NCBI GenBank assembly: GCA_000990005.1
Contig: LBPF01000010.1
Location: forward strand, 1 to 43,756
Reading direction: 5' to 3'
DNA: 43,756 bases
Source of the DNA: Candidatus Woesebacteria bacterium GW2011_GWB1_33_38
GTDB taxonomy: Bacteria > Patescibacteriota > Microgenomatia > UBA8517
The notes under the pieces: model-generated
Databases searched by the model: none
What the model was told of the DNA's origin: nothing
The model's input: the letters and a program-made list of their open reading frames with translations, nothing else
Position numbers and translations under genes: made by a program
Shown here: positions 1 to 43,756 of the stretch, piece by piece
Layout: every line of letters starts with the position of its first letter
Numbering within the stretch: position 1 is the stretch's first letter

Positions 1-84
1 AGAAAATTTACAGAAATTACTTCAGAAGATCAAAAACAACTCCTCAAAAACACCAAACTTCTATCTTTTATTCAGGGCACTTAA
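1..84 (+). CDS. C-terminal fragment of an unidentified CDS running in from the left edge
   Basis: Open frame from base 1 to TAA at 82-84 (RKFTEITSEDQKQLLKNTKLLSFIQGT*); too short to assign. Confidence 0.35.
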   Translation, partial: RKFTEITSEDQKQLLKNTKLLSFIQGT

Positions 85-197
85 TTGGCGAAGTCAGGAT
101 TTTTCTAACTTTACCAGATTCGTAATACTCTTTTCCTCGTTTATATACATCAACACTTGATATATCAAGAGCTAATGCGACTGAATATTTTTGGGAG

Positions 198-824
198 TTA
201 TTTATCAAAGTAGTTTTTGTAAATATTAATAATTTCCCCAGTTTCATCATCACGATCTGGATATTGAGCAATGGCCCTGCCCTTACTTTCAATTGTTTTG
301 GGGAAATCGGATTGTTTTTCGTTTTGTTTTAAAATCCTTTTCCCTACAAGCTCCACCGAAAAATGGTGATTGTCACCATAATCAAATGTCATATCTAGTT
401 TTGGGTGCTTTCCAAAATCAAAATAATATATTTTTACTTTATCTGTGTGAATATATGGGTGAGGATCATCCTCCCAATATGGTGCAAACCAAGAATAATG
501 ATCATCTCCAAAAGAAAATCCATGCATGTGATCATTAAACCAATTCATAGATTTAATAATTGTTTTTGCTAATTGATTAAAACTTTGTCTTCCATGGATT
601 TCAATCATTCTTGTAATTCTTTTTGGGTAATCGAAATGTACTAAAAATGTAAATATATTATTTGTAGGATTATTGTATTTGGAAAAAAGAGGAGTCAAAA
701 CTTTTTGATAATCTTTGTATTCTTTCAAAAACTCCCTGAGTTGATCAGGATGACGACCAATTGATATTGCTTTATTAATACCTCTTAAATAGTTTCTGTC
801 GTTAAACAAAATAAGATCTCTCAT
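198..824 (-). CDS. Hypothetical protein, possibly pRiA4b ORF-3-like
   Basis: ORF 198-887; start probably internal (MRDLILFND) because the track start overlaps hicB. C-terminal FDYGDNHHFSVELV...FPKTIESKGRAIAQYPD resembles the pRiA4b ORF-3 pattern. Confidence 0.55.
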   Translation of the reverse strand: MRDLILFNDRNYLRGINKAISIGRHPDQLREFLKEYKDYQKVLTPLFSKYNNPTNNIFTFLVHFDYPKRITRMIEIHGRQSFNQLAKTIIKSMNWFNDHMHGFSFGDDHYSWFAPYWEDDPHPYIHTDKVKIYYFDFGKHPKLDMTFDYGDNHHFSVELVGKRILKQNEKQSDFPKTIESKGRAIAQYPDRDDETGEIINIYKNYFDK

Positions 825-882
825 CTTGAGAGTATAATACCACCAATAACAACGTTTGTAATTATCTGATATGATTTGCTTA

Positions 883-1145
883 TGCAAACAAAAGTATTAG
901 ATTATAGAGTAATAGTTGAACCAGAAAATTATCCTAATGGGGACAAGGTTTATAATGCTTATTGCCCCACTCTTGGTATTGCAGATTATGGAGATACCAT
1001 AGAAGAAGCTTTATCTAGTTTAAAAGATGGAATTGAACTTGCTGTTGAATCATTGGCTAAAGAAAAAGCCGAAATACCGTCTGATAACATCACTGATCAA
1101 ATTGTTACACAAACACAAGTTCAATTTCCAATTGCTTTTGCTTAA
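883..1145 (+). CDS. hicB: HicB-like antitoxin
   Basis: YNAYCPTLGIADYGDTIEEALSSLKDGIELAVESL is HicB-like; ATG at 883 lies 6 nt after TGATATGAT. Confidence 0.8.
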
Positions 1146-1148
1146 AAT

Positions 1149-1364
1149 ATGCCCAAACTGCCAAGGAATATTAAACCAAAAATCTTGTTGAGGTGTCTAA
1201 AATCAAAAGGTTTTATTGAAATTGGGGAAAAAGGATCGCACGTCAGATTAAAACACAAGGATGGCAGATGGACACAAGTTGCAGTTCATGCAAAACCAAT
1301 TCCACGAGGAACTTTAAGAAAAATATTAAATCAATCCAAAATTGATATTAGAGATCTGATTTAA
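1149..1364 (+). CDS. hicA: HicA-like mRNA interferase toxin
   Basis: KGFIEIGEKGSHVRLKHKDGR...VAVHAKPIPRGTLRKIL typical HicA; directly follows hicB. Confidence 0.85.
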   Translation: MPKLPRNIKPKILLRCLKSKGFIEIGEKGSHVRLKHKDGRWTQVAVHAKPIPRGTLRKILNQSKIDIRDLI

Positions 1365-1560
1365 TTCAAGAACATCTCCCTCTTTTTGTTGTTTTCCACC
1401 TTCTAAAATTTGATTTCAATTTATGGAGTGAATTTAATTAGAAAGTTTGCATCTGTTTGACAAGGGTTTATCCCGAAGAAGTCATGCAAACAATTACTTT
1501 GGACAAGCAAAGAAGAATTGAATTTCTATAAAAACATAAATTTCTGATATAATTTTATTT

Positions 1561-1944
1561 ATGTCTAAATCTGCCAAAATCAAGGCTAAAATATATTATG
1601 ATGACTGGCGAAAGGAAAAAACATATTCTCCAGCGTTAAAGAAAAATATAAACATCACGCTCAAGGGATGGAGGCACATAACAGGAGACGATCAGTATAA
1701 GAAAAGGGTTTTTAATGACGTTTATAGAAGATTAAAACTACTACCTTCTGCAAAATTTATTATCAAAAAATCATCTACCATCCAAAGCGTCAGAGTTAAA
1801 AATAGCATTAAATATTTTGCTTTAGAAGCGGTTGTACCTGTCAAAATAAATAAATCCAAAACTTTACGTATTGTTAAGGTAATAATTCAGGAAGATAAAA
1901 TTGGAAATTTAGTATTCCTATCTGTGATGGATAAAAAAAGCTGA
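1561..1944 (+). CDS. Small basic protein, possibly a BECR-fold (Barnase-EndoU-ColicinE5-RelE-like) nuclease
   Basis: 127 aa; ITLKGWRHIT and C-terminal beta pattern are suggestive only. Extended -10 TGATATAAT at 1545-1553. Confidence 0.4.
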   Translation: MSKSAKIKAKIYYDDWRKEKTYSPALKKNINITLKGWRHITGDDQYKKRVFNDVYRRLKLLPSAKFIIKKSSTIQSVRVKNSIKYFALEAVVPVKINKSKTLRIVKVIIQEDKIGNLVFLSVMDKKS

Positions 1945-2012
1945 ACGCCTCACACTTAGGTCAATAAATTGACGTTAGCGTCATAAAGAGTAAAAACTCT
2001 TTCGTTCAGCAA
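1933..2012 (-). ncRNA. Candidate structured minus-strand RNA ending in a U-tract
   Basis: Outer stem GCTGAACG (1940-1947)/CGTTCAGC (2003-2010), inner hairpin AAAGAGT-AAAA-ACTCTTT (1985-2002), alternative hairpins GTCAA-TAAA-TTGAC and GACG-TTAG-CGTC; minus strand runs into TTTTTTT; upstream TTGACA-17-TATCAT. Confidence 0.45.
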
Positions 2013-2032
2013 AACTATGATATTATAAACAT

Positions 2033-2158
2033 ATGCATATGTCAAGATTAACAAAAAAAATTAGTTTAATTCTTCTTTCTTCTCTCTTAATTCTTAATTC
2101 AGCAGCTATGTCACTGCTAGCTGCCGAGCTCACCACCCCCACATCAAGTTGGTCCTAA
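2033..2158 (+). CDS. 41-aa leaderless mini-ORF, truncated copy of the VirB6-like signal peptide
   Basis: MHMSRLTKKISLILLSSLLILNSAAMSLLAAELTTPTSSWS*; shares the TSSW nucleotide block with 3127-3294 and the virB6 5' end. Confidence 0.5.
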   Translation: MHMSRLTKKISLILLSSLLILNSAAMSLLAAELTTPTSSWS

Positions 2159-2189
2159 ATTGCAATTTTAAATCTGCTATACTTTTTTC

Positions 2190-2654
2190 ATGCCTGCCAA
2201 AGTAAATAAAGTTTATATTGAAAACAGTGTTTATATTAAAGAATTTGACAAATGGATCAATAAAAAGAAGTTTATTCATAACAAACAATCTCTTCCCCCG
2301 TTTTTTAAAGAAAGAGATATTTGGTGGGCATCAATCGGAATAAATGTTGGCTTCGAAGAGGATGGAAAAAATGACAACTTCGTTCGACCTGTTTTGATTG
2401 TTAAAAAATTTAACAATGAGATATTCTTAGGTGTCCCTTTAAGCACAAAGTTAAAAGATAATAAATATTATATTCAGATATCTGTTACAGATAAAACGGT
2501 TTCAGCCTTAATTTCCCAACTTAGAGTTCTTAGTTCAAGAAGAATTTGGAATAAACTAGCTGAGCTCGACAAGGGAGATTATTCGATAGTCTTAACAGAA
2601 ATTAAAAACCTTTTTATTTTGCCCTTCCTGCCTAAGCAAGAAGGTCGTGGCTAG
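2190..2654 (+). CDS. MazF/PemK-like toxin, copy 1
   Basis: FFKERDIWWASIGINVGFEEDGK...RPVLIVKKFNNEIFLGVPLSTKLK...SQLRVLSSRRIWNKLAELD is MazF/PemK-like. Confidence 0.75.
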   Translation: MPAKVNKVYIENSVYIKEFDKWINKKKFIHNKQSLPPFFKERDIWWASIGINVGFEEDGKNDNFVRPVLIVKKFNNEIFLGVPLSTKLKDNKYYIQISVTDKTVSALISQLRVLSSRRIWNKLAELDKGDYSIVLTEIKNLFILPFLPKQEGRG

Positions 2655-2734
2655 TGCCAATTTGATTACTATGTTATTATAAATATACGCATTTGTCAAG
2701 ATAATTAATAATTAAGAATTAACAGTTAAGAAAT

Positions 2735-3117
2735 ATGCAAACACAAAATAACAAAAAAAAGATATAAAACAGAGAACTTTTGAATTTTCTTTAAAAATTA
2801 TTCAATTTATTTCTAAGTTACCAAATCAAAAAATTTATTGGTCGTTAGGAGATCAATTGTTACGCTCCGGAACAAGTATTGGTGCCAATATCATCGAAGG
2901 GCAAGGATCTTCTTCAAAAAAGGAATTTATTAATTTTATTAGAATTGCATTCAAAAGTGCAAAAGAAACAGAATATTGGTTGAAATTATTTAAGGAATCT
3001 AAATTAACTACCAATTCAGGACTTGATATCTTGGTTCAGGAATCCATAGAAATTACTAATATCCTAAATTCAAGTATACTAACCTTGAATGGTCAAATAA
3101 AAGTTAAGAAAGAATAA
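2735..3117 (+). pseudogene. Four-helix-bundle (23S rRNA IVP-like) protein split by a -1 frameshift in an A8 run
   Basis: Frame 2752-3117 encodes QKKDIKQRTFEFSLKIIQFISKLPNQKIYWSLGDQLLRSGTSIGANIIEGQ...; ATG at 2735 is out of frame, and one extra A in 2753-2760 restores it. Confidence 0.6.
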
Positions 3118-3126
3118 ATAATAAAT

Positions 3127-3294
3127 ATGCAAAAACAAAACGATATAAAAAGGTCTATAAATATTAAATTAAGTTTTGTTAAGAAGTTTGTTTTAATTCT
3201 TCTTTTTTCTTTCTTAATTCTTAATTCAGCAGTCATGCCGTTGCTGGCTGCTGAACCCCCCACCTCCACATCAAGTTGGTATAACCAAACATAA
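3127..3294 (+). CDS. 55-aa mini-ORF, second truncated VirB6-like leader copy
   Basis: MQKQNDIKRSINIKLSFVKKFVLILLFSFLILNSAVMPLLAAEPPTSTSSWYNQT*. Confidence 0.5.
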   Translation: MQKQNDIKRSINIKLSFVKKFVLILLFSFLILNSAVMPLLAAEPPTSTSSWYNQT

Positions 3295-3314
3295 ATTTCT
3301 GCTATACTTTTCTC

Positions 3315-3758
3315 ATGCCTGCCATAATAAATATTCATATTAAGAATTTCGATGGTTGGATAGAAAAGAAAAAAGAATATCACTTTCAAGAAAAACCTTC
3401 TCCAATGTTTAAAGAAAGAGATATTTGGTGGGTTTCAATTGGAATTAATATTGGATACGAAGAAGATGGAAAACATGACAAATTTTTAAGACCTGTATTG
3501 GTACTTAAAAAGTTTAATCGGGATTTGTTCTTGGGAGTACCAATGAGTACTAAAATTAAAAATAATCCCTATTATATAAAAGTAACAATAGCAGATAAAA
3601 CAGTTTCGGCTTTAATTTCTCAAATTAGAGTTTTTAGTGCTAAAAGAATCCAAGATAAATTGGCTGAACTAGATACAAACGATTTTAAAAATGTGAAAGA
3701 TGAAGTAATTAAGATGGTTTCTTTCTCCTCTCTGCCTAAGCAAAGAGGCCGTGGCTAG
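3315..3758 (+). CDS. MazF/PemK-like toxin, copy 2
   Basis: Paralogue of 2190-2654: FKERDIWWVSIGINIGYEEDGKHDKFLRPVLVLKKFNRDLFLGVPMSTK. Confidence 0.75.
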   Translation: MPAIINIHIKNFDGWIEKKKEYHFQEKPSPMFKERDIWWVSIGINIGYEEDGKHDKFLRPVLVLKKFNRDLFLGVPMSTKIKNNPYYIKVTIADKTVSALISQIRVFSAKRIQDKLAELDTNDFKNVKDEVIKMVSFSSLPKQRGRG

Positions 3759-3814
3759 TGCCAATTTGTGTTATGTTACAATAAATATATGAGCTTGTCA
3801 ATTAAAATATAAAT

Positions 3815-5443
3815 ATGAAAAAACTTGCCCTAATTATTCTTTCATTTGTTTTGTTTATTAATTCCCTTGCCTTGCCCTTAACCGCCCTTGCTGCCCCAAA
3901 TCCACCACCCCCCACCCCCACTTCAGCCCCCACCACCTCCACATCAAGTTGGTATGATCAAGATCCGTTTATGTGGTATTTAAAAGTTTTTGATTATAAA
4001 ACCTCTCCTGCATCAGAAATTTTTGGAGAAAGATATACAGCAGCACAGGTTCAATGGATTTTATATTCTGTGGGATGGGGAATAATTAATTTAGTTCCCG
4101 GAAATCCAGAAGCAATGGTTTGTCTGATAAATAAAGAGCCAACTGGAACTTGTCTTGATATAGTATTAAACACATTAAAAGAATTATTGAATCCATTAGC
4201 AACTAATTTAGATTCTAATACTGCTTATAAAAATCCACTCATTAATAGCATATTAAATAATCAGATATCTGGAGTCATATATGTAAAAGGAATATTAAGT
4301 AAATTTAGTTTAGTTAAAACAATAAATGCACAAGGTTATGGGTTTAATACTGGCGCTAATGCAGTACAAAAATTGTGGATAGCCACAAGAAACCTTAGTT
4401 ATACATTAATTGTTTTAGCTGTAATTGTTATGTCTTTTATGATTATGTTTCGAGTTAAAATTTCTCCTCAGATTGTGATTTCAGTTCAGTCGGCCTTACC
4501 GAATGTGATTTTTACAATAGTACTTATTACTTTTTCTTACGCTATAGCTGGTTTTGCTATTGATTTGATGTATGTGGTTATTGGATTAATTTCTCAGCTA
4601 CTTATTGCAAGCGGATTAACAAATTTATCTTTTGCTGATATGTTTGGTAGTCTTAATACTTCTTATGTTGGCGGAATGTTTTATCTTATGTATGCATATT
4701 GGGTAGCTTTTATGTATACAGCGGGTGTAGCTTTTTTTTCAAATTTAGCATCATTTATTTTAGGTATATTGATTTTTATCTTTTCTATAATTGCCATACT
4801 TGCAATTATATTCTGGTCAATAAAAATAATTTATGTTTTACTTAAAAACTTTGCTTTAATAATGCTTACAATTGCCATGGGTCCATTAGAAATTTTGGCA
4901 GGAGCTTTCACAGGTAAATTATCATTTGGTGGATGGTTTAGAAAACTACTTTCTTATTTAGCAGTATATCCTGTGATGGGTTTATTATTATTCTTTTCAT
5001 TTTTCTTTTTGTTCCAAGGTGGAAATGCTGATTCAAAATTTGCGTCCAGTGTATTTGGCAATCCGGCATATAATTATATAGGTAATAACACGTGGAGACC
5101 TCCTTTTTCTGGTTTCGCATTAGCAGACGATATTTTATGGGTAGTGGTTAGTTTTGTGGTATTTAGCAACATAACTAAAGCCTCAGAAATTATTCAGGCC
5201 GCAATCGCCGGCAAACCATTTGCTTATGGTAGCGCAATCGGTGAAGCACAAGCTCCAATTGCTGGTGGAAGTTTATATGGGCTCGGAAGAATTGCCGAAA
5301 ATAAATGGCCAGAACCAGTTAGATGGATTATGAGCAAAACCAAGAAAGGGGTTCGTCCTGTACCAGATGGGTGGGCTGACCTTGCTGATAGCATTAATAG
5401 GCCAATACAAACTGTTTCTGGAATTTTTAAAGGCAAGGGGTAA
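3815..5443 (+). CDS. VirB6/TrbL-like secreted polytopic membrane protein of a type IV secretion locus
   Basis: Signal peptide, Pro/Thr linker, many TM segments; linked to PrgI and VirB4 genes. Confidence 0.6.
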   Translation: MKKLALIILSFVLFINSLALPLTALAAPNPPPPTPTSAPTTSTSSWYDQDPFMWYLKVFDYKTSPASEIFGERYTAAQVQWILYSVGWGIINLVPGNPEAMVCLINKEPTGTCLDIVLNTLKELLNPLATNLDSNTAYKNPLINSILNNQISGVIYVKGILSKFSLVKTINAQGYGFNTGANAVQKLWIATRNLSYTLIVLAVIVMSFMIMFRVKISPQIVISVQSALPNVIFTIVLITFSYAIAGFAIDLMYVVIGLISQLLIASGLTNLSFADMFGSLNTSYVGGMFYLMYAYWVAFMYTAGVAFFSNLASFILGILIFIFSIIAILAIIFWSIKIIYVLLKNFALIMLTIAMGPLEILAGAFTGKLSFGGWFRKLLSYLAVYPVMGLLLFFSFFFLFQGGNADSKFASSVFGNPAYNYIGNNTWRPPFSGFALADDILWVVVSFVVFSNITKASEIIQAAIAGKPFAYGSAIGEAQAPIAGGSLYGLGRIAENKWPEPVRWIMSKTKKGVRPVPDGWADLADSINRPIQTVSGIFKGKG

Positions 5444-5466
5444 TCAACAACAACTTAAACTCAAGT

Positions 5467-7611
5467 TTATCTTTCGAATAATTGATCGTAATAATCTGGA
5501 AGTTTAAGTTTTACTCCAGAATTAGCCAAGGCTTCATTGGCCACACTGAAAATTCTATCTATCAAACGACGGTCTTTTTCTCTTTTTTCTTTACCTCGCT
5601 CTACAGTCGAAACAGATGGAGCCTTTTCCCATTCCTCCCATTGTGGTAAAGACTGTAAACCAACCAAAAAGTTTTCCACTATCTGAACTTTATGATTACG
5701 TACCGCTTCATCTTTTTCATCTTTAGTTTTTCCTCTCATTTTTCCTTCAAATACAATAGATGCTCGCGTTCCAACATCTAACATCTTCCAAAATTTATTC
5801 CACCAGTGAAGGTCTATAAAATTTTTAGGATTATGATTAGTTTCAGAAATTATCATATGTGCCCTATCTGTACCCCCAAACATAAAACCAGCCAGCCACA
5901 AAGATTTAAAGGCCTCATTGTGAAAACCTCCAACGGGAATTTCTAACAGATCTGCTTCTTCTTTTGAAATTGTCAAATCTTCTGTAAATGTTACCCAGGG
6001 TAAATCACCCAATCTAACTGCTTTTTCAGCTTCATAACTAGTACCTTTTATATTTTCAGCAGGTAATCCCCACCATCGCTCCATCAATGAACGTTCTCCA
6101 TTTTCTGTCTTCATTGTTGTATGTCTCAAAAAATCAACCATAAATTTTGAGTAACTTTCCCGAGAATGAAGAAACGCTGTAGGTGGCATATAATCTCTAC
6201 TTTTTCTTCTACTTTTTCCAGCATAAACGTCGGGGTGGGTTAGTTTCCCAAAATCTGAGGCTGCAGGAGCATTTTCAAAAACAATATCCAATCCATCAAA
6301 CGGATCCATAGAATCACCTTTAGGCGATGTTTTTAATAATTCCAAACCTTCTTGATCTGCCAAAAGGAAAAGTCTAAACATTCTAAAACCAATTCTTCTA
6401 GCAGTTTCAGCTTCAACTTTATTGATATAATCAGATCCTTCTCCTCCTCCTAAGAATTTCTCAATAGCTTTGTTTAATTCATTTTCAACATAAGTATCAC
6501 TTTCTGCAAAAATATTTTTCATTGTTAAATGGCCTCTAGTTTTTGCTTTTCGTTCATTTGATAAAGTATCTTTGGTACGATTTCCGCCAACTTGAGTTTC
6601 TTGTTCCCAATTATCAGGTTCCCCAATCCATTGTTTTATAACAGAAGGATTTGTCCCCTCTGGGAATAAAAATTGTTTCCAGCCGGGTGATGTCATTAAT
6701 TCACTTTTAAACCTTGAAGGTTTTTCTGATAGTGCAGCAACATAATAAAGACGCATTGCAGTTTCCACTTTGTCACCTAAGGATTTTAGTTTAACTTTTG
6801 TAATAGTTTCTGTTGCAGCACCTTCAACGCTTTTTTGATTAAAAATAATTCCCAATCCTTCAGCAGAAAGTACATTTCCAAAATAATGACCTTCTGTCAA
6901 TTTTTGTAGAGCATAAGCAAATGTTACATGATGTCCATATGTTTGCATCATTAAATGTCTTGCTAACACTTCATCTCTTATGTCTGCAAATTCTTTACTT
7001 AACCTTACCCGTTCTACAGGTTTACCTAAATACACATATTCCTGAAAACCCATGCGATATCGTGGATTGGTCATATTACCCAACTTATCTAGGTCAAAAC
7101 TTTCAAGATCTGGCGTAGATATAGTAAACTTAGCAACTCCAAAGCCATCAACATGGTTTGAAAATACAAAATCGTCTTGATAACATTCTGCGGGTATACC
7201 ACCCCCTTCTCTTTCCTCTCTTATTTTTTCTTTATCTTTAACTGTAAGAGGTCTAACAAGTTCTTTTTTTATTAAAACATCTTTTGGAATACTTAAAACT
7301 ATAGACCTGTCTTGTAGTGTATCCGAACGGTGGGCCACCTGATATCTGTTATCTGGTTCACCGTTGCTATTAAATGTTTCTTCTCTTAATTCCAACGCTC
7401 TTATAACAGTTCTTACTGACTCAGGATTAGGATGTCTTGCCATAACAGCCTCAATAGATCTACCTAAATCATACTCGGATCCACCCCGTCGATTTCTTTC
7501 AAAAGCTTCTCTTTCTTCAGCTTCTTTTACAGGATCACCGCCACCACCATCAACTGCATAGTCAGGTCTGAAACCACCCATCTCGCCAGGAAATTTATTT
7601 TCTGAATCCAT
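5467..7611 (-). CDS. 714-aa soluble hypothetical protein
   Basis: Long intact ORF with no motif recognised; opposite orientation inside the secretion locus. Confidence 0.7.
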   Translation of the reverse strand: MDSENKFPGEMGGFRPDYAVDGGGGDPVKEAEEREAFERNRRGGSEYDLGRSIEAVMARHPNPESVRTVIRALELREETFNSNGEPDNRYQVAHRSDTLQDRSIVLSIPKDVLIKKELVRPLTVKDKEKIREEREGGGIPAECYQDDFVFSNHVDGFGVAKFTISTPDLESFDLDKLGNMTNPRYRMGFQEYVYLGKPVERVRLSKEFADIRDEVLARHLMMQTYGHHVTFAYALQKLTEGHYFGNVLSAEGLGIIFNQKSVEGAATETITKVKLKSLGDKVETAMRLYYVAALSEKPSRFKSELMTSPGWKQFLFPEGTNPSVIKQWIGEPDNWEQETQVGGNRTKDTLSNERKAKTRGHLTMKNIFAESDTYVENELNKAIEKFLGGGEGSDYINKVEAETARRIGFRMFRLFLLADQEGLELLKTSPKGDSMDPFDGLDIVFENAPAASDFGKLTHPDVYAGKSRRKSRDYMPPTAFLHSRESYSKFMVDFLRHTTMKTENGERSLMERWWGLPAENIKGTSYEAEKAVRLGDLPWVTFTEDLTISKEEADLLEIPVGGFHNEAFKSLWLAGFMFGGTDRAHMIISETNHNPKNFIDLHWWNKFWKMLDVGTRASIVFEGKMRGKTKDEKDEAVRNHKVQIVENFLVGLQSLPQWEEWEKAPSVSTVERGKEKREKDRRLIDRIFSVANEALANSGVKLKLPDYYDQLFER

Positions 7612-7701
7612 ATGCTTATATTATATACTCAAATTGTTGCAAATTGCATGCAAATTAAGAATTAAGGGTTAAAAATTAAAAGCTAAGAATCCGTTTGGGG
7701 A

Positions 7702-7729
7702 TTGACTTTTTGGCCAAATTAAATATAAT
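7702..7729 (+). promoter_or_regulatory. Promoter TTGACT-16-TATAAT
   Basis: TTGACT 7702-7707, TATAAT 7724-7729; no CDS starts nearby downstream. Confidence 0.5.
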
Positions 7730-7735
7730 AACAAT

Positions 7736-7792
7736 TACAAATTGCCTTTTAAAGGCACCTGAGGACCTCGCAAGAGGTCCGTTTCGTTTATT
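7736..7792 (+). ncRNA. Candidate short non-coding RNA with GNRA-capped terminal hairpin
   Basis: Downstream of the promoter: TGCCTTTTAAAGGCA then GGACCTC-GCAA-GAGGTCC (7763-7780) followed by GTTTCGTTTATT. Confidence 0.4.
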
Positions 7793-7799
7793 AGGCCAA

Positions 7800-7895
7800 T
7801 TATGTGTTTTTCAATATTCTTGATTTACCTTCAATTTCTGATTTTAATTTATGCCAAGATTCATAGTCTTTTAGGTAATTTGGAGCCTTGGGCAT
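7800..7895 (-). pseudogene. Truncated N-terminus resembling the local MazF/PemK-like family
   Basis: MPKAPNYLKDYESWHKLKSEIEGKSRILKNT* resembles the N-terminal F-x-W-xx-K-K part of the two intact copies; lacks the KERDIWW core. Confidence 0.35.
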
Positions 7896-8027
7896 ACTTC
7901 AAAATTATAGCAAACTGGGGGGCAAAGAGGAATTAGGAGAAAACAAGGAGATACAAATTAGGAGAAAACATGGGAATTAGAAAAGGGTGGGATGAAAAAC
8001 TACTTTTTTGAGACTTTGGGGGAATTT

Positions 8028-8390
8028 CTACTTTACGAATCTTGTATTTCCTTTTTTAATTACAATTAAACTTTTCTGATTTTGAATTAATTTTTTCAAG
8101 TTTTTGTCTAAAAATTGCTTCAATACAAAATTAACACTTTCAGGTGTTTGATTTTCAAGTCTTAAAACAATAATTCCTGTGCTACTTGATTCTTTTTGAT
8201 GATAAATTTCACCAAAGTCCAAATCAAAAGTAATTATTATTCTTTTCTCTTTTTTAGCTAATTTTATTATTTCTATGTCTTCTAAATAACCTAATCCTTC
8301 TTCTGTTATGCTCTTTGAATGATACCCACGCTGGTTTAGAAATCTTGAGGATATTGGAGATAAATTAGCATCAAGCAGAAATTTTATCAT
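8028..8390 (-). CDS. DUF5615-family PIN-like toxin
   Basis: MIKFLLDANLSPISSRFLNQRGYHSKSITEEGLGYLEDIEIIKLAKKEKRIIITFDLDFGEI. Confidence 0.8.
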   Translation of the reverse strand: MIKFLLDANLSPISSRFLNQRGYHSKSITEEGLGYLEDIEIIKLAKKEKRIIITFDLDFGEIYHQKESSSTGIIVLRLENQTPESVNFVLKQFLDKNLKKLIQNQKSLIVIKKGNTRFVK

Positions 8391-8402
8391 GAAATGTGAA
8401 CA

Positions 8403-8639
8403 TCATGCAAAACTAAATTTAATATTATTTGGAACAATTTCTTCTCTTTCAACAATTCCTTGTGCAAAATCAAGAGAAGCCTTAATATCTTCTTTTTTTA
8501 GAACTGGATAAGCTTTAATTATTTTGTCCATTGTGTAACCATTTTTGATTAAATTAAGAATTGTTGCTACAGCAATTCTAGTCCCATCAATTGTGGGCTT
8601 ACCAACATTTATTCGTACATCTGTTTTTATTTTTACCAT
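8403..8639 (-). CDS. DUF433-family antitoxin
   Basis: GKPTIDGTRIAVATILNLIKNGYTMDKIIKAYPVLKKEDIKASLDFA; TGATATAAT 6 nt upstream of ATG. Confidence 0.85.
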   Translation of the reverse strand: MVKIKTDVRINVGKPTIDGTRIAVATILNLIKNGYTMDKIIKAYPVLKKEDIKASLDFAQGIVEREEIVPNNIKFSFA

Positions 8640-8690
8640 AAATTTATTATATCATCAAAGTACAAACTTTTGTTTGTTTAAGGAAAAATT

Positions 8691-8699
8691 TGATATAAT
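8691..8699 (+). promoter_or_regulatory. Extended -10 TGATATAAT for the tRNA-like RNA
   Basis: Six nt upstream of GGAGCG at 8706, same geometry as start codons elsewhere in the window. Confidence 0.6.
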
Positions 8700-8705
8700 T
8701 TGGAA

Positions 8706-8870
8706 GGAGCGATAGTGAAAGATAGCTAATGACGCTACATTTGGGAACACCTGGCGTATTTTAAATACTGATTAATATAGATGCTGTAGGACTTTATATT
8801 TTTATAAAGTAAGGGGTGGAGCTATATTAATAAACCCAGAATGAGAGTTCAAATCTCTCCCGCTCCGCCA
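8706..8870 (+). ncRNA. tRNA-like RNA (~165 nt), unassigned
   Basis: GGAGCG (8706-8711) pairs with CGCTCC (8861-8866), then G-CCA; T-arm GAGAG-TTCAAAT-CTCTC (8843-8859); 10-bp ATTAATATAG/CTATATTAAT (8771-8780/8822-8831); 8-bp ACTTTATA-TTTT-TATAAAGT (8791-8810); TTTGGG/CCCAGA (8740-8745/8835-8840). Confidence 0.65.
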
Positions 8871-9157
8871 TGATGTATGAAAAAATTGTTTTAACTGGAG
8901 GCTGTTTTGATATTCTCCATATTGGACATATTAAGTTTTTGAAGAAAGCTAAAAGTTTTGGAGATTATTTAATAGTTCTTTTGGAATCTGATGAAAATAT
9001 TAAAAAATTAAAAGGCAAAGACAAACCTATTTTTAGTTTAAAAGAAAGAATAACAATTTTAAAACCAATTAAATATGTAGATAAAATAATTGTTGTAGCT
9101 AAAAATCCCACTCATGAAACTTATTTAAAATTAATAAAAGACTGTGGGGAAGATTAA
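8870..9157 (+). CDS. Nucleotidyltransferase (RfaE/TagD-like cytidylyltransferase fold), C-terminally truncated
   Basis: VLTGGCFDILHIGHIKFLKKAKSFGDYLIVLLESDENIKKLKGKDKPIFSLKERITIL; stops at 95 aa. Confidence 0.65.
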   Translation: MMYEKIVLTGGCFDILHIGHIKFLKKAKSFGDYLIVLLESDENIKKLKGKDKPIFSLKERITILKPIKYVDKIIVVAKNPTHETYLKLIKDCGED

Positions 9158-9205
9158 TAATTAATAGTTGAAAGTTAAGAACTAAATATTAAAAAGGGGC
9201 AAAAA

Positions 9206-9310
9206 TTATTTAAGTACCAAGAAGTAAATTACTGAAAACACTATTAGTAAAAATCCATAAATATATATAGCCTTTATATTTATCTCAGTCAGATCAAATT
9301 TGTTTTTCAT
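9206..9310 (-). CDS. Possible 34-aa single-TM microprotein
   Basis: MKNKFDLTEINIKAIYIYGFLLIVFSVIYFLVLK*. Confidence 0.25.
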   Translation of the reverse strand: MKNKFDLTEINIKAIYIYGFLLIVFSVIYFLVLK

Positions 9311-9556
9311 ACGTTTCGTAAATTTATTGCTATAACCAAAGACATAATAGCAAAAACAGTGTCGGCAATCAACAATGAAATTGACAATTTATTGTCTTTA
9401 TTCAAAAACGGAGAAATAATTATTATTGCACCCAGCCGACCAGCTGAAAGGTTAATAAAAAGATCTGAAATTGAAGAAATTATAGCAGTATTTAAACTTG
9501 AAGGCATACGAAAAATTATACCAAATCTGAGGAAAGAAGGAAGGATAAGATGATAA

Positions 9557-9940
9557 TTAATAATCTTTAACTTTAATGAGAAGTTCTTCAACTAATGGAG
9601 GAAAATATTTCAGGTCTTTATAGACACTTCTTGCTTCATCTTCTTTATAAGTATGAGCAGTAGTATTTCTATCTGCCAAAAATTTAAACCAGATTTCAGG
9701 ATCATTTATAATACCTAAATTGGCTGAATCTCTAATAATTGTTTTTACTCCACGAGAGGTATCAACACGATTCTCAATCAATACTTCCTGCATAAGTTTC
9801 CATGAAAGTTCAAAAGTAAATTCGAATCTTTGTATCGAAGCATCTTGATTGACAATATTTTCTGATGGGAGGACGAGAACTTCTTTTAATTTTTCAAGTG
9901 CTTTCTTCAAATCGTTATTAATAGATTCTCTCTTTGTCAT
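9557..9940 (-). CDS. HEPN-like nucleotidyltransferase substrate-binding protein (HI0074 family)
   Basis: IQRFEFTFELSWKLMQEVL...FLADRNTTAHTYKEDEA. Confidence 0.85.
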   Translation of the reverse strand: MTKRESINNDLKKALEKLKEVLVLPSENIVNQDASIQRFEFTFELSWKLMQEVLIENRVDTSRGVKTIIRDSANLGIINDPEIWFKFLADRNTTAHTYKEDEARSVYKDLKYFPPLVEELLIKVKDY

Positions 9941-9944
9941 AAAA

Positions 9945-10241
9945 TCAATTTAAATATATCACATTTTGCATAGCAGCTTTTCTAAAATTATCAGCCACCT
10001 TAGAAAAATCAACTATATCAACTTTATAGGGAATATCTGATTGATCAAAACCCTCTTCTAGATCCATTTTTGTTGTTACTGGAATTTCATCTTGCGACTG
10101 TATTCCAAGATCGATATCACTGAATTTTCTATTTTTTCCACTTGCTCTTGAACCAAATATAAAAACTTTTACACCTTTAGGATCTATATACTTAAAAACT
10201 ATTTTTTTTACTTCATTCTTTAGCACAGGATCAATAGTCAT
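9945..10241 (-). CDS. MNT-type minimal nucleotidyltransferase
   Basis: VKVFIFGSRASGKNRKFSDIDLGIQ (GSx10DxD); start set to ATG 10241, 6 nt after TGCTATAAT. Confidence 0.85.
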   Translation of the reverse strand: MTIDPVLKNEVKKIVFKYIDPKGVKVFIFGSRASGKNRKFSDIDLGIQSQDEIPVTTKMDLEEGFDQSDIPYKVDIVDFSKVADNFRKAAMQNVIYLN

Positions 10242-10307
10242 ATTAAAATTATAGCATAATTTGTTTTGTGAAAAGACTTTCTTGTTGCACAAGATACTTC
10301 ACGCACT

Positions 10308-11270
10308 ATGCTTATAGTAAGTACTGCCATGGAACAACATCCTATACCACAACAAATAAGCTCGTATCAATTTAAATTGGTGGGGGATATGACTTTAAAG
10401 CAGTTTTTTCAGGTAGCTGGTGGTGTTGTTGTTTCTTTAATTTTTTACTCTACCCCACTTCATGGTTTAATAAAATGGCCGTTAATTTTACTTTCTGCCG
10501 GTCTTGGTGCCGCAATGGCCTTTTTGCCATTTCAAGAAAGACCTTTAGAAAAATGGATTATTGCTTTTTTCAGAAGTATTTATTCACCTACATTGTATTC
10601 TTGGAAAAAAACAGAAAAACCTGTAATTTTTTTTACAGAAACTGCGGTTACGCCAACAATTGGAGCTGTTCCCGTTGGACAATCAACCACAGAACCAAAC
10701 ACCAAAAAACTTGAAGAGGCAGAAAAAACATTTCTTTCAAAGCTTGGTTCTTTATGGTCTGTTGGTTCACCACCGTCTATTGCTATACCTATTGTTGCAC
10801 CAATCACTGTTCCTGTTCCAGTTCCCCAACAAATACCAACTGTCATAGCCCATACTGCTCCCAAACTTGTTGTTGAAGAGTCGGGTCAAATAAAAAATAA
10901 CGATTTGACTGTTACTGAAATTTCTGTTTCTAAGGTGGAGGAAAAAGAAATCACAACTAATCCTGCAGAATTTTCAATTGACGCAGCACCACCAGCACCA
11001 CCTACAGTTATAAATACCGTTGTCGGTCAAGTGATGGATATGGACAGAAAAATTATTGAGGGAGCAATTTTAGAAATTAAAGATGCAAATGGAAGGCCAG
11101 TTAGAGCTTTAAAAAGCAACAAGGCAGGACACTTCATAATTGTTACTCCATTACAAAATGGTAAATATGAAATATCAACAGAAAAAGATGGATTTACTTT
11201 TGAACCTGTTAGTTTTGAAACAAAGGGAGAAATAATTCCAGCAATAGCAATACGAGGAGTTAGAAATTAG
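10308..11270 (+). CDS. PrgI-family protein with C-terminal carboxypeptidase-regulatory-like domain
   Basis: HPIPQQISSYQFKLVGDMTLKQFFQVAGG...PLEKWIIAFFRSIYSPTLYSWKK is PrgI-like; C-terminal VVGQVMDMDRKIIEGAILEIKDANGRPVRALKSNKAGHF. Confidence 0.75.
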   Translation: MLIVSTAMEQHPIPQQISSYQFKLVGDMTLKQFFQVAGGVVVSLIFYSTPLHGLIKWPLILLSAGLGAAMAFLPFQERPLEKWIIAFFRSIYSPTLYSWKKTEKPVIFFTETAVTPTIGAVPVGQSTTEPNTKKLEEAEKTFLSKLGSLWSVGSPPSIAIPIVAPITVPVPVPQQIPTVIAHTAPKLVVEESGQIKNNDLTVTEISVSKVEEKEITTNPAEFSIDAAPPAPPTVINTVVGQVMDMDRKIIEGAILEIKDANGRPVRALKSNKAGHFIIVTPLQNGKYEISTEKDGFTFEPVSFETKGEIIPAIAIRGVRN

Positions 11271-11285
11271 AAAACAGAAATTAGT

Positions 11286-11981
11286 ATGAATAACAAACAA
11301 GACATTAAACAAAAAATTAAAAATTTGGTTAGCAAGATTCCATATTTTGGTACTCCTGATATGCCGTTGAGATCAACCACTCAAGATCATTTGCCAATTG
11401 CAGATATTAAAGATGACATTGTTTTGTTTAAAGATGGGGGAGCATCAATAGTTTTAGAATCTTCTTCTTTAAATTTTGGTCTTTTGTCTGAAAAGGAACA
11501 ACAAGCAGTTGTTGCTGCTTTTGCAGCATTAATCAACTCATTATCATTTTCCATGCAAATAGTTGTCAGGACTCAGAGAAAAGATATCTCAGGTTATATT
11601 AACTTTTTTGATAGAGAGTCAGCAAAGATCGTAAACCCCAAGTTAAAAGCGATTACAGAAGACTACAGACACTTTATAACAGACTCCATCAAGAAAAAAA
11701 CTGTTCTTGGAAAAAGGTTTTTTATTGTCATACCTTTTAGTGCTTTGGAATTAGGTGTAACTAAGTCTGCACAATCCATATTTAAAAAGGGTCCACTTCC
11801 ATTTCCAAAAGATTATGTAATGAAGAAGGCAAAGATAACGCTTTTCCCAAAAAGAGATCACCTTATAAGACAGGCGGGGAGACTAGGATTAAGACTCAAA
11901 CAGTTAACAACCAATGAACTTATAGATTTATATTATGGAATTAATAATCCAGAACCACCAGCAGTTAAAAAAGATATATAG
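11286..11981 (+). CDS. TraC/VirB4 N-terminal-like accessory protein
   Basis: LPIADIKDDIVLFKDGGASIVLESSSLNFGLLSEKEQQAVVAAFAALINSL; lies immediately upstream of VirB4. Confidence 0.6.
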   Translation: MNNKQDIKQKIKNLVSKIPYFGTPDMPLRSTTQDHLPIADIKDDIVLFKDGGASIVLESSSLNFGLLSEKEQQAVVAAFAALINSLSFSMQIVVRTQRKDISGYINFFDRESAKIVNPKLKAITEDYRHFITDSIKKKTVLGKRFFIVIPFSALELGVTKSAQSIFKKGPLPFPKDYVMKKAKITLFPKRDHLIRQAGRLGLRLKQLTTNELIDLYYGINNPEPPAVKKDI

Positions 11982-11994
11982 TGATTAGTAAATA

Positions 11995-14900
11995 GTGATT
12001 AGTAAAAACATGCAAAACGACAACAAAACAAACACAACAAAAATAACACCAGAATCACAAAACACAGACATAGTTAAACCTGTCATTCAAAACCCTGTGG
12101 CCATGGTTGAAAGTGGAGAAATGCAACTTCATGACGTAATTGCACCAAATGATGTTGAGGTTGATTTTGATTTTGTTAAAGTCAATAACGTCTACTACAG
12201 AACCTTGTTTGTTGCAGGCTATCCAAGGTTTGTTGCTCCTGGCTGGCTTGAGCCAGTTGTTAATTTTAATAGCTCTTTGGATATTTCTTTTTATGTTTAT
12301 CCCGTCCAGGGGAAATCCGTACTTGATGACTTGCGCCGTAAAATTGCAGAAATGGAGGCTGAAATTTCAACGGATATTGAAAGAGGAAGAATAGTTGACC
12401 CTTCAACAACAGCAAAACTAGAAGATGCTAGAGCCTTACAAGAACAACTTGTTAAAGGAATTGAAAGGTACTATGAATTTTCATTTTATATAACAATTCC
12501 TGCCAATTCAGTTGATGAGTTAAATAATATCAGTCGTCAAATTGATTCACTCTTAGGTTCTTTATTAATTATTGCCAAACACGCATCACTTGATCAAAGA
12601 GAAGGATTTTTAGCATCAGCTCCATATGGACAAGACAGATTATCAATTACCAGAAACATGGATACTACATCGGTTGCTACTACTTTTCCATTTACATCAG
12701 CAGAACTTTCGTCTGACAGGGGAGTTTTGTATGGAATTAATTCCCAAAATGAGTCCTTTATTATCTTTGACAGGTTCTCTTTAGAGAATGGGAACATGAC
12801 TGTCTTTGCCACTTCGGGCGCGGGAAAGTCAACGAATTTTTCATGTCCTATTTTATATCAAGATCAAAAAGGAAATACTAAACATGGGAAAATTGGTGAA
12901 ATGATAGAAGAAATTATTAAAAAAGGAAAACTTGAACAAATAGAAAAAGATATCGAAGGTGTTTACAATCCTAACATTAAAGTTTTTGCCTTTGATAAAA
13001 ACCTAAAAGGAAAATGGTCTGATGTAACCATTGCGGCAAGAAAAGTATCTCCAAAATATTTATACAAAATGGAAACGAGAAGCGGGAGAAAAGTTACCAT
13101 TACGAAAGACCACTGTTTAGTGTGCCTTAAAGATGGAAATGTTGTTACAACTAAAGGAGATATTGTTCAAATAGGAAATTATTTACCTGTTCCACGACAA
13201 GTCAAACAATCTGAAATAAGATTTGATAATGCCTATAGTGAAGAACTTTTAACACTCCTTGGATTGTTTACCAGCGAGGGACATATTGGAAAAAGAGTAT
13301 CAATCTCCAATACCGACAATAAAATTTTAGAATTGATTGCTAGGGCATCAAAATATCTATGTTTGGACATCTCACCAATTTATAATTACCCATCTAAAAC
13401 TCAAGTTAGAGGATATTATTTTAAAAACAAAGGTTTACTTAGATTAATAAAAGATATCGCGGGCGATGGAAAATCAGGTACAAAAAGAGTACCATTCCCA
13501 ATTTTTAGTCTTTCAGACAAACAAATATCAATATATTTAAAAGCATATTTTGAGGGCGACGGCGGAGCTGAAAGTCATGAAATTACAGCAACAACCAAGT
13601 CTGAAAATCTGGCATCAGATCTGGCATATTTATTATTACGCTTTGGAATTATTGCCAGAATCCATAGTAAGATTAAATCTGCAACAAACACCGTTGCAAA
13701 AATAAAAAGAGAATATTATCAAATTTCAATATCAGGCCAAGATAATATTAGAAAATATATTGATGAAATAGGATTTATTACTAAAGAAAAAAACGACAAG
13801 GCTTTAAAACTTCTCAAAAAATCGAACACAAATTTTGATGTTGTTCCTGAATTACAAAGTATTTTCAAAGAAATCTATGATGAACTTTACAATTCAGAAA
13901 TTCCAGCCCCTAAAAACTTTTCTGAAGTTAAGCTTGGAATATTTAAACCATCAAGGGAAAAACTTTTAAAAATAATCTCTGGAATAAAAAATAGAATTTA
14001 TGAAATAGAAAGTTTAGAAGGAGACGGGATTTCAAAACTAACTGCCCTTCCAACAGTTCAGCAAATAATTGAGAAGGGGAAAGATAAAAGATTAAACACA
14101 CTTCTTTGGAAAAGTTTAGATCATTCATGGAAAACGATGAGAAACGGCATACCACCTTACACAAAAAATGCATTAATTGCGGCAAACATTACGCACGGAT
14201 ATGATATTGAAATAGATGAGGTGGGACGAGCTTTATATAGGTCATTCAAATTTACAGGAGTTTCACTAGAAAAATATGATTCTCCCCTTTGGGAATCAAC
14301 ACTTTACAGACATGCAAATGCCCAGTATGAAAAGTTATTAAAAGCAAGAGATTATATAACCAAAATCTTTAGCAAAAAATTAAGTTCTTTAAAGAAAATA
14401 AAAGAGAAGGTAGAATGGCTGGAAACATTAGCAAAATCTGATCTTTATTGGGATGAAATTATAAAAATTACTAAAGTTAAATCAAAACATCCTTACGTTT
14501 ACGATTTACAAGTAAACGACTCAGTGTTTTTGGCAGGCTATGGTGGTATGTTTATTCATAACTCCTACTTTGTTAAACTCGAGGCTGTTAGATCTTTAAT
14601 GGTTGGAACTGAGGCAATAATTTTAGATCCTGAAGCAGAGTATAAAGCTCTTTGTGAAGCAGTTGGTGGTGAGTATATTGCCTTTTCATTTAACTCTCCT
14701 GCAAAAATTAATCCATTTGATTTAGCTCAAATCAGAGAAGAAGGAGAAAACCAATTAGGGCTTAAAATTTTATCACTTCACTCTTTAATGAAAGTTATTA
14801 TGGGTCAAATATCTCCAACACAGGAAGCAATGCTTGATCGAGCTTTAATTTTAACTTACAAAGCAAAAGGAATTACAAACGATCCAGAAACACAAACTAA

Positions 14901-15582
14901 AGAACCACCATTAATTGAAGATCTTTATAAGACCCTAATAGGAATGGAGGTTCCTGATGCTCTTGACTTAGCAGCTCGTTTGGAAAAATTTGTCAGAGGA
15001 AGTTTCCAAGGAATATTTGATAAACAAACAAATATAAACCTTAATAATCCCTTTACAGTTTTTTCAGTTAAAGACTTACAAGATGCTCTAAGACCCATTG
15101 CTATGTTTATGATCCTTGACTACATCTGGACTAGAGTTAAAAAAGATATAAAAAGAAGAATATTAATTGTTGATGAGGCGTGGCATATGATGAGATATCC
15201 TGATACTGCACAATTTCTTTGGTCTGTTGTCAAGAGGGCCAGAAAATACTATCTGGGACTCACTACAATCACTCAAGATGTTGAGGACTTCCTAAGTCAG
15301 GACATAGGAAAGGCAATTGTTACCAATAGCGCATTAAGGCTTCTATTAAAACAGTCGCCGGCTGCAATTGATAAAATTGGAGATCTTTTCTACTTGTCTC
15401 AAGGAGAAAAACAATTACTTTTGGCTGCAAATGTAGGAGAGGGAATATTCTTTGCAGGACCACACCATGCACCAATTAGAGTTGTTGCTTCTGAGGAAGA
15501 ACATAAACTTATAAATACTAAACCACAAGATTCACCACAAGGGACCATGCCAAATTTAAAAGCATGGAATAAGGAGGCATAA
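11995..15582 (+). CDS. virB4: VirB4/TraC-type secretion ATPase containing an intein
   Basis: Split Walker A SGAGKS / SYFVKLEAVRSL; Walker B ILIVDEAWHMM. Probable start ATG 12010. Confidence 0.85.
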   Translation: MISKNMQNDNKTNTTKITPESQNTDIVKPVIQNPVAMVESGEMQLHDVIAPNDVEVDFDFVKVNNVYYRTLFVAGYPRFVAPGWLEPVVNFNSSLDISFYVYPVQGKSVLDDLRRKIAEMEAEISTDIERGRIVDPSTTAKLEDARALQEQLVKGIERYYEFSFYITIPANSVDELNNISRQIDSLLGSLLIIAKHASLDQREGFLASAPYGQDRLSITRNMDTTSVATTFPFTSAELSSDRGVLYGINSQNESFIIFDRFSLENGNMTVFATSGAGKSTNFSCPILYQDQKGNTKHGKIGEMIEEIIKKGKLEQIEKDIEGVYNPNIKVFAFDKNLKGKWSDVTIAARKVSPKYLYKMETRSGRKVTITKDHCLVCLKDGNVVTTKGDIVQIGNYLPVPRQVKQSEIRFDNAYSEELLTLLGLFTSEGHIGKRVSISNTDNKILELIARASKYLCLDISPIYNYPSKTQVRGYYFKNKGLLRLIKDIAGDGKSGTKRVPFPIFSLSDKQISIYLKAYFEGDGGAESHEITATTKSENLASDLAYLLLRFGIIARIHSKIKSATNTVAKIKREYYQISISGQDNIRKYIDEIGFITKEKNDKALKLLKKSNTNFDVVPELQSIFKEIYDELYNSEIPAPKNFSEVKLGIFKPSREKLLKIISGIKNRIYEIESLEGDGISKLTALPTVQQIIEKGKDKRLNTLLWKSLDHSWKTMRNGIPPYTKNALIAANITHGYDIEIDEVGRALYRSFKFTGVSLEKYDSPLWESTLYRHANAQYEKLLKARDYITKIFSKKLSSLKKIKEKVEWLETLAKSDLYWDEIIKITKVKSKHPYVYDLQVNDSVFLAGYGGMFIHNSYFVKLEAVRSLMVGTEAIILDPEAEYKALCEAVGGEYIAFSFNSPAKINPFDLAQIREEGENQLGLKILSLHSLMKVIMGQISPTQEAMLDRALILTYKAKGITNDPETQTKEPPLIEDLYKTLIGMEVPDALDLAARLEKFVRGSFQGIFDKQTNINLNNPFTVFSVKDLQDALRPIAMFMILDYIWTRVKKDIKRRILIVDEAWHMMRYPDTAQFLWSVVKRARKYYLGLTTITQDVEDFLSQDIGKAIVTNSALRLLLKQSPAAIDKIGDLFYLSQGEKQLLLAANVGEGIFFAGPHHAPIRVVASEEEHKLINTKPQDSPQGTMPNLKAWNKEA
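12844..14562 (+). mobile_element. Intein with LAGLIDADG homing endonuclease in the VirB4 P-loop
   Basis: N-terminal CPILYQDQKGNTKHGKIGEMIEE; ITKDHCLVCLKDG; LLGLFTSEG and YLKAYFEGDG motifs; C-terminal YVYDLQVNDSVFLAGYGGMFIHN|S. N-boundary could instead be Ser at 12829. Confidence 0.9.
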
Positions 15583-18392
15583 TGGCAAATAAAATATTAG
15601 CACAGTTACTCGAATTACCAATACCAGAAGATCAAACAAGAGAAAGTTTGAGATTTTTAGGCGATGAATTAAATTCAACCGACATCGGTACTGAAAAGTT
15701 TAAAAAAATAAAACTAAAACTTATTGATCTAGGAATACCTGAAGATACACCTGATAAATATTTTGGTATTGTTATTGAAAATTGGTATGAGAATTTTACA
15801 GAAGCTCCAGAATATGTAGCCCAAACACAAACGACTGTTTCAGAAAAAGCTAATGAAGATATTTTTAGAGATGCAGAATATAGAGAAAAAACAGCAAAAG
15901 AAGCCAGAGAGAGAGCAAAAACTGACGTTGATAGGGGGATTAAGAAACAACAAGAACTTTACGAACAATTTTTCAAAGGTAAAAAAGTTGTTGTTGTACC
16001 AACAGAAGAAATACCAACAGTTGAACTAACTAAAGAAGACAAAGAAAAATTATTTACAGCTTCGCAGGAGGCAAAGGAAAATCCTGCAGGAACTAGAGAT
16101 TTTGTTAAGGAGAAGATCGTAGAATCAGTTCAATCCTCGTCACCTGAATACCAAAAAGGCGTTACGGAGCCTGTCATTGAAAAAACAGCTGTCTCTATAA
16201 CTGAAAACCTACGAAGCACACCTGATTGGAAAACTCCAGATGAGATACCTAGCAAAATTCCTGTAATGAATCCTGTGTCTCCAATTGTGGCATTAACAAT
16301 GCTTGAAGATGCAAAACTAAAAGGATTAATTACAGATGAACAAGCAAGAAAAATGTCTGTTGAGATGGCCCAAAATTTTGCACTAGGACTTGAAGCAGAA
16401 AATACAATAAATTTTGCAGGGGCAAATGCAGTATTTGGACAAAATATTGCAGCATCATTCTATGGCCCTGCAGATGGACACGTTACACAATTTGAAATTG
16501 CAGAAAATCAAGAAGAACAAAGAGATGAAGGGGTAGAGTTAGATCTTGAAGGAATTTATGATAATGGTAAAAAATTCTATGATATTTGGAATAAAATCAG
16601 ATCAGGCACAACAACTACTGAAGAAGTAGTTTCAACTTCTTTAACTTACGTACCAACATATGCTCAACCCATCTATGCTACAACTGCAGCAAAAACAACA
16701 ACTGTTTTAGCAAAAGCTTTGCCAATCGTTGGAGGTGTTTATGGTTTTAGACAAGGAGCATTACTTTCACAATGGGCAAGAAGTGGCCAACCTTTAATTT
16801 CGGCGGGAAACCAGCAAATGTTAAGATTATTAACTTCACGAGCTGGAATCCAAGAAATCACTTCCGCTTCGATGTTAACTTTTTCAAAACCTTTTGTATT
16901 TCAAAGTGGAAAATTATCCTTAGTATTTGTAACTGGGGCAAATCAAGCAACAGGTGCACAGGTTGCAATGGGGGGAGTTAAGTTTGGTGAAAAATGGTTG
17001 GGATTAGTTGGAGCAAAAGGTGGTACTCAAGCTGTTGTTGGCACTGTAACAGCTCAAGCGGGGACAAAAATCGCTGTAGGCACTTCGAGTTTTTTAACAA
17101 AAGCGTTAACTTTTTTAGGAGGACTTGGCAGTTGGGCGACAGCAGGGCTTAGTTTCGTTGCGGGGTGGATACTCGGTAAAATAATTGAAAAAATAGATTG
17201 GACAAAGGTTAAAAAGTTTTTTAAGGAAGTATTGGGGCCATTACTTCTTGTTGGTGGGGGAATAATGTTTGGGGCGCCAGTATTGGGACTAGCTGCTGGG
17301 GGATTAGCTTTTGGTGTTGCTAGGGGGGCAACACTAGCTGGAATTGGGGCAGGAATCTGGGGATTTTTTGGTGCAATTGGTTCTGCTTTTATAATTTCAA
17401 TTAGTACGCCAATAATTATCACACTTTTAGTTCTCCCACCCCTTGTTGCTTTTATAATGCTAGTTATAAATAACAGTGCCTACATGGTCCCACCAGGACC
17501 AAGTTCTGGTTCTGGAGGAATAACCTCGTCTTACATAGAAGTTATTAAAACACCTAATCCTCCTGGTCCATTTGAAAATTCAGAATTACCTTTAACAGTG
17601 GAATATACGATCACAATTAAGGCCAAAAGAGGCAATCTTACAAATGTTAGAATTTCTTACTCTTGCAATGTTACCAGTGAAACTTCTGAAATAAAATGTC
17701 CAAAGCCAGAACCCGACATCCCCACGACAATAGAGGGTGAGATATCACCAACATCACCTTCTTCTTTTACATACAAACATACTTATAGCGCAGGAGTTTT
17801 CGAAGATTCATTGATTACTGATACAATTATTGTTACAGCTGATACCCCAACAATTAAAAACGAGAAGGCTTCTGGATCAGCCTCCATTACTATTGGGGAT
17901 CCTCCTGACGAGTGTCCAAATGAAATGTGGCCAACTGATCATGGATTATTTATTTCCCAAGGTGCATATTCACCAGGAGGATTTACTCATAGCTCATCTG
18001 AAGCAATTGATATAGGAGTTGCATATGCTAGTGTATATGCAATCCATTCAGGAACTGTTGTTAGATCCAATTTTGATTCATGTTATGGAAATATAGTCGA
18101 GATAAAATCTCGTTGCGATAATAAAGATTTCATTAGTAGATATTCTCATCTTGAAGCATTAAATGTTAAAATTGACCAAGAAGTAACAAAAGGAAACACT
18201 ATTGGGCTAAGTGGAAAAACGGGATCATGTGTTTATGGTTTAACAGGGTTACATTTACATTTTGAATTTAAATACTGGCCAGATGGAAAACCAAGTTGGC
18301 CAAATAACCCCCCTTTCATGATGAAACCTTATATTCCTACAGATGTTCCTAGGGGTTGTTCGTCAATAGGAGAATGTAATGTATCATATTAA
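15582..18392 (+). CDS. Large membrane protein with C-terminal M23 (LytM) peptidase domain, secretion locus
   Basis: HSSSEAIDIG...YSHLEALNVKIDQEVTKGNTIGLSGKTG...GLHLHFEF; Gly-rich hydrophobic middle. Confidence 0.8.
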   Translation: MANKILAQLLELPIPEDQTRESLRFLGDELNSTDIGTEKFKKIKLKLIDLGIPEDTPDKYFGIVIENWYENFTEAPEYVAQTQTTVSEKANEDIFRDAEYREKTAKEARERAKTDVDRGIKKQQELYEQFFKGKKVVVVPTEEIPTVELTKEDKEKLFTASQEAKENPAGTRDFVKEKIVESVQSSSPEYQKGVTEPVIEKTAVSITENLRSTPDWKTPDEIPSKIPVMNPVSPIVALTMLEDAKLKGLITDEQARKMSVEMAQNFALGLEAENTINFAGANAVFGQNIAASFYGPADGHVTQFEIAENQEEQRDEGVELDLEGIYDNGKKFYDIWNKIRSGTTTTEEVVSTSLTYVPTYAQPIYATTAAKTTTVLAKALPIVGGVYGFRQGALLSQWARSGQPLISAGNQQMLRLLTSRAGIQEITSASMLTFSKPFVFQSGKLSLVFVTGANQATGAQVAMGGVKFGEKWLGLVGAKGGTQAVVGTVTAQAGTKIAVGTSSFLTKALTFLGGLGSWATAGLSFVAGWILGKIIEKIDWTKVKKFFKEVLGPLLLVGGGIMFGAPVLGLAAGGLAFGVARGATLAGIGAGIWGFFGAIGSAFIISISTPIIITLLVLPPLVAFIMLVINNSAYMVPPGPSSGSGGITSSYIEVIKTPNPPGPFENSELPLTVEYTITIKAKRGNLTNVRISYSCNVTSETSEIKCPKPEPDIPTTIEGEISPTSPSSFTYKHTYSAGVFEDSLITDTIIVTADTPTIKNEKASGSASITIGDPPDECPNEMWPTDHGLFISQGAYSPGGFTHSSSEAIDIGVAYASVYAIHSGTVVRSNFDSCYGNIVEIKSRCDNKDFISRYSHLEALNVKIDQEVTKGNTIGLSGKTGSCVYGLTGLHLHFEFKYWPDGKPSWPNNPPFMMKPYIPTDVPRGCSSIGECNVSY

Positions 18393-19395
18393 TAACATGA
18401 AGAAAAAAATGGCTGTCATTTTTATATTTTTAATAATTTCATTTTTATTTTACAATTTATTGAATAAGAATAAAAATAAAGAACGAACCAGAGAAATTAT
18501 ACCTCAAAAACCTTCAATTGAAAACGGTTTACAATCAGACTTTTCAAAAGTTGTACGTTTCAAAAACAGAAGTTTTACATTTCCTGAAAATCTTCCACTA
18601 ATAAATATAAGATATAAAAAATTTGATTTAGATTTTGTTAATGAAGTCAAAAACAAGCTAAACATATCAGAAAATATTAATGAATTTAAAGATATTAATG
18701 ACGGTATTAAATACTACATTAATTCAAATGACCATTTCCTAGTTGCAACTCCTTCCAAATCAAAAATAATATATGGATTTTCAGGTAATGTTTTCCCTAA
18801 TATTAAAAATATATTGTTGAGCGATGAAGAATTGCAAAACAAAGCTATTACTTTTTTAGAAAATAATTCTTTAAATATAAACAATTTTTTTAAAGTTAGT
18901 GATATTAAATACTTAAAAAGAAACGCTGACAATACCGACATTGAAAATACAGATAAGGAAAAGGCAGAAATGCTTCAAATTAATTTTTCACTAATCAATA
19001 GCTCGAATTATTCAATAGTAAATTCATATTCAGAAAATCCGAGTACTTTTGTACAAATATTAAGAAATGGTGAAATTTATTATTTAGAAGCAATATTGTT
19101 TGATGAAATAAAAGAAGGTTTAACAAATTACCCTCTAAAAACCTTTAATGATATTAAAAATAATATTAATGAAGCAAAATTAATTGATATTTTTGGTGAT
19201 TATCTATCAGTATCTGATATAAATATAAAAGATATTAATCAAATAGAAGTTGATTCTATCAAAATAGTATATTTACTTGAAGAAAAGAATAGAAATTATT
19301 TACAACCAATATATTTAATTAGTGGAAATGTTGAAATAATTGGGTCTACAGCGAATCAAGCAATACTCTATCTTCCAGCCTTTTCAAGTAATTAA
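18379..19395 (+). CDS. Membrane-anchored hypothetical protein
   Basis: N-terminal TM then extracytoplasmic region; overlaps upstream gene. Confidence 0.65.
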   Translation: MYHINNMKKKMAVIFIFLIISFLFYNLLNKNKNKERTREIIPQKPSIENGLQSDFSKVVRFKNRSFTFPENLPLINIRYKKFDLDFVNEVKNKLNISENINEFKDINDGIKYYINSNDHFLVATPSKSKIIYGFSGNVFPNIKNILLSDEELQNKAITFLENNSLNINNFFKVSDIKYLKRNADNTDIENTDKEKAEMLQINFSLINSSNYSIVNSYSENPSTFVQILRNGEIYYLEAILFDEIKEGLTNYPLKTFNDIKNNINEAKLIDIFGDYLSVSDINIKDINQIEVDSIKIVYLLEEKNRNYLQPIYLISGNVEIIGSTANQAILYLPAFSSN

Positions 19396-19632
19396 ACTTG
19401 TGATTTTATTAGCAATATAAAACAAAGGAAATCCTCATTAGAGTATCACAGGAGTAGTAATATTTAATTGTTCTTTGTAATTTTTAGAAATTACACATGA
19501 ATGCCCTATGCCAAATTTTGTTGATAATTTAATTAAAGAATTAACATCTTCAAAAGTCCCTGTCAATTTTGCCTCATTAGTTTTACATTTTTGTAGTAAA
19601 TTTACCACAAATTTGTACATTTTTGTTGAATT

Positions 19633-20280
19633 TTAGTTTTTTAGAATGGAGTTTTGGTATTTGACCACTTCTTCTAAAATATATTTTTTACAATCTTCCC
19701 AAGAAAAATTTTTATCTGTCATTTCTATTGACCTTTTACCTTTGTCGTCCACATCTTCAAAATATGATAAGGCGCGCAAAGTTAAATAATAGTTAAATTC
19801 GGGATATTTTTTGTTAACAAATTGAAATATTTCGTGTAATTTGTATTTTTTTAGTAAATAAAAAATATCAATGTAATCCCTTTTTACAGGTCTGTGGTAA
19901 ACAGCAATCATCTTCATTGCTGAAATGTCAATTACGCTTGCTAAATCTACACCGAACAAATTTTGCTTATCATCAATTAATGGATATTTATATCTGAAAA
20001 AGGACATTTCGACATTATCGACCAAACAAAACATCGTATCTTTTTCCACTAATGTCTTAATAACCCTATTTCCAAATCTTTTTTTTATTTCACTATATAA
20101 TATCTTCGAATCAAAACGGTCTAAACAATAAAAATCAAAGTCAATTGAAGTTCTATGACCAAGTTGAAGAGCTAAAGATGTACCTCCCGCCAGATAAAAA
20201 TTAAATTCTCTAAGAAAATCTAATTTTTTAAAAACTTCTAACTGATTATTACTTAACATTTCAGGATAGAATTTAGTCAT
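19633..20280 (-). CDS. AbiEii-like nucleotidyltransferase toxin
   Basis: FYLAGGTSLALQLGHRTSIDFDFYCLDRFD...ISAMKMIAVYHRPVKRDYIDIFYLL. Confidence 0.85.
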   Translation of the reverse strand: MTKFYPEMLSNNQLEVFKKLDFLREFNFYLAGGTSLALQLGHRTSIDFDFYCLDRFDSKILYSEIKKRFGNRVIKTLVEKDTMFCLVDNVEMSFFRYKYPLIDDKQNLFGVDLASVIDISAMKMIAVYHRPVKRDYIDIFYLLKKYKLHEIFQFVNKKYPEFNYYLTLRALSYFEDVDDKGKRSIEMTDKNFSWEDCKKYILEEVVKYQNSILKN

Positions 20281-20286
20281 TATAAT

Positions 20287-20577
20287 TTAGTATGGATTTA
20301 AATTAATAATAGATTTATTATAAACAAGTTTTGGAATATCTAAATCAAAAACTTTAATCCAATAGTCTAAAACGCTTCTCATCCATGAACCACGTACAGG
20401 TTTGGATACAATCTCTTTTATTTCGTTCCTTTTATAAGATTTAACTAACCAGTCCAGAGCCTTTCCGTCGCCTTTATTTAAAATTTCAGTAATTATTATA
20501 TCTTTATCCCTTTGAATATCCATTTTTGACAAATCATATGAAGCTAGATAAGTTTGTAAAAACTTTGGTATCGACAT
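20287..20577 (-). CDS. Putative partner antitoxin of the AbiEii-like protein (DUF6922-like)
   Basis: SIPKFLQTYLASYDLSKMDIQRDKDIIITEILNKGDGKALDWLVKSYKRNEIKEIV...RGSWMRSVLDYWIKVF; operonic. Confidence 0.6.
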   Translation of the reverse strand: MSIPKFLQTYLASYDLSKMDIQRDKDIIITEILNKGDGKALDWLVKSYKRNEIKEIVSKPVRGSWMRSVLDYWIKVFDLDIPKLVYNKSIINLNPY

Positions 20578-20601
20578 ACAAATATTATACTACAAAGAAA
20601 A

Positions 20602-21057
20602 TTAATCAACTTCAAGAGAAAAGTCTGAGGGGTTTAGTAAGACTTTCTTTACTGCAGATAGAAAAACATCAAAATCACTTAAGTCGTCATTTATTAACTT
20701 ATACAATTCTTCTGGAGTAATTTGTGCATAAAAATGAACTATTCTGTTTCTATATTTTGCCATTTCAACTAATTTTTCTGTAAACTCATTAGGAATTATT
20801 TTGTTTTCAGCAAGCTTGACAGCAATTTCCTTGTACTGAGTAGCTGTTGCCCCAGGAATTCTTGATAAAATGTGATTTCCAATATTAAATACTCCTTCTA
20901 AGGCTCGATGGAGATGAAATTGAGTTAATTTCCAAGAATCACCGTTTTTAAATTCATCAAATGGCTTATTTCTAAGCAATTGAAGTTCTTTTATTTCTCC
21001 TTCAATACCTTCAATTCTTTTTAAGATTATATCTTTTTCTAGTTTTAGATTTGTCAT
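20602..21057 (-). CDS. hepT: HepT-like (DUF86) HEPN RNase toxin
   Basis: MAKYRNRIVHFYAQI contains RX4HXY. Confidence 0.8.
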   Translation of the reverse strand: MTNLKLEKDIILKRIEGIEGEIKELQLLRNKPFDEFKNGDSWKLTQFHLHRALEGVFNIGNHILSRIPGATATQYKEIAVKLAENKIIPNEFTEKLVEMAKYRNRIVHFYAQITPEELYKLINDDLSDFDVFLSAVKKVLLNPSDFSLEVD

Positions 21058-21058
21058 T

Positions 21059-21321
21059 TCAATTTATTCTATCAAGAGTAGCTTGTTGAAACATTTGTCT
21101 ATAGTGTGCAAAATCTTGATAATTAGTCATAACTTGTTCTTTAAAATTGGGAAATATTTTCTCATTTTTTTGATAAATAACATTTCCATATGTAATTAAA
21201 TGATTTTTAAGTTCCATTGTCGCATCAGAATCAAAAACGATATCAATAGAGAACCAAAAAGAATTAAGGCGTCCACGCCCAATTCCAATAGTTTAGCTTT
21301 TTCATGATCAGTTAAAGTCAT
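21059..21321 (-). pseudogene. Degenerate MntA-like nucleotidyltransferase partner of HepT
   Basis: MTLTDHEKAKLLELGVDALILFGSL then frame loss; second frame DIVFDSDATMELKNHLITYGNVIYQKNEKIFPNFKEQVMTNYQDFAHYRQMFQQATLDRIN*; GSx10DxD missing. Confidence 0.65.
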
Positions 21322-21343
21322 GGCTTTATTATACTACAAAAAA

Positions 21344-22462
21344 CTAATTCTGTGACTTAATAGGCATTATAAGATGGAGGAAGTTTGGGGACTTTGAGTC
21401 CAGAAAGATAGCTGCAGTGTTTGCTCCTGTAATTTTTATACAAATCTCATCATTTTCTATAACTTTTAACATTTCTTCAAGAAACTTAAAATTAAACATG
21501 ATTTCTATTTCCTGCTCTATACTCTTTTCTCCCTCCCCAACTCTAATTTCTATTTCTGTTTCTTGACTACCTGAAGTTGAACTTTCTGCTTTAATTACTA
21601 ATTTTTCATTATTAATTATTAGCTTAACAATGTTTCCTGCGTCCCTTGCAAAAACAGACGAGAGTTTAACTGCTTTTTCCAATTCCAGTTTATCAATATT
21701 TATAATACTCACAGAAGATTTAGGAATAATTTTCTTGTAATCAGGGAATGACCCTTCAATAATTCTTGAGGAAAGTAATATATCTCCAATTTTAAAAACA
21801 ACTTGATTATTCTCCTTATCATATGACATTTCAATATTATCATCTTCTTCAATTCTTACTATTTCATTTAAGATTGATTTAGGGATTATTAAACTGAAAT
21901 CATCTGAGGTTATTTTTGTTTTTAATATAATTTCAGTAAGTCTTGAACCATCTGTTGCAACAAGAGTTAAATTTTTGTCATTAAAAATAAACCAAACTCC
22001 CGTATAAACAGGTCTAGTTTCATCAAGAGATACACTAAAAAGAACTTTAGACAGACTCTTGACAAATTCTTCTTTTTCTAAAACAATTGAATTTCTACCT
22101 ACACTTTTAGGTAATTTTGGAAAATCTGAGGTGTTTGACCCTAAGATATTTGATTTAAAATTGGGAGAAGTAATCTTTATTTGCTCTTTAACAACTTCAA
22201 TATCAATTGTTCCAGATGAAAGATTTGAAATCACTTCATTAAAAACTTTACCATTAACCGTAATTTCTCCTTCCTTTTCTATTTTTACAGCAATTGAAGT
22301 TGTTATTGAATTTTCTAAGTTAGTAGCTGATAAAGTTAATTTAGATTTATTTGCTTGAATTAAAATACTAGAAAGGATTGGAAGCTGTGCTTTATTGGTA
22401 ATAAAATGTGAAGTTAAGTTAATTGCAGTTTTTAAATTTTCTTGAAGAACAGTTAATTTCAT
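21344..22462 (-). CDS. dnaN: DNA polymerase III beta sliding clamp
   Basis: MKLTVLQENLKTAINLTSHFI...; C-terminal FLHLIMPIK; next to dnaA. Confidence 0.95.
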   Translation of the reverse strand: MKLTVLQENLKTAINLTSHFITNKAQLPILSSILIQANKSKLTLSATNLENSITTSIAVKIEKEGEITVNGKVFNEVISNLSSGTIDIEVVKEQIKITSPNFKSNILGSNTSDFPKLPKSVGRNSIVLEKEEFVKSLSKVLFSVSLDETRPVYTGVWFIFNDKNLTLVATDGSRLTEIILKTKITSDDFSLIIPKSILNEIVRIEEDDNIEMSYDKENNQVVFKIGDILLSSRIIEGSFPDYKKIIPKSSVSIINIDKLELEKAVKLSSVFARDAGNIVKLIINNEKLVIKAESSTSGSQETEIEIRVGEGEKSIEQEIEIMFNFKFLEEMLKVIENDEICIKITGANTAAIFLDSKSPNFLHLIMPIKSQN

Positions 22463-22468
22463 AATCTG

Positions 22469-22641
22469 TTTATATCACTTTTAAATTAGTAGTACTAGTA
22501 GTAGAGAGTGTTGATAAGTTAATAATTAAGAAATAAGAATTAAGAATTTGGAATTAGTACGGGATATAAGCCAGTGGATAATTATGTGTATAAGATGATA
22601 CTTTTTGTGGATAAGTGGATTAATCTAATAAGTTATCCAGT
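22469..22641. other. oriC: Probable oriC: DnaA boxes plus DnaA-trio in the dnaA-dnaN intergenic region
   Basis: TGTGGATAA 22606-22614, TGTGTATAA 22585-22593, AGTGGATAA 22573-22581, TGTTGATAA 22509-22517, TTATCCAGT 22633-22641; trio TAGTAGTACTAGTAGTAG 22487-22504. Confidence 0.8.
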
Positions 22642-24012
22642 AAGAGTTTTTCTTATCCCCTTCATATCCTCCTGAGTGTCCACATCGGTTGAGAGTAGTT
22701 GGGTGACTTTTTTCACCGCGTGCATTACAGTAGTATGATCTCTTCCTCCAATTAATCTCCCTACCTCTTGATGAGGAAGACCTACCTGAGTTTTTAGAAT
22801 ATACATTAGTATTTGTCGCGGTCTTGCAATGGGCCTTTGTCTTGACTCTCCTAATAACTGTTTTTTGCCTAATGAATAGTATTTAGCAACCGAGGTAATA
22901 ACATCTTCAGGATTGACTTTTATTTTAATATTTGAAGCCTCGTCGGGCTTACCTAAGAGGGATTGAATAAGATCCGTCGTCAGGTCGACATGTTTAAAAT
23001 TAACTTCAGTAAAAAGTCTAACCAAAAATCCTTGTATCACACGTGCTGATGTAATATTACCTGCAATTAAGGCCACTTGTTCATTTCCAAGTGTAATTCC
23101 TCTTTCCTCTGCTTTAATTAGAACAATTGCGCTTCGAAGTTCAAAATCAGGAGGGGCAACATCTACAATTAAACCTGCTTGAAATCGGGTCTTTAATCGA
23201 TCTTCTAATTTAAATATTTCAGTAGGTGGTTTATCTGATGTTAATATAACCTGACCTCCTGCAGATGTTACAGCATTAAAAGTATGAAAGAATTCTTCTT
23301 GTGCAGTGTCTTTACCTGCAATGAATTGAATATCATCTATTAGTAAAGCGTCTAGTTTTCTGTATTTTTTTCTAACTTCTGCTGTTGTTTTATTTCTAAT
23401 TCCATCAACAATATCATTAGTAAAATCTTCTGCAGTGCAGGCTAATATTTTTGAATTAGTATTTTTTAGTATCATTGAATGTCCCACGGCATGCATTAAA
23501 TGGCTTTTACCCACTCCTACTCCTCCATATATAAATAGAGGGTTGTAAGTAGTCCCAGGGTTTTGAGCAATTGCCTCCGCAGCAGCATGAGCCATTTGGT
23601 TGGACCCAGAGACTGCAAATTTATCAAAAGTAAACATAAATCTTAAGTTTGCTTTTTTTAGTGCATCATTAATCTCTTCTTGATTTATTTTTGGTTGATC
23701 AAAAAGAGGAGAAGGTGATTGGTGATTAGTGCTTGGTGATTGGTGAGAAGATTTAACCACAAAAGTTAGATCTGCTTGTTTTTCAAGTTCTTTGTTTAAA
23801 GTATCTTGGATTAAACCGAAATAACGCTGTTCTACTTGTTGTTTAATAAAAAAGGACTCACAGCCAATTTGAGCAATTACTCTATCACCAATTTCCTTAA
23901 TGTCTATTAAATGTGTGTGATATAAATAAGTTTTAAAAGTTGCATCAGACACAGAAATTCGTAAGATTTCCAAAGTATCTTTCCAAAGTTTGTCGTAATC
24001 TTTACTTTCCAT
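22633..24012 (-). CDS. dnaA: Chromosomal replication initiator protein DnaA
   Basis: NPLFIYGGVGVGKSHLMHA, LLIDDIQFIAGK, GGRDHTTVMHAVKKV. Confidence 0.98.
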   Translation of the reverse strand: MESKDYDKLWKDTLEILRISVSDATFKTYLYHTHLIDIKEIGDRVIAQIGCESFFIKQQVEQRYFGLIQDTLNKELEKQADLTFVVKSSHQSPSTNHQSPSPLFDQPKINQEEINDALKKANLRFMFTFDKFAVSGSNQMAHAAAEAIAQNPGTTYNPLFIYGGVGVGKSHLMHAVGHSMILKNTNSKILACTAEDFTNDIVDGIRNKTTAEVRKKYRKLDALLIDDIQFIAGKDTAQEEFFHTFNAVTSAGGQVILTSDKPPTEIFKLEDRLKTRFQAGLIVDVAPPDFELRSAIVLIKAEERGITLGNEQVALIAGNITSARVIQGFLVRLFTEVNFKHVDLTTDLIQSLLGKPDEASNIKIKVNPEDVITSVAKYYSLGKKQLLGESRQRPIARPRQILMYILKTQVGLPHQEVGRLIGGRDHTTVMHAVKKVTQLLSTDVDTQEDMKGIRKTLTG

Positions 24013-24063
24013 AGAATTTGATACAAAAATCTGGAGCAGTCAGTATTGCCAATGTTTACAAAG

Positions 24064-24072
24064 TTATCCACA
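24064..24072 (+). promoter_or_regulatory. Consensus DnaA box upstream of dnaA
   Basis: TTATCCACA in the dnaA-rpmH divergent intergenic region. Confidence 0.7.
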
Positions 24073-24108
24073 ATATGCAATACCCAAAAAGTCTGATATA
24101 ATCATCTC

Positions 24109-24252
24109 ATGGCAACAAAAAGAACATATCAACCACATAAACTAAAAAGAATAAAAAAGTTTGGATTTATGAAGAGAAATTCTTCAAAAGACGGCAGGAA
24201 AATGTTAAAACGAAGAATGCTTAAAGGTAGAAAAAAGCTTGTTAATGCATAA
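24109..24252 (+). CDS. rpmH: 50S ribosomal protein bL34
   Basis: [47 protein letters not shown]; absent from ORF track because short. Confidence 0.95.
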
Positions 24253-24593
24253 TGCTCGCCTCTAAATATAGATTAAAGAAAAGAATGAATTTTGCCCGCT
24301 GTGAAATTGATGGGCGTTTAATTCAGTCAAGATCGTTTGGTGTTGAGATATATGATAGAAAAGACAAAGATAATTCGCGCTTTGGTTTTATAATTTCAAC
24401 TAGAATTTCCAAAAAAGCAGTAACTAGAAACAAAATAAAACGAATAATTTCAGACTACCTAAGGCTAAACTTAGGTAAAATAAAAACAGGGCTAGATATT
24501 GTCTTCTTAATTAAACCATTAATTGTTAAACTTAATCGAGAACAAATTGAAAAAGAAATCAATGAGATTATTACTAAAAATTTACAAAAATAG
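24252..24593 (+). CDS. rnpA: Ribonuclease P protein component
   Basis: RFGFIISTRISKKAVTRNKIKRIISDYLRLN; follows rpmH. Confidence 0.9.
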   Translation: MLASKYRLKKRMNFARCEIDGRLIQSRSFGVEIYDRKDKDNSRFGFIISTRISKKAVTRNKIKRIISDYLRLNLGKIKTGLDIVFLIKPLIVKLNREQIEKEINEIITKNLQK

Positions 24594-24747
24594 TATCTCT
24601 CCCGCATTAAATTTTTTATTTCCTGGAGGAGGATGTAGGTTTAAACCAACTTGTTCAGAATATGCAGTAGAAGTAATTGGAAAACATGGTATGATTAAAG
24701 GCGGAATTCTAGCGATTAAAAGAGTTTTGTCATGTAACGCATTATGA
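24562..24747 (+). CDS. yidD: Membrane protein insertion efficiency factor YidD
   Basis: KIYKNSISPALNFLFPGGGCRFKPTCSEYAVEVIGKHG; start set at MRLLL. Confidence 0.92.
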   Translation: MRLLLKIYKNSISPALNFLFPGGGCRFKPTCSEYAVEVIGKHGMIKGGILAIKRVLSCNAL

Positions 24748-25562
24748 ATATTTTTCAAGTTGCTTTAATACAACCCTTAACTAATGGGTTAATATTGTTT
24801 TACAATCTCACGTTTCAAAATATGGGGTTGGCCATAATTGCTTTCAGCCTTTTTTTAAGGTTTGTTTTAAATCCATTGACGGCTCCATATATGGCATCAA
24901 TGAAAAAAATTAAAGAAGTTGAACCACTCGTAGCTAAGCTAAAATTAAAATATAAGGAAGACAAAAAAGGTTTGATGACTGCGCAAACAGAACTTTACAA
25001 ACAGAGAGGAATTAATCCTTCCGCGGGTTGTTTACCTTATATTTTGCAAATTGTTATCTTAATTGCTCTTTTCAATGTTTTTACCCAAGTTCTGTCTCAA
25101 AATGGGGATGCAATCAGTAAATTAAATTCGATGCTTTATGCTCCATTGAAGTTTGCTGAGAATGTAACTTTAAATACTCGATTTTTATATATGGATGTTA
25201 GACTTCCTGATGTTTTTAATGTTTCTGGTATACCTTTTCCAATCCCCGGACCAATTCTGATCCTTGCAGGATTATTGCAGTTTTTGTCGGCTAAGATGAT
25301 GCAACCAATGGTTAAAAAGGAAGAAAAAATTGCCAAAGATACTAAAGGTGGGGCTGATGACATGGCTGTAGCTATGCAGTCGTCAATGATTTATACCTTC
25401 CCCGCAATGACTATTCTTTTTGGTATTAAATTCCCATCAGGACTTGCTTTGTATTGGTTATTGTTTTCAGTATTTCAGATGTATCAGCAATATAAGTCCT
25501 CGGGCTGGGGAGGTCTTGCCCCTTTTGTAAAACGTTTAGGTTTGATACAATTGAAACCATGA
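24744..25562 (+). CDS. yidC: Membrane protein insertase YidC/Oxa1
   Basis: YKQRGINPSAGCLPYILQIVILIALFNVF; gene order. Confidence 0.95.
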   Translation: MNIFQVALIQPLTNGLILFYNLTFQNMGLAIIAFSLFLRFVLNPLTAPYMASMKKIKEVEPLVAKLKLKYKEDKKGLMTAQTELYKQRGINPSAGCLPYILQIVILIALFNVFTQVLSQNGDAISKLNSMLYAPLKFAENVTLNTRFLYMDVRLPDVFNVSGIPFPIPGPILILAGLLQFLSAKMMQPMVKKEEKIAKDTKGGADDMAVAMQSSMIYTFPAMTILFGIKFPSGLALYWLLFSVFQMYQQYKSSGWGGLAPFVKRLGLIQLKP

Positions 25563-26011
25563 ACACAGTTGAGACTATAGAAAGTTTAACCAAAGAGCTG
25601 TTCTCTTTAGCAGGAGTTGATGTAAAAGTTACAGTGGAAGAAAGTGAAGAGGGCAATTATGAAGTTAATCTTGAAACAATTGAAGAGACAGGTCTTCTAA
25701 TAGGATTCAGGGGAGAGAATATTAACGCTATTCAGACAGTTTTAGGCATTATGGTTAAAGGTGTAACAGGTGAATGGGTTAGAATACTTGTTAATATTGG
25801 AGATTACAGACAGAAGCAAGAAGAGAAACTCTTTGTTTTGGCTGATCAATCAGCTGATCGTGCAATTGAAACCAAAGAACCTCAACCTATTTATAACCTA
25901 ACTGCAGGCCAAAGAAGAACAATTCATATGTATTTAAGTAAAAGAGACGATATTGTGACTGAATCACAAGGAGAAAACCTCGAACGATTTTTAGTGGTAA
26001 AATCCAAGTAG
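25559..26011 (+). CDS. jag: Jag/KhpB-like KH-R3H RNA-binding protein
   Basis: LIGFRGENINAIQTVLGIMV; R3H-like region; follows yidC. Confidence 0.85.
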   Translation: MNTVETIESLTKELFSLAGVDVKVTVEESEEGNYEVNLETIEETGLLIGFRGENINAIQTVLGIMVKGVTGEWVRILVNIGDYRQKQEEKLFVLADQSADRAIETKEPQPIYNLTAGQRRTIHMYLSKRDDIVTESQGENLERFLVVKSK

Positions 26012-27093
26012 TGTTATATTTAATTTCACTTTTGTCATTTTTTCTCCCGACTCAATTAGGCCTCCACTTTGATATTTTACAATCAACAGTCTATGGTTTT
26101 CAGATTGATTATTTAATTCCAACCCTTTATCTAACAGACATAATTATTTTTCTGATAATATTTTTAGGACTTAGAAAAATTAAAATAAGACTTTGGATTG
26201 TTTGTTTTTTTGTGATTTTTGCTTCATTTAATATCTATATATCTAGTTATTTTATACCTACAATCTACAAATGGCTTAAGGTTACTGAAATGGTTCTTCT
26301 TGGTTTAGTAATTATTAACACTAAAAAATTTGATGTCTTTAAACATTTTGTCAGGCCGCTTTCCTATTCAATGATCATAATTAATATTTTAGCTATTTTG
26401 CAGTATTTTAATAAGTCTTCAATTGGTGGAATATTTTATTATTTAGGTGAGAGAAGTTTTCTTTTTTCTGATCCAAATGTTTCTCCTTTTCCTTATTCTA
26501 CTTTTTCTCACCCTAACTCGTTTGCTGGTTTTTTGTTAGTTTTTGGGATATTTTTAATACAATTTAAAAATAAGTTTAATAAAAAGTATTTTTGGTTATT
26601 ATTGAGTTTAATTGGAATTAATTTAATAATTACAAATTCTTTAAATGTATATATCGCAATTGCAGTCTTAGTGTTGTTAAGGGTTCCTAAAATTTATAAT
26701 TCTTCATTCTTATTTATTAATTTTTCTGAGAGGTTTATTACTCATAGAATCGAACTTATTAAAGCGTCTTGGGTCATGATCAAAGAAAACTTTTTGTTTG
26801 GTGTTGGACTAAATAATTTTATTCCTAATTTACCAAAAGTGACTAACTCATTTTTAAATGCTTGGGAACTTCAACCAGTACATAATATATTTTTACTTAT
26901 CTTTTCCGAAACTGGTGTTTTTGGTTTAATCGCCTTTTGCTTTTTGATATTTTTTTCGTTTTCACTAGCCACTAGTCACTATGCACTAATCACAATCCTT
27001 TTAACTGGTTTATCAGATCACTACTGGTTAACTTTACAACAAAACATTCTTCTTCTAACATATACACTAGCAATTAATTATGCAAAAAAATAA
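26011..27093 (+). CDS. O-antigen ligase/polymerase-like membrane protein
   Basis: Polytopic; FGVGLNNFIPNLP...LQPVHNIFLLIFSETGVFGLIAF. Confidence 0.75.
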   Translation: MLYLISLLSFFLPTQLGLHFDILQSTVYGFQIDYLIPTLYLTDIIIFLIIFLGLRKIKIRLWIVCFFVIFASFNIYISSYFIPTIYKWLKVTEMVLLGLVIINTKKFDVFKHFVRPLSYSMIIINILAILQYFNKSSIGGIFYYLGERSFLFSDPNVSPFPYSTFSHPNSFAGFLLVFGIFLIQFKNKFNKKYFWLLLSLIGINLIITNSLNVYIAIAVLVLLRVPKIYNSSFLFINFSERFITHRIELIKASWVMIKENFLFGVGLNNFIPNLPKVTNSFLNAWELQPVHNIFLLIFSETGVFGLIAFCFLIFFSFSLATSHYALITILLTGLSDHYWLTLQQNILLLTYTLAINYAKK

Positions 27094-27517
27094 ATTAGTT
27101 ATTTATTGTGATGGCGGATCAAGGGGAAACCCAGGTCCTGCTGCATCTGCATTTGTAGTTACAAATAGCAACACTGTTTTACACAAGGAAAGTAAATTTC
27201 TTGGAAACGAAACAAACAATGTCGCTGAGTATTCTGCAGTACTCCTCGCTGTTATCTGGCTATCGAGAAATTTAATTCTTAATTCTCAATCCTTAATTAT
27301 TAATTTGGACTCTCAATTAGTAGAAAGACAATTAAACGGTTTTTATAAAATCAAAAATTTAAAATTAAAATTATTTTATAATGAAATAAAGAAATTAATT
27401 TTGAAAAAAAAATTATCTATAAAATTTGTATGGAATTTTAGAGACTATAATAAATTAGCAGACTTATTAGTTAATGAGGAACTCGACCTCAACGGGAAAA
27501 GTAAAAAGTTCATGTAA
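27080..27517 (+). CDS. RNase HI-like protein
   Basis: LVIYCDGGSRGNPGPAASAFVV...NNVAEYSAVLLAV. Confidence 0.85.
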   Translation: MQKNKLVIYCDGGSRGNPGPAASAFVVTNSNTVLHKESKFLGNETNNVAEYSAVLLAVIWLSRNLILNSQSLIINLDSQLVERQLNGFYKIKNLKLKLFYNEIKKLILKKKLSIKFVWNFRDYNKLADLLVNEELDLNGKSKKFM

Positions 27518-27562
27518 AATCTAAATTGCTAATTTGAGGTAATTGACTTAGCATATATAGAT

Positions 27563-30106
27563 ATGTACGAGTACGATTCTATTCTAGGTTTATATTCAAA
27601 GAACAATTATTTATCAAAAAAATTAAAAGAAAGGTTTATAGATAAGTATGTAAATGTTTTAATTTTTGATGATGCTTCAAAGATAGATTATTCAAAATTT
27701 AGCTACTTAATTATTGATTTGTTTGATTTAAATATTACTGATGGTATTACTAATCTTATTAAAAATGTAAATTGTAAAGTTTTAGTTTTAGTTCCATATA
27801 AAATAAAAAACCCACTCTTCATGTCATTTACAAAAAAGATTGATAGTCTGCTTGAGGCAAATACTAATTTGGGAATAATTTTAGCACCTGAAATGGTTGG
27901 CAGTGGTGTTTATTATAATGAAAATTATATTACACATAAAATAATTAAGAACTCCTTGTTTAGTGAAAGAATTGTGATCGGGGATAATCCTATTAATGTT
28001 ATTTCTCTATCTAAATTTGTAGGAGAAGTTATAAAAGAAAATTTCTCATTTGGAATTTCTGGTAAAAAATTGTTAATCTCAGGTTATTGTGGAAGTCAAA
28101 GAGATTTCGTCTCTAAATATTTAAAAATTACTAATGACTACGTAGATATTAGGAAAGAGGTAAATAATTATTCAGAGATTGTCCCAAACATGACTAAAAA
28201 AGTGCTGACATCACTAAAAACAAATGTTTTAAATTTAAAAATGGAGTGGAGTGTAAATCAAATCAATGAGATTAATACACAGATATTGAATAAAGATCAT
28301 AATGTTCAAACTGATATCCCAAGTTTTGGCAAAGAGAATAAAAATAAAAAGAAAACAATCAAAAAATTTGTATTTATACTCATATTACTTATAAGTCTGT
28401 ATTTACTACCCCTCGTGTTGTTAATGGGTTCTATGGCTTCATTAATGCTCTCATCTAGGTTTGTACTTAACAACCCCAAAGTTTCAGAAAATTTAATTCT
28501 TACTTCAAACTTTTTATCAAACAGGGTAAACAATTTAAATTTTGGCAATACCTTCTATATTGAATCTTCTAACTTAATTATAAAAATTAATAATATTGCA
28601 AGGAATAGTTTAGATATAGTAGCAGTAGGCAATAGTCTTATTATAAATATTATAGGCAATAAAACTTATGTATTAGAAAACTATACTGACCAAATTTCTG
28701 CGAATTTAGACAAAATCTATACAGATATCAATTTTTTGCAAAGTGATATTACAGAACAACAGGGGGTTGTAGGCAAAGAAATAAATAACTTTCTTATTTC
28801 AAAAAAAATAAACACTTCAAAATTCAAAAACAATATTTACAATCTTAAAAAAGTTGTCTCAAGGCTCTCAGAATTATTAGGATGGCAAGAACCAAAAAAA
28901 TATTTAATTCTATTCCAAAATAATATGGAACTTCGCCCTACTGGTGGTTTTATTGGTTCGTTCGCTTTAATTACTCTTGATAAAGGTAGGATGACGCAAA
29001 TGACCGTTAATGATGTTTACTCAGCAGATGGTCAACTAAAAGGACATATTGAACCACCTACGCCAATAAGAGAATATTTAGGTGAGGCCAGCTGGTATTT
29101 AAGAGATTCGAACTGGGATCCTGATTTTACAATTTCAGCTGAAAAGATCAAATGGTTTTTAGATAAAGCGATTGATCAAAAAGTCGATGGTGTTATTGCT
29201 ATTGACCTTTTCTTTATTAAGAGTTTGCTTGAGATAACAGGGCCGATTAATTTAACTGATTTTGGAAAAACAATAAATACAGACAATTTGTACGATACCA
29301 CACAAAGTGAAGTTGAAGATGACTTTTTTGCTGGATCAATCAAAAAAGCAAGTTTTCTATCAGCACTTTCAAAAAGCTTGCTTCAAGAGATCCAATATTT
29401 ATCTGAAGATAAATATATAGTTTTTTTTAAAACTTTATATAAAAGTTTAGAGCAAAAACATATTCAAATTTATTTTAATGATCTAAATGCTCAAACATCT
29501 GTTAAAGACCTTGGATATGCTGGAAACATCAATATGGATACTAACTGTAACCTTAGGTGTTTTAGTGATGGGTATGGGTTAGTTGATTCAAATCTCGGTA
29601 TTAATAAATCCAACCAATTTATACTCAGAAGACATGAATTGAATCTAACACTTTCACAAAATTCTATACACCATGAGCTTTTTGTAACCTATCAAAATAA
29701 AGCTGGCAGATCTATTGGTTCTTCTGGGACATACAAAAATTATGCACGTTTGGTTTTACCTCAAGGCATAAACATTAAAGGAATAAGAATGTATCAAATT
29801 GATGGAAGTTTTGTTGATTTAGAATATGATATTGAAGATTATCAAAACAGGAAAGACATAGGTTTTTATTTTGAGGTACCACCTGACAACATAACTAAGA
29901 TTCAGGCAGTTTGGATTTCTCCAACAGACAAACTATCACAAGGTGGAGAGTACAGGATGAAGGTTAGAAAACAGGCTGGTACAGAGCAAGATCCACTAAA
30001 TATAAATATCTCGTATCAAGATCTTTCCTTGACGGGAGACATCCCTTCACACTATAATACAGACTTAGCTTACGATTTTAATTTAAAATTGTTTGTTAAA
30101 CCATAA
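27563..30106 (+). CDS. DUF4012 domain protein
   Basis: YLILFQNNMELRPTGGFIGSFALITLDKGRM...DSNWDPDFTISAEKIKWF. Confidence 0.8.
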   Translation: MYEYDSILGLYSKNNYLSKKLKERFIDKYVNVLIFDDASKIDYSKFSYLIIDLFDLNITDGITNLIKNVNCKVLVLVPYKIKNPLFMSFTKKIDSLLEANTNLGIILAPEMVGSGVYYNENYITHKIIKNSLFSERIVIGDNPINVISLSKFVGEVIKENFSFGISGKKLLISGYCGSQRDFVSKYLKITNDYVDIRKEVNNYSEIVPNMTKKVLTSLKTNVLNLKMEWSVNQINEINTQILNKDHNVQTDIPSFGKENKNKKKTIKKFVFILILLISLYLLPLVLLMGSMASLMLSSRFVLNNPKVSENLILTSNFLSNRVNNLNFGNTFYIESSNLIIKINNIARNSLDIVAVGNSLIINIIGNKTYVLENYTDQISANLDKIYTDINFLQSDITEQQGVVGKEINNFLISKKINTSKFKNNIYNLKKVVSRLSELLGWQEPKKYLILFQNNMELRPTGGFIGSFALITLDKGRMTQMTVNDVYSADGQLKGHIEPPTPIREYLGEASWYLRDSNWDPDFTISAEKIKWFLDKAIDQKVDGVIAIDLFFIKSLLEITGPINLTDFGKTINTDNLYDTTQSEVEDDFFAGSIKKASFLSALSKSLLQEIQYLSEDKYIVFFKTLYKSLEQKHIQIYFNDLNAQTSVKDLGYAGNINMDTNCNLRCFSDGYGLVDSNLGINKSNQFILRRHELNLTLSQNSIHHELFVTYQNKAGRSIGSSGTYKNYARLVLPQGINIKGIRMYQIDGSFVDLEYDIEDYQNRKDIGFYFEVPPDNITKIQAVWISPTDKLSQGGEYRMKVRKQAGTEQDPLNINISYQDLSLTGDIPSHYNTDLAYDFNLKLFVKP

Positions 30107-30114
30107 AAAATAAT

Positions 30115-30771
30115 ATGACAAGTACAAAATTTTCACTTAAAGCTACTAAAAGAGAGGTTTTTGGTAGAAAAGTTAAACGATTTAGAAAAGAAGGATTAGC
30201 CCCAGCTAATATTTTCGGTAAAAAAATTAAATCTGAAGCTATTTTTGTAAACAAAAAAGAATTTACTGACGTTTTTGCAAAAGCCGGTGAGACTCAAATT
30301 ATTCATTTGAACGATAAACCTGTTTTGGTTTCAGGTCTTCAAATTGACCCAGTAACTTCTGATTACCTACATGTTGATTTTAGGCGGGTAGATCTAACTG
30401 AAAAAATAACAGCTAAAGTTCCAGTTGAGATTGTTGGTGAATCACCTGCTGAAAAACAAAAAATGGGTACTGTTGTACAACAGTTAAGTGAAATTGAGGT
30501 TGAAGCTCTTCCTGCTGACCTTCCAGAAAAGATTGAAATCGATGCCACAACTCTTATTGAAGTAGACCAAACTATCTATGTTAAAGACTTAAAGATTGAC
30601 AAGAAGGTAACAATTAAAACAGATCTTGAATCAATTGTTGCTAAAGTAGAGCCTCCAACGAAAGAAGAAGTTGTTGAGGTTGTGGCCCCAGTAGAAGATG
30701 AAGTACCAGTTGAGGGTGAACAACCAAAAGAGGGCGAGACAAAACCAGCAGAGGAAACTAAAACTACTTAA
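30115..30771 (+). CDS. rplY: 50S ribosomal protein bL25 (CTC/TL5 type)
   Basis: LKATKREVFGRKVKRFRKEGLAPANIFGK...VDFRRVDLTEKITAKVPVEIVGES. Confidence 0.92.
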   Translation: MTSTKFSLKATKREVFGRKVKRFRKEGLAPANIFGKKIKSEAIFVNKKEFTDVFAKAGETQIIHLNDKPVLVSGLQIDPVTSDYLHVDFRRVDLTEKITAKVPVEIVGESPAEKQKMGTVVQQLSEIEVEALPADLPEKIEIDATTLIEVDQTIYVKDLKIDKKVTIKTDLESIVAKVEPPTKEEVVEVVAPVEDEVPVEGEQPKEGETKPAEETKTT

Positions 30772-31018
30772 GAAAATTAGGATCAATTTCTTCTACTTTA
30801 TCCATTCTTTCCAGTTCTATCCAGCCATCAATGTAAGTTGGATGTTTGGCCATAAAGTCTTCCCAAAAGTAAGTATTTGTTTCAGCCCCTAAAACTTTGA
30901 CAACTTTTTTTCTCTCTATATTTTGCAAATTTGATATTGATAAAAGAAGAATAAGAATAGAAAAGGTAATGTAAAGCAAAAAATTTAAATCTTTAGAGAG
31001 GTTTTTCTTTTTGGCCAT
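30764..31018 (-). CDS. Small membrane-anchored hypothetical protein
   Basis: TM near the N-terminus; overlaps valS 3' end. Confidence 0.55.
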   Translation of the reverse strand: MAKKKNLSKDLNFLLYITFSILILLLSISNLQNIERKKVVKVLGAETNTYFWEDFMAKHPTYIDGWIELERMDKVEEIDPNFLK

Positions 31019-33065
31019 TATCTATACTAGGCCATCTCTCGCTAATTAGTAAAGTACTGTTTCCTAATTCTTTCCACACAGCCTCCGTTACAAAAGGCAT
31101 AAACGGATGAAGAAGTTTGAGAAAATTATTAAGGGCTATTTTTAATTGTTTGGAACTTACTTCACCCTTTTTTGCTCTTTCAATTTCGATATCACAGAAT
31201 TTATGCCAAAAGTTTTCGTATAATAACTCGGCGGCAAGACCAATGCGATAATTTTCTAATAACCCCGTAATTTCGCCTGGTAGAGTCCCTTCAAACCATG
31301 TTGAAAACGCAATGTCGTTAGTTGCGTCATTTTCAAAGTCCTTTACGAATCGAGAAGCGTTCCATATTTTGTTAGAAAAATTACGCATTCCACGAAATGT
31401 ATTTTCTCCAACACTTTTATCCTGAGCTGGAGTTGAGCTCATAACTAATGCAAAACGAAGAGCATCAGTTCCATACTTATCTGCAATCTCAAGTGGATTG
31501 ATGACATTACCTATAGATTTGCTCATCTTACGTCCTTGTTCATCTCGAACAAGTCCATGTAAGTAAACAGTTTTAAAAGGTGATTTTCCAGTCATATAAA
31601 TACCAAGTAGCATCATACGCATAACCCAAAAAGGTAATATGTCATATCCTGTTTCCATAACAGTGGTGGGGTAATAGTTATTAAATACTTCCTCTCCGTT
31701 CGTTTTAAGAGTCAAGTAGGGCCATTGACCTGATGAAAACCAAGTGTCAAAAGTGTCTGTTTCTTGCACCCACTCACCTACAGGTTTATCTATACTTACA
31801 ACGTAATTCCCTTGTGGTGAATACCAAGCGGGAATTTGAATTCCCCAAACAATATTTCTTGATATGTTCCAATCTTTAAGATTCTTTAACCAGTGTCGTA
31901 AAATTTTGTCTTGTCCTGCACCAAGCATGACTGTCTCCTTATTTTCAAGTGCTTTTAAGGCCATGTCAGCAAGTGGTTTTACTTTTATAAAAAATTGTTC
32001 AAGTGGAATTAGTTCTAAAACACTGTGGCATCTATAGCAAGTTCCAACATTATTTTTATAATTATCATCAATTTTTTCTACATGTCCGGATTTCTGTAAA
32101 ATTTTAATTGTTTCCTCACGGGCTGTAAAAACTCTTTTTCCCTTCAATGGTCCACCAATCAATTTTCCTTGCAAATCAATAGCCTTAACAATTGGAAGAC
32201 CGAATTTTTGGGCAATTTCAAAATCATTTAAATCGTGTGCTGGGGTTAATTTAACAATACCGGTACCAAAGTTAGGATCTACAAAATCATCCTCGATTAT
32301 TTCCATTACAGCATGAGTAATTGGATTAAACACTTTTTTGCCCTTTAAGTGTTTAGTTTTTTTATTTTTAGGGTTAATTGCAAGATGAGTATCAACATAA
32401 ATTGGTTCAGGTCTGGTTGTGGCTACAGTTATAAATTGAATAGGTTCGTCAACTAAAAAATATTTTATGTAATATAAGGGGTTAGTTTTTTCTACATGTT
32501 CTACTTCAAGTTCAGAGTAACCAGTACCACATTTTGTACAATAGTTAACCAGTTTTTCGCCTCTATAAATAAGTCCGTCATTGTTTAACTTTACAAATGT
32601 TTCTTTGACCAATTTAACTATATCAGGATCAAGTGTAAATTTAAACTTGCTCCAATCAGCGGAGGCACCAAGTTTTTTCATTTGATTAATTGCTACGTCT
32701 GAATTTTCCTGCACGTAATCCCATATCATCTTGTAGAGAGTGTTTCTATCAAAATCAAATCTAGATTGACCCTTTTTGGCTAATTTCTTTTCAAAAACAA
32801 ACTGCGTTTCTATCCCAGCATGGTCTGTTCCAGGAAGCCATAAAGTTGATTCTCCCAACATTCTATGAAATCTAATTAAGATATCCTCGATAGTTATAAA
32901 CATGGTGTGGCCTATATGCAGGGGATCGTTAGCATTTGGGGGAGGCATAACAATAGTGAACGGTGATTGGTGCTTGGTGATTGGTGAAGGCACAAAGGCA
33001 CCAGATTCTTCCCAATCTTTATAAATTTCATCTTCATAAAGCTTGTGATTGTATTGTTTATCCAT
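30993..33065 (-). CDS. valS: Valyl-tRNA synthetase
   Basis: FTIVMPPPNANDPLHIGHTM, WLPGTDHAGIETQ, GRKMSKSIGNVI. Confidence 0.95.
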   Translation of the reverse strand: MDKQYNHKLYEDEIYKDWEESGAFVPSPITKHQSPFTIVMPPPNANDPLHIGHTMFITIEDILIRFHRMLGESTLWLPGTDHAGIETQFVFEKKLAKKGQSRFDFDRNTLYKMIWDYVQENSDVAINQMKKLGASADWSKFKFTLDPDIVKLVKETFVKLNNDGLIYRGEKLVNYCTKCGTGYSELEVEHVEKTNPLYYIKYFLVDEPIQFITVATTRPEPIYVDTHLAINPKNKKTKHLKGKKVFNPITHAVMEIIEDDFVDPNFGTGIVKLTPAHDLNDFEIAQKFGLPIVKAIDLQGKLIGGPLKGKRVFTAREETIKILQKSGHVEKIDDNYKNNVGTCYRCHSVLELIPLEQFFIKVKPLADMALKALENKETVMLGAGQDKILRHWLKNLKDWNISRNIVWGIQIPAWYSPQGNYVVSIDKPVGEWVQETDTFDTWFSSGQWPYLTLKTNGEEVFNNYYPTTVMETGYDILPFWVMRMMLLGIYMTGKSPFKTVYLHGLVRDEQGRKMSKSIGNVINPLEIADKYGTDALRFALVMSSTPAQDKSVGENTFRGMRNFSNKIWNASRFVKDFENDATNDIAFSTWFEGTLPGEITGLLENYRIGLAAELLYENFWHKFCDIEIERAKKGEVSSKQLKIALNNFLKLLHPFMPFVTEAVWKELGNSTLLISERWPSIDNGQKEKPL

Positions 33066-33086
33066 GCCTACAATTGTATCATGAAG

Positions 33087-34118
33087 TTAAAGTTTTAGTC
33101 TTGGATTTCGGTCAACTGAATCATAATCATAAAAATTTTTCATTTTTAATTTTTCATTTTTAATTTTTAGGAACGCAGTAACTCCTATCATTCCTGCATT
33201 ATCCCCATTTAATTTCTTTGTATAAGGGAACGATACTCGCATATCATGTTTTTTTGCTAATAATCTTAATCTCTTTCTTAATTCAATGTTATTAATAACT
33301 CCTCCTCCTGCGAGTAAATTTTTAATTTCAAATTTTTGATTTTTACTTTGAAACTCCAAGACACGTAAAACATGCTCGAAGGCTACATTTTGAAAACTGG
33401 CAGCTAAATCTGCAACATCTTGTTTATTGGGATCTTTAATTGTAGAAAATAATCTGACAAATGCGGTTTTTAAGCCCGAATAACTAAATCTATTCTTAAC
33501 AACGTCATTAATAAGAGGAATAGGAAGTTTATATTTGTTAGGATTTCCCAAACGGGCAATTTTTTCTAAAATAGCTCCCCCAGGGTAACCTAAGCCCAAA
33601 AGTCTTGCACCTTTGTCAAGAGCTTCTCCTAAGGCATCATCTGAAGTTTCAGCTAAAATTTCATAGTCTCCAATATTTTTGACTAAACAAAGCATTGTTG
33701 TCCCTCCCGAGAGTACCAATCCCAACATTGGAAATTTAGCATTTAGTTCTTTAGCGTTTGCGAATGGAGAGAGTAGATGGCCTTCGACGTGATTTATTGG
33801 AATTAGTGGTAAATTATATTTAATAGCGAGTTCTTTGGCTTTATTTATGCCCACTCCAAGGGCAATTCCTAATCCTGGACCAACGGTAACAGCAATTGCA
33901 TCTAAATTTTTGATTTTTAATTCTGAATTCTTAATTGCACAGTCGATGACCCAATCGATTCGTGCCTGGTGTTGTCTTTGTGCGAGGTTTGGCATGACAC
34001 CGCCGAAGCTAGCATGGAGAACGGCTTGGCTCCAAATTTTATTCGAAACGATCTTAGTATCAAACGTAATTGCAGCTGCTGTTTCGTCACAAGATGTATC
34101 TATGGCTAAAATTTTCAT
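33087..34118 (-). CDS. tsaD: tRNA t6A transferase component TsaD
   Basis: MKILAIDTSCDETAAAI, INHVEGHLLSPF, GPGLGIALGVGI. Confidence 0.96.
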   Translation of the reverse strand: MKILAIDTSCDETAAAITFDTKIVSNKIWSQAVLHASFGGVMPNLAQRQHQARIDWVIDCAIKNSELKIKNLDAIAVTVGPGLGIALGVGINKAKELAIKYNLPLIPINHVEGHLLSPFANAKELNAKFPMLGLVLSGGTTMLCLVKNIGDYEILAETSDDALGEALDKGARLLGLGYPGGAILEKIARLGNPNKYKLPIPLINDVVKNRFSYSGLKTAFVRLFSTIKDPNKQDVADLAASFQNVAFEHVLRVLEFQSKNQKFEIKNLLAGGGVINNIELRKRLRLLAKKHDMRVSFPYTKKLNGDNAGMIGVTAFLKIKNEKLKMKNFYDYDSVDRNPRLKL

Positions 34119-34131
34119 ATGAAATATATGT

Positions 34132-35235
34132 TTATAAATTTCCCCAACTAATTAAGCGATCGGTTAGGTTTTTGGCATATTTTATTTTTACCCAAACAAT
34201 TATTGCGTCGTCGGCGCGCTTTCTAATTTCACTTCTGATTCTATTAGCCCATTCAATTGCTATGACAGATTTTTGATTTATCAAATTATCGTTTACTAAC
34301 TGCTTAAATTCACTGTTTGGTTCAATCATTCTCCAAGTATCAATATGAACAAGTGATTGATGGTTAGTTAATAGTGAATAGTGAAGTAATAAATCATAAC
34401 TAGGTGAAGTAATTTGCTCTTTTATTCCCATTGCACGGGCAAGGCCTTTAACAAAAATAGTTTTACCTACACCCATTTCTCCTTCTAGACAAAAGACAAT
34501 TGCTCTTTTTCCAGAATATTCTTCATATTTTTGCCAAAGTTCTTTAGCAATATTTTGGGTATTTTCTTCACTTCTCGAGAGTACTTCATTTTTATCTTTA
34601 AGTTTAATATCTCCCTGTCTTAAAATTACAAGTTCATCATCTAAAGTTGTATCAATAACTGTTGATGGTTCATTGTGTGCTAATTCCCCCGCATCAATCA
34701 TTAGATCAATTAACCTCTTTTGTTTTTCTGAAATGTTATCCAAAATGTCTGTTAATTTGTAAGGTCTTCTTTGATAACTAGCATTTGCTGAGGTAGTAGT
34801 TATTGGCTTTCCAAACTTTTTAATTACTTCTAAACAAAATTGATAGTCAGGTATTCTAATACCTAACGTACCATTTTCTGCTTCTACACCGCTAGCTACT
34901 GTATGTTTTCCTGTAGAAACAACAGTTACAGGACCTGGCAAAAATCTTTTATACAAATCTTTTGCAGTCTTATTTAAAACAACATATTTTTCAGCCATAT
35001 TAATATGGGTTACCCCAATTGAAAAAGGCTTACCAAACGGTCTGTTTTTAAAAGAAATTAGTTTTAAAACAGCTCTAGGGTTTGTTGCGTCAACTGCTGC
35101 AATATATACAGTTTCAGTTGCCATAAAGACAAGTTTTCCATTAGACAAAAAATCAACTACAATATCAACTGCATTTTTGTTTTCTTTAACGATTTTCATC
35201 ATGGGGTTTGTCTTTCTTGAAATGGTGATATTCAT
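34132..35235 (-). CDS. TsaC (Sua5/YciO/YrdC)-TsaE fusion protein
   Basis: N-terminal YrdC-like KRPFGKPFSIGV..., ITTTSAN; C-terminal TsaE Walker A LEGEMGVGKTIFVKGLARAMGI and SPSYDLLLHY. Confidence 0.9.
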   Translation of the reverse strand: MNITISRKTNPMMKIVKENKNAVDIVVDFLSNGKLVFMATETVYIAAVDATNPRAVLKLISFKNRPFGKPFSIGVTHINMAEKYVVLNKTAKDLYKRFLPGPVTVVSTGKHTVASGVEAENGTLGIRIPDYQFCLEVIKKFGKPITTTSANASYQRRPYKLTDILDNISEKQKRLIDLMIDAGELAHNEPSTVIDTTLDDELVILRQGDIKLKDKNEVLSRSEENTQNIAKELWQKYEEYSGKRAIVFCLEGEMGVGKTIFVKGLARAMGIKEQITSPSYDLLLHYSLLTNHQSLVHIDTWRMIEPNSEFKQLVNDNLINQKSVIAIEWANRIRSEIRKRADDAIIVWVKIKYAKNLTDRLISWGNL

Positions 35236-35845
35236 GTTTTATTGCGCGGGCAATAACAAAAACAGCAATTGCTAGAAAAACCCAAGCAAGAATTCCTATA
35301 CCACTTATAATATTTTTTAAATACTCCTTTTCATATCCTGCAAAGTAACCCAATATTGTCATTAATGACACCCATGTAATTGATGCAACATAGGCATAAA
35401 TATTAAATTTCAAAAAGTTAATTTTCTCAACTCCTGCGATATAACTAATCCAAAATCTTGTTAAGTTAGCCATCATTGAAGTTGTTAGAATTACGGCTCC
35501 ATTATTTTTTAATATTCTTCTAGCAAAGTCAGCATTTTTTTCTTGATGCAGTTTTTTAACAAGCCACATACCAGTTTTACTTCCTAAAGCATAGGCCAAA
35601 ATAAAAGCAAGCCATGCGCCAAACGTGCCAGCAATAATTATTGGTACAAGATTTAACGTTTCACTTCCATTTGCAAGATAACCTGCAATTACAAGTATTA
35701 CTCCACCAGGAACAGCCCAACCAAAAGGTGTTATTTCAATTAAACTGCCTAAAAAAATCATTGGGTAACCAAACTTTTCAAAAAGTGAAGTGATTAGGTT
35801 TAACAACTCATTAATCTCCATCAGGCTATTATATCCCAGTTCCAC
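35186..35845 (-). CDS. DedA-family membrane protein
   Basis: EITPFGWAVPGGVILVIAGYLA...FGAWLAFILAYALGSKTGMWL. Confidence 0.85.
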   Translation of the reverse strand: MELGYNSLMEINELLNLITSLFEKFGYPMIFLGSLIEITPFGWAVPGGVILVIAGYLANGSETLNLVPIIIAGTFGAWLAFILAYALGSKTGMWLVKKLHQEKNADFARRILKNNGAVILTTSMMANLTRFWISYIAGVEKINFLKFNIYAYVASITWVSLMTILGYFAGYEKEYLKNIISGIGILAWVFLAIAVFVIARAIKHEYHHFKKDKPHDENR

Positions 35846-37508
35846 GTAGATATACAGCTTGCCAAGATCTGTAGTTACTTACAAATTTTTGGTCAATTAA
35901 TGTTTCCCCGTTTCGTACGACTTTATAGTCAAAGACAACTTTTGCTCCCCAAGCTTTATGTTCAATTTGTTTAATTGTTCCGGTAGGGAGTGTTGGGTCG
36001 TCTACATATAAATCTGGTGGAGGTGCAGTTTGAGACGTAATAATTGGTTTTGTGGTTGTTGCCACTCTTCCATCATTTGTACCATAAATTTCAAATGTAA
36101 AAGTCAAATTAGTTAAATTTATTGTCGGCTGAATTAAGATATAGGCAGGTGTATCATTTTTAAATTTCAAGTCTGTAGTTGGAGAATAAACAGTTGCATC
36201 AAGTCCTGGAGGAAAACCCTGTTCATAGTAACCAACCCGATAAGCATGAGCTCTTCTTTCAAGAATTGGCAAGCCTGCTGAAAGTAGTGCTCTAAAAAGA
36301 GTTGTTGAAACCTGACAAACCCCCCCACCATCACCTAGAACTGTTTTTCCATCCTTAATTACGTAGGCAGCCTTATACCCAGTTAGACTGCTAACATCCC
36401 CCAAAATATTATTGAAGGAAACCTCTTCATTTGGTGGAATTAAAACACCTTTAAATCTTGATTGAGCAAGGTTAACATTATATATTCTATTGGCAATTGA
36501 ACCTTTAAAATTAGAGTCGCCTCTACCCAACAAGGTGTTTATCCCTAGATCATTTACGTCTTCATTTTTAATTTTTGCAGGATATATAATAACTGGAATG
36601 TCTAAAGTTACAGCTTTGCTGTCAGAGTTTAATAAACTGTTCAAAGCTATCCAAATATTTTCAACAAGTTTATCTTCATTAATAGTTATGCCATCTTTGG
36701 ATGGTGTAAACTCCTTGACAATGTTATTTTCAACTATAAATACTGAATCCTGAGGATTTCGATTTACAGTTCTTGAAGCTTTTTCAATTTGATCCTCGAT
36801 TGCTTCTTGGTTACAAACCCCCTTAGGATCAAGTAACTCTAAAAGGTCATTGTCAGATAATTTAATAGTATGTTCTTCAAAAATAAAAATAATTTCTTTA
36901 CCGATAAGTTTGGTGGCCCTCATCTTGTAATTTTCTAATTCAGTAGGTTTGAGTGAAGTATCTACTTCTTTGGTATTAAAATTAAATTCCTCGTTAACTT
37001 GCAGGGAAATATTTGAAAGAATTTTACTTTCAATTTCATTAATATCAATTTCAACTCCATTTTTACCTGGGTTAACAACAATAGCGTCATTTACTATTTT
37101 GACAGATGGTTTAATGGGTTCAGTGCCAGTTTTCGAGGAAATAATCAAAAGAGATTCAGTTAATTTCTCTTTTTCAAAATTTAATTTAAGACCTAAATTG
37201 ACAGGTTTAAAAATAAGTTTTAACTTATTCGGATAATTGTAGGCTCTTTCTACACTTCCAACCACATCATAACTAAGATCAATTTCAGAGGTTAGAATTT
37301 CATAATTTACTCCATTTATTTTAAAGGTAATCTTTTCTGGGACCTTTATTTTTTCAGATAGAATATACACGGCTTCTTCTTTACTTTTGTCGCCAATATA
37401 TGTTCCAGCAACATATATGTTGAGATAGATTTTGTTTACAAAAGGAATAGTAATAATTAAGATAAAAAATAATAAAGCAACACAAAAATATATAAAGATT
37501 TTGGTCAT
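35829..37508 (-). CDS. VanW-family protein with YoaR-like peptidoglycan-binding repeats
   Basis: GGGVCQVSTTLFRALLSAGLPILERRAHAYRVGYYEQGFPPGLDATVYSPTTDLKF; start set to ATG 37508. Confidence 0.92.
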   Translation of the reverse strand: MTKIFIYFCVALLFFILIITIPFVNKIYLNIYVAGTYIGDKSKEEAVYILSEKIKVPEKITFKINGVNYEILTSEIDLSYDVVGSVERAYNYPNKLKLIFKPVNLGLKLNFEKEKLTESLLIISSKTGTEPIKPSVKIVNDAIVVNPGKNGVEIDINEIESKILSNISLQVNEEFNFNTKEVDTSLKPTELENYKMRATKLIGKEIIFIFEEHTIKLSDNDLLELLDPKGVCNQEAIEDQIEKASRTVNRNPQDSVFIVENNIVKEFTPSKDGITINEDKLVENIWIALNSLLNSDSKAVTLDIPVIIYPAKIKNEDVNDLGINTLLGRGDSNFKGSIANRIYNVNLAQSRFKGVLIPPNEEVSFNNILGDVSSLTGYKAAYVIKDGKTVLGDGGGVCQVSTTLFRALLSAGLPILERRAHAYRVGYYEQGFPPGLDATVYSPTTDLKFKNDTPAYILIQPTINLTNLTFTFEIYGTNDGRVATTTKPIITSQTAPPPDLYVDDPTLPTGTIKQIEHKAWGAKVVFDYKVVRNGETLIDQKFVSNYRSWQAVYLRGTGI

Positions 37509-37513
37509 GAGAT

Positions 37514-37523
37514 ATGATACCAT
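37514..37523. promoter_or_regulatory. Overlapping divergent extended -10 elements
   Basis: + TGATACCAT (37515-37523), - TGGTATCAT (37522-37514), each 5-6 nt from a start codon. Confidence 0.5.
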
Positions 37524-37529
37524 TTATAT

Positions 37530-38858
37530 GTGGAAACAGAAAAAAAGAAATTTCCAATTAAAAAACTCCTTACAGTAATTGGCGCACTTTTAGTTGTTGT
37601 TGTTTTGGGGTTTTTGGTAAAGACTTTGTTTTTTAAAAATACAAATATTGGATCAGGAGGAGAAATTGTATGGTGGGGACTTTGGGAAGATGATGCAACA
37701 ATTGCAACACTAATTAGTAGCTATCAAGCTAAAAATCCCAATGTAAAGATTAAATATGTTAAGCAATCAAAGGAAGATTACAGAGAGAGACTAACAAATG
37801 CTCTTGTCAAAGGAACAGGCCCTGATATTTTTAGGTATCACAATACTTGGGTTCCAATGTTTAGAGCTGAGCTTGATAAGATACCGTCGAGTGTCTATTC
37901 AGTAGCAGATTTTGCAAATACTTTTTACCCCGTAGCGGTTGCTGATTTGACTAATGGAACTTCTCTCGTTGGTATACCTTTAGAATATGACGGCTTAACA
38001 CTTTTTATAAATGAAGACATTTTTGAACAAAGTGGTAAAAGCATCCCCACTACTTGGAACGATGTTAGACAAACTTCTCGTGAATTAACCATTAAGGATG
38101 AGAGAGGAAGTATTACTCAGTCAGGAATTGCTTTAGGAAGGACCGAAAATGTAGATCATTGGCCAGAGATACTTGGATTAATGATGCTTCAAAACGGGGT
38201 AGATTTAACACACCCCACTGGAAAGCTTGCAGAAGATGCTTTAGAATTTTACACAATTTTTTCTTCAGTTGACGGTGTTTGGGATGCAACATTACCTTCC
38301 TCAACAGTAGCTTTTGCTGGTGGAAAAGTAGCAATGTATTTAGGTCCCTCTTGGCGAGCATTTGAAATACGTCTACAAAATCCAAACTTGAGATTTAAAA
38401 CTGTATTAGTTCCACAGTTACCCAAAACTTCTGCTAATGAACCAGATGTAAACTATGCCAGTTATTGGGCAGAAGGAGTTTCTGTTAAAAGTAAAAATAA
38501 AGTAGAATCGTGGAAGTTTTTAAAGTATTTGTCAGAAAAGGAAAACTTGCAAAGCTTTTATCAAACAGCATCAAAAGTCAGAATGTTCGGAGAACCATAT
38601 CCAAGGGTGGACATGGAAACTCTTCTTTCTGATCATCCAATAATCGGTTCAACCGTAAAAGGTGCAAAAACAGCACAGACTTGGTTTTTGCAAAGTAGAA
38701 CCTGGGATGGACCCACTGGCATAAATAGTCAAATCAATAAATATTTTGAAGATGCAGTTAATGCTGTTAACTCAGGAAAAGAAGTAGCAAAATCTCTTGA
38801 GCCTGTTGCTTCCGGTGTAATTCAGGTATTATCACAGTATGGAATTAAGATCCAATAA
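37530..38858 (+). CDS. ABC transporter extracellular solute-binding protein
   Basis: GEIVWWGLWEDDATIATLISSYQAKNPNVKIKYVKQSKEDYRERLTNALVKGTGPDIFR. Confidence 0.9.
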   Translation: METEKKKFPIKKLLTVIGALLVVVVLGFLVKTLFFKNTNIGSGGEIVWWGLWEDDATIATLISSYQAKNPNVKIKYVKQSKEDYRERLTNALVKGTGPDIFRYHNTWVPMFRAELDKIPSSVYSVADFANTFYPVAVADLTNGTSLVGIPLEYDGLTLFINEDIFEQSGKSIPTTWNDVRQTSRELTIKDERGSITQSGIALGRTENVDHWPEILGLMMLQNGVDLTHPTGKLAEDALEFYTIFSSVDGVWDATLPSSTVAFAGGKVAMYLGPSWRAFEIRLQNPNLRFKTVLVPQLPKTSANEPDVNYASYWAEGVSVKSKNKVESWKFLKYLSEKENLQSFYQTASKVRMFGEPYPRVDMETLLSDHPIIGSTVKGAKTAQTWFLQSRTWDGPTGINSQINKYFEDAVNAVNSGKEVAKSLEPVASGVIQVLSQYGIKIQ

Positions 38859-39633
38859 TTTTTCATCCATCAAATATCACGATATTTTTGATTTTAAGCT
38901 AACAAAAGAAGAACTTGTTAGATGGCAGTATAAGCAAAGCTTGCCTTCTGCTGAAGGTAAAAATCTTAAAGAAACAACGCGTGGCATTAAAAACAAAAGT
39001 AGACTTCAAAGAGAAATATATTCTCAAGAAAAACTAAAAATTGCAAAAAAAACAGCTAAGTTAATTTCAATTCTTCCAACAGTTAAATTTATTGGAATAA
39101 CTGGAGCCTTGGCTATGAATAATGCGGGTAAAAATAGTGATATAGATTTAATGATTGTAACTTCTCACAACAAGTTATGGACAACACGTTTATTAGTTTA
39201 TGGATTGTTATGGGTTACTGATTACAAATTAAGAAAACCAAAAAATGATATTGAAAAAGACAGACTTTGTCTTAATCTATGGCTTGATGAGCAAGATTTG
39301 GTTTGGAGTAAATCTGATAGAAACATTTATACCGCCCACGAGATTGCTCAAATTGTGCCACTTATTAATAAAGACAAAACATATGAAAAATTTCTGTGGG
39401 AAAATCGCTGGATTCTTAATTTTTGGCCAAATAGTGTTGAAATTCTAAACCCTAATATCGAAAAACTAAACAAATCACAATTATTAATATTTAATTCTTT
39501 AAATTTGATTGCATATAAATTGCAATATTTGTATATGAAACCAAAAATCACTCGTGAAGTGGTTACTCTTACTCGTGCCATCTTCCATCCGAACGACTGG
39601 GGGAAAGTAGTAATTGCTAAACTATCCTCTTGA
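38839..39633 (+). CDS. Nucleotidyltransferase-domain protein
   Basis: IGITGALAMNNAGKNSDIDLMIVT. Confidence 0.75.
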   Translation: MELRSNNFSSIKYHDIFDFKLTKEELVRWQYKQSLPSAEGKNLKETTRGIKNKSRLQREIYSQEKLKIAKKTAKLISILPTVKFIGITGALAMNNAGKNSDIDLMIVTSHNKLWTTRLLVYGLLWVTDYKLRKPKNDIEKDRLCLNLWLDEQDLVWSKSDRNIYTAHEIAQIVPLINKDKTYEKFLWENRWILNFWPNSVEILNPNIEKLNKSQLLIFNSLNLIAYKLQYLYMKPKITREVVTLTRAIFHPNDWGKVVIAKLSS

Positions 39634-39657
39634 CACAAGAAAGTTACTATGTAAAAA
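39630..39657 (+). promoter_or_regulatory. groES promoter TTGACA-16-TAAAAA
   Basis: Followed by TAGCACTC at 39658-39665 (CIRCE-like half-site). Confidence 0.5.
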
Positions 39658-39682
39658 TAGCACTCAAGCATATTAATTGCCA

Positions 39683-41601
<1,919 letters not shown>

Positions 41602-41603
41602 GC

Positions 41604-42284
41604 TTATCTAGGTAAGACAGATAAAGGGTTTAAAGTTACTCCATGGTCTCTGATTTCAAGATGTAAATGATCACCGAATGAACGTCCTGTTGCACCCATT
41701 TCACCAACTTTAGTGTTAGTTGTAACTTCTTGACCTAGGGTAACATTTATTTTTGACATATGGGCATATAAAGATGTTAGATCATTACCATGATCAATTA
41801 TGACTGAATTACCATATGCAAATTTAGAATGGTCAATTGAAATTACCTTACCTTTTTTAATTGGCTTAATTGTATCTCCTGTTATTCCATCAAGATCCAG
41901 TCCTGGATGGAAAAAATTATACCCTTGAGTGATTCTTACTAGATCAGTAGGGAACTGCGTACCAATTTCTGTGCTAATAGGAGTTTCTGTTCCATCAACT
42001 GCATAAACTGGTGTTCCAGTTTGAATATTACCAATTGCAGTATTAGTCATGAAAGAGCTAGCCACAATCATTAGAGCCATATTGGTGCCCAATAAAGCTC
42101 TGACTCTTTTGTGTTCAAAGAGGTGTCTAAAGAGCTTTCTGGTTATTCCTCCAACTCTATACTTTAGGTTTAAAAGTTTGACACTAGGAATAATAGGTTC
42201 ATCCAAAGAAGATTTACGCCTTTTTATGAATCTAAAATTCATAGACAGACGATATTTAGGCAGACTTAAAATTATGTGTTTCAT
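41604..42284 (-). CDS. M23 family peptidase
   Basis: GYNFFHPGLDLDGITGDTIKPIKKGKVISIDHSKFAYGNSVIIDHGNDLTSLYAHMSKI...GDHLHLEIRD. Confidence 0.9.
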   Translation of the reverse strand: MKHIILSLPKYRLSMNFRFIKRRKSSLDEPIIPSVKLLNLKYRVGGITRKLFRHLFEHKRVRALLGTNMALMIVASSFMTNTAIGNIQTGTPVYAVDGTETPISTEIGTQFPTDLVRITQGYNFFHPGLDLDGITGDTIKPIKKGKVISIDHSKFAYGNSVIIDHGNDLTSLYAHMSKINVTLGQEVTTNTKVGEMGATGRSFGDHLHLEIRDHGVTLNPLSVLPR

Positions 42285-42289
42285 GAAAT

Positions 42290-42315
42290 AAAAAATCCCG
42301 CAAATATCTTGCGAG
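42290..42315 (-). terminator. Terminator-like hairpin plus U-run
   Basis: Minus strand CTCGCAA-GATAT-TTGCGGG then ATTTTTTAT; lies between tRNA-Cys and the M23 gene. Confidence 0.6.
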
Positions 42316-42378
42316 ATGTGGCTATTTTACCATACAAAAGGCACTAAAGTCAAATTATGGGGTACATTTTGAGTATTG

Positions 42379-42450
42379 AGACCAGAGCGGGAATCGGACC
42401 CGCGCATAGAAGTTTTGCAGACTCCCGTGTTTCCACTTCACCATCTGGTC
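42379..42450 (-). tRNA. tRNA-Cys (anticodon GCA)
   Basis: GACCAGATGGTGAAGTGGAAACACGGGAGTCTGCAAAACTTCTATGCGCGGGTCCGATTCCCGCTCTGGTCT folds as a cloverleaf; CCA not encoded. Confidence 0.93.
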
Positions 42451-42519
42451 ATCAAGCTTATATTGTAGCATAGACTTTTTGTTTTAGTCTCATATTCTGC
42501 TACACTTCATTAAGTAAAA

Positions 42520-43362
42520 ATGAAAAAGAAAATAATATCTGGTATTTTATCAATAATTGGAATTTTACTTGTTGGGTTGTCAATTCTTTATTTTTTAAAT
42601 TTCTTTGAACCACAAAAAGCTGGAATATTAATTGAATCTGATCCAATTGCAACAATTTTTATTGATGGTCAAGAAATGGGTAAAACCCCATATGAAGCTG
42701 AGTTTAAGCCGAAAGAAATAATGATCAAAATTAAACCAGAGAGTTTAGAAGGGCAAATATTTGATGATTATGAGACAAAAGTTAATTTAATCTCAGGTAT
42801 TAAAACAGTAGTAATAAAGACGTTCAGGGAAAGCGAGGATTATTCAAGCGGAGTAGTGGTTTCTTTTGAAAAAGTTTCTAATAACAATTCATATGTAACC
42901 GTTGTTTCCATCCCTGATAATGCACAAGTTTTGATTGATGACAAGGTGTATGGATATACACCTATGAGAATTACTGTACCTGGGGGAGATCATAATTTAC
43001 TGGTTGTAGCAGATAAATACTTAAAGAAACAGCTTCCAATTAGAGTTTATAAAGGCTATAAATTAACAGCTTTTGTAAAACTGGCCAAATCAAATGAACC
43101 CGAACAAACTCAAGTGGAACAAAAAGTTGATGAGGTACTTTTTAGAATAAAAATAGATAAAGTAGACACAGGTTTTTTGAGAGTTAGAGAAGGGGCCAGT
43201 GTAGGTTTTCCTGAAGTTGGACAAGTTAAACCTGGAGAAGAATATGATGTAATTGAAACAGGGGAAAACAACAAATGGTACAAAATTAAATTTGGAGAAA
43301 ATGAAGGCCTGCCTGCCGGCAGGCAGGGCTGGGTCAGTGCAGAATTTGTAACTAAAATATGA
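42520..43362 (+). CDS. PEGA-domain protein with C-terminal SH3-like domain
   Basis: PIATIFIDGQEMGKTPYEAEFKP and DNAQVLIDDKVYGYTPMRITVPGGDHNLLV; FLRVREGAS...WYKIKFGENEG...WVSAEFV. Confidence 0.85.
   Translation: MKKKIISGILSIIGILLVGLSILYFLNFFEPQKAGILIESDPIATIFIDGQEMGKTPYEAEFKPKEIMIKIKPESLEGQIFDDYETKVNLISGIKTVVIKTFRESEDYSSGVVVSFEKVSNNNSYVTVVSIPDNAQVLIDDKVYGYTPMRITVPGGDHNLLVVADKYLKKQLPIRVYKGYKLTAFVKLAKSNEPEQTQVEQKVDEVLFRIKIDKVDTGFLRVREGASVGFPEVGQVKPGEEYDVIETGENNKWYKIKFGENEGLPAGRQGWVSAEFVTKI
43308..43327. repeat. 20-bp perfect palindrome CCTGCCTGCCGGCAGGCAGG inside the SH3 domain
   Basis: Encodes LPAGRQ within GEG-LPAGRQG-WVSAEF. Confidence 0.9.
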
Positions 43363-43538
43363 AAAATAAACAAATACAAGTTATATTAAAAGGCTTAGAA
43401 GGTTTAATTAGGATGAAGAAAAAATATCCTCACATAAAATTTGGTCTTTCTGATGATGATCTGGCAATATATGATACAGAGGCGTGGTACAAATTGCATT
43501 CAAAGGACAAAGAAAACAAACAAAAAGGTGTAGAGTGA
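43359..43538 (+). CDS. Short hypothetical protein (59 aa)
   Basis: ATGA overlap with the upstream gene; MKNKQIQVILKGLEGLIRMKKKYPHIKFGLSDDDLAIYDTEAWYKLHSKDKENKQKGVE*. Confidence 0.5.
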   Translation: MKNKQIQVILKGLEGLIRMKKKYPHIKFGLSDDDLAIYDTEAWYKLHSKDKENKQKGVE

Positions 43539-43756
43539 ATAATAAAAATCTTGATTTAAAAGATGTGGCAACTTTTGATCAACATTTTGCCCGCGCTGGC
43601 TTCACAGTCTTCAAGTAAGGAACGTCAAACTAATGTCAAGATAATCATTTCACACTAACAGGACTTACGCAATTTAACCAAATTCAAAGCTAACTGTGGG
43701 GTTAGTGAGATATTGTCCTATAGATTCCTTTATAATTTCTCTTTTTGTTTGATACC

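What the first reader, a model, noticed from the sequence alone, without database searches (positions are those of the whole stretch)
2011..3830. Tandem truncated VirB6 leader mini-genes alternating with MazF/PemK-like genes
The 5' end of the VirB6-like gene (promoter, signal peptide, CCACATCAAGTTGGT = TSSW) occurs three times: 2033-2158 stops at TSSWS*, 3127-3294 stops at TSSWYNQT*, and 3815 onward continues as full-length TSSWYDQDPFMWYL. A MazF-like paralogue follows each truncated copy. Both truncated ORFs keep an intact secretion signal rather than drifting into stops, so these may be expressed secreted peptides or relics of repeated insertion of a toxin cassette at one site.
Basis: seen in the sequence. 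Interest (0 to 1): 0.75.

Follow-up and report, generated by a model that had tools for sequence, protein, structure and literature searches.

The report
Toxin genes paired with convergent RNAs
The short "leader" genes are broken-off beginnings of a neighbouring secretion gene, but the toxin genes beside them (lacking the usual protein antitoxin) each face a small folded RNA encoded head-on at their end, a pairing conserved across a huge group of uncultured bacteria and probably a new form of RNA-based toxin control.

Summary
In detail: the 5' end of the virB6-like gene occurs three times, and a MazF/PemK gene (PF02452) follows each truncated copy. The leaders are best read as relics, not secreted peptides. 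In the same-genus genome G001 leader 1 is dead (ATG GCC TAA), its mazF is internally deleted, and window leader 2 is 94% identical to G001's real virB6 5' end. The promoter-like repeat at 2014, 2668 and 3770 reads better on the opposite strand.

There it drives the more interesting feature, a small structured RNA convergent with each toxin. MazF homologues of this N-terminally extended type lack an upstream antitoxin gene. Across Patescibacteria they carry a sigma70 promoter and two-hairpin RNA at the 3' end (36/43, against 6% of shuffles; classical MazF 1/14). The toxin-like ORF at 1561-1944 (LPD3-like, BECR-like fold) has the same layout with a covarying three-way-junction RNA (24/33 promoters; forward strand 0/33). 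RNA-first searches lead back to the same toxins. No Rfam match was found for the window RNAs, and I found no paper describing this.

Most likely these are RNA-antitoxin modules, type III-like or type I-like; no experiment tests this. Such cassettes accumulated just upstream of virB6 and left truncated virB6 starts behind.

The parts
1561..1944 (+). LPD3-like (BECR-like fold) toxin-like gene, 127 aa, no protein antitoxin seen
   Evidence: PF18798 LPD3 in 6 of 9 homologues, best E 2e-5; best PDB fold match 6cp9 CDI toxin, E 8e-3
1933..2010 (-). three-way-junction RNA convergent with the LPD3-like gene: P1 GCUGAACG (2003-2010) with CGUUCAGC (1940-1947), then U7 terminator run
   Evidence: covariation in homologues
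2017..2045 (-). promoter of that RNA: TTGACA (2040-2045), 17-nt spacer, TATCAT (2017-2022); overlaps the leader-1 start
2033..2158 (+). leader 1: truncated virB6 5' end (signal peptide to TSSWS*), relic
2190..2654 (+). mazF1, N-extended PemK/MazF-like toxin gene; own extended -10 TGCTATACT just before ATG
2613..2664 (-). sRNA 1: hairpin A (GGC-ACUA-GCC) and hairpin B (CCUUCUUGC-UUAG-GCAGGAAGG, 2623-2644); 3' end not determined
2671..2699 (-). promoter of sRNA 1: TTGACA (2694-2699), 17 nt, TAACAT (2671-2676)
2761..3117 (+). four-helix-bundle (23S IVP-type) gene between mazF1 and leader 2
3127..3294 (+). leader 2: truncated virB6 5' end, 94% identical over 95 nt to the intact virB6 start of G001
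3315..3758 (+). mazF2, N-extended PemK/MazF-like toxin gene; own extended -10 before ATG
3717..3768 (-). sRNA 2: hairpin A (GGC-ACUA-GCC) and hairpin B (CCUCUUUGC-UUAG-GCAGAGAGG, 3727-3748); 3' end not determined
3773..3801 (-). promoter of sRNA 2: TTGACA (3796-3801), 17 nt, TAACAT (3773-3778)
3815..5443 (+). virB6-like gene (multi-TM, T4SS-like locus), 37-41% identical to the G001 orthologue although neighbouring T4SS genes are mostly 60-92%

Best explanation
The stretch is an accessory-gene hotspot just upstream of a virB6-like gene in a Patescibacteria (Woesebacteria-like) genome. It has collected self-contained cassettes, each made of an RNase-type toxin gene with its own promoter plus a small structured RNA transcribed head-on from its own promoter and ending at or inside the toxin gene's 3' end. 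The two MazF-like genes pair with a two-hairpin RNA and the LPD3-like gene with a three-way-junction RNA. No protein antitoxin gene accompanies them, so the RNA is most likely the antitoxin, acting by binding the toxin (type III-like) or by pairing with the toxin mRNA 3' end (type I-like). The truncated leaders are broken-off 5' ends of earlier virB6 copies left when cassettes, and at least once a divergent virB6 allele, came in. Shown by comparison: the RNAs' promoters, folds, strand and association with these toxins, and the relic state of leader 1 in a relative. Inferred: antitoxin function, mode of action and the order of insertions.
For: Promoters: minus-strand sigma70 at 36/43 N-extended mazF 3' ends against a 6.1% shuffle rate, 5/43 on the forward strand and 1/14 at classical mazF. 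The later-found survey set alone gives 13/15 vs 1/14, p=2e-5. Strand: stable UNCG/GNRA tetraloops 21 of 41 on the RNA strand, 1 of 38 on the other. Structure: hairpin A paired in 99% of cells with 12 both-side changes, 0/500 shuffles as high; hairpin B significant in 28 of 33 RNAs with 28 distinct stems. RNA-first: 8 of the 9 genome-survey hits with E<=3.2e-5 have the mazF; the exact-pattern hit L091 and the second hit in L083 are also at such mazF genes. Absence of an antitoxin: no conserved upstream ORF, whereas many classical MazF have an overlapping one and none has the RNA. LPD3-like: promoters 24/33 vs 2.0 expected and 0/33 forward; covariation 16 both-side cells, 0/500 shuffles; RNA-first 5/5 beside the gene. 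Fold: MazF. Relics.
Against: No transcript, toxicity or neutralisation data exist. In the window the two MazF sRNAs lack an obvious terminator. One strong RNA hit (L185) lies beside hsdM without mazF. A few N-extended MazF genes (L107, L115) show no clear promoter. The 3WJ folding test used RNAs trimmed by eye to P1. The MazF pattern was seen in part of the set used to count it, though the later survey set agrees. The virB6 allele replacement could instead be rapid divergence.
Confidence: 0.68

Rival explanations
1. Type III-like: the structured RNA binds the toxin protein and blocks its active site.
For: Structure conserved by compensatory change; ToxN-family type III toxins share the MazF fold (PMC5086642); several RNAs terminate at the toxin stop codon, so there is little antisense overlap with the reading frame.
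Against: Known type III RNAs are tandem repeats upstream of, and co-transcribed with, the toxin; these are single-copy, downstream and convergent.
Confidence: 0.4
2. Type I-like: the convergent RNA is an antisense RNA that pairs with the 3' end of the toxin mRNA and promotes its decay.
For: Same layout as B. subtilis txpA/RatA and yonT/SR6, whose RNAs pair at the 3' ends and trigger RNase III cleavage (PMC6562991).
Against: Antisense pairing alone does not need hairpin covariation or stable tetraloops; overlap with the ORF is small or nil; type I toxins are usually small hydrophobic peptides.
Confidence: 0.3
3. The hairpins are only a (bidirectional) transcription terminator or 3' UTR stabiliser of the toxin mRNA.
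For: GC hairpins followed by AUUUGU on the forward strand could terminate mazF mRNA (sequence).
Against: The sigma70 promoter sits a few bases from the hairpins on the minus strand (36/43), U-runs follow the hairpin on the minus strand in many copies, and stable tetraloops are on the minus strand.
Confidence: 0.1
4. The two leaders are functional secreted or leader peptides under selection.
For: Both ORFs are open with a signal peptide; leader 1 dN/dS 0.30.
Against: G001's leader 1 is ATG GCC TAA and its leader after the four-helix-bundle gene lacks the TSSW end; no leader-like ORF with the WY motif was found upstream of virB6 in the other relatives checked; each mazF has its own promoter.
Confidence: 0.07

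Closest known systems
Type II MazEF / PemIK
   Same: Toxin family and fold: PF02452; nearest solved structures are MazF/EndoA
   Different: No MazE-like gene upstream; N-terminal extension KDFDxWNxxKK..IWW; a convergent RNA instead
Type III ToxIN / CptIN / TenpIN
   Same: MazF-fold endoribonuclease plus a structured small RNA
   Different: Known RNAs are tandem repeats upstream, same strand, with a terminator between (PMC5086642); here single copy, opposite strand, own promoter
Type I convergent pairs txpA/RatA, yonT/SR6 (B. subtilis)
   Same: RNA encoded head-on at the 3' end of the toxin gene with its own promoter
   Different: Those toxins are small peptides; here they are RNase-fold proteins, and the RNA structure is conserved by compensatory changes
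LPD3 domain (PF18798) of phage/conjugative polyvalent proteins
   Same: Weak but repeated match of the 1561-1944 family (6 of 9 homologues)
   Different: Stand-alone genes with a three-way-junction RNA; the passages of PMC5512222 that I read give LPD3 no function
SXT-type elements that resupply the 5' end of their target gene (from memory, a lead only)
   Same: Insertion next to a gene's 5' end with a new 5' end for the target
   Different: No integrase or attachment site seen here

Membership tests
Type II MazEF | MazF/PemK-type toxin domain | tested here: met
Type II MazEF | Adjacent (usually upstream, overlapping) protein antitoxin gene | tested here: not met
   No conserved upstream ORF in the N-extended homologues, while many classical homologues have one
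Type III TA | RNA antitoxin made of tandem repeats upstream of the toxin, co-transcribed, with a terminator between | tested here: not met
   RNA is single-copy, downstream and on the opposite strand
Type III TA | RNA binds and inhibits the toxin protein | not testable with these tools
   Needs binding and neutralisation assays
Type I TA | Antitoxin RNA encoded antisense to the toxin mRNA | tested here: inconclusive
   Convergent and overlapping the mazF 3' end or 3' UTR; toxin mRNA ends unknown
Type I TA | Antitoxin acts by base pairing with toxin mRNA | not testable with these tools
   Needs mutational or biochemical tests
LPD3-like / BECR-fold RNase | Sequence or fold match to the family | tested here: inconclusive
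   PF18798 in 6 of 9 homologues; best fold match 6cp9 CDI toxin at E 8e-3, TM 0.43
Known structured RNA (Rfam 15) | Covariance-model match | tested here: not met
   the relatives of the three-way-junction RNA were not scanned against Rfam, only the window copy
VirB6/TrbL | Pfam VirB6/TrbL match | tested here: not met
   No Pfam hit to it at E<=1; the name rests on topology and context

The most novel reading that the evidence does not exclude
Patescibacteria carry a distinct, undescribed kind of toxin-antitoxin system in which at least two unrelated RNase-fold toxin families are each neutralised by a single-copy, convergently transcribed structured RNA (a two-hairpin RNA for an N-extended MazF, a three-way-junction RNA for LPD3-like proteins) that binds the toxin.
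Probability: 0.4. Interest if true: 0.9.

Novelty: new variant of a known kind. Interest (0 to 1): 0.78.

Why it matters
If right, MazF, a textbook protein-antitoxin toxin, has switched to an RNA partner across the candidate phyla radiation, and a second toxin-like family has done the same with a different RNA fold. It would give two new RNA families with clear gene partners, extend RNA antitoxins to a vast uncultured lineage with very small genomes, and be directly testable with small constructs in E. coli. It would also show how sRNA promoters can be mistaken for those of a neighbouring secretion gene.

Tried and rejected
1. A mobile-element end or integron-like site: the conserved 3' tail GTGGCTARYGCCAATTTG first looked like one, but it is the complement of hairpin A of the sRNA. 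2. A known RNA family: none in Rfam. 3. Viral carriage of the MazF: none in viral contigs. 4. In-situ tandem duplication of the leader-mazF unit: mazF2 is nearer to G045 than to mazF1 (69% vs 60%), so separate acquisition is likelier. 5. A conserved short peptide on the minus strand: no conserved frame by eye. 6. A toxin cleavage motif (ACA) at the sRNA 5' end: not universal. 7. RNAalifold on the full three-way-junction alignment found only P2 because of misalignment; a refined model on a subset gave P1 and P3 covariation. 8. Weak RNA-model hits (E>=1e-4) without mazF: those inspected mostly lie in coding sequence and look like chance.

Full report
The observation. The three copies of the virB6-like 5' end are present at the stated coordinates, and each truncated copy is followed by a PemK/MazF gene. 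The leaders match over 100 nt at 82% and the mazF genes over 266 nt at 74%. The window is a contig of an 845 kb, 97% complete genome; named relatives are Candidatus Woesebacteria. The 542-aa protein has relatives in 75 of 95 related genomes but no Pfam match, so "VirB6-like" is a contextual name.

The leaders are relics. Window 2136-2218 and 2611-2704 match G001 at 88%, but the mazF1 body between them is missing there, and G001's leader 1 reads ATG GCC TAA. Window 2701-3227 (four-helix-bundle gene and first half of leader 2) matches G001 at 88%, and leader 2 (3194-3288) is 94% identical to the start of G001's intact virB6. Leader 2 is therefore most simply the old virB6 start, cut off by mazF2 and a new virB6 copy. 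That copy is only 37-41% identical to G001's, although most other genes of the locus are 60-92%. The LPD3-like cassette (about 1526-2015) is absent at the matching place in G001. G001 instead carries an NYN-domain gene behind another virB6-like leader. The region is thus a turnover hotspot. dN/dS values (0.30, 0.65) are compatible with constraint inherited from virB6 and do not show current use. The order of events and the mechanism of insertion are inferred; no integrase or site was found.

The convergent RNA. Solitary MazF homologues elsewhere share the 3' end past the stop codon. Read on the other strand, this is a sigma70 promoter followed within about seven bases by (A)CAAAU, a GGC/GCC hairpin A, a short linker and a variable hairpin B, often with a U-run or a third hairpin. 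A strong promoter on that strand occurs at 36 of 43 N-extended MazF genes, against 5 of 43 on the forward strand, 6.1% of shuffles, and 1 of 14 classical MazF genes. The 15 N-extended genes from the later Pfam survey alone give 13 of 15 (p = 2e-5 against classical). Hairpin A is paired in 99% of cells with 12 two-sided changes and no shuffle as high. Hairpin B exceeds shuffles in 28 of 33 RNAs with 28 different stem sequences. UNCG and GNRA loops are on the minus strand (21 of 41 against 1 of 38), which points to it as the coding strand.

Specificity. In loci already held, essentially all strong hits of the RNA model are at these mazF genes, including a second mazF in L083 that was found through its RNA. 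A pattern scan found one locus, L091, which proved to hold the same mazF. In 192 genomes, 8 of the 9 hits with E<=3.2e-5 have the convergent mazF; the exception, L185, lies beside hsdM. Some of these sequences were in the training set. Classical MazF loci, many with an overlapping antitoxin gene, have no convincing RNA hit. The N-extended genes show no conserved upstream ORF.

A second pair. The ORF at 1561-1944, immediately left of leader 1, belongs to a family with weak LPD3 matches. Its model is confident (pLDDT 91) and best resembles a CDI toxin, 6cp9, at E 8e-3, compatible with a BECR-type RNase but not proof. Its homologues carry a convergent promoter in 24 of 33 (2.0 expected; 0 of 33 forward) and a three-way-junction RNA. 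Nineteen of 20 RNAs, trimmed by eye to P1, fold that way against 4% of shuffles. On a model-based alignment of 11 sequences, P1 and P3 show 16 two-sided changes and no shuffle as high. All five RNA-first hits in 145 genomes lie beside the gene; three were in the training set. The window's own copy is a divergent member that this model did not recover; it is assigned by position, promoter, P1 and shared core with L123, L124 and L133.

Mechanism. A toxin that lacks a protein partner but has a dedicated RNA is most simply explained as an RNA-antitoxin pair. Type III toxins share the MazF fold (PMC5086642), but their RNAs are upstream tandem repeats. Convergent 3'-overlapping RNAs are known for type I pairs (PMC6562991), but with small peptide toxins. 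The covarying structures favour recognition of the RNA fold, so I lean to a type III-like action (0.4) over type I-like (0.3). Neither toxicity nor neutralisation has been tested.

Limits. Loci are related by descent, so p-values overstate independence. Rfam was scanned for the window and a set of MazF loci, not for all three-way-junction homologues. Literature searches covered open-access papers only.

Noticed in passing
876-1364 (+): hicBA-like pair (HicA PF07927 and HicB-like); hicA is truncated in the same-genus genome G001.
   Followed up: partly
8028-8639 (-): Two adjacent ORFs that look like a DUF433/DUF5615-type toxin-antitoxin pair (by eye, not scanned).
   Followed up: no
2735-3117 (+): The four-helix-bundle gene seems to have lost its in-frame ATG start by a one-base difference in an A/G run relative to intact G001 (MQTQNNKKKDIKQRTF).
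   Followed up: partly
L034 757-1158 (contig C14 of the same genome): A third N-extended MazF gene at the start of the T4SS pilin cluster, also with a convergent promoter and two-hairpin RNA with a GAAA loop.
   Followed up: yes
L035 10335-11020 (G001): An NYN-domain gene (PF01936) preceded by yet another truncated virB6-like leader; in L083 an NYN-like gene also lies between two mazF-sRNA units.
   Followed up: partly
L185 1501-1548: Orphan copy of the two-hairpin RNA with a promoter, convergent with a type I restriction methylase-like gene, no mazF in sight.
   Followed up: partly
3815-5443: The virB6-like protein is far more diverged from its same-genus orthologue than most neighbouring T4SS genes, suggesting allele replacement or diversifying selection.
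   Followed up: partly

Follow-up and report, generated by a model that had tools for sequence, protein, structure and literature searches.

Here, we describe a 165-nt gene in Candidatus Woesebacteria bacterium GW2011_GWB1_33_38 that, judged by comparison with a second copy, encodes a structured RNA of a rare, patchily distributed and previously undescribed family, rather than being a broken tRNA gene. It lies on the forward strand, at positions 8706–8870 of the 43,756-nt stretch of DNA that was analysed (hereafter the window). The new-family assignment is preferred over that of a decayed tRNA because the homologue keeps the promoter, the motifs and the helices. Its most likely role, to which we give a probability of about 0.5, would be that of a stand-alone small RNA acting in trans and equipped with a tRNA-like handle. 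To our knowledge, few bacterial RNAs join a tRNA-like end to a non-tRNA body, tmRNA and YrlA being the established ones; both are parts of RNA–protein machines. If Patescibacteria, with their reduced genomes, possess a third kind, it would offer a compact and testable example of tRNA mimicry put to a new use. The case also illustrates how a real RNA family can pass as a "broken tRNA" and be missed by tRNA finders and Rfam.

The RNA gene and its promoter

The locus is organised as follows:
8670–8699, forward strand: promoter, read from the sequence, with TTGTTT at 8670–8675, an 18-nt spacer and the extended −10 element TGATATAAT at 8691–8699
8706–8870, forward strand: RNA gene, 165 nt, predicted transcript start at G8706
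8870–9157, forward strand: truncated cytidylyltransferase-like ORF, the first ATG of which shares A8870 of the CCA

An earlier note on this DNA, made from the letters alone, had placed a tRNA-like RNA without a 5′ leader at 8691–8870. This span takes in the promoter, the RNA itself covering 8706–8870, and the predicted start is borne out: the 3′ end of TGATATAAT is found 6 nt before G8706, which occupies the canonical start position as nucleotide seven behind the −10 element, and the homologue described below has a like promoter at equal spacing. A hexamer scan, within its limits, did not flag the promoter. The following features, too, were found as the note described them. GGAGCG (8706–8711) pairs with CGCTCC (8861–8866), followed in the window copy by the discriminator G8867 and by CCA (8868–8870); the T-arm GAGAG-TTCAAAT-CTCTC, with the 7-nt loop UUCAAAU, occupies 8843–8859; and a 10-bp A+U-rich helix (8771–8780/8822–8831) encloses an 8-bp hairpin (8791–8798/8803–8810). 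The window copy, which is the only one in its genome, has an MFE of −42.2 kcal/mol (z = −2.3).

Neither ARAGORN nor Rfam recognises the element. The former called neither a tRNA nor a tmRNA, and no family of Rfam 15 reached its gathering score, the best being tRNA (RF00005) with 21.8 bits for a cut-off of 29, a sub-threshold match that rests on the T-arm and the 3′ end. The window genome (G000; Patescibacteria, 845 kb, 97% complete) holds four instances of a 6-bp acceptor and a perfect T-arm 100–200 nt apart, compared with 0 to 7 in Markov-simulated genomes; when a correctly spaced TATAAT is added, one instance is left, the simulations giving 0, 1, 0, 0 and 0. The acceptor/T-arm geometry alone is non-decisive, and the window sequence by itself could be a decayed tRNA. 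Since this geometry is not clearly above chance, a homologue is essential, and we consider the one that was found to be the decisive evidence for a real RNA.

A homologue in "Candidatus Pacebacteria"

With the window copy as its only input, a covariance model (R1) was made and used to search 51 genomes of the family and 382 of the class. The class search returned a 176-nt sequence scoring 41.8 bits (E = 5.8e-9) in a Pacebacteria MAG, "Candidatus Pacebacteria" bacterium CG_4_10_14_3_um_filter_34_15, which belongs to another family of the same class (G369:C64:5262–5437, corresponding to L156:1501–1676 or L170, PFJN01000013.1). This is the one true homologue obtained among related genomes, and it retains the promoter, the core motifs, the T-arm and the helices. 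A pattern scan of an 85,000-species collection recovered it again, together with eight unrelated places. ARAGORN makes no call on it and Rfam gives no match, tRNA (RF00005) included.

The homologue promoter, TGGTATAAT, is spaced by 6 nt as in the window, both copies having TGRTATAAT followed by 6 nt. They also share URGUNANAGA behind the acceptor strand, CAU..GRGAANACCYGGCGU, UNUAG facing AAGNGGGUGG in the long arm, and CCRGAAUGAGNGUUYAAAUCUCUC. Compared with dinucleotide shuffles, the alignment of the whole RNA has p ~1e-6; the likeness reaches beyond the T-arm, since the part before it alone gives p ~2e-4 in local alignment. Compensatory pair changes number 11 in the model-based alignment (A3) and 9 in the MAFFT alignment with the revised structure (A5), against 0 to 3 in control structures whose partners were slid by 1–3 columns. 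The fold of the homologue is no more stable than those of its own shuffles (z = −0.9). Its T-loop is UUUAAAU and no CCA is encoded in place, two features that weaken the reading of the element as a tRNA mimic.

Structure of the RNA

The revised anatomy, in window coordinates and on the forward strand throughout, comprises:
8706–8712, forward strand: P1, 5′ strand GGAGCGA of the acceptor-like stem, pairing with 8860–8866 with an A7.C66 mismatch; four compensatory changes
8713–8722, forward strand: conserved 10-nt joiner URGUNANAGA at the place of the tRNA D-arm, the window copy having no D-loop GG (alignment A5)
8723–8737, forward strand: P2 hairpin (8723–8726/8734–8737), with two compensatory changes relative to the homologue
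8738–8757, forward strand: conserved core CAUNNGRGAANACCYGGCGU, which holds the P3 5′ strand CUGG (8751–8754)
8771–8780, forward strand: P4, 5′ strand, pairing with 8822–8831
8785–8789, forward strand: internal-loop motif UGUAG (UAUAG in the homologue)
8791–8810, forward strand: P5 apical hairpin (8791–8798/8803–8810), three compensatory changes
8811–8819, forward strand: internal-loop motif AAGGGGUGG (AAGUGGGUGG in the homologue)
8822–8831, forward strand: P4, 3′ strand, pairing with 8771–8780
8836–8839, forward strand: P3, 3′ strand CCAG (CCGG in the homologue), linked by AAU to the T-arm; one compensatory change
8843–8859, forward strand: P6, T-arm-like hairpin of 5 bp with loop UUCAAAU, from sequence and alignment
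8860–8866, forward strand: P1, 3′ strand CCGCUCC, pairing with 8706–8712
8867–8870, forward strand: G73-CCA end, not conserved in the homologue

Among the predicted helices, the case for P1, P5 and P6 is convincing and that for P4 good. The homologue keeps 8 of the 10 P4 pairs; its MFE structure is without P4. P2 and P3 are supported by the alignment, yet compete with other pairings: both are missing from the MFE structure of the window copy (probability 0.15 for P2 and 0.05 for P3), and P2 is mutually exclusive with the MFE hairpin 8732–8737/8752–8757. Each of the helices rests on one comparison of two sequences. The overall shape is modelled as a four-armed RNA with the upper half of a tRNA and, where the anticodon arm would be, an arm of much greater length. 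The first-pass helices TAGT/GCTA (D-like), ACGCTA/TGGCGT and TTTGGG/CCCAGA were revised to P2 and P3 after alignment with the homologue, ACGCTA/TGGCGT being a possible alternative state. TTTGGG/CCCAGA, previously suggested to adjoin the T-arm, is not kept in the homologue, where CTGG/CCAG (8751–8754/8836–8839) is kept instead.

Proposed mode of action

In the reading that we prefer, two elements are seen in the sequence or strongly supported by it. The RNA has an extended −10 promoter of its own, from which transcription would start with nucleotide 1 of the acceptor-like stem, leaving no 5′ leader; and the transcript folds into a tRNA-type upper half made of the acceptor stem and the T-arm, the D and anticodon arms being replaced by the conserved joiner, the short hairpin and the long arm P3-P4-P5, which carries the conserved internal loop UNUAG / AAGNGGGUGG. 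The RNA would act in trans, with the upper half as a handle for processing and stability, the enzymes of tRNA 3′-end maturation trimming and protecting it. We infer the trimming because no terminator follows the gene; taken with the start at nucleotide 1 and the tRNA-type end, this suggests that the RNA is handled as tRNAs are, in trimming as well as in protection. The long arm and the conserved core would be the effector, and the sequence conservation of the internal loop and of the core does suggest a partner-binding arm. This trans-acting RNA with a tRNA handle is considered the most likely reading because its layout matches those of tmRNA and YrlA, which couple a tRNA mimic with an effector module. 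A bolder proposal would be that Patescibacteria possess a new class of trans-acting tRNA-mimic RNA, leaderless and matured like tRNA. Such an RNA might carry an amino acid, though not alanine, and its long arm would act on the ribosome or on some other partner, with no part played by the normal tmRNA; we put this proposal forward as a speculation with the odds clearly against it.

A possible regulatory leader

Alternatively, the element could be a cis-acting 5′ leader, riboswitch-like or otherwise regulatory, that is, a structured 5′ UTR controlling the downstream gene on the same strand. A same-strand frame does lie behind both copies, following without a gap (0 nt) in the window and after ~40 nt, with an SD-like GGAGG, in the homologue, and no intrinsic terminator was found near either copy. 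Furthermore, two conserved and mutually exclusive pairings are possible, and a switch might work via the strand 8734–8737, pairing either with 8723–8726 or with UGGCGU (8752–8757). T-loop motifs, for their part, occur in riboswitches too. However, the downstream genes are unrelated, as are the other neighbours of the two copies: the frame behind the homologue encodes a TPR-containing protein, while that of the window is cytidylyltransferase-like and truncated, with 95 aa compared with 124 aa in G001, a relative of the same genus whose gene is apparently degenerate too. The ORF at 8870–9157 is probably a pseudogene outside the RNA. As this frame is degenerate in both the window and the same-genus relative, a cis role on it is unlikely. 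In addition, the G001 orthologue has a leaderless TATAAT-ATG start with no such RNA in front, and the closing stem of the element pairs the first transcribed nucleotides, as expected of a free-standing RNA. We regard a regulatory leader as an unlikely explanation.

Comparison with tmRNA and YrlA

The stand-alone RNA of the preferred reading resembles tmRNA (RF00023) in two respects: its upper half is of tRNA type but has neither a normal D-arm nor a normal anticodon arm, and a helix adjoins the T-arm. In tmRNA, the 7-bp helix 1 is followed by a single strand of 10–13 nt, a helix and the T-arm (PMC1168896). Both copies have the corresponding seven acceptor positions (one mismatch per copy), 10 unpaired nucleotides, ending in GA, and a 5-bp T-arm. 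The length, too, approaches that of a reduced mitochondrial tmRNA (189 nt in R. americana; PMC1168896), and jakobid mitochondrial tmRNAs exist that have neither tag nor pseudoknots (PMC3985003). The RNA could accordingly be imagined as a reduced or derived tmRNA paralogue of that sort, with a tRNA-like domain of the tmRNA type set on a connector helix. In favour of this possibility, the homologue has CGGAAUGAGGG where tmRNAs of the class have CGGAUGAGGG, and covariance model R3 weakly matches three of three tmRNA 3′ halves (14.6–18.4 bits); yet these matches, carried by the T-arm, are not above one match to a tRNA-Ser.

Other observations argue against such a paralogue. The G3-U70 pair is completely conserved in tmRNA (PMC3985003; given as invariant also in PMC1168896) and is absent from both copies, which have A3-U70 in the window and G3-C70 in the homologue. 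The D-loop and pre-T motifs of tmRNA (GGTTTCGACGG; TTTCGGAY in tmRNAs of the class) are not recognisable in either (p = 0.87 in the window, 0.014 in the homologue), the scores being no better than those of ordinary tRNAs. No convincing tag was seen and, by eye, no frame is conserved between the two copies; ARAGORN calls a tmRNA in neither, RF00023 is not matched, and the predicted structure is without the pseudoknot set. Moreover, G000 already has a normal, full-length tmRNA gene (ssrA; C4:3230–3611, 382 nt, 121 bits). Of the reduced tmRNA that had been suggested, the topology stands, and the G3-U70 pair, the tag and the D-loop and pre-T motifs do not; descent from tmRNA seems improbable to us.

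YrlA, a bacterial Y RNA, is likewise modular, combining a tRNA-like portion with a long stem. In YrlA, the 5′ and 3′ termini make up the stem bound by Ro60/Rsr (PMC8394870); in the element, they make up the acceptor stem. No YrlA match was obtained with Rfam at E ≤ 10, and no TROVE-domain protein was found in the five genomes tested, both carriers included. By the tests applied, the element falls outside tRNA, tmRNA, YrlA and group I introns, and the earlier description of a tRNA-like RNA that is neither a tRNA nor a standard tmRNA is upheld.

Distribution and genomic context

At least two members occur among ~790 distinct genomes searched with models R1, R2 and R3, where searches of more than 40 genomes had part of the candidates scored and may have missed some members. 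The same-genus relatives searched, namely G001 for the window carrier and G379 and G413 for the homologue carrier, do not have the RNA. In 56 relatives, blastn of the element returned nothing but short chance matches and fragments of tRNA T-arms; weak covariance-model matches in relatives (14–32 bits) were mostly ordinary tRNAs, the rest being noise.

This patchiness would suit a mobile-element cargo or a selfish RNA, for example a tRNA-mimicking decoy carried along with toxin–antitoxin or defence genes. So would the position of the window copy in a variable island, whose toxin–antitoxin-like modules differ between related genomes (DUF433/DUF5615 and HEPN/MNT in the window, PemK-like and HicAB-like in G001, none in G012). 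Against it, the surroundings of the window copy show no recognisable integrase, transposase or reverse transcriptase, and the phage and plasmid collections yielded tRNA-Ser T-arms and short chance pieces only, and we doubt strongly that the RNA is such a cargo. The two toxin–antitoxin-like pairs of the window, DUF5615 (PIN-like)/DUF433 at 8028–8639 and PF08780 (HEPN-like)/MNT nucleotidyltransferase at 9557–10292, both on the reverse strand, sit between a 714-aa gene and a PrgI-like gene. The window also contains, at 11995–15582 on the forward strand, a VirB4-like ATPase of 1195 aa that is apparently split just past Walker A (TSGAGKSTNFSCPILYQ...GYGGMFIHNSYFVKLEAV), with an insert resembling an intein with a homing endonuclease.

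Relation to tRNA genes

The window copy is similar to a type II tRNA-Ser in its acceptor end, G73, CCA and T-arm, with a long extra RNA before the T-arm; unlike a tRNA-Ser, it has no D-loop GG and no anticodon arm. The idea that it accepts serine was founded on G73, G2-C71 and A3-U70, which are found in the window copy only, the homologue having an A2.G71 mismatch, G3-C70, A73 and no G73-CCA. Because this identity set is not kept in the homologue and G000 has a full set of four ordinary tRNA-Ser (anticodons UGA, GCU, CGA and GGA), the seryl-accepting reading is unsupported.

A decayed tRNA-Ser with an insertion, as the earlier note had also envisaged, or a chance geometry, is very improbable and largely refuted by the homologue, which keeps the promoter and the middle, non-tRNA part. 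The 3′ end does resemble the tRNA-Ser(GGA) of relatives (GAGGGTTCAAATCCCTCCCTCTCCGCCA), tRNA genes of G000 carry group I introns and other insertions, and the geometry alone turns up a few times per genome. An interrupted tRNA was a serious alternative because G000 has missing or interrupted tRNAs, but no removal of a segment gives a significant tRNA. Among all single-segment deletions of the element, 26 of 2060 produce a tRNA call, a number exceeded in 3 of 60 shuffled controls and nearly equalled (25) in one more, and the structures shown for five of the 26 calls have no proper D-loop.

The tRNA-Asp and tRNA-Asn genes of G000 that bear group I introns are alike in having tRNA ends with many extra nucleotides between them; unlike these, the element has no group I core, gives no tRNA upon deletion and is too short. 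The group I intron model (RF00028) leaves it unmatched and matches the tRNA-Asp intron with 76 bits. That tRNA-Asp(GUC) gene (C5:41965–42227, reverse strand) has a small intron of 184 nt according to ARAGORN. The gene at C4:20369–20629 (forward strand), which ARAGORN calls tRNA-Gln and which looks like tRNA-Asn, harbours a 186-nt intron that is similar to the first and shares its core motifs. Both genes are missed by tRNA finders run without an intron search.

Several other tRNAs, among them tRNA-Met, -Phe, -Leu(UAG) and -Ile(GAU), were not found in the 97% complete G000 assembly; they may be in unassembled parts or masked by insertions. At C13:27430–27664 (reverse strand), a complete tRNA-Arg(UCU), flanked by the 12-bp inverted repeat CCAAATAATTAA/TTAATTATTTGG, sits within a tRNA-like gene whose acceptor is GGCCTAG/CTAGGTC. 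The 5′ ends of tRNA-Pro(UGG) (20 nt; C13:20169–20297, reverse strand) and tRNA-Ser(GGA) (14 nt; C4:7721–7868, forward strand) are each duplicated just upstream of the complete gene, from which they are separated by short palindromic inserts (AAGCATAGCTTGGCC and AAGCATAGCTTGTCC, respectively). The AAGCnnnGCTTGGCC motif of these inserts recurs elsewhere in G000, and the insert looks like a short mobile repeat hitting tRNA D-loops.
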